From NCBI RefSeq assembly GCF_009363075.1, contig NZ_CP045293.1, positions 1,674,001 through 1,738,000 of the forward strand: a stretch of 64,000 nt of DNA. Direction: 5' to 3'. The number at the start of each line of letters is the position of its first letter. Positions within the stretch are counted from its first letter, which is position 1. The notes under the pieces are model-generated. The model did not search any database, was not told the DNA's origin, and worked only from the letters and a program-made list of their open reading frames with translations. Positions 1 through 64,000 of this stretch are shown piece by piece. The position numbers and the translations under genes are program-made. Source of the DNA: Paenibacillus guangzhouensis (lineage in GTDB: Bacteria > Bacillota > Bacilli > Paenibacillales > Paenibacillaceae).

Positions 1-24
1 GGCAGCGTATCACGCTAACGGGTG
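1..24. repeat. Dispersed repeat family A, right half
   Basis: A GGCAGC arm followed by CGCTAACGGG (13-22) matches the right half of the hairpin-centred repeat found throughout the window. The left part lies outside the window. Confidence 0.45.
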
Positions 25-112
25 TAAGTCCCGAGTACACTACGAGGTGCAGATGTCCACTCCACTTACCTCATTACAGCATATTAATAGCTTATAAGAG
101 GGGGTGATGCAC

Positions 113-910
113 GTGTTGCAGGCTATACAATACTTCAGTCCAATGAATTATGGTTGGAGCAATCCTCACTTATTTCTTTGCCTTGATGGTAATAGGTATG
201 TTGTCAAATTCATGTCCAATCCACAAGGAAAGCGAGTCTTGGCCAATGAACTGATTTCGTATCGGTTAGCTAAATGGTTGAAACTTCCTGTGCCGAGAGG
301 AGAAATCATATATGTATCCCAAGAACTCATCGATTCATCGCCAACTCTGCAATACCTGGGTGTTGAAGTAGGGCCTCATTTCGGCAGTTATTTTATTGAA
401 TCTAAAACCAAAAATCTATCAAAAGCAGACATCTCTCAAGTGATGAACATCAGCAAAGCCGCGGATATGATCTTATTTGATTATTGGCTAAACAATAATG
501 ACCGCCATTTATTGAGACCGGAAGGAGAAAATAATGTTTTGTTATCCAAAGGAGTAAAAACGAAGCTTTGGTTGATAGACCATGCCAATATCCTAGCGGG
601 GCCCAACTGGACAGTTGAGTCCATTTCTGGTCATCAAAACCATATTTTCACATACTGGGGCGAGTTATATGAGAGATTTGTACCGTATATCGATAACGCT
701 AACCCATTTGCACAAGCACTAAATAGAATAGAGTCTTTAGAATTATGGCAGATAATGGAATCAATATCGATTGTCCCTGTGGAATGGGGCGTAGCCGATC
801 ATGAAAAACTAGCTCTTAGTAATTATCTAAATATTAGAAAAAAATTGTTGGCTACTTTTATACAACCGCTCAGAGTTCATTTCCCTGTCTGGGAATCATA
901 TTTCATCTAG
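113..910 (+). CDS. HipA-like kinase-fold protein
   Basis: A small stand-alone HipA-like kinase domain (HipA_2 type) of about 265 residues. VVKF near residue 32 supplies the ATP-binding lysine. FDYWLNNNDRH near residues 122-132 resembles a catalytic loop, and LIDHAN near 155-160 resembles the metal-binding Asp motif. There is no HipB-like antitoxin next to it, so a toxin-antitoxin role is not supported. GTG 113 is preferred because the GAGGGGG run lies 8 bases upstream; ATG 107 would be too close to it. Only 12 bases separate it from a second kinase-fold gene, so the two are probably one operon. The substrate is unknown. Confidence 0.7.
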   Translation: MLQAIQYFSPMNYGWSNPHLFLCLDGNRYVVKFMSNPQGKRVLANELISYRLAKWLKLPVPRGEIIYVSQELIDSSPTLQYLGVEVGPHFGSYFIESKTKNLSKADISQVMNISKAADMILFDYWLNNNDRHLLRPEGENNVLLSKGVKTKLWLIDHANILAGPNWTVESISGHQNHIFTYWGELYERFVPYIDNANPFAQALNRIESLELWQIMESISIVPVEWGVADHEKLALSNYLNIRKKLLATFIQPLRVHFPVWESYFI

Positions 911-922
911 AGAGGTGCTGCA

Positions 923-1510
923 ATGTTGGATGATTTTAAAGCGATTACCGTTTATCCTGGCGTCCATAGACCAGGAATGAATTATCAGGTAGCCTTCCAT
1001 AATCCGACCTCCTACCCGTTTATAGGTGCTGGTGCACAGGGCGCAGTGTTTCGGTTAGCTCCCGACCGATGTATAAAAATATATGCAATTGAGGCAGAAG
1101 CAATAAGAGAAGCTAACGCGCTACTAGCTGCACAAAGTTCACCTTTTTTCCCAAAACTGTTTGTGGCAGGACCTAATTACAACATCATAGAATATATAAG
1201 TGGACCCTCGTTAGATCAATACCTATTACAAGTTAACTATTTGGATAAACACATAACGAAGCAAATTATAGAGCTCATTCGAGATATGAGGCGGTTGGGT
1301 TTTTCAAGATTGGATGCAGCTTTAAGGCACATTCTTTTAACTGAAACGCATGCAATAAAGGTCATAGATCACGTCAATTCCTATAAGACAATCCTTCATA
1401 TTCCCAATCAACTACTCTCCGAGTTGAATAATATAGGTTTCCGTCATACTTTTTTAGACCAAGTTAGAATCGATGCCCCTGAGCTTTATGAAGAGTGGGC
1501 AAGGATATAA
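923..1510 (+). CDS. Small protein-kinase-like protein (YrzF-like)
   Basis: A 195-residue protein with a reduced Ser/Thr-kinase or Bud32-like fold. The visible parts are a glycine-rich loop GAGAQGAV (residues 35-42), a lysine in IKIY (K52), a hinge-like NIIEYISGPSL, an Asp in SRLDAALRHILL (D131) at the catalytic-loop position, and VIDHVN (D149) at the DFG position. It resembles the Bacillus YrzF group of putative kinases. The HRD motif is degenerate, so activity is uncertain. AGAGGTG precedes ATG 923. It lies 12 bases after the HipA-like gene and both carry an IDH-type metal motif, which suggests linked function. Confidence 0.6.
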   Translation: MLDDFKAITVYPGVHRPGMNYQVAFHNPTSYPFIGAGAQGAVFRLAPDRCIKIYAIEAEAIREANALLAAQSSPFFPKLFVAGPNYNIIEYISGPSLDQYLLQVNYLDKHITKQIIELIRDMRRLGFSRLDAALRHILLTETHAIKVIDHVNSYKTILHIPNQLLSELNNIGFRHTFLDQVRIDAPELYEEWARI

Positions 1511-1603
1511 TTCAACATGCTCAGGATATGTTATATCGCGGTTGCTGCCAACGTTGGACTAAACCCTCACAAGTGTTCATTGAGCAAACGAGACACGAGA
1601 GTT

Positions 1604-1635
1604 GAGGAGCTTGCTTGTAGGCAGCTCCTTTTTTT
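1604..1635 (+). terminator. Rho-independent terminator
   Basis: AGGAGCT (1605-1611) pairs with AGCTCCT (1623-1629), followed by a T run. It closes the two-kinase operon. Confidence 0.8.
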
Positions 1636-1673
1636 GTTGAACTAAGGCAATACTAACAACTTGCAGGTGCTGT

Positions 1674-3806
1674 TTAGTAGACCAGCAAACTGCTGGCCAC
1701 TTGTATAAGCCCGTTTGTGATCGTGTCAATGGCATGCGTTATGGCTGCTTCGGAAATACTTAACGACTTGATCTGCTTGATCGACTGTTTCCCTGCATTC
1801 ACTAAGTCCAATAGCAGCGATGTTTGCTCTTCGTGCTTTGTCGCGACGTTAAGCTTGCTCTGTACTTCACCTAACTTTCTTTCGAAAGCTTTCATTATGC
1901 TCTGGAAAATTACGCTTTGGTCTTTGTAGGGGATTATGGTGACTTCTTTCTGGAAAATAACTTTATTCACTCCACGATAGGGATTGACGAGTGCCGCTTG
2001 AATAACCGCGGTTGCAGTATACTCCTCTTCAGGAATGGAGACGACGCCGTCTGGCGTGATACTGAAATGGGAGCTTCCGGATACCTTACTCCATATTACT
2101 GCTTGCGGCGGAATGTCAACGGAGGCTACCTTCAAGCTGTAATTGTGCTGATAGCCATCACTGCTAACTTCAACCGATTCCTGGGCCATTAAGCGGATAT
2201 AAGCAACTGTTAATGCATGAACGGCCGGTCCGTCATGTTTCAGCCTTTGCCGGAAATTCAGTAACGTCGACTGAACATCTTGAGCGGTGACGTTAAGATT
2301 TCTCATCATCGAGCTGATTTTGTAATAGCTTGTTTGACTAAACTGATTGGATATGGCTTTCATCAGGATGTACGTCTTTTTCGAATTATCGCCTAGAAGA
2401 CCAAACAGTTCAATTGGAGACAATTCCGAAAGATAATAAAGAAAATGCCCTTCGATACCTCTGAGATTGCTGCCATCCCCGAAAATAAACGTAATAATAT
2501 CTTCCATCGTCAGATTATTTTCTCCACCTGCCGCTGCGATAATATGCAATGTCCCCAGAAATTCGGGATCAGTCAAGATGGCTTCTAACCCGGATTCCTG
2601 TTGATCGTATAGGAGCGAGCCAATCGTCAAAATAATATGAAACAGCTTCTTTTTTAACTCAGTCTGGTCAACAGATGCAGGTAGCTTGAGTTTGATTTTG
2701 TTCCAAATCGGATCAATCAAGGAGAGCTCGGTTGTCTCGTTCAATTCTGCAAGTTCAGAGCTTAGTCTGCGCACATCCTCTACATCTGTCGGATCGCCCT
2801 CGTCAAGAGCGGCACGAAGCTTATGGCTCCATTCCAAAAAAGGCGTTACCGCCCCATATTTAACGGTAAAGCTGCTGGTATACCTCGTTTGATTACCGTC
2901 GTTATCTGTGGCAAAAATCAGAAGGGAATGCGTCCCGCTTGGCAATCTTGGAGCAATCGCCGAGAACGTCTTAGATGCTTCGTCATAGCTGAACGGCACC
3001 ACCCTATTGTCGACTCCGACCATACTCATGTTTATATTTAGGCCTGAGTCCTCATCATATACTTTGGCCGTGATCCTCGGCCAGGCTGTCGTTAATTCAT
3101 CCCCATCAGCGGGAGACACCGATTCGATAATCGGGTTTATACGATCCTGTGGGAATGTTGCCACGGAAGCGGTAGGGCCATCGGTTGTCCAACTGCCGTC
3201 AGATCGTTTCGCCTCGACTTTAAAGGTGTATGCTGTATTTGGCATCAGCTTCGTTGCATCAAATGAGGTTACATTTCCATTCACATCTCCAATGAGTATG
3301 CCATTGCCGTATATTCTGTAACCCAAGCTCTCTTTGGCAGGCGTCCATGATAAACGGAGTGAATCCGCTTCGATATTCGTTGCTTCCAAGACGCTGTTGT
3401 CCCATACGGAAAGTCTGACGTTGAAGCTTCCATTGTATTCCTGCAATATTTTCTTATCATGGTCTAAGACACGAATGATTAAGGAATGAGAACCGTTCTG
3501 CAAATTAGAACAATACGTAAACACCATACCATGCATATAATTCGGCTCGATAAGTTGTTGGTCATCAACTATGATCATGATCGAACCCGTATCTGCTATT
3601 GGAATCCCAAGCGCAAAGCTGATGTTCGTAAAGCTCTCGGTAATCATTGCGCCGTCTGCCGGACTCACGCCGCTGATAATGGGAGTTGAATCAGCTGCTA
3701 TTCGGGTGCTTGCGCGCTCTTCCGCATAAGCATACTGGGGAACGAAAAGCATGACCAATAAGCTTACAATGAGCAAGTACGGCAATCTAAAACGAAACGT
3801 TTTCAT
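1674..3806 (-). CDS. Secreted protein with Ig-like and fibronectin type III domains
   Basis: A secreted 710-residue protein. Its signal peptide has the form KTFRFRLPYLLIVSLLVML...AYA, with cleavage near residue 28. An Ig-like SPADGAMITESF segment, a fibronectin type III domain (about residues 125-215) and a second SPADGDEL Ig-like repeat (about 225-310) follow. The large helical C-terminal half I do not recognise. No catalytic motif is visible, so a surface or matrix role is an inference. The start at 3806 is chosen because GGAGGGAATT sits just upstream; the 31 residues encoded further upstream do not look like a leader. Confidence 0.6.
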   Translation of the reverse strand: MKTFRFRLPYLLIVSLLVMLFVPQYAYAEERASTRIAADSTPIISGVSPADGAMITESFTNISFALGIPIADTGSIMIIVDDQQLIEPNYMHGMVFTYCSNLQNGSHSLIIRVLDHDKKILQEYNGSFNVRLSVWDNSVLEATNIEADSLRLSWTPAKESLGYRIYGNGILIGDVNGNVTSFDATKLMPNTAYTFKVEAKRSDGSWTTDGPTASVATFPQDRINPIIESVSPADGDELTTAWPRITAKVYDEDSGLNINMSMVGVDNRVVPFSYDEASKTFSAIAPRLPSGTHSLLIFATDNDGNQTRYTSSFTVKYGAVTPFLEWSHKLRAALDEGDPTDVEDVRRLSSELAELNETTELSLIDPIWNKIKLKLPASVDQTELKKKLFHIILTIGSLLYDQQESGLEAILTDPEFLGTLHIIAAAGGENNLTMEDIITFIFGDGSNLRGIEGHFLYYLSELSPIELFGLLGDNSKKTYILMKAISNQFSQTSYYKISSMMRNLNVTAQDVQSTLLNFRQRLKHDGPAVHALTVAYIRLMAQESVEVSSDGYQHNYSLKVASVDIPPQAVIWSKVSGSSHFSITPDGVVSIPEEEYTATAVIQAALVNPYRGVNKVIFQKEVTIIPYKDQSVIFQSIMKAFERKLGEVQSKLNVATKHEEQTSLLLDLVNAGKQSIKQIKSLSISEAAITHAIDTITNGLIQVASSLLVY

Positions 3807-3938
3807 AATTCCCTCCTTTATCGTACTAGTTTTATTATTCATTACATGAAATAATATACCATTAAAGTTCGCGTTTCGAATAATAATTTCTTTCGTCATA
3901 AGCCAATGTAGGTTCTATTTCCTTCTCTTGATAACAGG

Positions 3939-3986
3939 CCAATAGAAAATGTATTCAAATAAAAGGTTAAACACGTTTTCTATTGG
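3939..3986. repeat. Long-spaced inverted repeat between divergent genes
   Basis: CCAATAGAAAA (3939-3949) and TTTTCTATTGG (3976-3986) are a perfect 11-base inverted repeat with a 26-base spacer. It lies between the divergent FN3-protein and WYL-regulator genes. It could be a regulator site or a hairpin in either leader. Confidence 0.5.
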
Positions 3987-4021
3987 TGACATACAAGATG
4001 TCACTGAGCGTGTGATATGAT
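3986..4021 (+). promoter_or_regulatory. Palindromic operator and -10 of the WYL regulator
   Basis: GTGACAT-acaag-ATGTCAC (3986-4004) is a perfect 7-base palindrome. A -10-like TATGAT (4016-4021) follows and the gene starts about 50 bases later. The arrangement suggests autoregulation by the downstream WYL protein. Confidence 0.45.
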
Positions 4022-4071
4022 GAAATCATAACTTGCACCGAGTTAGACCTGAACGGAAGGAGGAGGCCGAT

Positions 4072-5016
4072 GTGAGGCGAATGGATCGCTTGATCGCTAT
4101 CGTGATTGCGCTGCAGCAGCGGCAGGAATCTGCGCAAACGCTCGCTGATAAGCTTGAGGTGTCTAAACGTACGATTATACGGGACATGCAAGCACTCTCG
4201 GAGATGGGCATACCGCTATATGCGGTGACAGGGCCAGCAGGTGGGTATCGCCTGTCGGAAGGCTATAGTTTGCCTCCATTACAGCTTGATGTCCAAGAGA
4301 CATTGACGGTGCTCGTGGCATTGCGTGCTCTGACGTCCTATGCGGATACCCCTTTTAATCGTGAGAGGTGGACAGTCATGGACAAAATACGCCACATTCT
4401 CCCTGCGGATGCGCTTCGGCAAGTTGAGCCGCTTCTTGAATTAATGCGTGTCGAGGTGCCCAAACGCTCCTTCAAAGCCCCGCTATTGAATGAGCTGATC
4501 GACTACTGTTCTCGAGGGGAATGGATGAAGGCGTACTATCGGTCAGAGAAGCATCGTCGCTGGCTGCTGCTTCAGCCCAAAAGGGTGTATGCTGAGCATG
4601 GGTTCTGGTACTGTGAGGCTTACTCGCCTACGCATGGAGAGTTGAGAATGTTCCGCGCCGATCGCTTTGAAGAACTGCAAGATGCTGATCTCGATTCAGT
4701 TCAAGTTCAGGCGAAGCAATCCGTACCGATAAACGGGGATGCCGTGAGTAAGTGCATTCGGATTCGCGCAGCATTAACGTACAGGGGCATGCTCCTTGTC
4801 GAACAAGACCCTCATATCGGGGAAAAAGTGTACGCCGTGCAGGACGAGCTCTGGGAAGTTGACTTCCAGTGCCCAGAAACAGAATGGGAATGGGCAACAA
4901 GGTTCTTTTTTGCTCTTGGTCCAGACGCGAACGTACTGGAGCCAGAATCGTTAAGGGCAGTTCTCTACGAAAAAGCCCGTGATTTGTGTAACCGTTATGA
5001 ATTGATAGAAGAGTAA
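4072..5016 (+). CDS. HTH/WYL-domain transcriptional regulator (YafY/DeoR-like)
   Basis: A 314-residue DNA-binding regulator. The N-terminal winged helix (SAQTLADKLEVSKRTIIRDM, about residues 18-37) is followed by a TGPAGGYRLSEGY wing. The central WYL domain includes the WLLLQPKRVYAEHGFWYCEAY segment (about 164-184), and a C-terminal WCX-like extension follows. WYL proteins sense ligands or nucleic acid and often control stress genes. GTG 4072 is chosen because AAGGAGGAGG ends 5 bases upstream; ATG 4081 is possible. The palindrome upstream suggests autoregulation. The DinB-like gene 46 bases downstream is a likely co-transcribed partner. Confidence 0.85.
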   Translation: MRRMDRLIAIVIALQQRQESAQTLADKLEVSKRTIIRDMQALSEMGIPLYAVTGPAGGYRLSEGYSLPPLQLDVQETLTVLVALRALTSYADTPFNRERWTVMDKIRHILPADALRQVEPLLELMRVEVPKRSFKAPLLNELIDYCSRGEWMKAYYRSEKHRRWLLLQPKRVYAEHGFWYCEAYSPTHGELRMFRADRFEELQDADLDSVQVQAKQSVPINGDAVSKCIRIRAALTYRGMLLVEQDPHIGEKVYAVQDELWEVDFQCPETEWEWATRFFFALGPDANVLEPESLRAVLYEKARDLCNRYELIEE

Positions 5017-5062
5017 GTCGGGGCTATGGGTCAAACAAAAGGAATAAAAAGGAGTTCAAAGT

Positions 5063-5551
5063 ATGAATGGTGTTCAACAAATTCGGGATCATCTATTGGA
5101 CGAATTGGAATTAGTTGTCCGTACAGTAGAGTCACTTTTAGCTAGAATTAATCAGGATGAGTGGGGTTATCGGCCAGCGAGTAATATGCGAACTTTATTG
5201 GAGTTGACGCATCATCTTGTGTCTATTCCAGTCACCGACCTAGCTATTCTGCAAGAAAAAACACAAGAGGAAGTAGAGCAAATAGAGACAAGCGTGAAAT
5301 TAATGAAGGCCCCCCAGGAATTGGCGGCACGGTTTCGGGAAAATTACGATCTATTACGGGAGTATATGCTCTCATTAAGCGAGGATGAGCTACTGAACAA
5401 GTCCACCAAAGCATTCTACTTGGAACATGGAACGGTTCAAATCAAGTGGCTTATTGAAATTGTCACGCATTCATTTCACCATCGTTCGCAGCTTTATAAT
5501 TATTTGAAACAGAAGGGGCATGAACTTCAGTTCTTCATGCTGTACAGCTAG
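5063..5551 (+). CDS. DinB-like metal-binding four-helix protein
   Basis: A 162-residue DinB/YfiT-superfamily protein. LTHHLV (H50/H51) and HSFHHRSQLYNYL (H136, H139/H140) form the usual three-histidine metal site of the four-helix bundle. Family members include thiol-dependent transferases and damage-induced proteins; the substrate here cannot be told. AAAAGGAG precedes ATG 5063. It follows the WYL regulator closely on the same strand, and a strong terminator lies about 60 bases downstream. Confidence 0.8.
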   Translation: MNGVQQIRDHLLDELELVVRTVESLLARINQDEWGYRPASNMRTLLELTHHLVSIPVTDLAILQEKTQEEVEQIETSVKLMKAPQELAARFRENYDLLREYMLSLSEDELLNKSTKAFYLEHGTVQIKWLIEIVTHSFHHRSQLYNYLKQKGHELQFFMLYS

Positions 5552-5614
5552 GATTCCTTCATGAGTGAAGCGGGTCGAGAGTCGGGCACCGTGTAGCTAT
5601 TCAGTATAATACCG

Positions 5615-5661
5615 ACCCGCAAGCGGTTTGCCTTTCTAAGCGAACTACTTGCGGGTTTTTT
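5615..5661 (+). terminator. Rho-independent terminator after DinB-like gene
   Basis: ACCCGCAAG (5615-5623) pairs perfectly with CTTGCGGGT (5648-5656), followed by TTTTT. Confidence 0.8.
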
Positions 5662-5732
5662 GTAAAACAAATCTGCGAATTCCACCCATGTAAATCGATA
5701 CAAATTTTGATCGGTCAGTGGTTGTTACACGT

Positions 5733-5987
5733 TTAGTGCTGTTGCCGAAAATCTAGAATATAATCATAAATAGGGAGCCAATCGTTAACCGTATCCATGG
5801 GGACACAACGATGCTCGATTGGCTTTACCGTGAGCTTTTCAACCCCAGATCCGACTTGACACGTATGGCATATCCCGAGATGAATCCTAGCGCCAGTACC
5901 TGGTTCAATATAGATTCCTTTCTGAAACACCCAACCTTCGGTATCTGTTTCGTTCAGTACTCTTAAGCAATGAATGCATTTGTACAT
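5733..5987 (-). CDS. Small zinc-ribbon-like hypothetical protein
   Basis: An 84-residue protein with two CxxC pairs: CIHC at residues 4-7, and CHTC about 36 residues later. Together they could bind one zinc ion. The rest is polar with an aromatic C-terminal stretch (DWLPIYDYILDF). No family is recognised. AGAGGTG lies 9 bases before ATG 5987. It is transcribed alone, convergent with the DinB-like gene and divergent from the XRE-DUF1232 gene. Confidence 0.6.
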   Translation of the reverse strand: MYKCIHCLRVLNETDTEGWVFQKGIYIEPGTGARIHLGICHTCQVGSGVEKLTVKPIEHRCVPMDTVNDWLPIYDYILDFRQQH

Positions 5988-6200
5988 TTCATTTACACCT
6001 CTTTTTCATGATAGTCATGTGCTGTGTTAACAACATATGGTGGCGTGTTGTGTTCTGTGCATCTTGTTGAGGATAATATTGCATCATCCGTAACATGATT
6101 CGTCATCGCATTAATAATCAAGAAACAGTCCTGCATTCCAATCATATATTGAACATGAATCGATCTTCATTTCTCCAAAGAAAGGAGGCGCTCGATTTCA

Positions 6201-6848
6201 ATGGATTCCAATTTCGGCTTATTCCTCAAATCTATGCTTAAGAAACATTCGCTGTCCATGCGCAAGCTAAGTGCATTAACAGGGATCGATACGGCAACGA
6301 TTTCCCGCATTGTGAACGGCAAACAACCTGCTAAATTAAAACACTTAAAACTATTCGCTGAACATTTGCACATTCCATTAGAGAAATTAGTTGAAGCAAC
6401 AATCGTTGATGGAAGTGCAACAGAGACAGAGAGAGGAATGCTCTCGGATATTCATCACTCCGTGGATTCGATTCAAGAGGTATTGGCTTCATCGTTCCTA
6501 TTTGATCAGAAATACACGACTGAACGTGTTCGGCAGGAATTAGAGAAGTATGAGCAGTATGCGCTAACATCGGAGGGGAATCAGATGATTCATAAGGATT
6601 TTCGTTCGAAAGTGGAACAAGTGAATGGGGCAGGGCCTTTCATCGAACAATTGAAGTTCATGTTTGAGAAATATTGCGATGTGAATACGCCCATCCACGA
6701 GCGTGCTGTGCTTGGCAGCGGATTACTGTATTTTATATCATCAGTGGATATCATTCCTGATTATTTATTTCCTCTCGGATATTTAGATGATGCGATTGCT
6801 GTACAGCTTGTCATGCAACGTCTTTCACAGATCACACCTTCTGCTTAG
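6201..6848 (+). CDS. XRE-family HTH protein fused to a DUF1232 (YkvA-like) domain
   Basis: A 215-residue two-domain protein. The N-terminal 65 residues are a Cro/C1-type helix-turn-helix (LSMRKLSALTGIDTATISRI followed by NGKQPAKLKHLKLFAEHL). The C-terminal part carries the DUF1232 signature GLLYFISSVDIIPDYL and then PLGYLDDAIAV (about residues 174-201). DUF1232 proteins are usually small membrane-associated proteins of unknown role, so a fusion to a DNA-binding domain is unusual. It may be a regulator that senses the membrane, which is inference. AAAGGAGG precedes ATG 6201. It is monocistronic with its own terminator. Confidence 0.8.
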   Translation: MDSNFGLFLKSMLKKHSLSMRKLSALTGIDTATISRIVNGKQPAKLKHLKLFAEHLHIPLEKLVEATIVDGSATETERGMLSDIHHSVDSIQEVLASSFLFDQKYTTERVRQELEKYEQYALTSEGNQMIHKDFRSKVEQVNGAGPFIEQLKFMFEKYCDVNTPIHERAVLGSGLLYFISSVDIIPDYLFPLGYLDDAIAVQLVMQRLSQITPSA

Positions 6849-6871
6849 AGCACCTTGAGTTCGCTTTACCA

Positions 6872-6922
6872 ACCGTAAGTTGACGTTTATCTTGAAGATG
6901 AACATCAACTTATGGTTTTTTG
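6872..6922 (+). terminator. Rho-independent terminator
   Basis: ACCgTAAGTTGA (6872-6883) pairs with TCAACTTAtGGT (6905-6916), with one mismatch, followed by a T-rich tail. Confidence 0.75.
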
Positions 6923-6930
6923 TTTTTTAT

Positions 6931-6990
6931 TTTCTCAACATGTTGGAATTTTGTTGCACATTTCTCAACAGAGTGGAATACATTGCATCA
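6931..6990 (+). promoter_or_regulatory. 30-base tandem direct repeat upstream of Nramp gene
   Basis: Two adjacent 30-base units (6931-6960 and 6961-6990) share TTTCTCAACA, then TGGAAT and TTGCA. A weak -35/-10 pair (TTGCAC at 6954, AATACA at 6977) overlaps them. It may be a regulator-binding array controlling the transporter. Confidence 0.35.
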
Positions 6991-7021
6991 TCACAAATAT
7001 TGCATAGGAAGTGATCTGTTG

Positions 7022-8323
7022 ATGAGTCAAGTACAGTCAGAAACAAGTAACTCAAAAATCAAGGATATTCTAGCTAATCGAAGATTAGGAAAACGCAGGT
7101 ATGTGTGGGTGTTGTGGGCTCTTTTAGGTCCTGGACTGCTCGCAGCCATCGCCAATAATGATGCAGGCGGGGTGATCTCGTATGCTGTCACAGGAGCGCA
7201 GTTCGGGATCGGCCTTTTTGTACCCTTAGTCATATGTCTCGTGCCGTTGGCATTCACGATTCAAGAAATGAGCATGCGGTTAGGCGCAGTAACGCAAGAA
7301 GGATTTTCAAGGTTAGCCCTGCGACGGTACGGCCGATTCTGGGGGTATTATCATATCTCAACACTGGCGTTCGAGAATTTGTTGACGTTGATCACGGAAT
7401 TTATCGGAATGACAGCAGGGCTAGTCTTACTAGGGATACCGCTGTGGATGAGCTCCATCTTTTGTTTATTGCTTGTCATTGCGTTTGTTCTCTTCACCGG
7501 TTATTGGACGAAAGAAAGAATCGCGTTATTTGTAGGCGCATTAAACGTCATTTTTCTAGTCGTCGCAGCCATGACACACCCCAGTGTCGCTGATATTGGT
7601 CGTGCGTTCACGACGTGGAATGTTCCTGCAGAAATGCAAGATGGGATGATTTGGTTCGTCATCGCTACAGTAGGGAACGCCGTTGCCCCATGGATGATCT
7701 TCTTTCAAGGTAGCGGCACGATCGATAAAGGGATCACTGCACAAGAGCTTCGTTTTAGCAGAGTAGATACGGCACTAGGTTCCATCATACAAGTTATCAT
7801 TGCAGCAGGCATTATTATTTGCGGTGCAGCACTGTTTGGCCATGTACAGAACATCGGCGATGCAGGACCGTCTGAAATGATAGGCGCACTTCACGACGTC
7901 GTAGGGCGGTGGCCAGCTATACTCTTTGGCCTTGGGTTGTTCAATGCAGGCTTTCTTGCATCCATCACCGTATCTTTGTCATCCTCGTGGAGCATTGCCG
8001 AATTATTTGGTTGGTCCAAGAGCCTCAACGACAAAATAACGGAAGCGCCTAAGTTCTATGCTGTCTATATCGGCAGTCTCGTATTTGCAGCGGTCGCCAT
8101 CTTAATACCAGATTTGCCGTTAAATCTAATCTCCATTATCACGCAAGTCATCGGCGGGATACTGATGTTGCCACTCCTGATCTTCATGGTACTTATGACC
8201 AGTGATCGAGAATTGATGGGAGAATACAGGACGAAGCTGTTCGGAAAAATAGCAGGATGGACGATGGTTACACTGCTCATTGGGTTGACCGTGGCTACAT
8301 TCTGGCAGACTTTTTTCTCTTAA
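7022..8323 (+). CDS. Nramp-family divalent metal transporter, atypical (possibly Mg2+)
   Basis: A membrane protein of 433 residues with about 11 hydrophobic segments, recognisable as SLC11/Nramp from GPGLLAAIANNDAGG in helix 1 and the general layout. The canonical helix-1 DPGN motif is replaced by DAGG (residues 47-50), and the helix-6 MPH motif by APW (222-224). These changes remove the transition-metal-binding Asn and Met while keeping the Asp. That pattern is expected of the Nramp-related magnesium transporters, so Mg2+ is a better guess than Mn2+ or Fe2+. The start at 7022 follows AGGAAGTGATC. A tandem repeat lies upstream. Confidence 0.8.
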   Translation: MSQVQSETSNSKIKDILANRRLGKRRYVWVLWALLGPGLLAAIANNDAGGVISYAVTGAQFGIGLFVPLVICLVPLAFTIQEMSMRLGAVTQEGFSRLALRRYGRFWGYYHISTLAFENLLTLITEFIGMTAGLVLLGIPLWMSSIFCLLLVIAFVLFTGYWTKERIALFVGALNVIFLVVAAMTHPSVADIGRAFTTWNVPAEMQDGMIWFVIATVGNAVAPWMIFFQGSGTIDKGITAQELRFSRVDTALGSIIQVIIAAGIIICGAALFGHVQNIGDAGPSEMIGALHDVVGRWPAILFGLGLFNAGFLASITVSLSSSWSIAELFGWSKSLNDKITEAPKFYAVYIGSLVFAAVAILIPDLPLNLISIITQVIGGILMLPLLIFMVLMTSDRELMGEYRTKLFGKIAGWTMVTLLIGLTVATFWQTFFS

Positions 8324-8427
8324 AAATGATGACGAGACGGCGAGAGGAAGTTGAAAAGATAGGTAGATACTTTGGACATCATATTCCAAATTGGGTTAGC
8401 CAATGATTGTAAAGAACATACATTGCA

Positions 8428-8444
8428 CTAACGGGACACGATAG
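8428..8444 (+). repeat. Dispersed repeat family A, left half
   Basis: CTAACGGGACACGATAG, the consensus left motif of family A, lies in the gap after the Nramp gene. Confidence 0.7.
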
Positions 8445-8538
8445 TTTGTTAAACCATGACTTCATTTCATAATTGTATGGAAGTTGTAACTATGTATCCG
8501 TAGAAAAAGTGCCAGTTCATAAACCCTAAAATATAGTA

Positions 8539-8575
8539 GACTAGGGAACAGAGATTACTGTTCCCTAGTCTTTTC
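8539..8575. terminator. Bidirectional terminator
   Basis: GACTAGGGAACAG (8539-8551) pairs perfectly with CTGTTCCCTAGTC (8558-8570), followed by TTTTCTT. It separates the convergent Nramp and exosporium-like genes. Confidence 0.8.
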
Positions 8576-8584
8576 TTATCTAGA

Positions 8585-8995
8585 TTAGGCAGATACAGCC
8601 AACCCGCTGAAAACAATAGGGCCGATAACCGTTGCAGCACTATCAGCCGTTAAATTCTCAACTGACAGCGTATAAGCGTGAGCGCCCGGTGTTACATTAG
8701 GATCAACCGTTTGTATAGGAACTAAATAAAATTGTTCAGAGCCGGCTGATTCAAAGCCTTCCTGTGCATAGAAAATAACTTGACCATCACGAAAAATCCG
8801 AAATAGTAGACTTCCAATATTGACATCACCTCGAATACCTACCATCGCTTTTAGCTCTACAAAGTTTGGAACGCTCGGAATGACCAAGTTGAATTCGGCA
8901 ATTCCTATTCCCACCGGAGTAAGTGGTACAGGAATCGCCACACTATCCGTAACACGTGCTGGCTCGCTTGCGTTATATGCTAGAATTTGTGCCAT
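8585..8995 (-). CDS. Exosporium/spore-surface-like beta protein
   Basis: A 136-residue beta-rich protein with no signal peptide. It resembles the Bacillus/Paenibacillus proteins annotated as exosporium protein C: MAQILAYNASEPARV at the start, IRGDVNIGSLLFRIFRDG in the middle, and TPGAHAYTLSVENL, VIGPIVFSGLAVSA near the end. GAAGGAGGTGG precedes ATG 8995. A CATAgatTA sequence (minus strand, 9026-9034) fits the -10 of a sigma-K promoter at a suitable distance, which would agree with late mother-cell expression. The assignment rests on remembered resemblance only. Confidence 0.5.
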   Translation of the reverse strand: MAQILAYNASEPARVTDSVAIPVPLTPVGIGIAEFNLVIPSVPNFVELKAMVGIRGDVNIGSLLFRIFRDGQVIFYAQEGFESAGSEQFYLVPIQTVDPNVTPGAHAYTLSVENLTADSAATVIGPIVFSGLAVSA

Positions 8996-9076
8996 TTTAT
9001 GCCACCTCCTTCATATGAGATAATGTAATCTATGTCGGAGAGATATAAAATGATGTGAACTGCTTGCAAAATAAAT

Positions 9077-9109
9077 ATCAGGTCATGTCGTTTTGCCAAC
9101 ATACCTGAT
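9077..9109 (-). terminator. Terminator of the MerR-type gene
   Basis: ATCAGGT (9077-9083) pairs with ACCTGAT (9103-9109). Read on the minus strand it is followed by ATTTATTTT. Confidence 0.5.
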
Positions 9110-9146
9110 CTTTTAGTTTACTTTTTTTATTCCACTTTTCTATCGA

Positions 9147-9860
9147 CTACGATTTCTGATTGGATTCGGGTGACAAGAACTTTATTAATTGGTGTAGATA
9201 GGATATCCCACACATCTGGGATTCAATGATCTTATCCAGATAAGTCCTGATATTCTCAGCCACATTTACGACCCCCTGCAGATCCGTATGTTCCGCCGAA
9301 GCGATGGATTGCTTAAAATTCACGGTATCTTCTGAATACACGGAGCTTTGTAGCATTTGAATCAATCTGATTTTTAGCAAATGAGATCCACTGTATCGAC
9401 GATAACGATTGTCAGGGTCGCGATCTGCCGTTACATATCCTGCCTGCTCCCAATAGCGGATCGCCGATTTAGGAACCTGCGTCAGTTCGGATGCTTCGTA
9501 GATGGTGAACGGCTCCTCGGCATACGGAGATTTATTTTCATTAGCGTATATTCGAATATCCTGGATTAACCTCTCTAATTTCTCTTTTTCCTCGTACAAA
9601 GCGACTTCTTTTTCTCTAATGATCCACATTGCATCTTGCGGTTTATCTTGATGGATACGACGAAGCACCTCGGCCGTCACTGCCATTCCGAATGCCGGAG
9701 CCATGGCTTGGATACAAGACAAATAGGCTGCGTGCTGGTCCGTATACATACGGTAGCCATTTGATGATCGTTCAGCTGGAGGTATTAGGCCTTTAGCCTC
9801 GTAATTCCTTATTGTGCTGGCGCTAATCATGAATTTCGCCGCCATTTTTTTGGGGCGCAT
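9147..9860 (-). CDS. MerR-type regulator with two HTH domains in tandem
   Basis: A 237-residue regulator with two MerR-like winged helices. The first occupies residues 1-70 (MISASTIRNYEAKGLIPP, NGYRMYT). The second begins near 116 (FTIYEASELTQVPKSAIRYW and RDPDNRYRRYSGSHL). An acidic linker helix (EKEVALYEEKEKLERLIQDI) sits between them. Ordinary MerR proteins have one HTH and dimerise, so one chain carrying two may bind as a pseudo-dimer. No metal-binding Cys cluster is visible. ATG 9860 is chosen over TTG 9866; AGGAT and AAGGAG lie upstream. It is divergent from the hypothetical gene at 10024, which is its likeliest target. Confidence 0.75.
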   Translation of the reverse strand: MRPKKMAAKFMISASTIRNYEAKGLIPPAERSSNGYRMYTDQHAAYLSCIQAMAPAFGMAVTAEVLRRIHQDKPQDAMWIIREKEVALYEEKEKLERLIQDIRIYANENKSPYAEEPFTIYEASELTQVPKSAIRYWEQAGYVTADRDPDNRYRRYSGSHLLKIRLIQMLQSSVYSEDTVNFKQSIASAEHTDLQGVVNVAENIRTYLDKIIESQMCGISYLHQLIKFLSPESNQKS

Positions 9861-10023
9861 CGTCAATCCTCATCACTCCTTATTACAATAGATCAAGACT
9901 AAACAAACTTATAAGGTTTTTCTATAAAATTAGTTAATATTCCTTCTCATTTTTTACTTAACCTTCGAATTGGCTTACAAGTTGTACAATGGAATTGAGA
10001 TGAATTGAAGGAGGAGTTTGCTA

Positions 10024-10518
10024 GTGAAGAAAGGATTCCCGATTTGCCGGCAAGACATGACGATTGAAGAAATAAGTGAGGTGGCCAACAGATATATCGA
10101 GTCCGAGTGGAGGCCCTTGTATGAATCCATGCATGAACAATTGACGACTGCTTTTGCCCAATTCGAAGATGCGGCCTATGGTCTTTATTTGGATCAGCTT
10201 ATGCCGTTCATATTCGAACAGCTGGAAGATGCCGGTTTCAGCACTATGGAGAAGCTCGATGAGAATGATTTCGTTATCGCCAAATGGTTGATTTTCCGAA
10301 ACTCCCTTGAAAAATGGGGTACTGAAGACAAAAGATCGAGAATATTTTGGAACGTAATCTATGACAAGCTTGGCAACGCAATTGGCACTTTACTCACGGA
10401 AATTCCCCATTCCCACCAGAAATTCGACATCCCTTCGGCACCGGTCATTTACTCGCTGCGGGAGAGTCTCAAGGAGCGAGTCGTGCAAGGAATCAGGCGA
10501 ATTAAGGAATCAGGATAG
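10024..10518 (+). CDS. Hypothetical helical protein
   Basis: A predicted soluble, mostly helical 164-residue protein, rich in Trp, Phe and acidic residues (RYIESEWRPLYESMHEQL; NDFVIAKWLIFRNSLEKW). No known domain or catalytic motif is recognised. GTG 10024 is chosen because GGAGGAG lies 7 bases upstream; TTG 10018 is too close. It is divergent from the double-HTH MerR regulator, sharing a 160-base intergenic region, so regulation by that protein is plausible. Confidence 0.55.
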   Translation: MKKGFPICRQDMTIEEISEVANRYIESEWRPLYESMHEQLTTAFAQFEDAAYGLYLDQLMPFIFEQLEDAGFSTMEKLDENDFVIAKWLIFRNSLEKWGTEDKRSRIFWNVIYDKLGNAIGTLLTEIPHSHQKFDIPSAPVIYSLRESLKERVVQGIRRIKESG

Positions 10519-10604
10519 TTGGAAAATTATATGTTATATTTAATTGACTATACCATTAATGTCATGCTGTATAATGCCATCAATATCTAAAAGGAGTTGA
10601 TGAC

Positions 10605-10934
10605 ATGATCGTATTAACTTTTTGTTACAAACGAGATATCCCATTTGATGAAAACTATTATTTTGATTCACATCTTCCCAATCTATCAAAGAAAACTGTC
10701 CTTGAAATGGGCGCTTCGAAGTACGAGGTGAAAAAGGTCTTATCTTCAGTAGACGGCTCATCTGTTCCGTATTCATTTATTTTCAATCTGTATTTTGACT
10801 CTAAGGATACCTTAGAAACATTTATCAGTGACCCTAGAATCAAAGCTTTGCAAGATGATGTTTCTAACTATTACATCGGAGAGCAAGATATATTTATCGA
10901 AGAAATCGTCACATCGTTCACAAGTGCTGATTAA
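10605..10934 (+). CDS. EthD-domain protein
   Basis: A 109-residue ferredoxin-like alpha+beta protein of the EthD family. It has the usual opening (IVLTFCYKRDIPFDENYYF, then DSHLPNL, equivalent to F..YY...H) and the later Y.FIFNLYF strand. EthD-type proteins are small dimeric enzymes or accessory proteins in catabolic clusters. No catabolic partner is adjacent, so the role is open. AAAAGGAG precedes ATG 10605 at good spacing. The gene is followed directly by a family A repeat. Confidence 0.75.
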   Translation: MIVLTFCYKRDIPFDENYYFDSHLPNLSKKTVLEMGASKYEVKKVLSSVDGSSVPYSFIFNLYFDSKDTLETFISDPRIKALQDDVSNYYIGEQDIFIEEIVTSFTSAD

Positions 10935-10935
10935 G

Positions 10936-10952
10936 CTACCGGGACACGATAG
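10936..10952 (+). repeat. Dispersed repeat family A, left half
   Basis: CTACCGGGACACGATAG, one base off the family A left consensus, begins one base after the EthD stop codon. The gap up to 11256 otherwise holds a family B hairpin, a terminator and the aguA promoter. Confidence 0.65.
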
Positions 10953-11053
10953 CGCGGTGATGGAGCCGATCTATTGCTTGTTTCTAGGTTTAACTAATGG
11001 TAAGAGGAGGAGATCGGAAGAATTGGAAAGGGAATGAGAAAAAGTTTCTTGCC

Positions 11054-11073
11054 GTCGCGTAGTTGCGGCTTTT
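11054..11073 (+). repeat. Dispersed repeat family B hairpin
   Basis: GTCGCGTAGTTGCGGCTTTT is identical to the hairpin at 42206 and nearly identical to that at 59560. It could terminate transcription. Confidence 0.6.
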
Positions 11074-11146
11074 CCCATTCCCGAGAGAGTAAGTGAGGCC
11101 GATATATATAAAAGTTGTAATCTGGCCGGTGCGCAAATAGATACAA

Positions 11147-11190
11147 AAACTCCCCTTCAAGGTTTCATACGGAGGGGAGTTTATTTTATT
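11147..11190 (+). terminator. Rho-independent terminator
   Basis: AAACTCCCC (11147-11155) pairs with GGGGAGTTT (11174-11182), followed by ATTTTATTT. Confidence 0.75.
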
Positions 11191-11194
11191 TCTG

Positions 11195-11223
11195 TTGACC
11201 TTGACATCGTGTCAAAGTATAGA
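11195..11223 (+). promoter_or_regulatory. aguA promoter with palindrome in the spacer
   Basis: TTGACC (11195-11200) and TATAGA (11218-11223) are 17 bases apart, a good sigma-A promoter. The spacer contains TTGACA-tcg-TGTCAA (11201-11215), a perfect 6-base inverted repeat. A repressor bound there would block RNA polymerase. The regulator is not identifiable. Confidence 0.6.
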
Positions 11224-11256
11224 ATGATTCTACATTCGTAGAAGGGATGGTTAGGT

Positions 11257-12303
11257 ATGGCAACTACAGATAATATCGAGTTCTTTATGCCAGCAGAATG
11301 GGAGGAACATGAGGGAACTTGGCTTCAATGGCCTCATGATAAAACGCATCGAGGAGAAGGGTATAAAGCAAAGCTTCATGATATTTGGATAACGATGGCA
11401 AAAGAGCTTCATTATGGTGAATATCTACATATTGTTGTATGTAATGAAGTGGAAAAAGAATATGTGCAATCGAAGCTATATGAAGCAAAGGTTAATTTGG
11501 AGAAAATTGATTTCTTGATTCTCGAAACGGATGACATTTGGATTAGAGATAATGGGCCAATATTTGTGAAAAATAGAGAAGGAAATCTTTCTTTAACGCA
11601 TTGGATTTTCAATGGTTGGAGGAATAAATATCCGTATACTAACGATGCTCTTGTTCCGTATCAAATTAGTAAGAAATATATGATTCCAAAAGTTGAAGTG
11701 AGCGTTTGCCTTGAAGGCGGAGGGATAGAAGTAAATGGAAAAGGTACACTAATGGCAGCTAAAACTTCTATTATAAATGAGAATCGCAACCCTACGCTTA
11801 GTCAGGAAGAAATAGAAAGCACGTTAACCAAGTATTTAGGTGTAACAAACTTTATATGGATAACGGGTATTCGGGGAGAGGATAACGATAATGAGGATAC
11901 GGATTTCCACATTGACGGTGCAGCACGTTTCTCCAATGAGAATACAATTCTTTATGAGTATGATCCCTTTGGTGAAAGTGAAGCGTATCTATTAAAGGCG
12001 CACGAGCAACATTATCAAGAATTACAACAGGCAAGAAATACAGATGGAATGCCTTTTCAACTTATTCCAGTACCATTAACTAGAAAAGTTGTAAAAGAAG
12101 CCGGCTGTAAAGGTTCCTATTTGAATTTTTATATTGGAAACGAAGTTGTGCTGGTTCCTATATATCACGATGAACATGACAAGTTAGCTTTACAAATTAT
12201 TGAAGGACAATTTCCAGGGCGTAGAATTGTCGGAATTCATGTAAGTGAATTATATGCATATGGTGGAATGATTCATTGTGTAACGCAACAGCAAATAAAG
12301 TAA
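11257..12303 (+). CDS. aguA: Agmatine deiminase (peptidyl-arginine deiminase family)
   Basis: Hydrolyses agmatine to N-carbamoylputrescine and ammonia in the cytoplasm, the first step of the deiminase route from arginine to putrescine. The length of 348 residues is usual. Family signatures are MPAEWEEHEGTWLQWPHD at the N-terminus, DDIWIRDNGPIF (about residues 90-101), CLEGGGIEVNGKGTLM, DTDFHIDGAARF with the catalytic His, and the nucleophilic Cys in GGMIHCVTQQ close to the C-terminus (about C341). No aguB partner is adjacent. Its sigma-A promoter carries a palindromic operator-like sequence. Confidence 0.9.
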   Translation: MATTDNIEFFMPAEWEEHEGTWLQWPHDKTHRGEGYKAKLHDIWITMAKELHYGEYLHIVVCNEVEKEYVQSKLYEAKVNLEKIDFLILETDDIWIRDNGPIFVKNREGNLSLTHWIFNGWRNKYPYTNDALVPYQISKKYMIPKVEVSVCLEGGGIEVNGKGTLMAAKTSIINENRNPTLSQEEIESTLTKYLGVTNFIWITGIRGEDNDNEDTDFHIDGAARFSNENTILYEYDPFGESEAYLLKAHEQHYQELQQARNTDGMPFQLIPVPLTRKVVKEAGCKGSYLNFYIGNEVVLVPIYHDEHDKLALQIIEGQFPGRRIVGIHVSELYAYGGMIHCVTQQQIK

Positions 12304-12308
12304 TGTTG

Positions 12309-12324
12309 GGTGACAAGAACATAT
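12309..12324 (+). repeat. Dispersed repeat family B motif
   Basis: GGTGACAAGAACATAT, the GACAAGAAC core of family B, lies just after aguA. Confidence 0.5.
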
Positions 12325-12431
12325 CGTCCGAGTCACTCGGCGATTCCGAATTTGTTGCGCGGTTCACCTGAGATGAATTGTTCGCACTGAATATGATCGC
12401 GTTCATAAAGATAGATGCTATGCAGAACACG

Positions 12432-12465
12432 AAAAAAAGAAGCCGACCATTTCGTTGGTCGACCT
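12432..12465 (-). terminator. Terminator of the map gene
   Basis: On the minus strand GGTCGACCA pairs with TGGTCGGC and is followed by a run of seven T. It ends the TetR-map operon. Confidence 0.75.
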
Positions 12466-12472
12466 CTAATTT

Positions 12473-13219
12473 CTATTGCGCGGTCAAAATTTGTGGACCA
12501 TCAGCCGTGATGGCGATCGTATGCTCGTATTGGGCGGCGAGCTTGTTGTCCATCGTCCGTGCGGTCCAGCCGTCCGGATCGATTGTCATGAAGTAGGTAC
12601 CTTCGGTGATCATGGGCTCAATCGTGAACACCATACCTTCCTTGATACGGAGGCCTTTTCCAGGCTTGCCGACATGCATATAAGTCGGCTCCTCGTGCAG
12701 GTCGCGGCCGATCCCATGGGCGAGAAGGTCGCGCACGACGCCGAAACCGTGTGACTCCGCATGCCGCTGTATCGCGCTCGTCACGTCGCCGAGTCGATTG
12801 CCGGGCTGCGCCTGCTCGATGCCCAGGTCAAGACATTCCTTCGTGACACGCATTAGCTTCTCGGCCGTCGGCGAAATCTGCCCGACCGCATAACTCCAGG
12901 CCGAATCGCCGAGCCAGCCATCGAGCTCAGCGACCGTGTCGATCGTCACGATATCGCCTTCCTCAAGTGGCTTATTGCTAGGGAAGCCATGTGCGATCAC
13001 ATCGTTGGGGGAGGCACAGGTCGCATATTGATAGCCCTTATAGCCTTTCTGGTATGGCTTTGCGCCGTGCTTCAACATCATGTCCTCGAATATGCGCTCA
13101 ATCTCGTTGGTGGTAATACCCGGTTGGATAAGCGGGGCGATTGTACGATGGCATTCAGCCACCACTTGGCATGCCTTGCGGATAGCCTCAATTTCATGCT
13201 TGCTTTTTAAAATGACCAT
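12473..13219 (-). CDS. map: Type I methionine aminopeptidase
   Basis: Removes the initiator methionine from nascent proteins. The 248 residues match the usual bacterial length. The ligands correspond to those of E. coli MetAP: H77 (AHGFP), D94 (VTIDTV), D105 (GDSAW), H168 (AHGIGRDLHEEP), E201 (TIEPM) and E232 (AQYEHT). ATG 13219 is the start; upstream codons belong to the TetR gene in another frame. It begins 7 bases after the TetR stop, so it is the second gene of that operon. A housekeeping map would sit with ribosomal protein genes, so this is probably an extra, regulated copy. Confidence 0.9.
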   Translation of the reverse strand: MVILKSKHEIEAIRKACQVVAECHRTIAPLIQPGITTNEIERIFEDMMLKHGAKPYQKGYKGYQYATCASPNDVIAHGFPSNKPLEEGDIVTIDTVAELDGWLGDSAWSYAVGQISPTAEKLMRVTKECLDLGIEQAQPGNRLGDVTSAIQRHAESHGFGVVRDLLAHGIGRDLHEEPTYMHVGKPGKGLRIKEGMVFTIEPMITEGTYFMTIDPDGWTARTMDNKLAAQYEHTIAITADGPQILTAQ

Positions 13220-13226
13220 GTTCGTA

Positions 13227-13811
13227 TCAGAACTCCTTCGTAATAGCTTGTATAGCGAGTCGGGCGATTCGATCGACGTCCAGGTCGGAATTTCCCGCAT
13301 AGTAGTGCAGCCCACAGCAACCGACCAGCACGGCAAGCATATGGTCGACGCTGTCGTCTTCGCACTGGGCGATTGATTGAAGTGGAACGTACAGAAGTTC
13401 CATAAATTTTCTTTTGGCGTGGTGTCGATCCCTTTCAGGCAAGCCTGCAAAATGTTCCGCCGCCATTTTATAGACGAGAAATGCGCGGGCGTCCGACTTC
13501 CACAACCGGAGCAGCGCTTTACAATACGTCAACAACGGCCAGTCATCCGGGTGGCTGCCGTTGATGTTCGCCCATGTTGCGATAACTTGCTCGCATCGCT
13601 CAAAGCCGCTTCCTAACACATCTTCTATCAACAAATGCCGGTTAGGGTAATAATGGTATACTGTGCCGTAACCAAGCCCTGCCTCCCGGGCGACGTCGCG
13701 AATATCAAAGCTGCCGCCCGTGCGAAAGTAGGAGCGCGCGGCGACGTCCAGGATCTGTTCTCTGCGTTGTATGCGTATGAGCTCATTTTGTTCTTTGGTA
13801 CGGGGGCACAT
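13227..13811 (-). CDS. TetR/AcrR-family transcriptional regulator
   Basis: A 194-residue repressor. The N-terminal HTH (EQILDVAARSYFRTGGSFDI, then VAREAGLGYGTVYHYYPNR) spans about residues 18-64, followed by an all-helical ligand-binding region containing several Cys and His residues. GGAGGTTAATACGCT precedes ATG 13811. It is transcribed together with the methionine aminopeptidase gene that starts 7 bases after its stop, so it probably controls its own expression and that of the peptidase. The inducer is unknown. Confidence 0.88.
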   Translation of the reverse strand: MCPRTKEQNELIRIQRREQILDVAARSYFRTGGSFDIRDVAREAGLGYGTVYHYYPNRHLLIEDVLGSGFERCEQVIATWANINGSHPDDWPLLTYCKALLRLWKSDARAFLVYKMAAEHFAGLPERDRHHAKRKFMELLYVPLQSIAQCEDDSVDHMLAVLVGCCGLHYYAGNSDLDVDRIARLAIQAITKEF

Positions 13812-13970
13812 AGCGTATTAACCTCCTTATTTAGACCTGCAAAATTGTCAATATAAAAATAGTAACGCATGGGGTGGAGAAATGCAAAAGATTTATTAGT
13901 GTTTGATAAAATGTACTGAGAAATAAGACAGTAATAATATAGTTGTAGACTGGACACAGGCGATAAGCTT

Positions 13971-14040
13971 GCGGGACACGATAGTGCAATATGCAACAAC
14001 AAAGGCAGCGATCACTTAGATCAGCTGTCTTTGTTTTACA
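13971..14040 (+). repeat. Dispersed repeat family A, left half plus hairpin
   Basis: GCGGGACACGATAG (13971-13984) is followed by a hairpin in which ACAAAGGCAGC (13999-14009) pairs with GCTGtCTTTGT (14024-14034), with a T-rich tail. The hairpin may terminate transcription. Confidence 0.65.
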
Positions 14041-14150
14041 ATCGGATAACATGAGTAAGAGGAATTCATTTTATCTGCAACTTCTCTCTAATGGTGAAAT
14101 TACGGGAAAGGGGGAAGAAAGATGATCCTAACTTATTATCAGAGTTAAAT

Positions 14151-14172
14151 AAACGGCCAGTTTAGCGGAGTA
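14151..14172 (+). repeat. Dispersed repeat family A, right half (variant)
   Basis: AACGGCCAGTTTAGCGGAGTA closely matches the right half at 23509. A TATAAT -10 element (14184-14189) of the following gene lies just downstream. Confidence 0.5.
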
Positions 14173-14217
14173 TTTAAATCATGTATAATGGTGTTCAAAG
14201 ATAGAAGGAGTGCTGAT

Positions 14218-14742
14218 ATGAAAAGAATTGCAATTGATATGGACGAGGTTATAGCTGATTTTATCCCGAAACATTTACAGGTGTTTAATCGTGATTATCA
14301 TGAGAACTTAACTGTGAATGACTTAATGGGAACGCGTCTTCGCGTGTTGCGACCTCAGTTCCATAATGAGATTACTGCATACTTAAATGACCCTACGTTT
14401 TTCCGTGATTTAGAGGTAATGAAGGATAGTCAGGAAGTAATCAAACAGTTAAGCGAACAGTTTGAAGTTTTTATCACCACAGCAGCCATGGAGGTTCCTT
14501 CTTCTTTCACCGCGAAATATGAATGGCTTAATGAACATTTCCCATTTTTAGATGATATGAATTTTGTTTTCTGCGGTGATAAGAGCATTATCAACGCAGA
14601 TTACCTCATTGATGATCATGTCAAACATTTTCAACGATTTAGAGGTCAAGGAATTTTGTTCACATCACCTCACAATATTAACGAGACAGGATACGTTAGA
14701 GTCAACAACTGGTTAGAAGTACGGGAGTATTTTCTGAGGTAG
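14218..14742 (+). CDS. 5'(3')-deoxyribonucleotidase (HAD superfamily, NT5C type)
   Basis: Dephosphorylates deoxyribonucleoside monophosphates in the cytoplasm. It has the HAD nucleophile motif IAIDMDEVIADF at the N-terminus (D8 and D10), motif II FITTAA (about residues 84-89), and a late motif with YLIDDHVKHF for magnesium binding. The length of 174 residues fits bacterial NT5C-type enzymes such as B. subtilis YorS/YqfW. ATG 14218 follows GAAGGAGTGCTGAT; codons upstream lie over the promoter. It is monocistronic, ending at a perfect 12-base hairpin. Confidence 0.88.
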   Translation: MKRIAIDMDEVIADFIPKHLQVFNRDYHENLTVNDLMGTRLRVLRPQFHNEITAYLNDPTFFRDLEVMKDSQEVIKQLSEQFEVFITTAAMEVPSSFTAKYEWLNEHFPFLDDMNFVFCGDKSIINADYLIDDHVKHFQRFRGQGILFTSPHNINETGYVRVNNWLEVREYFLR

Positions 14743-14837
14743 TTTTGAACTAACGGACATTGAGCGGGCTGCCGGATTCTTGTAAATATTAAATTCTGAT
14801 TTTTATCGTAGGAAATAGAAAGATCAGTACGTGAAGT

Positions 14838-14867
14838 AAAGGCTGCCAGAATGATCTGGCAGCCTTT
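14838..14867. terminator. Perfect hairpin between convergent genes
   Basis: AAAGGCTGCCAG (14838-14849) pairs perfectly with CTGGCAGCCTTT (14856-14867). The stem resembles the family A centre, and a degenerate CTAACGGACAT lies upstream at 14750. There is no T run beyond the stem. Confidence 0.6.
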
Positions 14868-14911
14868 ACTACGATGAAAGATTTGGTCTGTTGTATCATT
14901 TTGTGATTAGA

Positions 14912-15523
14912 TCAATTGGGCCGATCAATGCTAAAGATTTCGCCTAACTTCGAATAGTTGTTACCGGCTAGTCGGCTCACAGGCTTTAATCGTTGTGCAT
15001 CGATACGTCCACTCTCATACAATTCTTCCACAATGTGAAAGCAAACGATTCTCCCGATAATGAGATCACAAGATGGAGATGAAGGCGTTCCGCCGAGAGC
15101 AAGAGATTGCTCTAACGTACATTCCATGCGGATTTTGGCTTCGGCAATCCCCGGAACCTTAATCTTGGCGCTCGGGATTGAAGTGAGTTGAGCTAAGTCT
15201 ACTTCGCTCTCATCGGGCGGAAGATTGGCTGCGGTTTGATTGATTGCCTCGATATAATCCTCATCCGATATATGAACAACAAACGAACCTGTTTCCATAA
15301 TATTTCTTGATGTATCTTTGCGAGCGCCATTTTTCCTTTGAATGGATACAGAAATCATGGGCGGATCGGCAGAGACAATATTGAAATAGCTAAAAGGTGC
15401 TGCATTTAATACGCCTTCAGCTGACAATGTTGTGATGAACGCGATTGGTCTCGGGAGGATACTGCCGATGAGCAGTTTATAATTATCCCGCTCGTTTTGC
15501 TCCTCCGGGTTAATGGTTAGCAT
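14912..15523 (-). CDS. Flavin reductase-like FMN-binding protein
   Basis: A 203-residue FMN-binding split-barrel protein of the flavin reductase (DIM6/NTAB) family. Its core runs through LLIGSILPRPIAFITTLS, NAAPFSYFNIVSADPPM, and RKDTSRNIMETGSFVVHI. It probably uses NAD(P)H and FMN for reduction. ATG 15523 has GAGGTGAG upstream and begins 4 bases after the mhqD stop, so it is the third gene of the operon behind the MhqR operator. A role in handling quinones or other electrophiles is inferred from that context. Confidence 0.82.
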   Translation of the reverse strand: MLTINPEEQNERDNYKLLIGSILPRPIAFITTLSAEGVLNAAPFSYFNIVSADPPMISVSIQRKNGARKDTSRNIMETGSFVVHISDEDYIEAINQTAANLPPDESEVDLAQLTSIPSAKIKVPGIAEAKIRMECTLEQSLALGGTPSSPSCDLIIGRIVCFHIVEELYESGRIDAQRLKPVSRLAGNNYSKLGEIFSIDRPN

Positions 15524-15527
15524 AGAC

Positions 15528-16142
15528 TCACCTCTGTTTGATTTGGCTTTGTAACCAAGATGCGGATGCACGAACTTCAGAATGCGTTAATTGATGGCCA
15601 TGCTGCTCCCAATGGACGATAACATGTGCACCTGCTTGGGTTAATAGTGACTGCAGTTCTTCCGTCTCTTGCGGTGCACATATCGGATCGTTCGTTCCTG
15701 CACCGATAAATACAGGCGTTCCGGTAAGGTCGGGCAGTTTGATTCCGCGACGCGGAACCATCGGGTGATGCAACATTGCCCCTCTTAGGGAACCTTTGTG
15801 GTGAAATAAGAGGCTTGCGGCTATATTTGCCCCATTGGAGTAACCGACAGCAATAAAGTTGTTGCGATCAAGCTCATATTTGGACGCTGCTTCATTCAGA
15901 AATTCATTTAGCTCATTGGTTCTAAAGATCAGATCTTCTTCATCAAAGACGCCTTCGCTTAATCTGCGGAAAAAGCGCGGCATGCCGTGCTCAAGTACAT
16001 TCCCTCTAATGCTCAGTACTGATGACTCCGGCGATACGATTTGCGCTATAGGAAGCAAATCATGCTCAGTTCCGCCAGTACCGTGAAACAGGACAAGCGT
16101 AGGCTTCGAAGGATCAGTGCCTTTTTGAAAAATATGCTGCAT
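15528..16142 (-). CDS. mhqD: Carboxylesterase/phospholipase-type hydrolase MhqD
   Basis: A 204-residue alpha/beta hydrolase. It has the oxyanion region LVLFHGTGGTEHDLL near the N-terminus, the nucleophile elbow GYSNGA (about residues 99-104), Asp in GAGTNDPICAP and His in HGHQLTHSE. This fits the MhqD/YodD group, induced by hydroquinones and other thiol-reactive electrophiles in B. subtilis. GGAGGG overlaps the end of mhqO, and the genes are 2 bases apart, so translation is coupled. Quinone-adduct or ester hydrolysis is the presumed role; the natural substrate is not certain. Confidence 0.85.
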   Translation of the reverse strand: MQHIFQKGTDPSKPTLVLFHGTGGTEHDLLPIAQIVSPESSVLSIRGNVLEHGMPRFFRRLSEGVFDEEDLIFRTNELNEFLNEAASKYELDRNNFIAVGYSNGANIAASLLFHHKGSLRGAMLHHPMVPRRGIKLPDLTGTPVFIGAGTNDPICAPQETEELQSLLTQAGAHVIVHWEQHGHQLTHSEVRASASWLQSQIKQR

Positions 16143-16144
16143 GA

Positions 16145-17089
16145 TTATTTACCCTCCAATTCGCGTACCTGGATAGGAGGCAGGAGGTTCTCGATTTGTG
16201 CCCGATGCGGTTCATATTGTGTAGGTAGTTTCAATTCCGAACCAAGCTCCTCAAATGCTTCGTCACGGGTGAATCCTGGAGGATCGGTTGCAATTTCGAA
16301 TAAAATTTCTCCCTGCTCACGGAAATAAATCGCATTGAAATATTGACGATCCACGATCGGAGTTGGTTGATATCCCGATTGTGCAACATGCTCTCTCCAT
16401 TCCTCATGATCTTCAAAGTCGTTGGCGCGCCATGCGATATGGTGTACGGTACCATATCCTCCCGACCCGCGTTCCATTGGTGCAATATTAATGTCAATTA
16501 CATTGCCCATATCTGCGCTTCCCTTGAAACGCATCCAGTCTCCTTCTTGACCGAGCATTTCGAGTCCCATCACGTTTTCAAGCAAATCAGAAGTAGCCTT
16601 TGGGTTCGTACTATACAATACGGCGCCTCCAAAACCTTTAATGGCTTTGTCCACCGGTATTCCACCAAATGACCATTTGCTATTCGGACCATCTTCTCGT
16701 GCCACGATTTCGAGCTGCAGACCGTCATGATCCGAGAATTGCAAGAACTGTTCACCGAATCTTGTATTTCGGGTAATTTCCACACCGAAATGTTGCAATC
16801 TCGCTTCCCAGAAGTCCATTGCGCCCGTTGGCACGACGAACGTAGTCACTCCGACTTGTCCGCCGCCGATACGGCCTTTCCGTCCCGTTTCGAAAGGGAA
16901 GAATGTCATAATCGTACCAGGACTTCCATTTTCATTGCCGAAATAAAAATGATACACCTCAGGCGCATCGAAATTGACTGTCTTTTTGACAAGACGAATA
17001 CCTAGAATTCCTGCATAAAAATCGATGTTTTCTTGTGCATTTCTTGCAAATGCTGTGATATGGTGAATACCTGTTGTATGTTTCTTCAT
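16145..17089 (-). CDS. mhqO: Ring-cleaving dioxygenase MhqO/MhqA (glyoxalase/VOC fold)
   Basis: A 314-residue extradiol-type dioxygenase made of two vicinal-oxygen-chelate modules. The first begins TGIHHITAFARNAQENIDFY; the second contains GTVHHIAWRANDFEDH. Metal ligands fit H8 in the first module, the later HHIAW His, and a Glu in ILFEIATDPPGF. It matches the MhqO/MhqA group, which opens hydroquinone and catechol rings for detoxification. ATG 17089 has AAAGGAGC upstream. It is the first gene of the operon and lies behind an MhqR-type operator and sigma-A promoter. Confidence 0.88.
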   Translation of the reverse strand: MKKHTTGIHHITAFARNAQENIDFYAGILGIRLVKKTVNFDAPEVYHFYFGNENGSPGTIMTFFPFETGRKGRIGGGQVGVTTFVVPTGAMDFWEARLQHFGVEITRNTRFGEQFLQFSDHDGLQLEIVAREDGPNSKWSFGGIPVDKAIKGFGGAVLYSTNPKATSDLLENVMGLEMLGQEGDWMRFKGSADMGNVIDINIAPMERGSGGYGTVHHIAWRANDFEDHEEWREHVAQSGYQPTPIVDRQYFNAIYFREQGEILFEIATDPPGFTRDEAFEELGSELKLPTQYEPHRAQIENLLPPIQVRELEGK

Positions 17090-17215
17090 GATAATTGCTC
17101 CTTTTGATTTATTTATATTGTTTCCCATACGCTCACTTTCAATTTAGATGACCTTCGTAATGGATCACTGCGTTCCTTTCTTTTAATTATTATTTTAAGT
17201 CACTTTAATAAAGTT

Positions 17216-17247
17216 AGTATACCACAAATTATCTCGAATTCAAGATA
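17216..17247 (-). promoter_or_regulatory. MhqR-type operator overlapping the mhqO promoter
   Basis: TATCTCGAATTCAAGATA (17230-17247) is nearly identical to the palindrome bound by the MarR-family repressor MhqR of B. subtilis, with one arm base changed. Read on the minus strand, a -35 TTGAAT (17238-17243) lies inside it and a -10 TATACT (17216-17221) follows 16 bases later. Repressor binding would cover the -35. Confidence 0.85.
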
Positions 17248-17341
17248 TAACGAACAAAGGGAGTAAAAAAATTATTAATTTGAAATCTAAGTGTGAGACC
17301 CAACATTGTCATCCAACAAACGGAACCCTAAGCTTAATACA

Positions 17342-17389
17342 TAACTAAAACGCGGCTGCCAGCATGGATCGGCAGCCGCGTTGCGCTAA
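17342..17389. repeat. Dispersed repeat family A, hairpin centre
   Basis: ACGCGGCTGCC (17350-17360) pairs perfectly with GGCAGCCGCGT (17371-17381), followed by TTGCGCTAA, the start of a right half. The unit including the preceding ATAACTAAA matches the copy at 27422. Confidence 0.7.
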
Positions 17390-17417
17390 ATGGAAGGAAG
17401 ATTCGATTATAATAAAT

Positions 17418-17522
17418 AAAGAAACAGAAAGATTGGTTATATGGCCACTTGAAAATGAAGATTATTCCACTTGGCTAACTGACTTCTCGCTTGGTTTGAA
17501 TATGCTCAAGAGGCGCAGATGA
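17418..17522 (+). pseudogene. Remnant of a GNAT N-acetyltransferase N-terminus
   Basis: The frame reads KETERLVIWPLENEDYSTWL and continues for 14 residues before a stop at 17520. This is the opening of RimJ/RimL-type acetyltransferases, but nothing of the acetyl-CoA-binding part follows and no good start codon exists. Confidence 0.5.
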
Positions 17523-17619
17523 GAATGCACGTTATATTCCCCTGAATTTTATGTAAGCATAGGCAGGTGTTTGCTGTTCTGCATATGTTGTTTCTATATA
17601 AGCGTTAGGAGGGATTCAT

Positions 17620-18063
17620 TTGCAAAGGGCTATGCCTAGTTTGCCATATCCATCAAGATGGGGTCTGAGTGTAGAAATTTCAGGAAGACCCGTTTTATGG
17701 GGGGTTCTCACAATTGACTCGGTCACTGAAGGACGAGTAATAGGTACCGTTAATTTTCGAGATACACCTATTCGTATTAATGGAACCTGGAATGAAAATG
17801 CCAAACAACTAATCTTTGATTCACCATACGCTTCGTATTCTGGTCAATTACAAATTTTTGACGATCCCCAAATCAAAGTTCGCCACTTGATTTTAAGTGG
17901 ACGGTTTATAATGAAACCACCGTCTCCCCAAGCAGGAGTATACGGAAATTGGATTGCAACAACTGAAAAAGAACTTACTGGGACACCGATAAATACTAGT
18001 ACTCTGCCTCCTGTTGGAGCATTTTTGACATCAGATTTACTTTATAGCCGGGGGCAAAGGTGA
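17620..18063 (+). CDS. Hypothetical beta-rich protein
   Basis: A 147-residue protein with a TTG start supported by AGGAGGGATTCAT. No signal peptide is visible. The sequence is beta-rich with repeated G-x-W/F patterns (RWGLSVEISGRPVLWGVLTI, INGTWNENAKQLIF, GVYGNWIAT), suggesting a lipocalin-like barrel. I recognise no family and see no catalytic motif. It stands alone between a hairpin repeat and a large imperfect hairpin. Confidence 0.5.
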   Translation: MQRAMPSLPYPSRWGLSVEISGRPVLWGVLTIDSVTEGRVIGTVNFRDTPIRINGTWNENAKQLIFDSPYASYSGQLQIFDDPQIKVRHLILSGRFIMKPPSPQAGVYGNWIATTEKELTGTPINTSTLPPVGAFLTSDLLYSRGQR

Positions 18064-18161
18064 GAGTTTAAAGTCAGTAGTTAATTCACGTCCAGCCTTA
18101 ACCGAACCCACAAGGTTTCTAACGATCCGCGATTAGTGTGCGAACTGTTGCATGATGCCAT

Positions 18162-18213
18162 GAAACGTCAAAAGAATTCTGACTATACTTGGTCAGAGTT
18201 CTTCTGGCGTTTC
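18162..18213. terminator. Long imperfect hairpin, possible terminator
   Basis: GAAACGTCA (18162-18170) to TGGCGTTTC (18205-18213) encloses AAGAAtTCTGAC pairing with GTCAGAgTTCTT. It lies between the hypothetical gene and the sigma factor gene. Confidence 0.5.
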
Positions 18214-18343
18214 GATTATTTATTGGTAAGCTCGCAAGTAGCAGTTGACCCAAGTAAAGGAAAAGTTTTTTCTTCTTTTTTATGAACCAAAATACGAGAA
18301 CTGGTGAATAAGAAGTGAAAGGAAAAACGAGGAGGTCTTTGAA

Positions 18344-18910
18344 GTGAAAGAAAATCATTTTCCAATACCCAAGGAAGGAGAACCTGTAGATTTTGAGACA
18401 CTTGTTCAACCTCACTTAACTAGTGCATTTCGAGTCGCTTATTTGATCGTCCATGATTACCATCTCGCTCAAGATGCCGTTCAAGAAGCACTATGGGAAG
18501 CGTATCAATCGCTTCATCGATATGATCAACGAAAAGGGACATCGTTTCGAGCATGGTTTATAAAAATTGTGACACACCGTGCACTTAATATGGTGCGTAG
18601 AAAGAAAAAAACAGAAGAATATATGGACTCTATTGATCCAGGGCAAACCCCATTGGAGAGTATTCTTCAAAAGGAGCAAGAGCAACAGATTTGGCGAGTC
18701 ATTCAGATGATGACGCCGAAGCATCGCTCTGCAGTTATTCTTTACTATTATGAGGAGTTTAGTATAGCTGAAATTGCCAAAATCCTTGGTGTATTCGAGG
18801 GAACGGTAAAATCAAGGCTACATAAGGCCAGAAAGTTAATTGCTGAAAAAATGCAAGTTAAGAAAGAAACACAGGTATTTACCGAGATGGGAGTGAACAT
18901 GTATGAGTAA
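18344..18910 (+). CDS. ECF-type RNA polymerase sigma factor
   Basis: A 188-residue extracytoplasmic-function sigma factor. Region 2 contains AFRVAYLIVHDYHLAQDAVQ and FRAWFIKIVTHRALNMVRRK (about residues 27-90). Region 4 contains IAEIAKILGVFEGTVKSRLH (about 145-165). GTG 18344 has GAGGAGG 8 bases upstream. Its 3' end overlaps the next gene by 8 bases, so the two are translationally coupled, as usual for a sigma factor and its membrane anti-sigma factor. Target genes are unknown. Confidence 0.88.
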   Translation: MKENHFPIPKEGEPVDFETLVQPHLTSAFRVAYLIVHDYHLAQDAVQEALWEAYQSLHRYDQRKGTSFRAWFIKIVTHRALNMVRRKKKTEEYMDSIDPGQTPLESILQKEQEQQIWRVIQMMTPKHRSAVILYYYEEFSIAEIAKILGVFEGTVKSRLHKARKLIAEKMQVKKETQVFTEMGVNMYE

Positions 18911-20381
18911 TCTTGACAAACAGATAACACAAACGTTAAAAAAGGTAGCTGGGGAATTGGATCAGCCTAATTTTGTGATGCCTGGCCACGTGGTAGCTAA
19001 TACAAGAAAAAGGTCGCGTTTACTAAGTAATTTAGTACTCCCAGTCTCCATTAGCTGCGCTTTGCTTTTGACGATATCCGTGAGTCCTACCTTTGCGGCC
19101 TATGTTAAATCGTTATTTGATGGTTCTGATAAAGAACTGCAATATGCAGCACAGGAGGGTTATTCACAGAAGGTAAATGCCTCTGTTACTGATCAGGGCT
19201 ATACTCTTGAAATAGAGGAGATATTGGCTGATCCGATGAGAATTGTAGCCGTTTATTCGATCAAGGATCAGCAAAAGAACTATATTCATCCCGATAAGCT
19301 TCACATAAGTAACGTAGAGGTAACCGATATGAAAGGGAATGTAATTAAAGAAACTAAAACGTATGGGGTAGAAATCCAAGAAAATTACGGATATCTCACT
19401 CTTAAAAAACCCGGGGAAACAGAAGAACAGAAACTATTATTACAGTTCGTGGGGAATCAGATCGACACTGTTAAAGGAAATTGGTCCTTAAAGATTCCTT
19501 TCGATTTAGAAAAAACAATAAAGGCTTCAAAGGTGCTGCCAATCGATATGACGTATACCACACCACAAGGACTGCAAATCAATCTAAACAGCATTATGCA
19601 TTCACCGACTGCTGCTCGAGTGGATTATGAAACGAAATGGACGGAAGAGGCAAAGAAAAGATTGGTACAGGAAAGCAAACAAGTGAAAGGAAAAGTAGAT
19701 TCAGCAGATCCTTATGTTCGCTATGATGATTATAAACTGAATTTTCATGTTGAAAATGAAAAAGGAGAGAAAGTAAAAGATTTAACTAGGGTGCTTGACA
19801 CTCCACGTAAGGCCGTGGGAGAATACGGTCATTCTAATCGGAAGTATGCATTTGCTCCACTGTCATCTGATCATCAATATACACTTGTATTAGATTCTTT
19901 AGAAAAAACAGAACCGTATGAGCTAGGCGTATCATTTGAGCCAAAACAGCTTGCCGAAAAGCCTGTAAGAGTAGATAAAGATGGCAAAACGATTGAGATC
20001 ATGTCAGTAACCTTTGACGAACCATTAAATGAAGCATCTCCAAAGAATGAGAAGCACGCAACGATTTTACTAGAAGCTTTTTTAAAGGATATATCATATA
20101 TAAATCTAGCAGATACGATTTTAATGGATGATGACACAGATAAAATTATTAATCGTTTTGGTTGGACTATTAAGGATGAAAAGGGCAAAGTATACAATGT
20201 AACGGGTGGATATTTTAAAATAATAGGAAAGGATGAACAAGGCAGAAACCATATCCGCATTAAATTGCAAAGTAATGAAATGAAAGCACTCCCTCAAAAG
20301 CTCAGTCTTACTTCAGAATTGGCCAAAAAGAGCTATGACCTGAATTGGAAAGTACCTTTGCCAATGCCAAAAGAAGATTAA
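18903..20381 (+). CDS. DUF4179-domain membrane protein, probable anti-sigma factor
   Basis: A 492-residue membrane-anchored protein. The short cytoplasmic N-terminus (about 40 residues) precedes one transmembrane helix (LVLPVSISCALLLTISVS, about 43-60) and the family signature FAAYVKSLFDGSDKEL. A large beta-rich extracytoplasmic part of DUF4179/DUF5643 type follows. It lies in an operon with, and overlaps, the ECF sigma gene. Holding the sigma factor at the membrane until an envelope signal arrives is inferred from this pairing. The cytoplasmic part is too short to show a classic zinc anti-sigma domain. Confidence 0.78.
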   Translation: MSNLDKQITQTLKKVAGELDQPNFVMPGHVVANTRKRSRLLSNLVLPVSISCALLLTISVSPTFAAYVKSLFDGSDKELQYAAQEGYSQKVNASVTDQGYTLEIEEILADPMRIVAVYSIKDQQKNYIHPDKLHISNVEVTDMKGNVIKETKTYGVEIQENYGYLTLKKPGETEEQKLLLQFVGNQIDTVKGNWSLKIPFDLEKTIKASKVLPIDMTYTTPQGLQINLNSIMHSPTAARVDYETKWTEEAKKRLVQESKQVKGKVDSADPYVRYDDYKLNFHVENEKGEKVKDLTRVLDTPRKAVGEYGHSNRKYAFAPLSSDHQYTLVLDSLEKTEPYELGVSFEPKQLAEKPVRVDKDGKTIEIMSVTFDEPLNEASPKNEKHATILLEAFLKDISYINLADTILMDDDTDKIINRFGWTIKDEKGKVYNVTGGYFKIIGKDEQGRNHIRIKLQSNEMKALPQKLSLTSELAKKSYDLNWKVPLPMPKED

Positions 20382-20430
20382 AGAAGAAAATAGAAGCGGG
20401 AAGGTTGATTTGATAGAAAACGAGATAAAG

Positions 20431-20481
20431 AGGCAGCCGGTCAAACGATCGACTGCCTTTTTCATTGATGTAACGGGCAGG
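20431..20481 (+). terminator. Terminator joined to a family A right half
   Basis: GGCAG (20432-20436) pairs with CTGCC (20453-20457), extended inward by CG and TC pairs, followed by TTTTT. TAACGGGCAGG (20471-20481) is the right half of family A. It ends the sigma/anti-sigma operon. Confidence 0.65.
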
Positions 20482-20852
20482 TATGTGGTCAATAAGAATT
20501 GTGATATTGAGCAATATTATCAGGTTACAGAGATACGGCTCGCAAGCAAGGACTTGCTCATAGTCCATTACCCGATTTGGCTGAGAATGTTAAACGAAAA
20601 CTCCACCGAATTCGACCGACTATACCAAGCCAATGACAAACAGTTGAAAAATTATAACTAAAACCCCTATACTTGTAATAAATGAATGGAATTATCTGTT
20701 CATCGATAAAAAAATCTCTTAATGTATAAGAATGATCCAATATCCAAATAATGAAAAGCTGCCGACAGTATAAATGATTAACGAATGCAAATCTTTCAGC
20801 TAAAATATCCTTATATTACACAATACGGGTACAACTCTCGAAAAAATTGGTA

Positions 20853-20905
20853 GGTGACAAGAATATTATCTTAGTATTCGCCGCGAATCGCGGCTTTTTA
20901 TTTTG
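20853..20905 (+). repeat. Dispersed repeat family B
   Basis: GGTGACAAGAATATTAT is followed by a CCGCGAATCGCGG hairpin (20881-20893) and a T-rich tail, the same order as the other family B copies. Confidence 0.55.
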
Positions 20906-20956
20906 TTTGAAAGTTCATTTCATGTATGAAGATTAGATTCAAATGGAGGAATTATC

Positions 20957-21859
20957 GTGAGAAAACTGTTACTTATTTCCGCATTTATCGTGTCGGTTCT
21001 TGTAGCAGCGCACATACTAATATTCGACGCAGTGCCAGCAACACCATTTAACGTTTATATGAATGGGCAACAAGAGGGGAATGTAATCATGTCGCAGGGT
21101 CACACACTTGTGCCATTGAGTGCATTTGATGATCCAACTCGGCTTATTTATACCTTTGATGATATGTCCAAGACAGTAGATATTACGAACAAGGTCAACC
21201 TAGTGTGCATTCAGTTAAGTGACGGGGCGCAGGAAGCAATTGTTAACGGAAAGAAAGTGAAACTGGATGCGCAAGTAACCTTAAAAGATGGTCGTATCTT
21301 TGTGCCGTTGCGGTTCTTGTCTGAGCGCCTAGGAGGGAGCGTTAGTTATGACAAAGAGGGCAAAAAAGTTGTCGTTCGTACCCCATCGGAGCAAGAACGA
21401 TTCAAAAGATTGATGGATGGAGACTTAACTGAAGCACGAAAAATTGCCATTAGCCTTCCTGTCATATACGGAAAGAATGCCCTTCAACCACAAGGCGAAG
21501 GATTTTCGATCAAATACACTTTTCCTAAGGGAGAAGCTCTTCGGTATTATAAAGAATATAAAGGGCTAGTGAATTATGTAGAGATTAATGCAGATGGAAT
21601 TGCAGAATTAATATGGCAAGGAGATAGCCCTCAAATGGAAAAAGAGCTCCGCGAGAAAGGGAACAAACCAGCCAAGCTAGGGGAAGCCGTCTATTTCATC
21701 CAAAAGTCCGAATATACATACTATGGGACGATCGACGAATATGGAAAGTCTACCGAGCTAGGGCAAATCAACCGATCGGAGAAAAACAATACAAGCAAGC
21801 AAATTGTCCCAATTGATGAAGAAAAAACATTCGATACAAGACAAAGCAAGTCATCATAA
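20957..21859 (+). CDS. Exported copper amine oxidase N-terminal-domain protein
   Basis: A 300-residue protein with a signal peptide or anchor (KLLLISAFIVSVLVAAHILI). One copper-amine-oxidase-N-like module follows (FNVYMNGQQEGNV to GGSVSYDKEGKKVVV, about residues 30-140), with the RIFVPLRFLSERLGG motif. The catalytic oxidase domain is absent; in Paenibacillus such modules occur in surface proteins. The C-terminal half is unrecognised and polar. GTG 20957 has GGAGGAATTATC upstream. A truncated paralogue lies at 25964, over 80 percent alike by eye in the module. Confidence 0.72.
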   Translation: MRKLLLISAFIVSVLVAAHILIFDAVPATPFNVYMNGQQEGNVIMSQGHTLVPLSAFDDPTRLIYTFDDMSKTVDITNKVNLVCIQLSDGAQEAIVNGKKVKLDAQVTLKDGRIFVPLRFLSERLGGSVSYDKEGKKVVVRTPSEQERFKRLMDGDLTEARKIAISLPVIYGKNALQPQGEGFSIKYTFPKGEALRYYKEYKGLVNYVEINADGIAELIWQGDSPQMEKELREKGNKPAKLGEAVYFIQKSEYTYYGTIDEYGKSTELGQINRSEKNNTSKQIVPIDEEKTFDTRQSKSS

Positions 21860-22033
21860 TCTTCAGTGTTACCTTGGGTATGCTGTTCTCAGAAGGAGAA
21901 TAAGGACCGTCGATCGAATACCCTGCATACGGAATTATTTACGTAGTACGTGAATAAGACGTTATATGCGATCGGGGCAAGAGCTAAATTCATTTTATCC
22001 TGTCTAACTTTACGTTAAGGAGTAGAAGCAATC

Positions 22034-22498
22034 ATGATTAAGAATTTGTATGAGACTCATCTACAAGTCAAAAATTTGAATACTTCAATTGAATTCTATA
22101 ACAAGTTAGGGCTTGAGCTATCTTTATTAATTGAAGATAGAAGGATTGCATTTTTTTATATTGGAAAGGAACGTCAATTACTTGGTCTCTGGGAAGTCCC
22201 GGATGGCAATGAAGTAAGTAAAAGGCATTTTGCTTTTGGGACTGATTTAGATTTATTAAAGAAATCAATTGATTGGCTGAAAGAAAGGGGGATTGAACCC
22301 GTAAAAGCCTTTGGAAAAGAGCCAATTGAACCAATTGTACATGCATGGATGCCAGCGGCAGCTATTTATTTTAATGATCCTGATGGAAATGAATTGGAAT
22401 TTATTGCATGGTTACCAGACGAACCTCACAATTTGGGATATGCAATTTATCTAAGTGAATGGAATGAGATGATAAAGACAAGAAAGGCCGTTGAATAA
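22034..22498 (+). CDS. VOC-family (glyoxalase/bleomycin-resistance-like) protein
   Basis: A 154-residue vicinal-oxygen-chelate protein in two beta-alpha-beta modules. The first opens YETHLQVKNLNTSIEFYNKL with the first metal His. The second ends AAIYFNDPDGNELEFIAWL with the Glu ligand. Such proteins include glyoxalase I, dioxygenases and antibiotic-binding or fosfomycin-modifying enzymes; nothing here decides between them. TAAGGAGTAG precedes ATG 22034. It sits at the start of a stretch rich in gene remnants. Confidence 0.8.
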   Translation: MIKNLYETHLQVKNLNTSIEFYNKLGLELSLLIEDRRIAFFYIGKERQLLGLWEVPDGNEVSKRHFAFGTDLDLLKKSIDWLKERGIEPVKAFGKEPIEPIVHAWMPAAAIYFNDPDGNELEFIAWLPDEPHNLGYAIYLSEWNEMIKTRKAVE

Positions 22499-22505
22499 TC
22501 GCTAA

Positions 22506-22906
22506 TCAAAGTCAAGATTCAACAGGTTTTCAGAACTCCAAAGAATGCAGACTTAAATAATTTACATCGATTTGCGAATAATTATGAATACTGGGCTGGG
22601 ATATGGTATATGGGACAAATTGCTGGATCCATAGGTTTTCTGTGATGCGGGGCGTACAGAAATAGGATACTGGTTAGGCTCAGAATTTGAAGGTATCGGT
22701 CTTATGACAAATGCATGTAAAGCATTCGTTGATCATGCGTTGAGATCGGAGCAGCAACCCAAAACATCAAGAGTCGTTCAATTCCTGAACGTCTGGGATT
22801 TACTCAAGAAGGGGTTATTAGGAATTATGAGCAGCTGCATAACCAGAATCTTGATAGAGTAATATATGGGCTTATTATAGATGAATGGCAGCGAAATAAC
22901 GAATGA
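22506..22906 (+). pseudogene. Broken GNAT N-acetyltransferase gene
   Basis: One frame gives RTPKNADLNNLHRFANNYEY, then WAGIWYMGQIAGSIGFL and a stop. After a short deletion, TEIGYWLGSEFEGIGLMTN follows in another frame, and IKSRSIPERLGFTQEGVIRN in a third, ending DEWQRNNE and a stop at 22904. This is a RimL-type acetyltransferase carrying at least two frame changes and an internal deletion. Confidence 0.75.
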
Positions 22907-23030
22907 GTCATAAAAGGAAGTATTCAAACATCCCCAATGGATGGATTCCACCGCAGACTAAGGCAATGCTAGATCGTTTTATTGTGAACTAATCTTTATT
23001 TACCTTAATTGGAGAAGAGGTTTTGAATCA

Positions 23031-23255
23031 ATGAATAGCAATATTATTTGGGGGATAATATTATTAGCGCTGAGTTTGTTTCTTAAGCCATTATTGGCGA
23101 TTGTGGGGCTGAATGAAAGGTTGTTCGGATTGCACTGGCAAGGTGAAACTGTGTTTTCATTGAGTCCATTCTTAGTTCGGATTATTCTAGCAGTGATTGG
23201 GATTATCATGCTTATCATCGGCGGTATGCAAGTTGCAAAGCAGAAGAATAACTAG
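23031..23255 (+). CDS. Small two-helix membrane protein
   Basis: A 74-residue protein with two transmembrane segments: IIWGIILLALSLFLKPLLAI (residues 5-24) and LVRIILAVIGIIMLIIGG (about 48-65). They are joined by a loop with LHWQGETVF, and a short basic tail follows. No family is recognised. GGAGAAGAGG precedes ATG 23031. Two adjacent terminators follow the gene. Confidence 0.6.
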   Translation: MNSNIIWGIILLALSLFLKPLLAIVGLNERLFGLHWQGETVFSLSPFLVRIILAVIGIIMLIIGGMQVAKQKNN

Positions 23256-23327
23256 TTGAAAGGATAGAGAGCAACTGCAATATTGAACATTTATAATCAA
23301 GGTATTGAAGTCCGTTTAAATTATTAT

Positions 23328-23351
23328 AATCCCCAAATTGGGGATTTTTTA
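23328..23351 (+). terminator. Short terminator
   Basis: AATCCCC (23328-23334) pairs with GGGGATT (23340-23346), followed by a T run. Confidence 0.7.
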
Positions 23352-23361
23352 ATGTTCGTAG

Positions 23362-23393
23362 AACAAAAGGAGCCAGTGAGGCTCCTTTTGTTT
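23362..23393. terminator. Second terminator, perfect stem
   Basis: AACAAAAGGAGCC (23362-23374) pairs with GGCTCCTTTTGTT (23380-23392) around AGTGA. Flanking A and T runs would allow it to work in both directions. Confidence 0.75.
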
Positions 23394-23504
23394 GTAATTG
23401 TAAGAGGACAAGAAATTATTCCGTTAGCCGTGCTAACATTCTTCACTTAAATCCTACAACAGTTAGAGTAGATGATTTTATCAGATAATTAGCTGTAATC
23501 ATTA

Positions 23505-23530
23505 CGCTAACGGGCAGTTTAGTGGAATAA
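23505..23530 (+). repeat. Dispersed repeat family A, right half
   Basis: CGCTAACGGGCAG (23505-23517) followed by TTTAGTGGAATAATA. A GACAAGAAAT family B-like motif lies upstream at 23407. Confidence 0.65.
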
Positions 23531-23625
23531 TATATGGAATATATTGGTCATATGTGGTACATTGTTATTGTTCCGCGTAGTGATAATTGGTTTCATTATA
23601 TAAAACAAAAGTGAGGTGTATACAT

Positions 23626-23772
23626 ATGACACATGTCATTCGGAAAGCAAACAAAAATGATATTACTGTTCTTTCACACCTGATGGAAGAGTTGAGTGGT
23701 GAACCTATCTCACATGGTGATATGAATAACCGTCTGAAGAAAGTAGAAGAAAGCAGTACAGATACAGAGTAA
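23626..23772 (+). pseudogene. Truncated GNAT N-acetyltransferase N-terminus
   Basis: 48 residues beginning MTHVIRKANKNDITVLSHLM, the usual opening of a GNAT enzyme, preceded by GTGAGGTG. The frame ends after ESSTDTE and no acetyl-CoA-binding region follows. It is at best a fragment. Confidence 0.6.
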
Positions 23773-23887
23773 ACAATTGATAATGTAATATGCCTTTAAT
23801 ATTGATAAATTCCAAGCTGTAGAGATAATTTTGATTCTCAATCGTATTCAATTGCGAATATAAAAGGAGGGAAAATTACTGTCGGAC

Positions 23888-23983
23888 CAAGAACATATAT
23901 AGAACGAAAGCCGCATTAACTGCGGTTTTTTTATTTTTTGTATAGAAGTCTTGTCGTGTGCTAAAGACAAGAACTTCTATACA
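23888..23983. repeat. Dispersed repeat family B, full copy
   Basis: CCAAGAACATAT is followed by GCCGCATTAACTGCGG and a T run. A second hairpin follows, in which TGTATAGAAGT (23939-23949) pairs with ACTTCTATACA (23973-23983) around CTTGTC and GACAAG. Confidence 0.65.
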
Positions 23984-24055
23984 GTCCCGTGATCCCCGGA
24001 AATGTAAAATTTATTAAGCTAAACATTCCTGTTATTCCTAAGAAATGGACTTTTA

Positions 24056-24275
24056 AAAAAAGGAGCGCTTCGGTATGATGGGTCTGACAACGGGTTAAAC
24101 CCAACACCATCAAGGAGGCGCTCCTTTTATGAAGTATAAACAATCAGAAGCTCAAAATCAACGGATCGAACGAATTTCCACCACTCACCTAATTGTGGGA
24201 ATCGATATAGCAAAAGATAGCCGGGTGCGAAAAGTTGAACAAACTTCAAAAAGCAATAATGAATTAACAGTGTGA
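24056..24275 (+). mobile_element. Remnant of an IS110-family element
   Basis: A 49-codon frame (24129-24275) begins MKYKQSEAQNQRIERISTTH and continues LIVGIDIAKD, the start of IS110-type DEDD transposases with their first catalytic Asp, then loses similarity and stops. Upstream, AAAAGGAGCGC (24057-24067) and GCGCTCCTTTT (24118-24128) form an inverted repeat overlapping the ribosome binding site. Over 85 percent of the transposase is missing. Confidence 0.7.
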
Positions 24276-24309
24276 ATTAGTTGCAGAGCGGAATCGTGTA
24301 AATTAAAAT

Positions 24310-24513
24310 GAAATTACTTGGTTACAATTTGATATTTTAAATGTGTTGAGGCAGGGCAATATATGCTCGCCGTCTGAATTGAGCGAATACTTAGGAATTA
24401 GTCGCTCGAAGTTTTCAAAAGAAGTAAAAGAATTGAAAGACTTGAATTATATAACACAAATTATAGATGAGAGGGATGGAAGGAGTCTACACGCCTACGA
24501 GCATACAGAATGA
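24310..24513 (+). pseudogene. MarR-family regulator fragment
   Basis: The frame reads ITWLQFDILNVLRQGNICSP, then SELSEYLGISRSKFSKEVKE and LKDLNYITQIIDERDGRSLH, ending at a stop at 24511. This is the winged-helix core of a MarR protein with the N-terminus removed by a stop at 24307 and the C-terminal helices missing. It sits just upstream of the PhzF-like gene. Confidence 0.7.
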
Positions 24514-24592
24514 CGGCTGTGTCGTATCAACAAAGCTGATACGTGCGGTAACGCATATTGTTTTTTGAAGATAAGGAGGGGACGAGCGGAAC

Positions 24593-25471
24593 ATGAATGT
24601 GGAAGTGTATACGTTAAATGCGTTTGCGAAAGGTGAGCGTGGCGGTAATCCAGCAGGCGTTGTCTTGGAGGTTGGCGTTTCGCTGGATGCTGCTGAAATG
24701 CAGCTCATAGCGAAGGAATTGGGCTATTCGGAGACGGCCTTTGTGGAGAAATCCATGCTAGCGAATTACAAAATCCGCTATTTCACCCCCGCCAGCGAAG
24801 TTGATCTGTGCGGGCACGCCACGATTGCTGCTTTTGGACTAATGCATTCGCTGGGCTTGGCTAAAGCAGGAACCTCCTATACGATAGAAACCAAGGCAGG
24901 AATTTTGGATGTGGATATTAGCTCCGAGGGTCTAGTTTATTTATCACAGGCTTTACCACAATTTCTTGAAAGGATATCCTGTGAGGAAATCGCCCCATCT
25001 TTGGGGATGGATCCTGAGGCTCTGGAAACCGGGTTGCCCATCCAGATTGTTTCGACGGGTCTGCGGGACATCTTGATCCCGATCCGCAGCAGGAAGCTCT
25101 TAGATGAGGTTCAGCCAAATTTTGACGCCATAACCGCCATCAGTGAAAAATATGATGTGATTGGATATCATTTGTTCACGTTGGATACTCCAGACGGTGC
25201 AGCTGCGGAATGCCGGAATTTTGCGCCGTTGTACGATATTCCCGAGGAGAGCGCGACAGGAACATCCAACGGTGCCCTGCTCAGCTATTTGTACCAACAT
25301 GGCCAACGATCTTTGTGGGAAGTGGAGCATGTCATGTTCAGGCAAGGGTATTCGATGGATTGTCCTTCTGAAATCAAGGCAGGATTGCGCCTGAGCGAGA
25401 GCGGTGATATCAACCAAGTTCGGGTTGGCGGTGCAGTGGCTGGCATTGAACGAAGACATATCATCATATAA
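24593..25471 (+). CDS. PhzF-family isomerase/epimerase-like protein
   Basis: A 292-residue member of the PhzF/diaminopimelate-epimerase fold, with two similar halves. The opening VYTLNAFAKGERGGNPAGVV, the acidic residue in GYSETAFV (E47), FTPASEVDLCGHATIAAF and ESATGTSNGALLSYL are family hallmarks. PhzF itself isomerises a phenazine precursor, but no other phenazine genes are present, so the substrate is unknown. AAGGAGGGG lies about 12 bases before ATG 24593. The truncated MarR fragment upstream may once have regulated it. Confidence 0.85.
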   Translation: MNVEVYTLNAFAKGERGGNPAGVVLEVGVSLDAAEMQLIAKELGYSETAFVEKSMLANYKIRYFTPASEVDLCGHATIAAFGLMHSLGLAKAGTSYTIETKAGILDVDISSEGLVYLSQALPQFLERISCEEIAPSLGMDPEALETGLPIQIVSTGLRDILIPIRSRKLLDEVQPNFDAITAISEKYDVIGYHLFTLDTPDGAAAECRNFAPLYDIPEESATGTSNGALLSYLYQHGQRSLWEVEHVMFRQGYSMDCPSEIKAGLRLSESGDINQVRVGGAVAGIERRHIII

Positions 25472-25539
25472 GCGGAATCAAAAAGCCTGTTTGCAGCCAA
25501 CCTATTATAGACAGCAAATAGGCTAATTCTCCTACCGGC

Positions 25540-25702
25540 AAGGCGAGGCTAGATAGCAGAGAGGATGCATGCGTGAGCAGACGGGTTAACAGTTCTTCAT
25601 CATCCAACCAGTCGTCTTCCTAGAGTTTGATCACTTTGCGTATCTCGGTTGCATCGAACAAGCCCTCCGGCAATGCTAGTCGCTTGCGTTGAAGATCATG
25701 AA
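25540..25702 (-). pseudogene. Unrecognised gene remnant with in-frame stop
   Basis: The minus strand reads DLQRKRLALPEGLFDATEIR, then KVIKL, a TAG stop, and EDDWLDDEELLTRLLTHASS in the same frame. It looks like the C-terminal part of a once-coding gene. The family is not identified. The gap 25472-25963 otherwise holds only a family A half and the promoter region of the next gene. Confidence 0.35.
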
Positions 25703-25720
25703 CGACACATCGTTGCATTG

Positions 25721-25737
25721 CGCTAACGGGCAGGATA
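25721..25737 (+). repeat. Dispersed repeat family A, right half
   Basis: CGCTAACGGGCAGGATA, matching the right-half consensus. Confidence 0.7.
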
Positions 25738-25963
25738 ATGGTAATGGAATTATAAGGATTGGCCTCAGAACACAATACTCGTCTATTTAGATGTAACTCT
25801 CAGCCGCGAAAATTTTGTCTATTCTTATCCCCCTGCAGGTTTGCTTCATCCATTATCGTTGTGTACCGCAGTGGCATAAAAATTTATTGTTTAGGAGTAT
25901 TCATTTTTTAATTATGAATCCGACTTGGTTGTATGAAGATTAGATATGAATCGAGGAATTATA

Positions 25964-26407
25964 GTGAGAAAATTGTTTCTTATTTCCGCATTTATAATGA
26001 CGGTTATTGTAGCTGCGCACATACTGTTATTCGCCGCAGTGCCGGTAACACCGCTTAACGTTTATGTGAATGGGGAACAACAGGAAAATGTACTAGTGGT
26101 GAAGGGCCGCACACTAGTACCATTGCGTGCATTTGATGATCCAACTCAGTTTATTTATACCTTCGATTACATGTCAAAGACAGTCAATATTATTAACAAG
26201 GTCAACCAAGTGAGCATACAGATAAGTGTCGGGGCGCAGGAAGCAACTATTAACGGAAAGAAAGTGAAACTGGATGCGCAAGTAACCTTAAAAGATGGTC
26301 GTATCTTTGTGCCGTTGCGTTTCTTGTCTGAGAACCTAGGAGGGAACTTTATTTATGACAAAGTGGGCAAAAAAGTTGTAGTTGGGTACCCCATCGGTAG
26401 ATCATAA
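25964..26407 (+). CDS. Truncated paralogue of the copper amine oxidase N-domain protein
   Basis: A 147-residue paralogue of the protein at 20957, with the same leader (KLFLISAFIMTVIVAAHILL) and the same single module ending GKKVVV. The next bases differ from the longer gene by one inserted base (GTTGGGTACCCC against GTTCGTACCCC), after which this frame stops within six codons. Restoring the frame gives GTPSVDHN and a stop at about 26437, so the C-terminal half is gone either way. The module itself is intact, so a short secreted protein could still be made. GTG 25964 is chosen by analogy with the paralogue. Confidence 0.6.
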   Translation: MRKLFLISAFIMTVIVAAHILLFAAVPVTPLNVYVNGEQQENVLVVKGRTLVPLRAFDDPTQFIYTFDYMSKTVNIINKVNQVSIQISVGAQEATINGKKVKLDAQVTLKDGRIFVPLRFLSENLGGNFIYDKVGKKVVVGYPIGRS

Positions 26408-26462
26408 CGTGACAGCAGCAGCGGAACAGGCGAATTGAGTACAACGACATATAATCCCGATT

Positions 26463-26493
26463 AAGAACCTTGATAAATCAAGGTTCTTTTTAA
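26463..26493 (+). terminator. Rho-independent terminator
   Basis: AAGAACCTTGA (26463-26473) pairs perfectly with TCAAGGTTCTT (26478-26488) around TAAA, followed by a T-rich tail. TGTATAGATGTTCTTGTC (26497-26513 region), a family B half, follows directly. Confidence 0.8.
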
Positions 26494-26640
26494 TTTGTAT
26501 AGATGTTCTTGTCGTTTATTTTTAGACGTGAAAATCCCTTAATACTGCGCTAGCGACAAAAAAATCACCTTATTAAGTATTGTATGAACAATATTTGAGT
26601 GAGTTAGGTTGAAAAAGATTGGACTCAATCAGCAGCGTTG

Positions 26641-26660
26641 AACTAACGGGCAGGATAGTT
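26641..26660 (+). repeat. Dispersed repeat family A, right half
   Basis: AACTAACGGGCAGGATAGTT is the clearest copy of the right-half consensus. The rest of the 26514-26813 gap shows only AT-rich promoter-like sequence. Confidence 0.75.
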
Positions 26661-26813
26661 AAGGAGGGCATCCCTTTGTAATTGGTGATCAAGTATTACT
26701 CATATATTTGATTTTCCTATAAAGTTTATAATTATTATATATTAGACCTATAACTGTTAGTGGCTATAATATGTATTTATTAAAAATAGCATAGTTTGAG
26801 GAGGAGTGGTCTA

Positions 26814-27365
26814 ATGTCTATTTATGATTTTCAGGTTAACTCAATTAACGGTGAGCTTGTTGAATTATCAATATTCCGGGGGAAAGTCCTCCTTATTGTC
26901 AACACTGCCAGTAGGTGTGGATATTCTCGCCAATTCGCAGGACTTCAATTGCTTTACGAAAGTCATCATGAGCAGGGCTTTGAAATACTCGGTTTTCCAT
27001 GTAATCAATTTAACGAGAAAGAGCCAGGGAGTAACTTCGATGTACAGGAATATTGTAAGAGTAACTATGGAGTATCGTTTCCGCTATTTGAGAAATTGGG
27101 GGTTAGGGGACCTACTGCTCATCCTGTATTTCAATATCTAACTCAGCTAGCACCATTTCAAGGTTTCGATACTCAGACCTCGGGCGGTCTATGGATGCAT
27201 AATTTTTTACAGGATAAGTATCCGGACTTATACTCTGGTAACGGGATCAAGTGGAATTTCACAAAGTTTTTGATCGATCGAAACGGTGATGTATACGGTA
27301 GATACGAAACTACGACGGAACCAAATGAGATAGAGTTAGATATTGAATCGCTTCTTTTAAAGTAA
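26814..27365 (+). CDS. Glutathione peroxidase-family thiol peroxidase
   Basis: A 183-residue peroxidase that reduces hydroperoxides with a Cys, not selenocysteine, at the active site. The peroxidatic C35 lies in NTASRCGYSRQFAGL, with the partner Gln in GFPCNQF (about residue 70) and Trp/Asn in KWNFTKFLID (about 143). Bacterial Gram-positive members usually take electrons from thioredoxin, not glutathione. ATG 26814 has GAGGAGGAG upstream. It is monocistronic. Confidence 0.9.
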   Translation: MSIYDFQVNSINGELVELSIFRGKVLLIVNTASRCGYSRQFAGLQLLYESHHEQGFEILGFPCNQFNEKEPGSNFDVQEYCKSNYGVSFPLFEKLGVRGPTAHPVFQYLTQLAPFQGFDTQTSGGLWMHNFLQDKYPDLYSGNGIKWNFTKFLIDRNGDVYGRYETTTEPNEIELDIESLLLK

Positions 27366-27397
27366 ACAAATATACATAAATACTTAAACTGATTAAA

Positions 27398-27485
27398 CTA
27401 ACGGGACACAATAACTTAATAAATAACTAAATCGCGGCTGCCGGTATAGATCGGCAGCCGTGTTGCGAAAACGGGCAGTATGGCG
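27398..27485 (+). repeat. Dispersed repeat family A, complete element
   Basis: Left half CTAACGGGACACAATA (27398-27413), centre hairpin CGGCTGCC/GGCAGCCG (27436-27442, 27453-27460), and right half ACGGGCAGTATGGCG (27471-27485). This copy shows the order and spacing of the whole unit. Confidence 0.7.
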
Positions 27486-27539
27486 AAATAGAAAACCAAT
27501 CTATAACCATATCAGAGAGATGTTGTCCCCGCGAAGTAC

Positions 27540-27761
27540 TCATCGGGAAGTAATATCTGTGATGTTATCCAATGCTCCTATTTTTTTGGCGAGCATCAAT
27601 TGTCCTTGTGAGCGAATTTCCACTCTTTCGACCTCATTAAGTTCATTCCAATATACTGTTATTTTTCCTTCAATGCGGTTCCAGCGGAAAACCCCGTACG
27701 ATTGCTCTAGTTCAACCGTTAACAGCTCAAAATTAATGAATGGTTCGTCCGAATAATACAT
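27540..27761 (-). pseudogene. C-terminal part of the serine hydrolase, after an in-frame stop
   Basis: 73 residues in the same frame as the upstream serine hydrolase and separated from it only by one TAA codon, with ATG as the next codon. The content (FINFELLTVELEQSYGVFRW, RIEGKITVYW) is the beta-rich C-terminal domain expected at the end of such hydrolases. There is no ribosome binding site before the ATG. It is probably the detached tail and not a gene of its own. Confidence 0.6.
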
Positions 27762-28883
27762 TTATCCATTAAGCTCGATAATTTGAAAGCCCTTATACAG
27801 TTTACTGTTCTCAATTTCATACTGTCCAGACAACCGTTGCATAATGATCTTGCAATAAGGGAGAGGGGTGAACTCTCCAGGCAAAAAGGGTGTACCGCCG
27901 TATATCAATTCGGTTATGTCCTTGCGTAAATATTCGATGGGAGCATATTCATAATTACTCAGCACGATAATCATTGTCTCATCATCAGCAAACCGTTCTA
28001 CAGCACCAATAAAGCCTTCCGTTCTTCCTAGATGACCAATACGCAAACGGATCTTGCCGCTAACATCAACCTCGTGAAAAAACAATCCGCAGCTGTAATG
28101 ATGCCTTGAAGGAGCTAGCATGTATTGTAGCGATTCTTCGTTCAGTACACGTCCTTCAATAAGAGCCAGCGACCATTTGTGTAAGTCCTCTACTGTAGAG
28201 TATAGGCTTCCGCTGCCAACTGCCTTTGAAATGTCAGAAAAGTCGGCATGCAGCAAATCTCGGTTATAAATATACCCCGAAGAGCGATGAGTCAGTATCT
28301 TTTGATGGTCATCGTGACCGGTGTCGAGCATTTGCAGCGGTTGAAACAGACGTTTATCCAAAAAGAGGTCAAACGGGATGTTAGAAACCCGCTCTACAAT
28401 ATAGGCCAGCAACATATAACCCGGGTTTGAATAATGAAATTGCTCGTCAAGTCTATGTACAAGAGGCTGGGCTCCTATATGTTTTACTAATTCTGAGAGT
28501 TCCGAATGCAATCGCATTGACTGAAACGGAGGCCAACGATTATAAACGCCTGCGGTATGAGCTAACAAGTGGTCGATTGTTATTGCATCACCGTTTGGAA
28601 ATTGTTCAATATAGCGACTAACTGAGTCACTAGTCCGCAGCCTTCCTTCTTCTTGAAGCAGCAATACAGCAGCTGCGGTAAATTGTTTGCTGATCGACCC
28701 AATGCGATGTTTCGTCACAGGGCTGTTCAGTATCTGGTGCTCGTAATTCGCAAATCCGTATCCTTTGTTTAAAATAACTTGATTTTGGTATGATATGAGC
28801 ACTGATCCCATAAAATATCCATTCTGGGTCTGGATATTTAAGTATCGATCGATTCTCTCATATACATCATCTGTTCGAATCAT
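27762..28883 (-). CDS. Beta-lactamase-family serine hydrolase (PbpE-like), interrupted by a stop
   Basis: A class-C beta-lactamase/penicillin-binding-protein-like hydrolase. The Ser-x-x-Lys motif is SISK (S63, K66) in HRIGSISKQFTAAAVLLL. FHYSNPGY carries the Tyr-x-Asn, and RIGHLGRTEGF the third active-site box. No signal peptide is visible. The reading frame stops at TAA 27762 after 373 residues, but 73 more residues follow in frame, giving about 447 codons as in PbpE-type proteins. The catalytic domain is complete, so activity may remain. ATG 28883 has TTTGGAGG upstream. Confidence 0.75.
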   Translation of the reverse strand: MIRTDDVYERIDRYLNIQTQNGYFMGSVLISYQNQVILNKGYGFANYEHQILNSPVTKHRIGSISKQFTAAAVLLLQEEGRLRTSDSVSRYIEQFPNGDAITIDHLLAHTAGVYNRWPPFQSMRLHSELSELVKHIGAQPLVHRLDEQFHYSNPGYMLLAYIVERVSNIPFDLFLDKRLFQPLQMLDTGHDDHQKILTHRSSGYIYNRDLLHADFSDISKAVGSGSLYSTVEDLHKWSLALIEGRVLNEESLQYMLAPSRHHYSCGLFFHEVDVSGKIRLRIGHLGRTEGFIGAVERFADDETMIIVLSNYEYAPIEYLRKDITELIYGGTPFLPGEFTPLPYCKIIMQRLSGQYEIENSKLYKGFQIIELNG

Positions 28884-29090
28884 TCTATCAATCGCCTCCA
28901 AATTGCAATCCTGCGGCCGCAATCATTATTATAGGGCTGATGGAACTGATTTCAAGTCTATATTTAAATTTCTATTTATGGTATTATAAGGGTGAATCAA
29001 GGATCGATAAAATCTTATGGGAACATTTATATTACTTCACACAAATCGATGACGGAAATCGCGTTTGCTAAATAGATCGGGATTGAATAG

Positions 29091-29140
29091 AATGGCTGCC
29101 ATCAATGTGGCAGCCATTTGTTGCGCTAACGAGCAGTTAT
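29091..29140 (+). repeat. Dispersed repeat family A, hairpin plus right half
   Basis: AATGGCTGCC (29091-29100) pairs with GGCAGCCATT (29109-29118). CGCTAACGAGCAG (29124-29136) follows. Confidence 0.7.
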
Positions 29141-29198
29141 CTCCAACAATTATCTGGATATATGTGGTAGAATATATTACTATATTCCGAGTGATGAG

Positions 29199-29648
29199 GT
29201 GATTAAAATATATTCAGATGTATGTGTAAGGCTGGCATCTTTAACCGATGCAGAAGAACTTTCGAGATTAAATCAAGAGTTTAACGGAGGTGAAAAAAGA
29301 CCTCCCGCTAAGATAATTGAACGCCTGAATATAAATCATAACGAATTGATCGCCGTGGCAGAGACTAGTGGCAAAATCGTTGGTTTTGGCTGTGCTCAAA
29401 GTTATTATTCCTTTTGTTATGAAGAGCCACACGGAGAAATTACCGAACTTTATGTGGAAGAAGCCGCTCGAAGAAAGGGAATTGCAATTGCAATTATTTC
29501 TTGTCTGGAAGAATACCTTAGAGCACGTGGAGTAAGAAGGATGAAGGTATTGACAGGTAGAAGAAATACCGCTGCAATCAAAACGTATGAAAGTTGTAAC
29601 TATGTTAAAGACGATGAACAGTTTTTACAGAAAAGGTTGGAGCATTAA
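29199..29648 (+). CDS. GNAT-family N-acetyltransferase
   Basis: A 149-residue acetyltransferase using acetyl-CoA. The N-terminal strand-helix (VRLASLTDAEELSRLNQEF) and the acetyl-CoA motif A (ITELYVEEAARRKGIAIAII, about residues 87-106) are clear, with motif B in GRRNTAAIKTYESCNY. The Q/RxxGxG/A loop reads RRKGIA. The resemblance is to aminoglycoside 3-N-acetyltransferase-I-type or general GNAT enzymes; the substrate is not decidable. GTG 29199 overlaps a GATGAGGTG sequence, so the exact start is uncertain. It is the only apparently intact GNAT in this accessory region. Confidence 0.78.
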   Translation: MIKIYSDVCVRLASLTDAEELSRLNQEFNGGEKRPPAKIIERLNINHNELIAVAETSGKIVGFGCAQSYYSFCYEEPHGEITELYVEEAARRKGIAIAIISCLEEYLRARGVRRMKVLTGRRNTAAIKTYESCNYVKDDEQFLQKRLEH

Positions 29649-29844
29649 ACTATCGGGTAGTTAACGCAACTTTCCAAACACTGGAGACGTTAAACTATCG
29701 ATTGCTGTCTTTATCCGATATGGGAAGCGTATCGCCGGATTTGGCGCGACTAGAAGGGGGACCGCTGCGTTCGCTGTACGACGAGGTTCGCGACATGTTC
29801 GCATAAGGCTTAGCTGGTTCGGTGAACTGGCCAAGGCTATCCAT

Positions 29845-29890
29845 TAAAAAACCACGCTGAGCACCTCATGCGAGATGCCTCAGCGTGGTT
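29845..29890 (-). terminator. Terminator of the ferredoxin gene
   Basis: On the minus strand AACCACGCTGAG pairs perfectly with CTCAGCGTGGTT and is followed by TTTTAA. Confidence 0.8.
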
Positions 29891-29917
29891 ATGAGCCCGG
29901 AAGCCGTTCGCGATCGG

Positions 29918-30241
29918 TTAGTCTTGCGGCCGATTGCCTGGCTCCAGGCCGGATGATGATACCGTCATCACCGGTGTTACAGTAAGATCGTTATGTACTC
30001 GAATCTGGCACGATAAGCGGATATTCGATTCCGCAATGCCTTTGGCCTGCAGAAGAGCAGCTTCCGCTTCACCAACCGGACCGGCGTCTCCATCCACCAC
30101 TTCGACCCGGCACGTCGTGCATTTGGCGTTGCCGCCGCAGCGGTGCAATATGTCTACCCCGTAATCCTCCAGGGCAAGCACAAGTTTCGTACCTTCTGCA
30201 ACTTCATAGGAGCCTCTTCCTTCAATTTGAATCTTCGGCAT
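29918..30241 (-). CDS. Plant-type 2Fe-2S ferredoxin
   Basis: A small soluble electron carrier of 107 residues. The cluster ligands are C35, C41 and C44 (CGGNAKCTTC) and C78 (LSCQI), the standard Cx5Cx2C...C spacing. The N-terminal beta-grasp strands (PKIQIEGRGSYEVAEGTKL) fit. ATG 30241 follows GGGGAGAAG. It is monocistronic with a strong terminator. The partner oxidoreductase is not adjacent. Confidence 0.88.
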   Translation of the reverse strand: MPKIQIEGRGSYEVAEGTKLVLALEDYGVDILHRCGGNAKCTTCRVEVVDGDAGPVGEAEAALLQAKGIAESNIRLSCQIRVHNDLTVTPVMTVSSSGLEPGNRPQD

Positions 30242-30280
30242 CTTTGACTTCTCCCCATTGCTAAGTTGGTAGCTGCGCAA

Positions 30281-30540
30281 TCAATGGCTTATCATGTGCA
30301 ATATCACTAATCATACTATCCAATATCGCGAACTGTAAACAACCGATCGCGTCACTAGTTAACCTTTGGCATGCATGAGGAGATCAAGCTTTGCTACTTC
30401 ATCACGGTTGCGTAAATGCGCATCGGATAAAATCGATGGAGTTTTTATTTTATACACCGATATTTTGGGAGTTTAATTCAATCGTTATTGGTGTAACCCA
30501 TTGTCTTGAAGTATTAAAACCTCTGTTATAAATGAGAGTT
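30281..30540. other. Gene-free stretch upstream of the ferredoxin gene
   Basis: About 260 bases without a convincing gene. TACACCGATA (from 30456) and an imperfect complement TATTGGTGTA (to about 30498) form a spaced inverted repeat; nothing else stands out. Confidence 0.3.
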
Positions 30541-30552
30541 TCTGATAAAGAT

Positions 30553-30586
30553 AAAGCACTCCTTCGTTAGGAGTGGCTTTGTCTTT
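30553..30586 (-). terminator. Terminator of the alpha/beta hydrolase operon
   Basis: On the minus strand CACTCCT pairs with AGGAGTG around AACGA, extended by AAAG/CTTT, followed by ATCTTT. Confidence 0.65.
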
Positions 30587-30706
30587 TAGATACTGAAGTA
30601 TATTTTGTGGTCAAATTGTACTTTGTGTTTAGATACAATACGGTGAACTGAATGACAAGTAACAGCGAAAAATTGAGTTCTATTCAGGAATCTACTCGTG
30701 TTTTCC

Positions 30707-31522
30707 TTATAGCTGATGAAGGGTATCCCGCAAACTGGCCGCCCATTCCCGTGGCATATCGAAAAAGGAAATGTGATGACCCGGGAAAGTCACCATTTCG
30801 CAGCCAAGTTTCTCCGCTAGGATGGGGACGGTCCGTCCGTAATATTTCCTTTTATCCAACGTCATCTTGCCTGCGGCCGCGACCATTCTCACCCCGTTTT
30901 GCCTAATCTTCTCGATAGCGGGTATATAATTCACACTAGGGATCATCTCATTCCGGATTAAGAAGTTTTCATTGTTCGCTTCCATAACCCGCTGTTGAAA
31001 ATCTTTCGGAACCGTCTTAAAAACGCTGAACGGAATGGACAGGGATAAATTGAATCTGAAACTGGCTGCTTGAACACCGAATCGGAAAGAGGTCCGATAT
31101 ACGTTTGCAAAAAATCTTTGCCATTTCTCGGAATCTGGAAGCAGCCTTACGACGGGTGGTTCGTGAACCACCATCGCTTTGACCGCTTGCGGATACCTTG
31201 CCGCCATTTCCAGCGCGAAGATGGCACCTCCACTATTTCCGAAGACATAAGCCGACGGATGACCGACTGCTTCCAACACCGCAAACGCATCTCTTGCCTG
31301 TTGGCTAACCTCGAAATTTTGTGGTTCGTTCCGAGTACTTCGTGAATTACCGCGACGGTCGTATGTGATTACCTGATATTCGTCGGCGAGAATATCAGCT
31401 ACGTACGTGTAAAATCCGGCATCTCCACTCCCACCCGGAATCATAAGGAGCGGTTCACCCTCGCCCCGGATTTCGTAATAGAGTTCGTCTCCTTCGGTTT
31501 TTACGAATCCCGAACTTACCAT
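30707..31522 (-). CDS. Alpha/beta hydrolase
   Basis: A 271-residue hydrolase. The oxyanion loop is in LLMIPGGSGDAGFYTYVADI, the strand-turn VITYDRRGNSRST follows, and the nucleophile elbow is GNSGGA (about residues 95-100). The late His is GHHISF near residue 247. No signal peptide is present. It resembles small cytoplasmic esterases or haloperoxidase-like enzymes; the substrate is unknown. GGGAGGG precedes ATG 31522. It is the last gene of a three-gene operon with a DUF6220 membrane protein and a MarR regulator (gaps of 23 and 10 bases). Confidence 0.85.
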   Translation of the reverse strand: MVSSGFVKTEGDELYYEIRGEGEPLLMIPGGSGDAGFYTYVADILADEYQVITYDRRGNSRSTRNEPQNFEVSQQARDAFAVLEAVGHPSAYVFGNSGGAIFALEMAARYPQAVKAMVVHEPPVVRLLPDSEKWQRFFANVYRTSFRFGVQAASFRFNLSLSIPFSVFKTVPKDFQQRVMEANNENFLIRNEMIPSVNYIPAIEKIRQNGVRMVAAAGKMTLDKRKYYGRTVPILAEKLGCEMVTFPGHHISFFDMPREWAASLRDTLHQL

Positions 31523-31545
31523 ACACGATCCCTCCCGTATTTAAG

Positions 31546-31944
31546 TCATCTACGTTTCAAAAATGGATATGAACTTCGCACCAATGCAAGAGATCCCCAA
31601 AACAAGACAAGCGCAAGAACAGGATGAAGGGCGCCGGCGATTCCATGCGCCGTATAGTATTGAATGTTGAAAAGGAGGAACAAACCGAGACTACCCCAGA
31701 TCATCCACCGGGAAAGCTTCCCGAAGATTCCAAGAAAAAATAGGATTACCGAAATGTATTCAAACATATGAACGAATGTTCGGTGCCAATTCCATGCTTC
31801 CGGATTGCCGAACAGCGCCATCCCAGCCAGATAAACTTGCACGACGATACAGATGAACATTGCCAAGGCAAGAAGGGAGAAAGCCATTCTACATATCCTT
31901 AGCAGTGAAGACTCTGTTTGATTACGTTCCACTATTAATTTCAA
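31546..31944 (-). CDS. DUF6220-type four-helix membrane protein
   Basis: A 132-residue integral membrane protein with four hydrophobic segments: LLALAMFICIVVQVYLAGMA, YISVILFFLGIFG, WMIWGSLGLFLLF and HPVLALVLFWGSLAL. Conserved-looking His residues are WNWHRTFVHMFEY and TAHGIAGALHP. It fits DUF6220, whose role is unknown. It appears to start with TTG at 31944, 10 bases after the MarR stop, so it is translated from the same transcript. Confidence 0.65.
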   Translation of the reverse strand: MKLIVERNQTESSLLRICRMAFSLLALAMFICIVVQVYLAGMALFGNPEAWNWHRTFVHMFEYISVILFFLGIFGKLSRWMIWGSLGLFLLFNIQYYTAHGIAGALHPVLALVLFWGSLALVRSSYPFLKRR

Positions 31945-31954
31945 CCGCCTTTCA

Positions 31955-32431
31955 TCAGATGTAATTGTCCAAACTCATTTTTTTAAGCTCTTCGGTGATT
32001 TGGCCGTAAATTTTGTGTAACATCTGAATCATTTGATCTTTCTCCACTTCGCTTAACGGACTAAAAAAACTGCTGTCTCTTTCTATTCTTGTTTCATGCA
32101 TCATTTCGTGTTCCTTATATATATCTCTGCCGATGTCTGTGAGCCTGAAGTAAATCTCCTTTTTATTCTCAGGCCTTTGGTAGCGTTCAATAGCCCCCAT
32201 TTCGATCAATCGTTTTGTCACCTTGCTAATCGCGCCTCTGGTGACTTGAAAAGATCTCGCCAATTTGGACACGTTGGGGTCCTGCATTTTCTCGATAAGA
32301 TCGATGCAGTGAACTTCCATAAATGTATTCTCACGCATGAACTTATACTTTTTTTCTTCCATCGTTTTGATTAAGTTATGTCTTTCCGAAACGCGATTGA
32401 AAATTCGGCTTAATTCTTCATCGACAATCAT
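31955..32431 (-). CDS. MarR-family transcriptional regulator
   Basis: A 158-residue winged-helix regulator with the MarR arrangement: an N-terminal dimer helix, then VHCIDLIEKMQDPNVSKLAR, the recognition region FQVTRGAISKVTKRLIEMGA, and the wing YQRPENKKEIYFRLTDIG. ATG 32431 follows TTGAGGTGCG; the longer frame upstream covers its promoter and is not translated. A perfect spaced palindrome overlaps the promoter, so autorepression is likely, and the membrane protein and hydrolase downstream are its probable targets. Confidence 0.88.
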   Translation of the reverse strand: MIVDEELSRIFNRVSERHNLIKTMEEKKYKFMRENTFMEVHCIDLIEKMQDPNVSKLARSFQVTRGAISKVTKRLIEMGAIERYQRPENKKEIYFRLTDIGRDIYKEHEMMHETRIERDSSFFSPLSEVEKDQMIQMLHKIYGQITEELKKMSLDNYI

Positions 32432-32441
32432 GACGCACCTC

Positions 32442-32497
32442 AATATTGTATACTTAGGAAACAATATTATAATAATTTTTTTTGTTTCCATTGTCAA
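32442..32497 (-). promoter_or_regulatory. Promoter and palindromic operator of the MarR operon
   Basis: On the minus strand TTGACA (32492-32497) and TATTAT (32469-32474) are 17 bases apart. AATATTGT (32442-32449) and ACAATATT (32461-32468) form a perfect 8-base inverted repeat just downstream of the -10, placed to block transcription. Confidence 0.7.
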
Positions 32498-32624
32498 CAA
32501 AAAATCATCTTGAGAAGAATAGTGGGAAGGACTGGATCTTACCATTACGAAGCGGTTGGTGGGTGGAGAGTATGGGCGGGCCCATTCACCTCCGCAGCAA
32601 ACCTTATGAGTTAACGGTGTTTTC

Positions 32625-32835
32625 CGTTCAATTGAAAAAAGTTATTCATGAGCATTATCGCACAAAGAGTCAGCTTAAGAAATTCGTAAGAGTTATGTAA
32701 GAAAAAAGAACATTACGTCCTATAAGATATCGTTATGAGAGAGCGAGAGGAGGTAAGAGTATGGAGCATATCGTACGAACCATTCGATTGACCAAGGCTT
32801 ATCAAGGACAGGAAGCCGTTCGAATGTCAATATGA
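32625..32835 (+). repeat. Direct repeat, copy 1 (decayed ABC locus)
   Basis: About 210 bases from TTCAATTGAAAAAAGTT to the start of an ABC ATPase gene recur at 36727-36934 with scattered substitutions and small indels. The two copies flank the S9 peptidase and rarD genes. Confidence 0.8.
32676..32702 (+). promoter_or_regulatory. Three TAAGA boxes at 11-base spacing, copy 1
   Basis: TAAGA occurs at 32676, 32687 and 32698, exactly one helical turn apart, upstream of a TATAAG -10-like element at 32721. This is the layout of binding sites for an OmpR-family response regulator. Confidence 0.55.
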
Positions 32836-32934
32836 ATATGAAGAAAGGCAAAATCTACGATTGTTCTAGCCGCGATTGGGATAGCGGTTGGATGCATGGC
32901 AATTCGCAAAAGTGATCAAAACGATATTCATTAA
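32761..32934 (+). pseudogene. ABC exporter remnant: ATPase start joined to permease end
   Basis: MEHIVRTIRLTKAYQGQEAV is the start of a bacitracin-type (BcrA) ATPase. A one-base deletion then shifts the frame, with NMNMKKGKIY still readable. The sequence jumps to VLAAIGIAVGCMAIRKSDQN and a stop at 32932, which looks like a permease C-terminus. A large internal deletion has fused two genes. Bases 32964-33002 match the interior of the lipoprotein gene at 36994 (37189-37227), so a third gene was once here too. Confidence 0.7.
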
Positions 32935-33040
32935 CTTGGTAGAGTATATTTGATATTTTTACGTCTCAAATAGATGTAAATAACATTCATTCCCTAAAAA
33001 ATCAGGGTAACGTGCTAGCAGAGAGGGGAAACTTAAAATC

Positions 33041-35389
33041 ATGAATGCAAGAAAAAGACTAGTCTCCACAGCGATTGCGGCTATTATGGCCGTATCTGTT
33101 CCCGTGTCAGTCATGGCACAGGATGGAGCGAAACAAGCAGCACCATGGTATCAAGATGGAGTACAGACACTCGTATCGAAGGGAGTTGTTGACAAAGGGG
33201 TACAACAAAATCAAGAGATTTCTGTCAAAGATTTTATCCGCTATGCGGTAGTATCGCTTACATATCAACATGGCATCGATCCGATGAAGGTTGCTTCCGA
33301 AAAAGGGTGGTTGAAGGAAGGAGAATTCGCTTCCGTTGACGCTCCAATCAAACGCGGCGAGATGGCACGCATGATGGTGCGAGCACTCGGCAAGGAACAG
33401 GGAGAAACGAGCTTGGCCGAATATGCGACAAGCGCAAAGGCACTTGGGCTCATGCAAGGGAATGCAGATGGAAGCTTACACGAAGATCAGTCAGTGACAG
33501 TAGCTCAAGCGGCTGTTGTGCTTAAAAATTACAGAAATAAAATGCTATCAACGATGGACGACAGAGGTGTGTCACTAATTTCCGTGGAAGACTTCATGCG
33601 GAGTCCGGGCAGCTTGGGGTATGAGCTTTCTCCTGATGGCAAGTATCTTTCTTATGCGGGTACTTGGGAGAAGCGTTCTAATGTGTTTGTAGAGAAAATC
33701 GGTGAGAAAAGCGAACCTGTTCGTGTGACAAGCTCAAAAGATCGCGATATCGCCGGCTTCTTCTGGAAAGGCGATAACATTCTATATCGCAAAGATAAGG
33801 GAGGAGACGAGAATTTCCATGTATATTCGTCCACTTTTAATGGCAATAAGGAAGTGGATTTGACGCCTTACGATAAGGTCAATGTTCAACTCGTGAGCGA
33901 ATTATCTGGTGTGAAAGACGAAATTCTGATCTCCATGAATAAAGAAGATGCTACCATCTTTGATGTATATAAATTGAATGTAAAGACAGGGGAAACGAAG
34001 TTGATCGCCAAAAACCCAGGGAACATTATGGCATGGGTAGCTGATCGCCAAGGGAAGATTCGACTCGCTACTGAAAGCGACGGTGTCGTAAGTACATTGT
34101 TGTACCGCGATACGGAGGAAGAAACGTTCAAACCACTGGTTGCGTTAAATTTTGGGGATACGATAAATCCGCTTGGTTTCTCGGCAGACGGTAAATCGAT
34201 CTATGCGGTCTCTAATAACGGTCGGGACAAGACGGCGCTCGTCAAGCTGAACTTAAAGGGTAAGGAAGAAGTTCTGTATCATCATCCGGAAGTTGACGTG
34301 ACTGGAGCATTTTACGACAAAAATCAAGATAAAATGCTGGCGGCTATTTATGTGACAGATAAAACGCATTTGGCGTTTTTCGATGATAAATTCGAGGTAA
34401 TGTACCGCAAGCTGCAGCAGAAGCTTGGCGTCAGTGAAAGTGAAATCGGGCTAACCGATTATAACGAGGATATGACGAAGCTAATCGTTAGTGTTTCGAA
34501 TGACAAGACTTACGGGATGTATTATTTGTACGATAGCGTATCCGGTGCGTTAACATTATTAGGTAATATGAGTCCGTGGCTTAAGCCAGATCAGATGGCT
34601 GATATGTATCCGATCTCTTACAAGAGCAGAGACGGATTAACGATTCACGGCTACTTAACATTACCGAAAAATAAAAAGCCTCAAAACCTGTCGATGATCG
34701 TTAATCCGCATGGTGGGCCGTGGACACGTGATATGTGGGGCTTCAACCCGGAAGCACAATTGCTCGCAAACCGCGGGTATGCCGTACTTCAAGTGAATTT
34801 TCGTGCATCCATGGGGTATGGGAAGTCCTTTATGGATGCAGGAAATAAACAATGGGGATTGAAAATTCAAGATGATATTACTGACGGTGTGAAGTGGGCG
34901 ATTCAGCAAGGGATTGCGGATCCGAAACGAGTTGGTATTTATGGCCAATCGTTTGGCGGATTCTCAGCCTTGACGGGCATTACGAAAACGCCGGAATTGT
35001 ATGCTGCTGCTGTTGATTATGTAGGTATATCGAATATGTTCTCGTTCTTAGGAACGATCCCACCGTATTGGGAGACTATGAGAAATCTCTTAAACGAACG
35101 TGTCGGCGATGCCGAAAAGGACAAAGAAATGTTGAAGCAAATTTCGCCGATGTTCCACGTCGATAAGATCGTAACGCCATTATTCGTGGCTCAAGGGGCG
35201 AATGATCCGCGGGTGAACAAAGCAGAATCCGACCAAATTGTCGAAGCACTCAAAAAACGCGGCGTACAAGTGGAGTATATGGTCAAGGATAATGAAGGAC
35301 ATGGCTTCACTAACGAAGAGAACTTGGTCGATTTCTTCAATACAATGATCAAGTTTTTGGATAAATACATGAAGCCGCAGAGCAAATAA
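33041..35389 (+). CDS. Secreted S9-family prolyl oligopeptidase with SLH-like N-terminus
   Basis: A 782-residue exported serine peptidase. After the signal peptide (RLVSTAIAAIMAVSVPVSVMA) come S-layer-homology-like repeats (PWYQDGVQTLVSKGV; IKRGEMARMMVRALG; SAKALGLMQGNADGSL, to about residue 165), which would anchor it to the cell wall. A beta-propeller follows, then the hydrolase domain with S637 in YGQSFGGFSAL, D722 in QGANDPRVN and H754 in NEGHGF. S9 enzymes cleave short peptides. It is monocistronic and lies between the two copies of a decayed ABC locus. Confidence 0.88.
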   Translation: MNARKRLVSTAIAAIMAVSVPVSVMAQDGAKQAAPWYQDGVQTLVSKGVVDKGVQQNQEISVKDFIRYAVVSLTYQHGIDPMKVASEKGWLKEGEFASVDAPIKRGEMARMMVRALGKEQGETSLAEYATSAKALGLMQGNADGSLHEDQSVTVAQAAVVLKNYRNKMLSTMDDRGVSLISVEDFMRSPGSLGYELSPDGKYLSYAGTWEKRSNVFVEKIGEKSEPVRVTSSKDRDIAGFFWKGDNILYRKDKGGDENFHVYSSTFNGNKEVDLTPYDKVNVQLVSELSGVKDEILISMNKEDATIFDVYKLNVKTGETKLIAKNPGNIMAWVADRQGKIRLATESDGVVSTLLYRDTEEETFKPLVALNFGDTINPLGFSADGKSIYAVSNNGRDKTALVKLNLKGKEEVLYHHPEVDVTGAFYDKNQDKMLAAIYVTDKTHLAFFDDKFEVMYRKLQQKLGVSESEIGLTDYNEDMTKLIVSVSNDKTYGMYYLYDSVSGALTLLGNMSPWLKPDQMADMYPISYKSRDGLTIHGYLTLPKNKKPQNLSMIVNPHGGPWTRDMWGFNPEAQLLANRGYAVLQVNFRASMGYGKSFMDAGNKQWGLKIQDDITDGVKWAIQQGIADPKRVGIYGQSFGGFSALTGITKTPELYAAAVDYVGISNMFSFLGTIPPYWETMRNLLNERVGDAEKDKEMLKQISPMFHVDKIVTPLFVAQGANDPRVNKAESDQIVEALKKRGVQVEYMVKDNEGHGFTNEENLVDFFNTMIKFLDKYMKPQSK

Positions 35390-35431
35390 GGTAAGCGTTG
35401 CTAGAGAATAGGTAACTAAACGGATAGGGTA

Positions 35432-35466
35432 GCACCTCTCTTACTTTGGTGAGAGAGGGCTTTTTT
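35432..35466 (+). terminator. Rho-independent terminator of the S9 peptidase gene
   Basis: CCTCTCT pairs with AGAGAGG around TACTTTGGTG, followed by GCTTTTTT. Confidence 0.75.
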
Positions 35467-35541
35467 GCATTCATTCGTTCATTATATGGAGGTGCAAGGT
35501 AAAATTAGTTGGGGACCGAGTCCTCCTATTAAAAATTCATT

Positions 35542-35575
35542 TTGCAGGCATGGATCGGCAGCCGAGTTTCGCTAT
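35542..35575 (+). repeat. Dispersed repeat family A, partial centre
   Basis: GCAGGCATGGATCGGCAGCC followed by GAGTTTCGCTA matches the right arm and flank of the copy at 17342, but the left arm is lost. Nothing else is seen between 35467 and 35750 apart from the rarD upstream region. Confidence 0.5.
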
Positions 35576-35750
35576 TGGTTGGAAGTTTAAGGTGATATTG
35601 CGTTATGCGTACAGAAGCAAAATTCATGAGATACCATTCTTCCTATATTAAGTGATACAATACCGTAACATATTATGAACCACTTTACTTAACCGATGAT
35701 CGAGGCGTATAATCCGTTAAGACATCAGAGTGAGAAGAGGGAAAGTGGTT

Positions 35751-36629
35751 ATGAATAACGGGTTGGTTAATGCTATTATCGCGTATATCATGTGGGGGGT
35801 TCTCCCACTTTATTGGAAGTTGTTTAACGATGTGCCGGCAGGCGAGATTCTGTCACATCGGGTTGTCTGGTCGTTCGTTTTTATGGGTATTCTCGTCACC
35901 GTCCAGCGTCGCTGGGGTGACATGAAGCGGATTGCGGCCAGCCGCTCGCTCCTACTGTCGCTCACCGCTAGCGGACTGCTGATCGCTGCTAATTGGCTCA
36001 TCTTCATCTGGGCGGTCAACAACGACCATGTCGTCGAGACAAGTCTCGGTTATTATTTGAACCCGTTGCTTAATGTGCTGCTTGCGGTTGTCTTCCTTCG
36101 TGAGAAACCAAACCGTGGCCAATGGCTCGCGATTGCCATAGCTGGTGCCGCGGTGCTCATCATCGCCATCGACTACGGACGGTTCCCATGGATCTCAATC
36201 TCACTGGCCGCGACGTTTGGCTTGTACGGCCTCGCGAAGAAAAAGATCGGACAAGACGCTTCTGTCGGCTTACTGTCGGAGACGGGTGTAGTCCTGCCCG
36301 TTGCGCTCGGCTACTGGATCTATTTGGCTACCGTAGGAAAGACAACGGCATGGACGCTACCTGTATCCACGTTCGCCGAACTGCTTCTTTCCGGCGTGGT
36401 AACAGCGCTACCGTTGCTTTTCTTTGCGCGAGCGGCCGCCCGGATGGCGCTGTCCACGCTAGGTTTCGTACAATACATCGGGCCGACGATCATGCTGTTA
36501 CTGAGCGTATTCGTGTTCAAGGAATCGGTCTCGCCGGTTCTTCTCATCGGCTTCACGCTCATCTGGACAGCGCTTGTCGTATACGCTACGGCATCAATTC
36601 GCGGCACGAAACTCGCGAAGTCGCGCTGA
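35751..36629 (+). CDS. rarD: RarD-type EamA-family transporter
   Basis: A 292-residue inner-membrane protein with ten hydrophobic segments in two EamA repeats. The opening VNAIIAYIMWGVLPLYWKLF with EILSHRVVWSF, and the later TSLGYYLNPLLNVLLAVVFL and LGFVQYIGPTIMLLLSVFVF are typical of RarD. The transported compound is unknown. ATG 35751 follows GAGGGAAAG. Codon use is more GC-rich than its neighbours, which may reflect a separate origin. Its TGA stop lies inside the left motif of a family A repeat. Confidence 0.88.
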   Translation: MNNGLVNAIIAYIMWGVLPLYWKLFNDVPAGEILSHRVVWSFVFMGILVTVQRRWGDMKRIAASRSLLLSLTASGLLIAANWLIFIWAVNNDHVVETSLGYYLNPLLNVLLAVVFLREKPNRGQWLAIAIAGAAVLIIAIDYGRFPWISISLAATFGLYGLAKKKIGQDASVGLLSETGVVLPVALGYWIYLATVGKTTAWTLPVSTFAELLLSGVVTALPLLFFARAAARMALSTLGFVQYIGPTIMLLLSVFVFKESVSPVLLIGFTLIWTALVVYATASIRGTKLAKSR

Positions 36630-36716
36630 CGGGACACGATAGGTGAATACTATACATTACTGAGCAGACTACCGCAGTCTGCTCATTTTATTGAACACAC
36701 GGGCAGGGTAGTTGAA
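36626..36716 (+). repeat. Dispersed repeat family A, complete element
   Basis: Left half CTGACGGGACACGATAG (36626-36642), centre hairpin TGAGCAGACT/AGTCTGCTCA (36661-36670, 36676-36685) with TTTTA, and right half ACGGGCAGGGTAGTTGAA (36699-36716). The left half supplies the rarD stop codon. Confidence 0.8.
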
Positions 36717-36726
36717 TCGATTACTA

Positions 36727-36934
36727 CTGTTCAATTGAAAAAAGTTTTCATGAGTATCATCGCACACAGAGTCAGCTTAAGAAATTCGTAAGAGTAAAGT
36801 AAGAAAAAAGAAGATTACGTCCTGTAAGATATAGTTATGAGAGAGCGAGAGGAGAAAAGAATATGGAGCATAAGTACGAACGATTCGATTGACCAAGGCT
36901 TTTCAAGAGCAGGAAGTCGTCTCGAATGTCAATG
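36727..36934 (+). repeat. Direct repeat, copy 2 (decayed ABC locus)
   Basis: Matches 32625-32835 over its whole length with substitutions and indels, including the TAAGA boxes and the start of the ABC ATPase gene. Confidence 0.8.
36778..36804 (+). promoter_or_regulatory. Three TAAGA boxes at 11-base spacing, copy 2
   Basis: TAAGA at 36778, 36789 and 36800 keeps the exact 11-base period although the surrounding sequence has changed. The first intact gene downstream is the lipoprotein at 36994. Confidence 0.55.
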
Positions 36935-36948
36935 ATTTTTCCCCATAA
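36863..36948 (+). pseudogene. ABC ATPase N-terminal remnant, copy 2
   Basis: ATGGAGCAT and the following codons match the BcrA-type ATPase start at 32761, but two small deletions shift the frame within eight codons. The similarity ends at about 36934. Confidence 0.7.
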
Positions 36949-36993
36949 CTAGTTAATCAACACATCTATTGCAGAAGAAAGGAAGATAAACGT

Positions 36994-37806
36994 TTGAAAA
37001 ACAATATGAAGTTAGCTATGATTCTCCTGGCCGCTGCCAGTATCGGACTCGCCGGATGTACAAAAGAATCCTCCGTCACTAGAACACCAAGTTTGTTCCA
37101 GCAAAACTCTTCTATATCGACAAACACAAATGCAAATTCAGAAACGTCGGAGATTAGAAATGACTCGAATGCAGTAAAAGGGGATATTTCTCAAATAGAT
37201 GTAACTAACATTCATTCCCTAAAAATTCAAAGTAGCGCTGCTATCGTTACAGTCATAGGCGACAAACAACTCGATCAAGCAGAATTGGAATTATCCAAGG
37301 GCAATTCACAAGGAATGGATACCAACATGACTACGTCGATCCAAGATGGAACATTACAGATTATACTTGAAAATAAACAAAAAATCATAAATACGGGGCC
37401 ATTGCCTTCTTTAACGATTCGTCTTCCGTATAAAGAATTCAAATCCCTTAAGATAGATAATAAAATTGGAAACATATCCGTTGAGTCAGAATTGTCGGTC
37501 CAAGACTTAAATGTGAGCAGCAATACCGGCGACATTACTGTAACGGATGTCATTGGTGTGGAAAGCAGTAACATATTTACTAACGTTGGTAGCGTCGAAT
37601 TCGCTCTACCTGATCAACCAGCACCTCTATATGTAAATCTATCAACAAAAATAGGAACTATCGATAATCAGGTTACTCTTGAAAAGGCAGCAAATACCAC
37701 AACGGTTGTTTCCAAAGAACTCCATGGATATGTTGGTAAGGCTCAATCCGAAAGTGCAACGCTCAACATTTCCACACAGGTGGGCGATATTCTATTCAAA
37801 AATTAA
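36994..37806 (+). CDS. DUF4097-type lipoprotein
   Basis: A 270-residue lipoprotein. The signal peptide ends in the lipobox IGLAGC (Cys22), so it would be tethered to the outer face of the membrane. A Ser/Asn-rich linker precedes a repetitive beta-helix-like region (IGNISVESELSVQDLNVSSN, TGDITVTDVIGV, VGSVEFALP, QVGDILF) of DUF4097 type. TTG 36994 has AAAGGAAG upstream. It probably descends from an operon with the decayed ABC exporter just upstream, since a fragment of its paralogue sits after the other copy. Confidence 0.72.
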   Translation: MKNNMKLAMILLAAASIGLAGCTKESSVTRTPSLFQQNSSISTNTNANSETSEIRNDSNAVKGDISQIDVTNIHSLKIQSSAAIVTVIGDKQLDQAELELSKGNSQGMDTNMTTSIQDGTLQIILENKQKIINTGPLPSLTIRLPYKEFKSLKIDNKIGNISVESELSVQDLNVSSNTGDITVTDVIGVESSNIFTNVGSVEFALPDQPAPLYVNLSTKIGTIDNQVTLEKAANTTTVVSKELHGYVGKAQSESATLNISTQVGDILFKN

Positions 37807-37884
37807 GTGTCATCATCGTACCAAGCTTGCCATAATCATGATCACGTGAATGAGAGACGTTAGAATATAGTTCATCGAGTTTAT

Positions 37885-37928
37885 AACCTTCCATAAGAGA
37901 TTCAAAGCTCTTATGGGAGGTTTTATTT
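37885..37928 (+). terminator. Rho-independent terminator
   Basis: ACCTTCCATAAGAG pairs with CTCTTATGGGAGGT (one mismatch) around ATTCAAAG, followed by TTTATTT. Confidence 0.8.
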
Positions 37929-38119
37929 AAGTGATGATTCACATGTTGGAACCAGCAATGAATTACAACAATCGCTCAGTTTCACTAGAAGTTAAATGAT
38001 TTAGCACTGGGTGAAGCAGAAACCATGTTTTTAAAGAATTATAACCATCAATGGAAACCTTTTTTTAGATTGTGTTAATCTGTCTAATAGTGAACTCAAT
38101 TTAGAAAGAGGGATGTTAC
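37929..38119. other. Gene-free stretch before the response regulator
   Basis: Holds short open frames only (for example one ending MFLKNYNHQWKPFFRLC). No family, repeat or clear promoter is recognised, apart from AGAAAGAGGG just before the start at 38120. Confidence 0.3.
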
Positions 38120-38797
38120 TTGAAAAGAAACGTATTATATATTGAAGATAATGAGAAAATAGGCAGTCTGCTAAAAGAAGAATTGGAACAGCGAGGATAT
38201 TCGGTTCGGTGGCTGCTTTCTGGTGAAGGAGCCGAAAGAGAAGTAAATCAGCATGAAGTAGTTATTTTGGATATCATGTTACCCGGTTTAGACGGATTTA
38301 CAGTGGGAAAACGATTAAAGAAAGCAGCTCCTGCTGTTCCTATTTTGCTGTTATCTGCTCGAACATCGATAGATGACAAGGTAGATGGTTTACAATTTGC
38401 TGATGACTATTTAACGAAACCATTCCATACGGATGAATTGGTTGCAAGATTAGAAGTATTAATCCGTCGAAGAGGTGGAACACATTCCGTACGCATTTCA
38501 TTAGGAGATCATATTGAAGTAGATACGGAAGTCCAAATGGTATATGACAAACGCACAGGGGAAGAAATAATATTGACTGGGAAACAACATCAAATTTTAA
38601 TGTACTTCTTACGCCACCCCAATCAAGTTATACCAAAAGAACAAATCTATGAAGCAATTTGGCAAGAAACTTATATCACTGGTGATAAAACCATAATGGT
38701 ACATATCCATCGACTGCGTCAAAAGCTGGAACGTCATCCCGATTCCCCAGAGATAATTGAAACGTTGAAGGGAATCGGCTACCGGGTGAAACGATGA
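38120..38797 (+). CDS. OmpR-family response regulator
   Basis: A 225-residue two-component response regulator. The receiver domain has the acidic pair in YIEDN, phosphoacceptor D51 in VVILDIMLPGLDG, S79 and K100 (DDYLTKPF). The C-terminal winged helix (about residues 130-225) contains HIHRLRQKLERHPDSPEIIE and GIGYRVKR. TTG 38120 has AAAGAGGG upstream. It overlaps the kinase gene by 4 bases. The linked ABC exporter downstream suggests control of a peptide-antibiotic or lantibiotic defence system. The TAAGA boxes at 32676 and 36778 are candidate binding sites. Confidence 0.9.
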   Translation: MKRNVLYIEDNEKIGSLLKEELEQRGYSVRWLLSGEGAEREVNQHEVVILDIMLPGLDGFTVGKRLKKAAPAVPILLLSARTSIDDKVDGLQFADDYLTKPFHTDELVARLEVLIRRRGGTHSVRISLGDHIEVDTEVQMVYDKRTGEEIILTGKQHQILMYFLRHPNQVIPKEQIYEAIWQETYITGDKTIMVHIHRLRQKLERHPDSPEIIETLKGIGYRVKR

Positions 38798-39804
38798 AGC
38801 AGAATAGATCATTATTTCGTCGTTTTCTAAAAGTACATTTTCTATTTATCTTTCTTCCTCCCATTGTACTTATTTTCTTCAGTGCGTTTGTTGGGGTTTC
38901 TGATACCCATGAAAAAGATCTACATACGGCAAATCTATTTTACGTTACCGTGCTATTGTTTGGTTTTATTATTGTCGCATTTGTTATATTATCTTGGCTG
39001 TTCTTCTTGAAACTTCAAAAACGTCTCGCCCGCTTACAGGAAGTCATGTCATCTTCTGCTAAAAATAACTCATTTCCGAAACCCATATCTGTTCAAGCGG
39101 ATCGTATGGATGAGATAGACCAGTTAGGAAGTTCTTTTAATTCGATGATTCAGCAGCTTGAAGACAGTCGTAAACGAGCATATGAAGAGGAAATGTTACG
39201 ACATCGACTCATTGCGAATTTATCTCACGACTTACGAACGCCACTTACCATTTTGAGAGGACATGTCACCAAATTAAATAAAGAATCCATGAGTTTAGAA
39301 GGACAAAACTCGTTAACAGAGATCAACCATACGATTACAAGAGTCGGAGATCTAATGGATGATTTACTTACCTATACATTGCTTACCTCAGGAAAACATC
39401 CTTTTGGGCCCGTTTCAACAGATATTGGGCGTTTAGTAAGGGCATCTGTTGCTGCGTGGTATCCTGTATTTGAGGAAAAAGAAATCCAGCTCGATGTTGA
39501 TTTACCGGCAGACGAAACATTTTATTGGGAAGCAGATCCTACATGGATGACACGGGTTCTGGATAATTTATTTCAGAATATTATTCGCCATGCAGCAGAG
39601 GGGAAATATGCAAACATTGTGGTTGATGTAGAAAAAGAACAGATCATTGTTGCAGACAGAGGTCCAGGTATGGATAACTCTTCCTATGAGCGTGGGGCGG
39701 GGATTGGTTTATCGACTTCAAATTATATGTTGAAAAAAATGAAGCTGAAGGCTGACTTTACATCAAATGAAAATGGCACAAAAGTAGCTATTGGTAGAGC
39801 GTAA
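38794..39804 (+). CDS. Sensor histidine kinase with short extracellular loop
   Basis: A 336-residue membrane kinase. Two transmembrane helices (FLFIFLPPIVLIFFSAFVGV; FYVTVLLFGFIIVAFVILSW) are separated by only about 20 residues, so the signal is probably sensed in or at the membrane. A HAMP-like linker follows, then the phosphoacceptor box NLSHDLRTPLTIL (about residues 140-152). The ATP-binding domain has NLFQNIIRHA (N box), DRGPGM (G1) and GAGIGLS (G2). ATGA overlap with the regulator gene indicates coupled translation. Confidence 0.9.
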   Translation: MKQNRSLFRRFLKVHFLFIFLPPIVLIFFSAFVGVSDTHEKDLHTANLFYVTVLLFGFIIVAFVILSWLFFLKLQKRLARLQEVMSSSAKNNSFPKPISVQADRMDEIDQLGSSFNSMIQQLEDSRKRAYEEEMLRHRLIANLSHDLRTPLTILRGHVTKLNKESMSLEGQNSLTEINHTITRVGDLMDDLLTYTLLTSGKHPFGPVSTDIGRLVRASVAAWYPVFEEKEIQLDVDLPADETFYWEADPTWMTRVLDNLFQNIIRHAAEGKYANIVVDVEKEQIIVADRGPGMDNSSYERGAGIGLSTSNYMLKKMKLKADFTSNENGTKVAIGRA

Positions 39805-39896
39805 CTTAAAGTTAACCCAGAAGTAAACAGCATGATAACCGAGATGTAACTTTGCTTCTTTATAATGAGAACCATAACAGAAAGGGAGTGTTATGG

Positions 39897-40610
39897 TTGC
39901 TTACAATTAATAAGTTGGTGAAACATCGCGGAACTGGGGTAATCCTATCAGGTATCAGTTTTAAAGCTAGACCAGGCAGAGTAACTGGTTTTTTAGGTCC
40001 CAATGGGGCAGGTAAAAGTTCTACACTTCGCATCCTCCTTGGATTAGATCGTGCCACCTCAGGGAGTGCACTAATTCATGGCAAGCCATTCGCAGAATTA
40101 CATAATCCTCTAACAACAGTAGGCGCCGCACTTGATGGATTTGGAGCCCATCGTATGCGAACAGGACGGGCACATTTGCGTTGGATTGCTCGTGCCGCAG
40201 GATTGCCTCGTTCACGTGTCGAGGAAGTTCTGGAAATCGTAGGACTTACGAATGCAGCTGGGAAAAGGGTTGGGAGTTATTCCCTTGGTATGGGGAGAAG
40301 ACTTGGAATGGCAGCTGCACTTCTTGGTGATCCCGAAATATTGGTCTTAGATGAACCCGTCAACGGGCTCGACCCACAAGGAATTCGCTGGATTCGGACA
40401 TTTCTACGTGAACGTGCTGCGTCTGGTAACACGGTGTTGCTATCCAGTCATCTCATGGGAGAACTTGCAGAGACTGTTGATGATGTGGTGATTATTAATC
40501 ATGGAAAAATCGTTGCAGATGGAACATTGGAAGAAATAATAGGTAACCATTCTACGCTGGAGGAAGCCTTTTTTGCCCTGACATCTGAACATGCAGGTGA
40601 TGTTCTATGA
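39897..40610 (+). CDS. ABC exporter ATP-binding protein (BcrA/SpaF type)
   Basis: A 237-residue cytoplasmic ATPase. It has Walker A GPNGAGKSS (about residues 36-44), a signature motif in YSLGMGRRLGMAAALL, Walker B ILVLDEPVNGLDP, and the H-loop in LLSSHLM. It is of the type that drives bacitracin or lantibiotic exporters. TTG 39897 has AAAGGGAG 8 bases upstream. It overlaps the first permease gene by 4 bases. The three ABC genes lie directly behind the two-component system, about 90 bases after the kinase. Confidence 0.88.
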   Translation: MLTINKLVKHRGTGVILSGISFKARPGRVTGFLGPNGAGKSSTLRILLGLDRATSGSALIHGKPFAELHNPLTTVGAALDGFGAHRMRTGRAHLRWIARAAGLPRSRVEEVLEIVGLTNAAGKRVGSYSLGMGRRLGMAAALLGDPEILVLDEPVNGLDPQGIRWIRTFLRERAASGNTVLLSSHLMGELAETVDDVVIINHGKIVADGTLEEIIGNHSTLEEAFFALTSEHAGDVL

Positions 40611-41392
40611 GAGCATTCAACGCAGAATTATCTAAATTGTTCTCCCTGCCGAGCATTTGGCTTGCCTTTCTTATTGGAGCATTTGCCCCAGCGGTCGTTG
40701 CTGCCTTGGACAGTATAGCACAAAAAGAGGAGATAATAGCTGGAATTAGCACACGGTTATCAGAAGTTGGTTATATTGGGTTAGGTTTTGGTGTACAAGG
40801 TGTCATCATCCTTGGTGTGCTTGCTGTTAGCAGTGAGTATTTGACAGAGAGCAGCGAGTCGGGTGGAGGACAACAGATTACAACAAGTTTAACGGTTGTT
40901 TCATCACGACTTCATTTTTTGCTGGCAAAAGCATGCGCTGTGACGTTGATCAGCATACTGCTTTGTATTGTTGCTATGATGACAATTGTGCCAACAACGC
41001 ATTTTATACTTGGTGAATATGCACCTGCATTTGAATGGTCTAGACTGATCGGTGCAGTTTGTTACTGGACATTCACCGCTCTTTTAGCATTTGGGATTAC
41101 TTTGCTAACGAAGAATGGCATCATCCCGCTTGCTGTACTCATCATAAATTCATCCGTTGTATCATTTAGTGTCCTGCTTTCTAAGATTTCAAGGTTGGCG
41201 TTCTACTTACCAGATCGGGCTGGACTAGAAATGTTTATGTTTACGAGTGACACATTTCACACGCCGTCCACAGGCAGTTTTTTCGATAGATTTCACACCC
41301 CGTTCACAGGCGGTTTAGTCATGTTTGCTTGGGTAGCTGTTTTTTTCATTATTGCAGCTATTGTATTCCATAGGAGGGACGTTGCAGCATGA
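40607..41392 (+). CDS. ABC exporter permease, first subunit
   Basis: A 261-residue membrane protein with about six hydrophobic segments, beginning with LSKLFSLPSIWLAFLIGAFA. It resembles ABC-2-type permeases of peptide-antibiotic exporters. The long SGGGQQITTSLTVVSSRLHF loop resembles the coupling segment of its partner. It overlaps the ATPase gene before and the second permease after by 4 bases each, so all three should be made in fixed ratio. Confidence 0.8.
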   Translation: MRAFNAELSKLFSLPSIWLAFLIGAFAPAVVAALDSIAQKEEIIAGISTRLSEVGYIGLGFGVQGVIILGVLAVSSEYLTESSESGGGQQITTSLTVVSSRLHFLLAKACAVTLISILLCIVAMMTIVPTTHFILGEYAPAFEWSRLIGAVCYWTFTALLAFGITLLTKNGIIPLAVLIINSSVVSFSVLLSKISRLAFYLPDRAGLEMFMFTSDTFHTPSTGSFFDRFHTPFTGGLVMFAWVAVFFIIAAIVFHRRDVAA

Positions 41393-42147
41393 GTGTCTCT
41401 TCTGGTAGAAAGATAACACAAATCCTTGGTGCTGAACTGGACAAATTAGTAACATTACCATGGATATGGCTCACTCTAATTGGTACATTCATTCTTAATT
41501 TAGTTTTAGCCGCAGCTTTTACTGCTGTTGGTCTACAAGGGGCAGTAGGAACGCAAAGTATGCTGAATATAGGACTTGCTTCTATGAGATATCTTCAAGC
41601 AGGATTCATTATTCTTGGTATCCTAGCTACTTGTTCGGAGTATACTGGTGGACAGATTCGAACTACTTTAATTACGATACCTTGGCGTGGATTTCAATTA
41701 TCCACGAAGCATTTGGCATTGGCGTTAATAACAATTCCAGCGGCTGTTATTATTGCTGCATCAGGTGTACTTTATACTTTTATTAGGATGAGAGACACAG
41801 CAGTAGGGTTTGAAATAGACAAAATGATAGAAGCATTATTAGGTGCAACAGGCTATCTAATATTAACCACACTTCTCAGCGCGGCTATAGGTGCTATTTT
41901 AAGACGAACCACTCCTGCTTTAGTGGTACTGCTTGGTTATTATTTCGTTGTCAGTCCATTGTCGAGAGATTTTCTATCTAGGTTTAAAAAGTATTTTCCG
42001 GATACGGCAGGATATTATATGTATATACCGCCTTCACCTGATGAAATAAATGTCCTTACACCAATGGAAGGGACAGGTATTTTAATGTTATGGACACTGA
42101 TCTTTATTACAGTAGCAATTGTATTTTACCGTAAACGAGATGCCTAA
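41389..42147 (+). CDS. ABC exporter permease, second subunit
   Basis: A 252-residue membrane protein with about six hydrophobic segments, homologous in layout to the preceding permease (LDKLVTLPWIWLTLIGTFIL; SEYTGGQIRTTLITIP). The two would form a heterodimeric channel with the ATPase, as in lantibiotic-immunity FEG transporters. It ends the operon; the family B hairpin 60 bases downstream may terminate transcription. Confidence 0.8.
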   Translation: MSVSSGRKITQILGAELDKLVTLPWIWLTLIGTFILNLVLAAAFTAVGLQGAVGTQSMLNIGLASMRYLQAGFIILGILATCSEYTGGQIRTTLITIPWRGFQLSTKHLALALITIPAAVIIAASGVLYTFIRMRDTAVGFEIDKMIEALLGATGYLILTTLLSAAIGAILRRTTPALVVLLGYYFVVSPLSRDFLSRFKKYFPDTAGYYMYIPPSPDEINVLTPMEGTGILMLWTLIFITVAIVFYRKRDA

Positions 42148-42186
42148 GTTTAGGTTTCATTAGTTTGACATAATAAGGAAATTAAT

Positions 42187-42275
42187 TGAACATATATGCT
42201 TAAAAGTCGCGTAGTTGCGGCTTTTTTTGTTGTAACGATATATGTTCTTGTCATTTTGCGATGACAAGAACTTGA
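42187..42275 (+). repeat. Dispersed repeat family B, full copy
   Basis: ATATATGCTTAAAAGTCGC leads into the hairpin GTCGCGTAGTTGCGGC (42206-42221) and a T run. A perfect second hairpin follows: GTTCTTGTCAT (42244-42254) with ATGACAAGAAC (42261-42271). Confidence 0.75.
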
Positions 42276-42329
42276 TCCGATTCCCGCTTCGTGACAGTCG
42301 CAGGCATATTTTTATGGGGAGGCATTATT

Positions 42330-42696
42330 ATGGCCTTGTTCGACTTGATATCGAATTTCAAGATGAGTGCGATGGCGATCGCATCATGCGTCGGGGCGGT
42401 GAGTCTGGCTGCCTTGTTCGCCACGTATCAATGCTGCGCCATCATTTATAGACATCCAGCGCTATAAATTTGAAAATATAGATGAATGGAGATTGGGCCG
42501 AAGAGTTGAGGTGAAAGGAGATCTCAGAAAATATGGAGCGGTAGAGAGGGATGCGGATGGCCGGATGTTTGTCGTAGAGGCAGGTGTCACGATCGAAGGA
42601 AAGACAGGGAAGCTGATTTCCGTAACGATAAAGCCAAAGACAGACAATCAGAAAAGGGAAGTCGTTAACAGACAAATGAGGTTTGAGCAGAGATAA
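42330..42696 (+). pseudogene. Small membrane-anchored protein gene, probably frameshifted
   Basis: ATG 42330, with GGGGAGG 6 bases upstream, opens a 45-residue frame starting MALFDLISNFKMSAMAIASC and ending in a TAA at 42465. From about 42440 another frame continues without its own start (IQRYKFENIDEWRLGRRVEV ... VVNRQMRFEQR) to a stop at 42694. Joined, they would make one protein of about 120 residues, a membrane anchor plus a soluble domain. Family unknown. Confidence 0.45.
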
Positions 42697-42929
42697 CATA
42701 TATAGGGCATGACATATTGCGCTACAATCAAGGACCGCCCCCTGTTGCATGCGAATTTTGGCGCCTTTTGTAAATATTTATCAAAAAAAAGCTGGTAATT
42801 GAGTGACAAATACTGTATTATACTTTTTTGGGGGAATTTTCAAATGCGAGGTTATTCGAGGTGGGAATATTTAGGTACTAGCAGCAGTTGAATTTGCATA
42901 ATACATCAAAGGGAGAGACTCAATTAACA

Positions 42930-43451
42930 ATGAAAAAGATATTAACATTTGTATTAGTTATTTCTATGGTTGCGATCCTTGCAGCATGTGGTGGGAAAGA
43001 CACCTTAACAGTTTTTAAGAGTGGTGACAACAAGTTTCAGGTAAGTGCCTCTAATAGTTGGAAAGATGCGGACGGCCAGCTACATCCAGATAGCGACCTT
43101 CAAATCTATAATCCTCAAAAAGAAAAATATTTCATGGCTCTACTCGAACCAAAAGAGGATTTCACCGATTCTTCACTACAAAAGTATTATGATATAGTTA
43201 CCGAACCATTCGTTTCTTCATTAGACACTCCAAAGCAAGGAGATGTAAAAGAAGTTACGATTAATGGGAATAAGGCGCTACAATATACGCTTGAAGGTAC
43301 TGCAGACAATGTAAATGTTGCTTATATAGTCACCGTTATCGAAACACCTACACATTACGGTCAATTGATGGCTTGGACGCTTAAGAGCAATTGGGACGGA
43401 TATAAAGATGAATATACGAATTTGATCAACAGTTTTAAAGAAGCAAATTAA
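42930..43451 (+). CDS. Small lipoprotein (PsbP/DcrB-like fold)
   Basis: A 173-residue lipoprotein with the signal peptide KKILTFVLVISMVAILAAC and the lipobox ILAAC at Cys20. The mature part (FKSGDNKFQVSASNSWKDAD; YGQLMAWTLKSNWDGYKDEY; LINSFKEAN) has the general pattern of PsbP/DcrB-like domains, and the assignment is tentative. ATG 42930 follows AAAGGGAGAG. It is monocistronic with a strong terminator 100 bases downstream. Confidence 0.65.
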   Translation: MKKILTFVLVISMVAILAACGGKDTLTVFKSGDNKFQVSASNSWKDADGQLHPDSDLQIYNPQKEKYFMALLEPKEDFTDSSLQKYYDIVTEPFVSSLDTPKQGDVKEVTINGNKALQYTLEGTADNVNVAYIVTVIETPTHYGQLMAWTLKSNWDGYKDEYTNLINSFKEAN

Positions 43452-43560
43452 TCCCCGACCTCTTTTGACCTGTATAGTTCTGAAATACCCCATTAGCATG
43501 ATACATAATTATAAATAATAGCCTTTCTTTAGGGGCTGACTAATACGTCACTAAAAAGTA

Positions 43561-43613
43561 AAAGCAGATGGAGATAAACGCACAGTTTAACTCCATCTGC
43601 TTTTTAGTTTTTT
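43561..43613 (+). terminator. Rho-independent terminator
   Basis: AAAGCAGATGGAG (43561-43573) pairs perfectly with CTCCATCTGCTTT (43591-43603), extended by A/T pairs and followed by T runs. Confidence 0.85.
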
Positions 43614-43829
43614 GGGGCTATTGAAAGTAGTTAGGTGGATGTCCGCTACTTTTAATATATTGTGTGCAATTTTTCTTGGGTTAAACGCCCTTTATTTTTG
43701 CGTAAAACGGATCGATTTCTCTATTATTATCGCCAGGTTTTATGCTACGATATTATCCACAACAGAGAATGACATATAAAGGTAAATTATATCTTATCAT
43801 ACATTTTTGGTGCTACGAATTGAGTTTTA

Positions 43830-43843
43830 TGAAAGCGAATACA
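43830..43843 (+). promoter_or_regulatory. cre-like site upstream of the polysaccharide locus
   Basis: TGAAAGCGAATACA resembles the CcpA catabolite-response consensus, with one or two differences. It lies 78 bases before the GH95-like gene and between a TTGAGT -35-like hexamer (43820) and weak -10 candidates. The rest of the 43614-43920 gap shows nothing else. Confidence 0.35.
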
Positions 43844-43920
43844 TATCTAGTGAATAGAATGTAGGAAATTGAGGGGTCATCATTGCAAACACGTATCATC
43901 CCATTAAAGGAGGCAAAACA

Positions 43921-46179
43921 ATGTGTTTCCGGACAGATATCCATTGGCCATCATTTCTATCGCGGCATGACATGCTGTGGAAGACCAAGCCGATTAGCTG
44001 GAGCGAAGGAGCTTTTATCGGAAATGGGCTTCTTGGAGCCATGATATATAGCGAAGAACACCGTGATCAACGTCATGTGCTCAGATTTGTGCTCGGACGT
44101 ACGGACGTGACAGCTTCGCGCACAGGTGGCCCCAATAACTTTCCCGTACGGGTGCCTATCGGAGAGCTGGTATTAGAAATGGAAGGATGGATCTATCAGC
44201 CTTGCGAGATTCGGATTGACTTGTGGAATGCAGAAATGCGGGCGTTTATCCCAACAACGAAGGGAGAAGTAAGGTTACGGGCTTTGGTTCATGCCATATC
44301 ACCTATTTTGTTCATTGAACTTGACACCGATGAAGGAGAACAAGGGGCGATAATGAATTGGTACGCCTATCCTGAACTGAGCCCGATCTTGAAAAATGCG
44401 GATGGGATAAATTTGAATCAATATATTCCCGACACTGCCGTAGAGAGGAACGAAGAGCAAGGAATTTACTACGGTGTTCAATACTACGGCGGAGACGAAG
44501 GCTGCACAACGGCATGGAAGTTCCATGATGTCGAAATGAACAGGGAGAATGGGGAAGATGGCGAGCATGGCGCCGAATACCGACGTAAGTGCCTACTGAC
44601 CGTGATGAAAGGAGTTTCCGATTCGGATCGTGAAAAGGCCGCCCAGGTGCTTGAAGAGATCAATCTCACAGAGTCCGGGTTAACTTCATGGATTGCTTCT
44701 CATCGTCAGTGGTGGCATGATTATTATCCCGCAAGCTTCATCTCGATTCCGGATATGCAGCTCGAGAGCTTTTACTGGATTCAGATGTATAAGCTGGCTT
44801 CCGCAACGAGAAAAGATCAGCTGCCCATAGATAATCAAGGCCCGTGGATGACGTCAACGCCGTGGCCGGGACTTTGGTTTAATATGAACGTCCAGATGAG
44901 CTATTCGCCAATGTATACCTCGAATCGGCTAGAACTAGGACAATCTCTTATTTCTTCGCTCCGGCAAAATGAGAAACAATTGATACATAACGTTCCTGAA
45001 CCGTTACGCAGTGATTCGGCCGGCCTCGGGCGGAGCAGCAGCTATGATCTGAACAGTCCGGTCGATGATGAAATTGGAAATTTGACGTGGCTCCTGCACA
45101 ACTGCTGGAGACATTATCGATATGCGATGGATGAGGAGCTGCTTCGTGACTTCTTATATCCGCTCCTTCGGCGCAGCATTTGCTTGTATTTGCATCTATT
45201 GGAGGAAGGGCAAGACGGCAGGCTTCATCTGCCTCACATGGTATCGCCTGAATATGGCTCCTTCAAACAACTCACTACCCGCGATTCCCATTACGATCTT
45301 TCGCTATTGCGCTGGGGTTGCGAAACGTTGCTGCAGGCATCGGAGAGGCTCAAGATTAAGGACTCGCTTCAGGCGCGATGGAATGAAGTTCTTGCCCGTC
45401 TGACGCCGCTTCCGGTTGATCCGACCACAGGCTACAGAATCGGGAAGGATCTCGGCCTCGAGTTCGGCCATAGGCATTTCAGCCATCAGCTAGCCGTATT
45501 TCCGCTGCACATTGCCGGTCATTCAGAGGAAGAACGGACAGTAGCGATCCGTACACTCAGACATTGGATCGCCATGGAAGGTGATCTTCGCGGATTCAGC
45601 TTCACCGGAGCGGCTTCGATAGCGGCATCGCTGGGCCTTGGCGATGAGGCGCTCGGCTATCTGCGCACCCTGATGCACTTCATGACACCGAATACGATGT
45701 ATAAAGAAGCGGGACCCGTCATTGAGACGCCTCTAGCTGGCGCGGAGGCGATTCATGATATGCTGCTCCAGAGCTGGGGAGACCTGATCCGGGTATTTCC
45801 CGCCGTTCCAGGCGAGTGGCAGGATGCCGTTATTCACAATCTGCGCGCTGAAGGCGGATTTCTTGTAAGCGCCGTCTACAGCGCCGGACGGACGGAGTTC
45901 ATTCGGATTCGTAGTCTAGTGGGTGAGCCCTGCCGCATACGTACCGATCTCACTGGCTTAGAACAGGGATTTATGATTGAATCGCAAGGGAAAAGTCTGG
46001 ACTACAAGTTGCATGAGGACCAGTCCATCGAAATATCGCTGGTACCAGGTGAGGAAGCGGTTATCTACGCAGCAGACGGCAGACAGCCCGGAAAAATTGC
46101 ACCGATACCGGCTGAATCTGGCATGTGCAATTTATTTGGAGGGAAGAAACCTTGGCGATTATACGGATTTCCCAAATAA
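43921..46179 (+). CDS. Glycoside hydrolase family 95-like protein
   Basis: A 752-residue glycosidase without signal peptide, so probably cytoplasmic. The N-terminal beta domain opens in the GH95 manner (ISWSEGAFIGNGLLGAMIYS; FPVRVPIGELVLEMEG). The (alpha/alpha)6 part contains PGLWFNMNVQMSYSPMYTSN (about residues 316-336), where GH95 enzymes carry catalytic Asn residues, and later GHRHFSHQLAVFPLHIAGHS and LQSWGDLIRVFPAVPGEW. Known GH95 enzymes remove alpha-L-fucose or alpha-L-galactose. AAAGGAGG precedes ATG 43921. It heads an operon with the AraC-type regulator and probably acts on imported oligosaccharides. Confidence 0.78.
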   Translation: MCFRTDIHWPSFLSRHDMLWKTKPISWSEGAFIGNGLLGAMIYSEEHRDQRHVLRFVLGRTDVTASRTGGPNNFPVRVPIGELVLEMEGWIYQPCEIRIDLWNAEMRAFIPTTKGEVRLRALVHAISPILFIELDTDEGEQGAIMNWYAYPELSPILKNADGINLNQYIPDTAVERNEEQGIYYGVQYYGGDEGCTTAWKFHDVEMNRENGEDGEHGAEYRRKCLLTVMKGVSDSDREKAAQVLEEINLTESGLTSWIASHRQWWHDYYPASFISIPDMQLESFYWIQMYKLASATRKDQLPIDNQGPWMTSTPWPGLWFNMNVQMSYSPMYTSNRLELGQSLISSLRQNEKQLIHNVPEPLRSDSAGLGRSSSYDLNSPVDDEIGNLTWLLHNCWRHYRYAMDEELLRDFLYPLLRRSICLYLHLLEEGQDGRLHLPHMVSPEYGSFKQLTTRDSHYDLSLLRWGCETLLQASERLKIKDSLQARWNEVLARLTPLPVDPTTGYRIGKDLGLEFGHRHFSHQLAVFPLHIAGHSEEERTVAIRTLRHWIAMEGDLRGFSFTGAASIAASLGLGDEALGYLRTLMHFMTPNTMYKEAGPVIETPLAGAEAIHDMLLQSWGDLIRVFPAVPGEWQDAVIHNLRAEGGFLVSAVYSAGRTEFIRIRSLVGEPCRIRTDLTGLEQGFMIESQGKSLDYKLHEDQSIEISLVPGEEAVIYAADGRQPGKIAPIPAESGMCNLFGGKKPWRLYGFPK

Positions 46180-46197
46180 GCCCCGGGAGGGAATCGG

Positions 46198-48528
46198 ATG
46201 ATGTTCAAGCAGCTGCGCAAGTACAACCGAAGCGTGATTGTAACCTGGTTGGTTTCCTATATCACCGTTCTTATGGTACCGACGCTCATCAGTTTTGTCA
46301 TGTATTCGATCTCGTTCAACCAGGTCAAGGCCGAGACCAGCCGGGCGAATGATCTACTGCTCGAGCAGATGGAAATGTCCATTGACAGCAAGCTGAAGGG
46401 TCTTGATCAACTAAGCCTTGAAATCGCGTTAAACCGTAACATATCGAGCTTCTCCAGTATTGATTCTCCGCTGTTGGACGCGCACTACTATGATCTGTTT
46501 CAAATTTCGGAGAGTCTGAGAACCTATAAGAACGCCAATGATTACATTGATCAAATCTATGTGTGGTATACGAATAGTGACACAGTCATATCCACTTATG
46601 ATCATATGAACAGCGAAGGTTTGTATCAAAAGCTGCGCCCCCAGCAAAATACGACTTTCGAGGCGTGGAACGGCTTATTTGAACATAAATATGTAAACGC
46701 TTATACACCGATGAAGTACTGGGATGACGGCACGGTGGCCCCGGTGGTCGTATTCGCACGCTCACTCGTCTTCAACATGCCAGGCCAGCCGCCTGCCATC
46801 GTCTTATTCGTCATGAAGGATGCCAAGTTAATCGAGAGTGCTCCTCGGTATCCGGATGCAAGCATGTTCATTCTGGATGCGGAAAACCGCTACATCGCTG
46901 CTCCGGATCATTCCGGAACACTGCCGCAGCGGCTCGGATACGAAGAGCTTCAGGGGCAACGGGGGATGGTGTATAAGGAGGTACAGGAACATCAGGCGGC
47001 AGTCTCCTTTATTACGTCCAAAATTACGGGCTGGAAATACGTATCCGTCGTACCGGCAACCCTGTTCAACGAGAAAATGGAGTATATGCGCAAGTTGACC
47101 TGGATCAGCATCGGGCTGTGTTTTTTGGTCGGCGGCGTCATCTGCGTCCTCTTTCTGCGTAAAAATTACATGCCAATCCAAGTCATGCTGCAGAGTCTTT
47201 CCCATAAATTCGGATTGCGATTCGACGGCGGTTCGAGTGAATATTCCTTTTTGCAAGGTGCTATCCATGATTATTTTACGGAAAAAGAAGATATGCGTGC
47301 CCGCTTGGACAAGCACCGGAATACGATCCGCGCCCATCTGCTCCGCAGACTGCTGAAAGGGGCTTTAGAGCAAGATGCACTCTTGCATGAATCGCTAGCC
47401 GCTCATCACATCCGGTTTTTGTCCGAACGGTTTGTCGTCATGCTCATATCGGTGGATGATTACGGAAAATTCGAACAATACGGCTCGGAAGACCTCTCGG
47501 ATAAAAAACAGCAAATGCTGCATTTTATTCTGACAAACGTGCTGGAAGATACATCAGCAGGCGAGGCTCTGGTATACGCCACAGATATGAATGATATTCT
47601 TGCATCGGTTGTGAATTTCCAAAACAGCACTTCTGTAGAACAGGAAGAGCGGATCCTGGAGCGCATTACGGCACAGATTCGTGAATTTATGCATGAGCAG
47701 ATGCAGGTGAATCTGACGATCGCGGTTGGTGAAGTTCATTCCCACATCTATGGCATTACGCAGTCCTACCAGGAGGCACTGGATGCGCTTGAATACCGGA
47801 TTGTACTTGGGAGTGGGCAATTCATCCGATATGTGGATACACATGTGAAGCATGCATCGGGACATCATTATTATTATCCTCTAAGCGTGGAACAGCAGCT
47901 GATTTATGTGGTGAAAAGCGGGAATTATCCGAAAGCGGAAGCTCTGCTTGAGGATATTTTTAGGGAAAACTTCTCGGGTCGCCCCGTATCCGTACCTCTT
48001 GCAAAATGCCTCATGTACAACCTGGCTAGCACGATGCTGAATACACTCGATGAGGTGAGCGTAACAAGCAAGCGTATGCTAGAATTGCATCTCCTCGATG
48101 TGGAGCAGCTGCTCGCATGTGAACATGTGCTGCAGATGAAGGAACAGATGAAGGGCAAACTGAAGCAGGTCTGTGAATGGATCCTAACCGAGAAGAGGGA
48201 TCATCACCGTTATTTAATTGAAGATGTACAGTGTTATATCGCGAATCAATTACATGACCCCAATCTGAATATTTCCATGATCGGGGACGCCTTCCGAATG
48301 ACCCCTTCTTACATATCGCGCCTGTATAAAGATCACACGGGCGAGACGCTGCTCGATACGATTAACCGTTCGCGTCTTGCCGAAGCTAAGGATCTCCTAC
48401 AGGAACACAAGTTGACAGTCAATGAAGTTGCTGGTCGCGTAGGTTATGCGGATGTCAGCACATTTGTGAGGACGTTCAAAAAATTCGAAGGCACCACGCC
48501 TGGAGCATATCAAAAGGCGGCAAATTAA
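46198..48528 (+). CDS. Membrane-anchored AraC-family sensor-regulator
   Basis: A 776-residue one-component regulator of the Paenibacillus type. Transmembrane helix 1 (WLVSYITVLMVPTLISFVMY, about residues 16-35), an extracellular Cache-like sensor region to about 300, helix 2 (ISIGLCFLVGGVICVLFL), a cytoplasmic middle, then the C-terminal AraC double HTH (from about 674: LNISMIGDAFRMTPSYISRL; LTVNEVAGRVGYADVSTFVR). It would sense extracellular sugar and activate the locus. It lies 18 bases after the GH95-like gene. GGGAGGG precedes ATG 46198/46201. A strong terminator follows, so the transporter genes have their own promoter. Confidence 0.88.
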   Translation: MMFKQLRKYNRSVIVTWLVSYITVLMVPTLISFVMYSISFNQVKAETSRANDLLLEQMEMSIDSKLKGLDQLSLEIALNRNISSFSSIDSPLLDAHYYDLFQISESLRTYKNANDYIDQIYVWYTNSDTVISTYDHMNSEGLYQKLRPQQNTTFEAWNGLFEHKYVNAYTPMKYWDDGTVAPVVVFARSLVFNMPGQPPAIVLFVMKDAKLIESAPRYPDASMFILDAENRYIAAPDHSGTLPQRLGYEELQGQRGMVYKEVQEHQAAVSFITSKITGWKYVSVVPATLFNEKMEYMRKLTWISIGLCFLVGGVICVLFLRKNYMPIQVMLQSLSHKFGLRFDGGSSEYSFLQGAIHDYFTEKEDMRARLDKHRNTIRAHLLRRLLKGALEQDALLHESLAAHHIRFLSERFVVMLISVDDYGKFEQYGSEDLSDKKQQMLHFILTNVLEDTSAGEALVYATDMNDILASVVNFQNSTSVEQEERILERITAQIREFMHEQMQVNLTIAVGEVHSHIYGITQSYQEALDALEYRIVLGSGQFIRYVDTHVKHASGHHYYYPLSVEQQLIYVVKSGNYPKAEALLEDIFRENFSGRPVSVPLAKCLMYNLASTMLNTLDEVSVTSKRMLELHLLDVEQLLACEHVLQMKEQMKGKLKQVCEWILTEKRDHHRYLIEDVQCYIANQLHDPNLNISMIGDAFRMTPSYISRLYKDHTGETLLDTINRSRLAEAKDLLQEHKLTVNEVAGRVGYADVSTFVRTFKKFEGTTPGAYQKAAN

Positions 48529-48542
48529 GCGATGCAATTAAA

Positions 48543-48582
48543 AAAATCACAGGCATTTTACAAATTGCCTGTGATTTTATGT
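48543..48582 (+). terminator. Rho-independent terminator
   Basis: AAAATCACAGGCA (48543-48555) pairs perfectly with TGCCTGTGATTTT (48566-48578), followed by ATGTTTTG. It separates the GH95/AraC operon from the importer operon. Confidence 0.85.
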
Positions 48583-48666
48583 TTTGTCTATGTTCACTTC
48601 TGCGGATTTGTTGAACAATAGGCATCGAGTACTTCATTTAAACAATCCTGAATCGGAGGAATGGGG

Positions 48667-50330
48667 ATGGCGCAATATTTTCAGCTAAGGAAAAGCTTGT
48701 TCAGACCATTGAAAACGGGAGTAACTGGCATCCTGCTTATGAGCTTGGTACTCGCGGGATGCTCCCAAGAAGAGAGTAAGGGGGGACGGAAGCAAAATCG
48801 AACCTTCAGGAAGGCAAAAACGCTGCATCAGTTCTCGGCACGTCGTATCCGCTGAAGAGCAGCGAGGGGATTACCTCTTGGGAAGCCCTAAATATGAATG
48901 CGGTTACATTTTTTCCGAATCTAGCCGATACGCCATTCGGCAAAGCGCTTGCTGATAAAACGGGCGTTCAAGTGAAGTACATCCATCCGAATGAGCAGCA
49001 GACCAAAGAACAATTCAATCTGATGATTGCTTCGGATGAGCTTCCAGATACGATCGAATACGACTGGACGGGACGAAGTGCGGGGTCTTATCCCGGAGGA
49101 CCGGAGAAAGCAATCAAAGACGGGGTGATCTTGGAGCTGAATGACATCATTGACAAATATGCGCCGAACCTGAAGAAGAAGCTGGAAGAAGACAAGGAAC
49201 TCGACAAAATGGTGAAAACGGACAGCGGCAAATATTATGTATTCCCGATGATCCGTAATCCAGCTGGGCTTGTATTCCGCGGTCCGATGATCCGCAAAGA
49301 CTGGTTGGACGATTTGAATCTCCCTGTGCCAACGACGATTGATGAGTGGGAAACCACGTTAAAGGCGTTCAAGGAGAAAAAAGGCGCGAAAGCGCCGCTT
49401 AGCGTAACGTACACAGGCGGGAACTTTGAAATTCGTGATGCCTTTATCGGAGCGTATCATACGTCCAACACTTTTTATATTGGCGATGAAGGGAAAGTGA
49501 AATATGGTCCCGTGGATCCGGAGTATAAAGAATTCTTGACACTGTTCCGCAAATGGTTTGCGGAGGGCTTATTCGATAAGGACTTTGCCCTTACCGATTC
49601 GAAGGCACTGGACAACAAGATGTTGACAGGTCAGACCGGCGCAACGGTGCATCAACTCAGCGGCGGGATAGGCAAGTGGATGGATGCGATGAAGAAGCAG
49701 GATCCAAAGTTTAAACTCGTGGGTGCTCCATATCCATCGTTGAATAAAGGCGAGATTCCGTTTATTGGACAGCGGGATTTCAAATACAACCCGGGCGCCA
49801 GCAAAGCCATAACGACAGCCGCCAAAAATCCGGAGTTGGTTGCGAAGTGGCTGGATTACGCCTACAGCGATGAAGGTGCTATGCTGTTTAACTTTGGCAT
49901 CGAAGGTGAGAGCTACACGATGGAGAACGGAACCCCTGTCTACACCAATCAGATTAAAAATAATGAAAAATATACCCTGCAGCAGATGGTATCGATCTAC
50001 GCCAAGCCGAATGGTCCATACGAAGTAGATTCGCGCCGTAACTGGAACACATACCCCGAGCAGGATGAAGCCGTTAAGATTTGGTCCAATACCGAAGCAG
50101 AGAAGCATATATTACCGGCTTTCCTGACCCCGACGGATGAAGAAAGCAAGGAGCTCGGAAAAATCATGACGAACGTAAACAATTATAAGGAAGAGATGTT
50201 CGTGAAGTTCATCGTCGGTAAGGAAGCAATCGAAAACTACGATCAGTACGTTGCACAGATCAAGAAGCTGGGCATCGACCGGGCGGTCGAAATCTATCAG
50301 AGTGCATTGGATCGTTATAACAAGCGATAA
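48667..50330 (+). CDS. Sugar ABC transporter substrate-binding lipoprotein, frameshifted at a G6 tract
   Basis: An LplA/YtcQ-type binding protein. The first frame (48667-48855) encodes a signal peptide with lipobox LVLAGC; the second gives the mature protein (NLADTPFGKALADKTGVQVK; ASDELPDTIEYDWTGRSAG), about 500 residues to 50330. The break lies in a run of six G (48780-48785). Seven G would join the frames directly as ...ESKGGTEAKSNLQ. This may be a real mutation, slipped-strand phase variation, or an assembly error. ATG 48667 is chosen because GGAGGA lies 6 bases upstream. Two permease genes follow. Confidence 0.85.
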
Positions 50331-50404
50331 TGATGCCGGTCCGGAGGGAACGGTGACAGAAGCCTCTCTCCGGGCGGCAGATTGATCATGAGGAGTGACA
50401 AGGC

Positions 50405-51376
50405 ATGGCAAAACATCCGTCTCAAGTAGAGCATTCGACCCGGCTGCCTTATGCCCGTACCAAAACATTAGGCCGGTGGGGACTGCCGAAAGATATCCGG
50501 AAAAACCCCTGGTTGTATATCATGCTGACCCCCGTACTGTTGTACTTCACCGTATTCAACTACTATCCGATGTACGGGGCCCTGATTGCTTTTAAAGATT
50601 TTTCCCCGCGGCTCGGCATTATGGGCAGTCCATGGGTTGGTTGGGAGCATTTCGAGTCTTTTTTTCAAGGAATCTACTTCTGGCGCATTATCAAGAATAC
50701 GCTGTTAATCAGCATTTATGAGCTTATTTTCGCTTTTCCCGCACCGCTGATTCTGGCCCTTTTGTTAAACGAAGTGAGGAAAACGTTGTTCAAGCGCACG
50801 GTGCAGACATTAACGTATATGCCCCATTTTATCTCGCTGGTTGTCGTATGCGGCATTATCAAAGAGTTTACGATGAGTGACGGGATCATTAACGATCTGT
50901 TTTCGTTTTTTGGCTGGGAGCGGGTATCGATGCTGCTTGAATCGGAATATTTCCGGACTATCTTTATCTCGTCGGGGATCTGGCAAAATATCGGGTGGGG
51001 AACCATCATTTATTTGGCAGCGTTGGCCGGTATTGACCAGGAACAGTACGAAGCAGCCCGAATGGACGGGGCAAGTCGCTGGAAGCAGATGCTACATGTG
51101 ACTTTGCCGGGAATCCTACCCACAATTATCATCCTCTTCATCCTCGAGATGGGCAGAATTATGAATGTCGGAGGCGAGAAAATCATTCTACTCTATAATC
51201 CGTCCATCTACGATACGGCGGATGTGATCAGTTCTTATGTATACCGAATGGGACTGCAGGAATTCGATTACAGCTTCGGGTCAGCCGTGGGACTATTCAA
51301 CTCTGCGATTAATTTTACGCTGGTCATATGCTCCAACTGGCTAAGCCGGAAGATGAACAATACAAGCTTGTGGTAG
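50405..51376 (+). CDS. Sugar ABC transporter permease (LplB type)
   Basis: A 323-residue permease with six transmembrane helices. The N-terminal signature is LYIMLTPVLLYFTVFNYYPM with GALIAFKDFSP, and the cytoplasmic EAA loop reads EQYEAARMDGASRWKQMLHV (about residues 217-236), the contact site for the ATPase. It is paired with the permease at 51390. No ATPase gene is present, as is normal for these systems, which share a genome-encoded MsmX-type ATPase. GGAGTGACAAGGC precedes ATG 50405. Confidence 0.9.
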   Translation: MAKHPSQVEHSTRLPYARTKTLGRWGLPKDIRKNPWLYIMLTPVLLYFTVFNYYPMYGALIAFKDFSPRLGIMGSPWVGWEHFESFFQGIYFWRIIKNTLLISIYELIFAFPAPLILALLLNEVRKTLFKRTVQTLTYMPHFISLVVVCGIIKEFTMSDGIINDLFSFFGWERVSMLLESEYFRTIFISSGIWQNIGWGTIIYLAALAGIDQEQYEAARMDGASRWKQMLHVTLPGILPTIIILFILEMGRIMNVGGEKIILLYNPSIYDTADVISSYVYRMGLQEFDYSFGSAVGLFNSAINFTLVICSNWLSRKMNNTSLW

Positions 51377-51389
51377 GGGGAATGATCAC

Positions 51390-52286
51390 ATGAGGCGAGG
51401 AAGAGAAGGAGCAGGAGCATCCACCCTCGGGAAGATCTTTGATGTCTTTAACTATACCTTTTTAACGGTATTAACGATTTGTACGCTGTATCCTTTGGTT
51501 TACGTGTTATTCGCTTCTTTAAGCGAGCCAACCTTATATATGCAGCATTCAGGGATTTTGTGGAAGCCGCTGCATTTCAACTTGAATGCCTATCGTCTGG
51601 TTTTCGAGAATCCGATGATCATTCGAGGATATATCAATACGTTTATCGTGCTTGCAGGCGGTCTTGTGCTGAATATGATTCTTACAGCCTTTGGGGCATA
51701 TGCGTTATCTCGGAAAGGACTTCGGTACCGCAAGCAGCTCATGTTGTTTATCGTATTTACGATGTTTTTTAACGGGGGACTCATTCCTTTATATTTCACG
51801 GTAAAAGGGCTCGGGCTGACGAACACGTTATGGTCATTGATCATCCCGCAGGCGATATCGGCATTCAATCTGATCATTATGAGAACCGCTTTCGAAGCTG
51901 TGCCGGACAGCCTGGAAGAATCGGCGAAAATCGATGGGGCGAATGAGTTCGTGATCCTGTTCCGCATTATGATTCCGCTGTGCATGCCTGTCATGGCCGT
52001 CATGCTGTTGTATTACGGGGTCAGCCACTGGAATTCATGGTTTAGCGCGATGATCTATGTACAGGACCGTTCCCTTTACCCGCTTCAGCTCGTCTTACGT
52101 GAGTTGCTGCTGCTGAATGATGCCAGCTCGATGGCTACAGGCGCAACCGGCGGGGACGTCGCGATGATCGGTGAGACACTTAAACACGCGACTATTATCG
52201 TGGCGACCGTTCCGATTCTGTTCGTATACCCGTTTTTGCAAAAATATTTCGTCAAAGGTGCCATGATCGGTGCCATAAAAGGTTAA
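51390..52286 (+). CDS. Sugar ABC transporter permease (YtcP/LplC type)
   Basis: A 298-residue second permease with six helices. LTVLTICTLYPLVYVLFASL opens the first helix, and the EAA-like loop is DSLEESAKIDGANEFVILFR (about residues 172-191). The C-terminus KYFVKGAMIGAIKG is the family hallmark. It lies 13 bases after the LplB-type gene and forms the import channel with it. Confidence 0.9.
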   Translation: MRRGREGAGASTLGKIFDVFNYTFLTVLTICTLYPLVYVLFASLSEPTLYMQHSGILWKPLHFNLNAYRLVFENPMIIRGYINTFIVLAGGLVLNMILTAFGAYALSRKGLRYRKQLMLFIVFTMFFNGGLIPLYFTVKGLGLTNTLWSLIIPQAISAFNLIIMRTAFEAVPDSLEESAKIDGANEFVILFRIMIPLCMPVMAVMLLYYGVSHWNSWFSAMIYVQDRSLYPLQLVLRELLLLNDASSMATGATGGDVAMIGETLKHATIIVATVPILFVYPFLQKYFVKGAMIGAIKG

Positions 52287-52317
52287 ACAATACAGGAAAA
52301 ATCTAGGAGGTCATGTG

Positions 52318-53442
52318 ATGAATACGTTTGCGACTGGAAGTGATCCCAAACGCGATGAATGGTGGAGGCAGGCTCAGCAAAAAGTTGACCTCTTAATAGC
52401 CAAAGGACCAGAACTGGCTCCGCATGCCGCGAAGGGCGGGGAGTATGATGGATTGACGCTGGACAATTGGATTTCAGGTTTTTGGCCAGGGATGCTATGG
52501 ATCTACTATGACATCACACGGGATGAGAAGTACCGGAACGCCGCATGGGAATGGGATGTCCGCATCGAGCGGCTGATGCTTGAAGAGAACCGTTTCCATC
52601 ATGACGTCGGTTTTCAATTTCTGCCGACCTCCGTTCTGAAATATAAGCTAACTGGCGATCCAGACGGTAGACGGAGAGGGTTCGCAGCCGCCAACTTCCT
52701 AGCCGGACGCTTTAACTTAGCTGGACAATATCTACGGGCATGGAACAAGGATTTACCGGGCTGGGCAATCATTGACTGCCTCATGAATTTGTCTATTCTA
52801 TTCTGGGCGGCAGAGGAGAGTGGTGATCCGCGGTTCACCCATATTGCCAAAGCGCATGCTGATATGGCGCTGAAGCATATGATTCGACCCGACGGATCCA
52901 CATGCCATATCGCTGTGTTTGATCCTGCAAGCGGCGACCTGCAGGAATATAAAGGGGGGCAGGGATATGCACCGGATTCCTGCTGGTCAAGGGGGAATGC
53001 TTGGGCGTTGTACGGTATGGCGAATACGTACCGGTATACGGGAGATATCAAGTACCTGCATGCATCCCAGCAGGTTGCCCATTACTTTATAGCCTCTCTA
53101 CCGGAGGATCATGTTCCGCCTTGGGACTTCCGTGTCCCGAACCAGGAAGCGGAGCCGCGAGATACTTCCGCTGCGGCAATAGCCGCATCTGGATTGCTCG
53201 AGCTTGCTGCCTTAACCTCTCCGGAAGTAGGGACCGTGTACCATCAAGCCGCTGTGCGCATCCTTACATCTTTATCCGAGAAATATTCAGCATTCCGTGA
53301 CACTGGCCATGAAGGCATTCTGTACGGCGCGACAGGTCATAAGCCGGAGGGGGTTAATATCCACGTGTCCTTGATTTACGGGGATTATTATTATGTAGAG
53401 GCGCTGGCCAAACTTCGCGGCTGGTCCCATCGTACATTTTAG
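52318..53442 (+). CDS. Unsaturated glucuronyl hydrolase (glycoside hydrolase family 88)
   Basis: A cytoplasmic enzyme of about 374 residues that removes the unsaturated uronic acid left at the end of oligosaccharides by polysaccharide lyases. The fold is an alpha/alpha barrel. LDNWISGFWPGMLWIYYDIT is a family signature, and the two catalytic Asp candidates are in NRFHHDVGF (about D96) and GWAIIDCLMNL (about D153), close to the D88/D149 pair of the Bacillus GL1 enzyme. ATG 52318 follows AGGAGG at 7 bases; GTG 52315 is too close. It lies between the importer and the PL6 lyase, so it should finish their products. Confidence 0.88.
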   Translation: MNTFATGSDPKRDEWWRQAQQKVDLLIAKGPELAPHAAKGGEYDGLTLDNWISGFWPGMLWIYYDITRDEKYRNAAWEWDVRIERLMLEENRFHHDVGFQFLPTSVLKYKLTGDPDGRRRGFAAANFLAGRFNLAGQYLRAWNKDLPGWAIIDCLMNLSILFWAAEESGDPRFTHIAKAHADMALKHMIRPDGSTCHIAVFDPASGDLQEYKGGQGYAPDSCWSRGNAWALYGMANTYRYTGDIKYLHASQQVAHYFIASLPEDHVPPWDFRVPNQEAEPRDTSAAAIAASGLLELAALTSPEVGTVYHQAAVRILTSLSEKYSAFRDTGHEGILYGATGHKPEGVNIHVSLIYGDYYYVEALAKLRGWSHRTF

Positions 53443-53475
53443 CATTTTATTTGATGAAAAATGAGGTGGAGTGTA

Positions 53476-55857
53476 TTGGATACGCTATTGACAAAAATGT
53501 GGAAATGTCGATATTCCGCTAGAATCTGCCTGGAATTAGCATTCCTGCTGATCCTGGGATCACTAACACTACAACCATCACATGCTGTGGGAGCCACAAT
53601 CGAGACAGGAGGGGACGAAATGACACTAGATAAACTGGTGGTAAGTGGCATCACGGCCAGCTCATCCCAGCCGAATACCAATTTCGTACCTGCCAATGTA
53701 TTGGACGGGATCTGGGGAGAGGATGAGGTCAGCCAGCAAAGTCGCTGGTCGGCATCCGGACAGGGAGAATGGCTTCAATTCGATCTTGGGGAGGCACAGA
53801 AAGTAACCCATGTGAAAATCGCCTTTTTGAATGCAAGAGAACGACTTTCGAGCTTTGATATGACAATATCTGATTCACCCGATTTCAGATCGGGAATGAC
53901 CGTAATGCACAAGCAGTTCAGTCGTCAGCTTCAGGCTGAAGACAGCATTCTGCAGACCTACATGATTGATAATCCGGTGAAGGCCAGATATTTGCGTCTT
54001 ACCGGTTATGGTAATAATGCAAGCGGAAGCTCGGGCAAATGGAACAGCATCATGGAAGTAGAATTATATACGGGAACCCTGCCAGTGACGGGGGAGCCGA
54101 ATCTCCCTCCTGCGGATGCAGGGAATGTCAACGAAGGCGATGTAGAACCTCCGGTACTTAAGCATATTAAAGTCCAGACTGCGAAGGAGCTGCAGCAGGC
54201 GCTGGACCAGGCGGTGAGCGGCACATGGATCGAACTTCAAAATGGAAGCTATGAACAAAACGGTCCATTTGTGATTCAGAAGAAGAACGGAAGTGCAGCT
54301 TATCCGATCCGCATTACGGCAGCAAATCCCGGCAAAGCGGTAATCACAGGCAACAGTTACATGCATATCGAAGATTCAAGTTACGTCGAGGTGGGCGGAC
54401 TTAAGTTCCAGAACGGAATCGGGGATGAAGCAGGTAACCAGTCGCTGATTGAGCGAGGTCTTGCTAACCGGACGCTGACCGGTGTCCACCCAGGTGTGCA
54501 ATTGCAGAGTGCCAGCCACATTTCTATTCTCGGCAATACGTTTGCTCTAGACGAGACCAACCAGCCGTATAGGTTCAAGGTGGATAACCGTTCCGTATGG
54601 TGCCTAGTGAATGTCGAAGGAAGCTGCCGGTACGGCGACAGCAGCTATGAACCGAGCGCCGAAGTGTACAACGGTCCTACGCCATATGAAGACAATAACT
54701 TGCTGACGGATAACGGGACGAACCGGCATTATATCCGGGTTGAAGGGAAGAGCAGCCATAATCGCATCGCTTATAACGACATTGGGCCGAAGAAGGGCTT
54801 TGGCGCGGTAGTGATTTATGACGGAGAGGGGCACAGCGGACAAAGCATCTCACAATACGATGTCATTGAATACAATCATTTCCATGATATCGGTCCGCGG
54901 GTCAGTAATGGTCTGGAGGCGATCCGACTTGGACTATCTAGTCTATCCCTGTATTCCGGCCATGTGACCATCCAGCATAATTTATTTGACGGGTTAAATG
55001 GGGAAGACGAAATTATTTCGGTGAAAAGCAGTGATAACATAATCCGTTATAATACGATACGCAACTCCTATGGTGGCATCGTATCACGACACGGCAACCG
55101 TAACAGCTTCTATGGCAATTTTATACTCGGAGACGGCAAAACACCGGGCCTCAGCGGTTTCCGCATCTATGGCAACGATCACAAAATCTTCAACAATTAT
55201 ATGGAGGGGCTAACCGATAAGGTTATTCGTCTTGACGGCGGTACGCATGACGGGGGGCCTGAAGGTGGAACGAATCCAACCGTACGGTGGGGAGGAGATA
55301 AGGAGCAAACCGCTGTGCTGAACAGTCTTCCAGAAGAGGAAAGAACAGAGCTCTTGCGTGGGCACTGGAGACAGTACAACGTCCAGATTTTCCACAATAC
55401 GATTGTCAATGTAGGCGACAGCACTCCTGCGATCACGCTTGGCGGAAGAACCTATCAACCCGTAGGAACGAAAATATACAACAATCTAATCTTCAGCAAT
55501 GCAGGCACGATCTTTAATGAAACCACTGCAATGATGAAAGCTCCGGCAACGGAAAGACCTGAATATAAAGGCAATATGGTTGAAGGAATTGCATCAGCTT
55601 CGAACAATCCCATTGTGGGCGGAACGGTCAAAAAAGTAGATCTGCGGTTGGTCCGCGGTATAGACGGATTAATCCGCTTGTCCATTTACAGTCCTGCCAT
55701 TGATGCAGCCGTCAGCCCCTTGTTCACGCTGGATGACATGGATGGGCAGATGCGGTATTCGCCAGATGTGGGTGCCGATGAATATCATGCTAGCGGATCT
55801 AAGGAGAACCGCCCGCTTATGACTGCAGATGTGGGTCCTGGGGCTTTATGGAAGTGA
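53476..55857 (+). CDS. Secreted polysaccharide lyase family 6 with discoidin (F5/8 type C) domain
   Basis: A 793-residue exported lyase. The signal peptide (RICLELAFLLILGSLTLQPS, ending near HAVGA) is followed by a discoidin-like carbohydrate-binding domain (about residues 45-200: SSQPNTNFVPANVLDGIW, GEWLQFDLGEAQKVTHVKIA). The PL6 beta-helix starts near 230 (GTWIELQNGSYEQNGPFVIQ). The catalytic pair fits K517 in ISVKSSDN and R538 in VSRHGN, 21 residues apart as in chondroitinase B (K250/R271). PL6 enzymes cleave dermatan sulfate or alginate. TTG 53476 is chosen from AGGTGGAG; ATG 53461 is the alternative. Last gene of the importer operon. Confidence 0.88.
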   Translation: MDTLLTKMWKCRYSARICLELAFLLILGSLTLQPSHAVGATIETGGDEMTLDKLVVSGITASSSQPNTNFVPANVLDGIWGEDEVSQQSRWSASGQGEWLQFDLGEAQKVTHVKIAFLNARERLSSFDMTISDSPDFRSGMTVMHKQFSRQLQAEDSILQTYMIDNPVKARYLRLTGYGNNASGSSGKWNSIMEVELYTGTLPVTGEPNLPPADAGNVNEGDVEPPVLKHIKVQTAKELQQALDQAVSGTWIELQNGSYEQNGPFVIQKKNGSAAYPIRITAANPGKAVITGNSYMHIEDSSYVEVGGLKFQNGIGDEAGNQSLIERGLANRTLTGVHPGVQLQSASHISILGNTFALDETNQPYRFKVDNRSVWCLVNVEGSCRYGDSSYEPSAEVYNGPTPYEDNNLLTDNGTNRHYIRVEGKSSHNRIAYNDIGPKKGFGAVVIYDGEGHSGQSISQYDVIEYNHFHDIGPRVSNGLEAIRLGLSSLSLYSGHVTIQHNLFDGLNGEDEIISVKSSDNIIRYNTIRNSYGGIVSRHGNRNSFYGNFILGDGKTPGLSGFRIYGNDHKIFNNYMEGLTDKVIRLDGGTHDGGPEGGTNPTVRWGGDKEQTAVLNSLPEEERTELLRGHWRQYNVQIFHNTIVNVGDSTPAITLGGRTYQPVGTKIYNNLIFSNAGTIFNETTAMMKAPATERPEYKGNMVEGIASASNNPIVGGTVKKVDLRLVRGIDGLIRLSIYSPAIDAAVSPLFTLDDMDGQMRYSPDVGADEYHASGSKENRPLMTADVGPGALWK

Positions 55858-55944
55858 TTCAAACCAGCCCGATCATTTGGTGGTGACCGGGTTGTTTTGA
55901 TAAATTAAATAATTGTCGAGGGACAATAACAATGTAATATTAGA

Positions 55945-56019
55945 AGCCGCTAATTATGCGGCTTTTTATTTTTATGAGATCAAGTTCTTCTCAAATCACG
56001 ATGACAAGAACTTGATCTC
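55945..56019 (+). repeat. Dispersed repeat family B, full copy
   Basis: AGCCGC/GCGGCT hairpin (55945-55963) with a T-rich tail, which may end the lyase operon. A perfect second inverted repeat follows: GAGATCAAGTTCTT (55976-55989) and AAGAACTTGATCTC (56006-56019). Confidence 0.75.
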
Positions 56020-56133
56020 TTCCCGATATGATCTCATTGGCAGCAGGCAAGTTGAATTACCCAGCTGCATCTGCTGGCGATTTTACGGGAAAGGGGAGCG
56101 TGGTCTGCATTGCTTTTTCTCATTCCTATTTGG

Positions 56134-58395
56134 CTAGAAGTTAGGTACCAGTCGAATAAGTTTATCAGGGGTGCCGTCACCGTTTTTGTCGCCATTGTTA
56201 CTGGTGACGAAATAGAGTGATCCGTCTGGCGCTTCGACAATGTCGCGAATACGACCGTATTTATTCACGAACAAGTAAGTTAGATCACTGCTCTTGATCG
56301 TAGGTTGGCCGTTCTGCTCTCCAATGATCATGCGAATGATCTGTTTGCCTTTTAAATTGGTCACAAGTAGATTTCCCGCCCATGGCCCTTGCGTTACAAA
56401 GGTCATGCCCGAAGGCGCCCAGGTCGTGCCATTCGCATAAATGAGCGGAGGCGTAATGCCAGGTTGATTCTGGTTCCCACCCTCATATTTAGGCCAACCG
56501 TAATTGTTACCTGGTTGAATGTAGTTAATCTCATCTTTAGAGGATTCACCGTGCTCCGAAGCAAAGAGACGGTTCGTTCCAGGCTGCCATGCTAATCCTT
56601 GAGGATTCCGGTGCCCACGGCTATAAATTGGCGAGGAGGCATACGGATTATCACTCGGAATGGTGCCGTCCAAATTCAGACGGAATATTTTCCCTCCAAG
56701 GTAAGTAAGGGTATCGTCTTTGTTGCCGTAATTACCGTCACTGAAATACAGCTTTTTGTCTGGGCCTATTTTCAGCCGACCGCCATTATGATAGACCGCA
56801 CCAGGAAGATTCGTTATAAGGACTTTGTCTACTGTAGCGATGTTATTATTCTCTTTCAATCGAACGACCTGATTAGCAACTTTGTTGTCTGATGTTTTGT
56901 AGGAATGGTAGATATACATATAATGATTGGTGGTGAAATTAGGATCGAGAACCAGGCCCAATAAGCCGCCTTCGCTCTTAGGCATGTAATAAAAAGGCGA
57001 GCCCAGCGTAATGACTGGCGTGGATTTCAACTTCCCGTTCACGATGACACGAACTCTGCCGCTGTTGCGTTCGGTGAAGAAAATCCGCCCATCCGATGCA
57101 AAATCAACAGCCCATGGTGTTTCCAGGTTGTTAGCGACAATCTCTGGCGTGTAAGGTTCGGAAGAGGCGGGGTTGGTTTTAACTGACAACGCAGTGCTAG
57201 CTGCAGAACTATTTCCTGCTAAGTCCCTTGCTTTTACGGTGAAAGTATACGAGCTATTTGCTGAAAGTCCTGTTACATTAAAAGATGTCGTAGGCGTGTT
57301 TCCAGCGAGTGTGCCATTTGTATAAATGTCGTACGCATAGACGCTGACGTTATCTGTTGATGCCGTCCAGGTTAGATTGACTGATGAAGATGTTTTGCTC
57401 GGACTTTGAAGTCCTGTCGGAGCGGTGGGGGCTTGCGAATCGGTTTGGTTTGTCGTTTTAACGATGAGAGGGCTGCTGGGATTGGATATATTTCCTGCCG
57501 CATCTTTGGCTTTGACCGTGAATTGATAGGTGGTATTCGGCGTTAATCCGGTAAAGGTATAGGTCGTAGCTTTGATATTCGTTTGCGTCAGGACATTATC
57601 TTTGTATAAATCATAGCCTATTACGCCAACATCATCCAGCGATGCAGTCCAGGATATGTTCGCAGTGGTATCCGTTACTTGGTTTGCTACCAAGTTGGTT
57701 GGTTCTGTAGGTGGGAATACATCACCGGTAGCATTGACTTTTACTTTGTCAAAGGTGGCCGTGACTAGGCTGGAACCATTATGGCTCGTGACAGCCAATC
57801 CTACATACAATGAAGCGTTCATCGTAAGAGTCAAGTTGCCTAAATCGCCCCAATTCAACCCGTTGTTGGATACATATCCTTTGATCACATTGCCTTTGCG
57901 TTCAAGTTTTACCCAGGCCGGGCTCGTCGAAGCAATTTTAACACTCTGAGATGTTCCGCCCGTCTCAGCCCGGTACTGGAATGTGAACCCGTTGGAAGGC
58001 GTCAATAGCAAATCGACATGTTTGGAATTGGCATTCAACGTTTCCCTTATCATGATTCCCGCCTTCGCAAAGTCGTGTGAATTGGTCTGAGAAGAGACAA
58101 GGGCAATGATAGCGCCATCTCCCGTCCAGGGCTGATAGAGATAATTGAACTGATCCGATTTGCCCCAGATGTCTGTGCCAGCACCGCTTACGGTAAATTG
58201 ATCAACCCCCGGATCGTAAGAAGCGCTGCCTGGTAATGCAGGAGAACCGATATTTTGTTGCTTCCACGGATTCGGTACAGCACCTGCCACAGTTGCGACT
58301 TCAACCTCTGCCTCGGCGAAGCCTGATGTAGGTAATAAAGCGAGTAACATACAAAAGCAGAGAATCAAAGCCATCATTTTGCTTCGTGTAATCAT
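56134..58395 (-). CDS. Secreted PQQ-dependent sugar dehydrogenase-like protein with two FN3 domains
   Basis: A 753-residue exported protein. After the signal peptide (MMALILCFCMLLALLPTSGF) comes a LamG/DUF1349-like sugar-binding domain (about residues 40-225), two fibronectin type III repeats (about 228-318 and 320-408, both with NISWTAS or NLTWTAS), and a six-bladed propeller of the soluble glucose dehydrogenase/HHIP type (LETPWAVDFASDGRIFFTER; GGLLGLVLDPNF; VYHNGGRLKIGPDKKLYFSD; SRGHRNPQGLAW). Such enzymes oxidise sugars with PQQ; the ligand is not provable here. GGGAGGTGTAGCA precedes ATG 58395. It is convergent with the polysaccharide locus. Confidence 0.85.
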   Translation of the reverse strand: MITRSKMMALILCFCMLLALLPTSGFAEAEVEVATVAGAVPNPWKQQNIGSPALPGSASYDPGVDQFTVSGAGTDIWGKSDQFNYLYQPWTGDGAIIALVSSQTNSHDFAKAGIMIRETLNANSKHVDLLLTPSNGFTFQYRAETGGTSQSVKIASTSPAWVKLERKGNVIKGYVSNNGLNWGDLGNLTLTMNASLYVGLAVTSHNGSSLVTATFDKVKVNATGDVFPPTEPTNLVANQVTDTTANISWTASLDDVGVIGYDLYKDNVLTQTNIKATTYTFTGLTPNTTYQFTVKAKDAAGNISNPSSPLIVKTTNQTDSQAPTAPTGLQSPSKTSSSVNLTWTASTDNVSVYAYDIYTNGTLAGNTPTTSFNVTGLSANSSYTFTVKARDLAGNSSAASTALSVKTNPASSEPYTPEIVANNLETPWAVDFASDGRIFFTERNSGRVRVIVNGKLKSTPVITLGSPFYYMPKSEGGLLGLVLDPNFTTNHYMYIYHSYKTSDNKVANQVVRLKENNNIATVDKVLITNLPGAVYHNGGRLKIGPDKKLYFSDGNYGNKDDTLTYLGGKIFRLNLDGTIPSDNPYASSPIYSRGHRNPQGLAWQPGTNRLFASEHGESSKDEINYIQPGNNYGWPKYEGGNQNQPGITPPLIYANGTTWAPSGMTFVTQGPWAGNLLVTNLKGKQIIRMIIGEQNGQPTIKSSDLTYLFVNKYGRIRDIVEAPDGSLYFVTSNNGDKNGDGTPDKLIRLVPNF

Positions 58396-58697
58396 TGCTA
58401 CACCTCCCTTTTTGATTTTGGTATGAAATCCTCCTCCCCCAAAAAAGTTAAACCGCTTATACTTTCGGTCTATAATTTACCATATTCAAATAAAATAGGA
58501 ATTAATTACGATGTAAATAAATTTTACTTTTTTACAAGTATCCGATGCATTCGTTTATTCTCTTTCTTGTGATGCTCCTAGTCGTGCTACGCTCGGACGT
58601 ACAAGTCGTTTGATATTAAAGTTTACTGGTATTTACGGATATGGTTCTGATGGTAATTCTGATGCTGCGTAATGATCAGCTGCCGTTTTTATTGAAG
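58396..58697. other. Intergenic stretch between divergent genes
   Basis: About 300 AT-rich bases upstream of the sugar dehydrogenase gene. AGCTGCCG near 58678 is one arm of a family A-like hairpin. No further feature is recognised. Confidence 0.3.
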
Positions 58698-58715
58698 TTA
58701 CGGACAGGATAGTTC
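58698..58715 (+). repeat. Dispersed repeat family A, right half (variant)
   Basis: TTACGGACAGGATAGTTC, close to the right-half consensus. Confidence 0.55.
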
Positions 58716-58835
58716 AGAAACTATTCTTAATTCATTGCCCAATTATGAAGTCCTATTTTTGCACATATGGTAGATTATGTAGGTATACATTTTCTTTTTT
58801 TTGAAAAATCAATTGATTTCAAAGGGAGTGGAGCT

Positions 58836-59210
58836 ATGTTAGTACCACAGCTTTATTTGAATGGCGCTTGTTCTGAAGCAATCGAACTTTATAAAAAAGC
58901 CTTTAGAACCGAAACAGATTCAATGATGTATGACACTCAAAAAGATCCTGAAAAATTCGTCATTCACGCTGAGATGCATATTCTTGGAACTAGGTTAATG
59001 CTCAGTGACTTTGGCGGGACAAATGAGTCCCAAGCTGAATCTACTATGGAAATTGTCGCAATTTTTGAAAACGAGGAAGTTTTAAGAGAGGCATATCAAA
59101 TAATAAATGATAACAGCAAAACAATCACCCCAATAGGCCCAATTTTCTTCAGTCCATGTCTAGTCTCATTTATTGATAGGTTTGGCGTTAGATGGTGTTT
59201 TATGGTATAA
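58836..59210 (+). CDS. PhnB-like VOC-family protein
   Basis: A 124-residue single-module vicinal-oxygen-chelate protein of the PhnB/3-demethylubiquinone-methyltransferase-like group. The opening VPQLYLNGACSEAIELYKKA, the HAEMHILGTRLMLSD strand and the C-terminal RFGVRWCFMV are typical. Members often form dimers and their substrates are mostly unknown. ATG 58836 follows AAAGGGAGTGGAG; the longer upstream frame lacks a ribosome binding site. It stands between two family A repeat halves. Confidence 0.8.
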   Translation: MLVPQLYLNGACSEAIELYKKAFRTETDSMMYDTQKDPEKFVIHAEMHILGTRLMLSDFGGTNESQAESTMEIVAIFENEEVLREAYQIINDNSKTITPIGPIFFSPCLVSFIDRFGVRWCFMV

Positions 59211-59232
59211 GCGTGGTTGATAAATCATTACA

Positions 59233-59249
59233 CTAACGGGACATGATAG
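59233..59249 (+). repeat. Dispersed repeat family A, left half
   Basis: CTAACGGGACATGATAG, one base off the left-half consensus, followed by TTTAATAAAAG. Confidence 0.7.
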
Positions 59250-59324
59250 TTTAATAAAAGTTTCATATGTGGCAAGTGCAGCGGCTAAACATGCAGATTA
59301 AATTGAGGTACGAAGGAGAAATGT

Positions 59325-59525
59325 ATGTCAAAAAAAATCATAAAACGTACCTTTGATATTATTACGATAGGTTCAATCATGTATGTTATATTTTTGGGTT
59401 ACTATATATTTTTTGATAAACCTACGACTCCACTCGAAATCACTTCACTTTATATAAATATGGGGTATGCTTTTCTTGCACTATTTATTATTTTGCTTAT
59501 AAGAATTTTTGCAAAACACGAATAA
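59325..59525 (+). CDS. Small two-helix membrane protein
   Basis: A 66-residue protein with a basic N-terminus (SKKIIKRTF) and two transmembrane segments: IITIGSIMYVIFLGYYIFF and INMGYAFLALFIILLIRIF. No family is recognised. GAAGGAGAAATGT precedes ATG 59325. It stands alone before a family B hairpin. Confidence 0.6.
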   Translation: MSKKIIKRTFDIITIGSIMYVIFLGYYIFFDKPTTPLEITSLYINMGYAFLALFIILLIRIFAKHE

Positions 59526-59533
59526 AGACAAAT

Positions 59534-59592
59534 GTCGTGATAAGAACTATATGCTTAAAGTCGCGGAGTTGCGGCTTTTTTTGTTTTAACGA
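59534..59592 (+). repeat. Dispersed repeat family B
   Basis: GTGATAAGAACTATATGC leads into GTCGCGGAGTTGCGGC (59560-59575), a T run and AACGATA. The sequence is nearly identical to 42193-42239. Confidence 0.7.
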
Positions 59593-59677
59593 TAACGTCC
59601 GAATAGACAGATTCATGTATGATCATTTGTGTATCCCGATACGCTTTGAATTTTTTTGAAATTTTACGAGAAATAAG

Positions 59678-59703
59678 TGAACCGAAATCCGGTTCTTTAC
59701 GCC
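59678..59703 (+). promoter_or_regulatory. ECF-type promoter upstream of the sigma factor gene
   Basis: TGAACC (59678-59683) and CGCC (59700-59703) are separated by 16 bases, the spacing of ECF promoters (TGAAC and CG-containing -10). The -35 is also one arm of GAACCG-aaatc-CGGTTC. It fits autoregulation. Confidence 0.5.
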
Positions 59704-59740
59704 TTATGTATATAGAGACAAATGAGAGAGGAGAAACATC

Positions 59741-60310
59741 ATGGAAGTGGAGAATGAACAACGGCTAATGGACGAGATTAGGCAGGGGAATAAAGACGCT
59801 TTCCGGACATTGGTGAATCCGCTGATTCCGAAGGCTTATCGGACCGCATATATGATGCTGCAATCCAAGCCGTTGGCGGAGGAAGCGGTACAGAACGCAC
59901 TAATTGAATTGTATTCGACGATCGTGAGCGGCAAAGAAATTAACAGACTTCATGGTTGGTTTAGTCGGTTGCTAGCTAACCGGGCGATTGATATCGCGAG
60001 GAAAGAGCAGGGTAATAAAATTATCGTTGATATCGATGGCATGGAGATTCAGGACGCAGCTTCTACACCGCTTGAAAATTTGCTCAAGAAGGAACAGTCG
60101 GAGCGGCTGTTCGAGTCGATCATTACACTGGAGCTGCATCAGCGGATCGTTGTCGGGTTGTATTATTTTCAGGAACTAAAGATTGAGGAGATCGCCAGTC
60201 TTCTAGACATAAAAGAAGGTACGGTCAAGTCCCGGCTATATCATGCCAGACTAAAACTCAGTGCTGTGCTTCAACAGGCACAAGGGCAGGCAAAGGAGCT
60301 GACGATATGA
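59741..60310 (+). CDS. ECF-type RNA polymerase sigma factor
   Basis: A 189-residue sigma factor. Region 2 reads AYRTAYMMLQSKPLAEEAVQ and GWFSRLLANRAIDIARKEQG. Region 4 reads QELKIEEIASLLDIKEGTVK (about residues 146-165) followed by SRLYHARLKL. It shares the general organisation of the sigma gene at 18344 but differs in sequence, so the two are separate systems. It lies behind an ECF-like promoter, consistent with positive autoregulation, and overlaps the DUF4179 gene by 4 bases. Confidence 0.88.
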   Translation: MEVENEQRLMDEIRQGNKDAFRTLVNPLIPKAYRTAYMMLQSKPLAEEAVQNALIELYSTIVSGKEINRLHGWFSRLLANRAIDIARKEQGNKIIVDIDGMEIQDAASTPLENLLKKEQSERLFESIITLELHQRIVVGLYYFQELKIEEIASLLDIKEGTVKSRLYHARLKLSAVLQQAQGQAKELTI

Positions 60311-61860
60311 GTAGAAAATGTGATACAGATTTGAAAGCAGGCTTAGCGCAAGCGCTGGCAACGATTCCGGTCCCTCAATCATTGTTTCAATTCGCGGAGG
60401 AATTGCCCGGCAAATTCGATCGAGGCGAACTGGAGCTGGATGGAAATCCGAAGATTGAATCGCAACCGATTGTATCTAGAAGGTCCAAGCGTCGGAAGAT
60501 TCCTGTCGTCTTCAAAGGCACGGCAGCAGCGGTAATCTTAGTGGTAACGTTCTTTGCAGGTGTGACCATGTCTCCTGCTTTTGCATCGCTCGTCAGAAGT
60601 GTGCCTGGCATCGATATCGCTATCGATTGGCTGAAGCATATCCGGGAGCAAGACGGAGTTCAGACTGCGATGAACCACGACTATTTACCGATCGATCCGG
60701 TGACGACGAAGTTAGACGGCACAATCATTACGATCAGCGACATCTATCTGACGGAAGAGGAGCTGCTTTTCAAAAGCTTCATTCAGACTGACGCATTCGA
60801 TTTAACCGATGGGAGCAGTCCGGTATCGATTTGGATTTCTCCCCTCAATACCTTGGCTGGTCAAGGATCGACGACCTCTTCGTCTGTCATCACGGCTGCC
60901 GATGGCAGCGGGAAACCAGTGCTTCAGGAAACGTATAAGTATCAGTTGTTCGATGGCGTTGTTAAGCAGTTTTTAGCGCAGGGCACCGAACTTGAGCTAG
61001 AGGTTACCAAAAGAACTTTAATCGATGAGGGACATAAATTAGATATTCAGCAAATGGGGATTATGAAAGTGTCGATTCAGCCTGACAAGCTGCTGCACAA
61101 TAAAGTGCTAGAACCGAAGCAGGCGCTGCCTATTGGTGATTCTGATCTGAAGGAACTGAGCTTGGAAAAGTTGACGATTCAACCGACGACGATGAATCTG
61201 ATTTTGAAAGGGCCTGAGGGATGGTATTACGAATTTCCGAGAGACGATGAGACTGCCCCGTATTTGAAGGACGATCAAGGCCGGGAGTATCGGTACGATC
61301 CTTCAGGCTCCGGACTCTTGTATTATGAGGGCGGACAGCTGCAATTGCCGTTCTCATCGTCCGTTTATTTCGAACCGAATGTCCGTTCATTGACCCTTCA
61401 TATTGGAAGTCTCCGTGTAGGCGAATTCGAGCCAAGCGAGAAGCTGGATTTGCCTTTAAACGGCGAATATCCGCGTACGATACATTTTAAGAATAAGGAG
61501 ATCGTTATCGAGGGGGCAGACTACGTGCCTGAAGGGTATCTGCATTTGAAAATCAAAAAAGACAGTCCCGAACAGAAGAGGCTGAAGGGCGTATCTTTTG
61601 GCATCGCTCAAGAGGAGAATCTTACAGAGAAATTCGATAAAGAAGGAACAGAAGCTTACGATGCTTACAGGAAAAAACAAAGAGAGGACATGAAGTCCTT
61701 CCATGTGAACGGCTTCGGCATCGCCGAGGATAACAGCAAGTCGGAACATCTGAACGTCTATATTCTAGCGCCCAAGCTAGACCAGTATACGCTCACACTG
61801 TCCCGAACCGGAGATTCGATTACGGTGAACCGGGATTATACGGTTCCGTTGAAGCCTTGA
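60307..61860 (+). CDS. DUF4179-domain membrane protein, probable anti-sigma factor
   Basis: A 517-residue protein with a cytoplasmic N-terminus of about 70 residues, one transmembrane helix (GTAAAVILVVTFFAGVTM, about 76-93) and the DUF4179 signature SPAFASLVRSVPGIDIAIDW. A long beta-rich extracytoplasmic region of DUF5643 type follows. It overlaps the sigma gene by 4 bases (ATGA), so coupling and stoichiometric production are expected. Anti-sigma function is inferred from position and the matching pair at 18344. Confidence 0.78.
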   Translation: MSRKCDTDLKAGLAQALATIPVPQSLFQFAEELPGKFDRGELELDGNPKIESQPIVSRRSKRRKIPVVFKGTAAAVILVVTFFAGVTMSPAFASLVRSVPGIDIAIDWLKHIREQDGVQTAMNHDYLPIDPVTTKLDGTIITISDIYLTEEELLFKSFIQTDAFDLTDGSSPVSIWISPLNTLAGQGSTTSSSVITAADGSGKPVLQETYKYQLFDGVVKQFLAQGTELELEVTKRTLIDEGHKLDIQQMGIMKVSIQPDKLLHNKVLEPKQALPIGDSDLKELSLEKLTIQPTTMNLILKGPEGWYYEFPRDDETAPYLKDDQGREYRYDPSGSGLLYYEGGQLQLPFSSSVYFEPNVRSLTLHIGSLRVGEFEPSEKLDLPLNGEYPRTIHFKNKEIVIEGADYVPEGYLHLKIKKDSPEQKRLKGVSFGIAQEENLTEKFDKEGTEAYDAYRKKQREDMKSFHVNGFGIAEDNSKSEHLNVYILAPKLDQYTLTLSRTGDSITVNRDYTVPLKP

Positions 61861-61879
61861 TCAGCAAGGCATAAATCAG

Positions 61880-61911
61880 AAACACGCCTTCAATGGCGTG
61901 TTTTTTTGCTA
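61880..61911 (+). terminator. Rho-independent terminator
   Basis: AAACACGCC (61880-61888) pairs perfectly with GGCGTGTTT (61895-61903), followed by a T run. The following stretch up to 62339 is AT-rich and holds only a family A half and the arsR-type promoter. Confidence 0.85.
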
Positions 61912-62149
61912 TTGCATAATTAAATCAATTTCATAATTGTTACATCACCCCTAAAGTTACGAACAAAATATTTGGGGAATATTTAAAAAGATTTATTTAA
62001 AATAAATTAAAGAAGTTAATAGAGAGGACTTCATTAGCGAAAATTCAATGAAAGCGAAAATGCATTGAATGGTTTCACTTGAAGGGTTAGGAACTATTGT
62101 AGTTTATGGACTTGAAATATGTTTATTACTGTAGGGCATTGGATTAAAC

Positions 62150-62166
62150 TAGCGGGACACGATAGC
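62150..62166 (+). repeat. Dispersed repeat family A, left half
   Basis: CTAGCGGGACACGATAG, one base off the left-half consensus. Confidence 0.7.
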
Positions 62167-62339
62167 TCAAGCATACTGGTTAGTTATAGGTGGGGAGATA
62201 ACGAATAAAATAATCATTAACTTCCTGCATAACTCTATCAATACTATGATATTTAAAGAGACACAAAATCGTTGGACAGAGAAGACCGAGTAAAAACGAG
62301 TCAGATCGATTGATCATGAATAATGCAATTCGTTGGAAA

Positions 62340-62367
62340 TTGACATATCTAGAAATGCGGATATAAT
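62340..62367 (+). promoter_or_regulatory. Consensus sigma-A promoter, leaderless start
   Basis: TTGACA (62340-62345) and TATAAT (62362-62367), both perfect, are separated by 16 bases. The ATG of the ArsR-type gene begins 8 bases after the -10, where transcription is expected to start. Confidence 0.75.
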
Positions 62368-62374
62368 TATATGC

Positions 62375-62686
62375 ATGGATACAATGTTAATATTTAAAGC
62401 ATTATCTAATGAAACTCGTGTGCAAATTTTGGAGTGGTTAAAGAAACCGGATGCAAATTTTGGGCCTCAATTGTATTTGCCGCTGAATTCCGATTTTAAA
62501 GGAGGGATATGTGTAGGAAGCATACAGGAAAAAACAGGATTGGCCCAATCCGTCGTTTCCAACTATTTGCTACTGCTGAAGAAAGCCGGACTGCTCGAAT
62601 CCCGGCGTTACGGACAATGGACGTATTACCGACGAAACGAAGAAACGTTTTTGCAGCTAGCCGATTTTATCAAAAATGAAATGTAA
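62375..62686 (+). CDS. ArsR-family winged-helix regulator
   Basis: A 103-residue ArsR/SmtB-type repressor with the fold IFKALSNETRVQILEWLKKP, VGSIQEKTGLAQSVVSNYLL, LLKKAGLLESRRYGQWTYYR. No ELCVCDL-type metal motif is present, so the signal is unlikely to be arsenic. ATG 62375 is chosen although no ribosome binding site exists, because a consensus promoter ends 7 bases before it; a longer frame would start upstream of the promoter. The MFS exporter gene about 100 bases downstream is its likely target. Confidence 0.82.
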   Translation: MDTMLIFKALSNETRVQILEWLKKPDANFGPQLYLPLNSDFKGGICVGSIQEKTGLAQSVVSNYLLLLKKAGLLESRRYGQWTYYRRNEETFLQLADFIKNEM

Positions 62687-62782
62687 GCCAGGCAGTCACC
62701 ACCATGAGGCTGCCTATTCATTTGAATAAATATATCTAGAATAATGGATATACAGATAAACACATAAACGGAGGAGTACATA

Positions 62783-63961
62783 GTGAAGCGTAGCGGCTCT
62801 TTATTTTTTATTGCACTTGGTATATTTGGTATCATTAATACTGAACTTGGAGTAGTTGGTCTACTACCGGCTATTATAGAGAAGTATGGTGTGACGGCTT
62901 CACAAGCGGGTATGCTTGTAAGTTCTTTTGCGCTTATTATAGCCCTGTTTGGTCCATGGATGACGCTTCTAATGTCCAGATGGAACCGAAAAAGGGTACT
63001 GGTAGGAATTTTAGCTCTTTTTGCCATCTCCAATCTCGCTTCGGTTTTTGCGCCGGTCTTTCCACTTCTCCTGGTATTCCGGATCATTCCTGCACTATTT
63101 CATCCGGTTTATTTCTCAATTGGTTTCGTATTGGCAGCTGTATTGTCGGATAAAGAGCGAGTTGCGCAGGCCAGCGCGAAAGTATTTCTAGGGGTCAGTC
63201 TGGGCATGGTACTCGGTATCCCGGTGACGTCTTACGTTGCGGAGCAGTTTTCGCTTGAGGCTGCGTTTATATTCTCAGCAGTCGTGAACGTTGTCGCTGG
63301 ACTGGGAATCGCCTTCATGGTCCCTACCGTAATAGACGACCGGAAGCCGACGTCAATCGGTTCGCAGCTTAAGGTATTGCGAAAGCCAATCCTGTGGCTT
63401 AATATGGCAGCAGCCTGTTTTATTCTCTCCGCGATGTTTGCCGTGTACAGCTACTTTGCTGAATATATGGGACAGCATTTAAACATGAGTGGGAAGATTG
63501 TAAGCATGTTATTGGTCGTCTTTGGCGCCAGCGGTGTGGCGGGCAACTGGTATGCGGGCAAGTTACTCGGCAAGCATCTAAAGAGAACGACGCTGCTTTA
63601 TCCAATCGCCTTGGCGATGTGCTACATCCTTCTTCAATTTGCAGGTGCATCGTTACTATGGCTTATCGGCATTGTTGCACTGTGGGGAGCTGTGCATACA
63701 AGTGGGCTTATCGTCAGTCAAATCTGGCTTACTTCGGAAGCACCCGAAGCACCGGAGTTTGCAAATAGTCTGTTCGTCTCCTTTTCAAATCTTGGTGTCA
63801 CAATCGGAACGGCCGTAGGAGGCTGGCTGATCGCTATCTCTGGTACAGGGGAAATCGTATTGGGCGGAATTCTATTTACTGCGCTTGCCTTGATATGTAT
63901 CGCTTTAAGCTCCGTATTGCGAGCGAAGTCGAAAGTACCGTCTGGGATGGAAGGAAAATAA
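62783..63961 (+). CDS. MFS transporter (DHA1 drug:H+ antiporter type)
   Basis: A 392-residue inner-membrane exporter with 12 hydrophobic segments. The first helix has GIFGIINTELGVVGLLPAII, the loop 2-3 signature is SRWNRKRVLVG, and helices 4-5 carry FRIIPALFHPVYFSIGF. It resembles the YtbD/AraJ group of sugar-efflux or drug exporters. GTG 62783 follows CGGAGGAGTACATA. It lies after the ArsR-type regulator on the same strand and probably shares its control. The exported compound is unknown. Confidence 0.88.
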   Translation: MKRSGSLFFIALGIFGIINTELGVVGLLPAIIEKYGVTASQAGMLVSSFALIIALFGPWMTLLMSRWNRKRVLVGILALFAISNLASVFAPVFPLLLVFRIIPALFHPVYFSIGFVLAAVLSDKERVAQASAKVFLGVSLGMVLGIPVTSYVAEQFSLEAAFIFSAVVNVVAGLGIAFMVPTVIDDRKPTSIGSQLKVLRKPILWLNMAAACFILSAMFAVYSYFAEYMGQHLNMSGKIVSMLLVVFGASGVAGNWYAGKLLGKHLKRTTLLYPIALAMCYILLQFAGASLLWLIGIVALWGAVHTSGLIVSQIWLTSEAPEAPEFANSLFVSFSNLGVTIGTAVGGWLIAISGTGEIVLGGILFTALALICIALSSVLRAKSKVPSGMEGK

Positions 63962-64000
63962 TAAAGGAATTGGTATAATGCACGATGCAACTTTCACTTC

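Follow-up and report, generated by a model that had tools for sequence, protein, structure and literature searches.

Paenibacillus guangzhouensis carries, at positions 43921-55857 of the window (the whole stretch of DNA analysed here, 64,000 nucleotides long, positions 1,674,001 to 1,738,000 of contig NZ_CP045293.1 in assembly GCF_009363075.1), seven open reading frames with products of the polysaccharide-degradation and import classes, which raises the question of what polysaccharide they act upon, and what a GH95-related hydrolase (hereafter GH95L) contributes to its breakdown. A preliminary description of this DNA had assigned the seven same-strand genes to these classes, and both the open reading frame list and Pfam agree with it. 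It had further proposed that the combination of PL6 and GH88 enzymes implies a uronic-acid polymer cut by elimination. On the sequence evidence presented below, we consider it probable that the locus is a lyase-import-GH88 system for a uronic-acid polysaccharide, with GH95L as a GH95-related partner.

Gene content and proposed pathway

All features described here lie on the forward (+) strand. The first gene (43921-46179) encodes GH95L, a three-domain protein of 752 aa recognised by Pfam, profile, tree and fold comparisons. It is followed by the gene of a membrane AraC-type sensor/regulator of 776 aa (46198-48528; HTH_18 at 72.4 bits, GGDEF_2, and a Cache domain, dCache_1, below its cut-off), homologues of which occupy the adjoining position in relatives. 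The gap between the regulator and the binding-protein gene holds a terminator-like hairpin with a 10-base loop (48543-48578), seen by eye and outside the limits of our hairpin scan; T-rich sequence comes next, and the element may split the operon or act as an attenuator. Upstream of the locus, translations of the region 38120-42147 indicate a two-component system and then an ABC transporter set.

The importer consists of a lipoprotein solute-binding protein (48667-50330; SBP_bac_1) and two permeases (50405-51376 and 51390-52286; BPD_transp_1 in each, both with solved-protein matches), and an ATPase gene is not present in the locus. The frame of the binding-protein gene is broken at a G-run near 48780-48785, which is why the open reading frame at 48894-50330, its continuation, has no signal of its own; the lipoprotein-like start lies at 48667. 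Given that the frame is intact in the five relatives measured (L003-L006 and L008; 551-568 residues), the break would represent either a sequencing error or a recent inactivation. Among solved structures, the binding protein is nearest to AlgQ2, AlgQ1 and 5gub, the last a binder of glycosaminoglycan disaccharides (as far as the available portion of PMC5430744 describes it), and the permeases are nearest to AlgM1/AlgM2. We take the AlgQ/AlgM1/AlgM2 alginate importer to be that of Sphingomonas A1. The two similarities differ in weight. A control binding protein from another GH95L context prefers a different chain (194 bits, against 146 bits for AlgQ1), so the AlgQ-like match carries some weight. 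The control permease, in turn, matches AlgM1 nearly as well as the window permease does (266 and 302 bits, respectively), and AlgM1 similarity was therefore rejected as a sign of alginate import.

The sixth gene (52315-53442) encodes a GH88 unsaturated glucuronyl hydrolase (Pfam, 49.3 bits, cut-off 26.6), with 1vd5, presumably the enzyme of Bacillus sp. GL1, as its nearest solved relative (2.5e-64). Inspection by eye revealed no signal peptide in GH88 or in GH95L, and both are presumed to be cytoplasmic. The last gene (53461-55857) encodes an exported or anchored lyase with an N-terminal hydrophobic helix, an F5/8 type C (CBM32-like) domain (residues 64-200, 53650-54060; 55.5 bits) and a PL6 beta-helix. 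The latter matches the Chondroitinas_B profile (138.7 bits, cut-off 24) and has the PL6 fold; its catalytic core (residues 420-590, 54718-55230) includes Lys522 and Arg543, the PL6 catalytic pair, which align with those of AlyGC and are invariant in all 27 rows of our PL6 alignment A2 (the window protein together with 26 PL6 stretches of the loci described below). A terminator-like hairpin lies 3' of the lyase gene (55942-55966) and is weak evidence by itself, since the scan found 13 hairpins against 11.8 expected from shuffled sequence. Promoter matches in the window were at chance level only, and NCBIfam returned no family above cut-off for GH95L, GH88, the PL6 lyase or a PF05426 protein from relatives of the locus.

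The fold and the conserved residues suggest that the CBM32-PL6 enzyme, once exported, would cleave the polymer in a beta-elimination assisted by Ca, so that the resulting oligosaccharides carry an unsaturated uronate at their non-reducing end. These would be imported by the AlgQ-like lipoprotein and the two permeases, energised by an ATPase encoded elsewhere, and the unsaturated uronate would be taken off in the cytoplasm by GH88. The least sure step is that of GH95L, which may remove a second sugar, probably alpha-linked and L-configured or similar, through an inverting mechanism assisted by Asn. Sensing of the inducer is probably the task of the membrane AraC protein. The locus would accordingly be a Gram-positive lyase-import-GH88 set built on PL6, known in kind and new in this version. 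We found no description of it in the open-licence literature, in line with the earlier statement that the combination is not known as a described Gram-positive locus; the genome papers there, in their available text, do no more than tally the GH95, PL6 and GH88 members of each genome.

Conservation of the locus

A pattern-based scan of GTDB genomes, in which distant relatives are under-sampled, retrieved 76 loci with GH95L relatives, 69 of them titled Paenibacillus. The co-occurrence of GH95, GH88 and PL6 that had been put forward for checking is real: all seven genes occur in identical order in seven of these loci (L003-L009), from other Paenibacillus genomes. More broadly, an AlgQ-like importer accompanies GH95L in 47 of the 76, the run of AraC regulator, binding protein and two permeases standing directly before GH95L in 37 and after it in nine, so that the two abut in 46. 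The same 47 loci, in counts that are lower bounds as contig ends cut some of them, contain PL6 in 31, a protein of family PF05426 ("Alginate_lyase") in 17, at least one of these two lyases in 37 and GH88 in 10; neither GH29 nor canonical GH95 was detected in any. Another importer type is found in 14 loci (one with a lyase, three with GH29, two with canonical GH95). The remaining 15 fell into neither class by our thresholds; eight of these have a lyase, and five of them show the importer run in a translated DNA search.

In an unselected sample of 295 Paenibacillaceae genomes, some match to GH95L occurs in 245, mostly canonical GH95, and full-length GH95L (38% identity or more) in 10. PL6 of the window clade (see below) is present in six genomes, five of which also have GH95L, within ~9 kb of the lyase gene; the hypergeometric probability of this co-occurrence, with relatedness ignored, is 4e-8 (9 GH95L genomes) or 8e-8 (10). 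Together with the conserved order and the abutting runs, this led us to reject a chance neighbourhood of PL6 and GH95L. Core-spanning PL6 matches were found in 20 other genomes, only one of which (G241) has GH95L. A locus of that genome (L097, 880-14931) lacks GH95L and combines three PL6 genes with GH88, AraC and the same importer, and another genome holds a PL6, AraC and importer locus (L101) in which neither GH88 nor GH95L was recognised. PL6 and this importer can therefore stand without GH95L, which is best regarded as an associated module.

PL6 and GH88 next to a binding-protein importer, a combination that is conserved, point to a uronate polymer degraded by elimination. Against a lyase-import-GH88 system stand the generic AlgM1 match of the permease, the frame break in the window's own binding-protein gene, the composition of L101, and the fact that, with contig ends cutting some, 10 of the 47 importer loci show no lyase within the fetched stretch and only 10 show GH88.

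GH95L and its relation to GH95

The label "GH95-like" in the preliminary description holds, with the protein lying outside canonical GH95. GH95L matches the GH95 catalytic domain (103 bits, cut-off 27) and the C-terminal domain (44.6 bits, cut-off 27.6), and the fold of the GH95/GH65 N-terminal domain is present by structure comparison despite a profile score of 14.5 bits, under the cut-off of 27.7. It has in common with solved GH95 enzymes (AfcA 2eab, BACOVA_03438 4ufc, FucOB 7znz and also 2rdy) the three-domain fold, the Asn-x-Asn pair, the acid Glu and the HRHxSH motif, at ~15-19% identity. The Asn pair (N321, N323) and the acid Glu (E444) are found in all 42 rows of alignment A1 (the window and 41 of the 76 loci). 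In the tree, however, GH95L falls outside the 10 canonical and four solved GH95 rows, on a 100/100 branch of length 1.83, so that an ordinary GH95 placement was rejected. A position of this protein outside GH95 had been named in the preliminary description as an outcome that would refute its reading, and with respect to canonical GH95 this is what the tree shows. This tree includes six of the 42 A1 rows, is based on one alignment in which, as the program warned, long branches meet, and, like the PL6 tree, was built without GH139 and chondroitinase B.

Several positions of the -1 subsite differ as well. Where canonical rows have the base-activating Asp (Asp766 of AfcA; Asp in 8/10), GH95L has Glu602 in 42/42, and Phe559 (42/42) takes the place of the stacking Trp of the GWS motif (Trp in 9/10 canonical rows); the column of the C6-contacting His/Thr is a one-residue deletion beside the invariant Trp319-Phe320. 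The roles of these GH95 residues are those given in the available parts of PMC4491172, PMC10063614 and PMC12282258. The second His of the HPPFQIDGN loop is missing too, with E596 and A597 invariant there; it is also missing from the canonical-branch protein L083 and from the solved 8zbv, and its absence is not an absolute criterion. Two Arg residues, Arg371 and Arg557, chosen by eye among 49 clade-specific positions, are invariant in GH95L and missing from the canonical rows and the nearest other group, but common to one distant relative. Two other correspondences were discarded: a wider alignment places Glu602, and not Asp555, at Asp766, and Trp319 aligns with the preceding Tyr and does not replace the His/Thr, whose column is a gap. 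The GH139 2-O-methyl-fucosidases (9hmb, 9hyq) show a weak profile match to GH95L (6e-9 and 6e-6), and differ in having Gln411-Asn412 at the place of Asn-x-Asn.

GH95L represents a well-conserved, uncharacterised branch adjoining GH95 that annotation is prone to call a fucosidase. Our tentative proposal is that it may define a new GH family or subfamily among GH65, GH95 and GH139, its -1 subsite having been rebuilt (Arg371, Arg557, Phe559 and Glu602 invariant). The sugar that it removes would then be an L-sugar other than fucose, possibly an acidic one, and the source an as yet undescribed polysaccharide with uronate that many Paenibacillus species use. The loss of the loop His in 8zbv and L083 lowered our confidence in this proposal slightly and raised that in an ordinary GH95 activity to a similarly small extent. 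In the GH95L model, loops 310-320 and 515-521 have pLDDT below 50.

Two further sets of loci with relatives deserve mention. L086 (1923-6197) encodes a same-genus homologue of 1424 aa, 38% identical and with a C-terminal dockerin domain. The proteins of L087-L093 (~740-800 aa), which carry the Asp-to-Glu change and whose catalytic part has ~28-35% identity with that of GH95L, are possibly another uncharacterised branch.

Candidate polysaccharides

The most serious competitor to an undescribed polymer is alginate or a guluronate/mannuronate polymer resembling it. GH88 would then attack unsaturated oligomers of alginate, and GH95L would play an accessory part; we regard this as possible, if still doubtful. 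Alginate had been said not to fit well, and this is not borne out. The solved PL6 enzymes nearest to the window lyase are alginate lyases and the binding protein is AlgQ-like. In addition, the accessible text of PMC13274419, a 2026 paper, reports an alginate-grown isolate with PL6, PL38 and GH88 and assigns to GH88 a role in the conversion of alginate oligomers to unsaturated monouronate. This contradicts, and led us to reject, an initial assumption that GH88 is not involved in degrading alginate; for the same reason alginate was raised from an unlikely to a possible substrate and the wording "probably not plain alginate" was dropped. According to the consulted portion of PMC10847853, P. tyrfis YSS-72.2.G2, a bearer of GH95L (L033), has PL6, PL15, PL17 and PL31, and the two papers together make alginate or an alginate-like polymer a serious rival.

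The statement that no alginate-pathway gene is present was likewise too strong, given the AlgQ2/AlgM1/AlgM2 matches (the permease part being generic), the PF05426 protein in the 17 relatives and, at other places in the genome, two proteins of the heparinase II/III type, whose superfamily includes oligoalginate lyases as well. Against alginate, no PF05426 match was found in the P. guangzhouensis genome. The lyase shares the beta-helix, the catalytic Lys/Arg and the Ca-site residues with the alginate lyases AlyGC (5gkd) and Patl3640 (7o77) as well as with chondroitinase B (1dbg, 7o78), at 23-27% identity. By score it is closer to most alginate lyases than to chondroitinase B, but in a tree of 52 profile-filtered frames and three solved segments it belongs to a clade of 24 of its own (100/99), distant from the three solved alginate lyases. 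The second outcome named beforehand as refuting, a firm grouping of the PL6 enzyme with alginate lyases and action on alginate only, is borne out by half in these comparisons. Alginate is not known to carry a second sugar for GH95L to remove. Among the bearers of GH95L loci are P. chondroitinus (L071), whose locus also has PL6, PF05426 and the same importer, and P. alginolyticus (L019).

An unlikely reading is that GH95L is an ordinary GH95 alpha-L-fucosidase/alpha-L-galactosidase acting on a fucosylated or L-galactosylated uronate polymer. GH95 had been taken to imply fucose or L-galactose side groups; the position outside canonical GH95, the deleted C6-contact residue, the changes to Phe559 and Glu602, the lack of GH29 in the 47 importer loci and that of any match to the FucI C-terminal family in the genome leave this inference weak, and we carry it forward only as a rival. 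Fucose routes other than FucI exist, and the genome encodes KduI and five canonical GH95 proteins.

A dermatan-like or other glycosaminoglycan locus, with PL6 as a chondroitinase B type enzyme and GH88 as UGL, appears improbable. GH88 and the binding protein do match glycosaminoglycan-type relatives, and the Streptobacillus moniliformis cluster (Smon0123 importer, Smon0127 UGL; PMC5430744) resembles the window locus in that unsaturated disaccharides are imported with the help of a binding protein and then processed by GH88; unlike that locus, the cluster comes without mention of a PL6 or GH95-type enzyme in the available text.

Equally improbable is a mere neighbourhood of GH95L and the PL6-GH88 set with no substrate in common, as the 13 of 14 loci in which GH95L goes with another importer and no lyase, and the GH95L-free L097 and L101, would allow, against the abutting runs in 46 of 47 loci and the proximity to window-clade PL6 in five of six genomes.

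Characterising the locus would either extend the known PL6 substrates or, as proposed above for GH95L, define a new GH activity. GH88-profile places number six in the P. guangzhouensis genome, that of the window included. One of them (L112) adjoins a heparinase II/III-type protein near 6.768 Mb (L115), and the pair is a possible second uronate-oligosaccharide locus.
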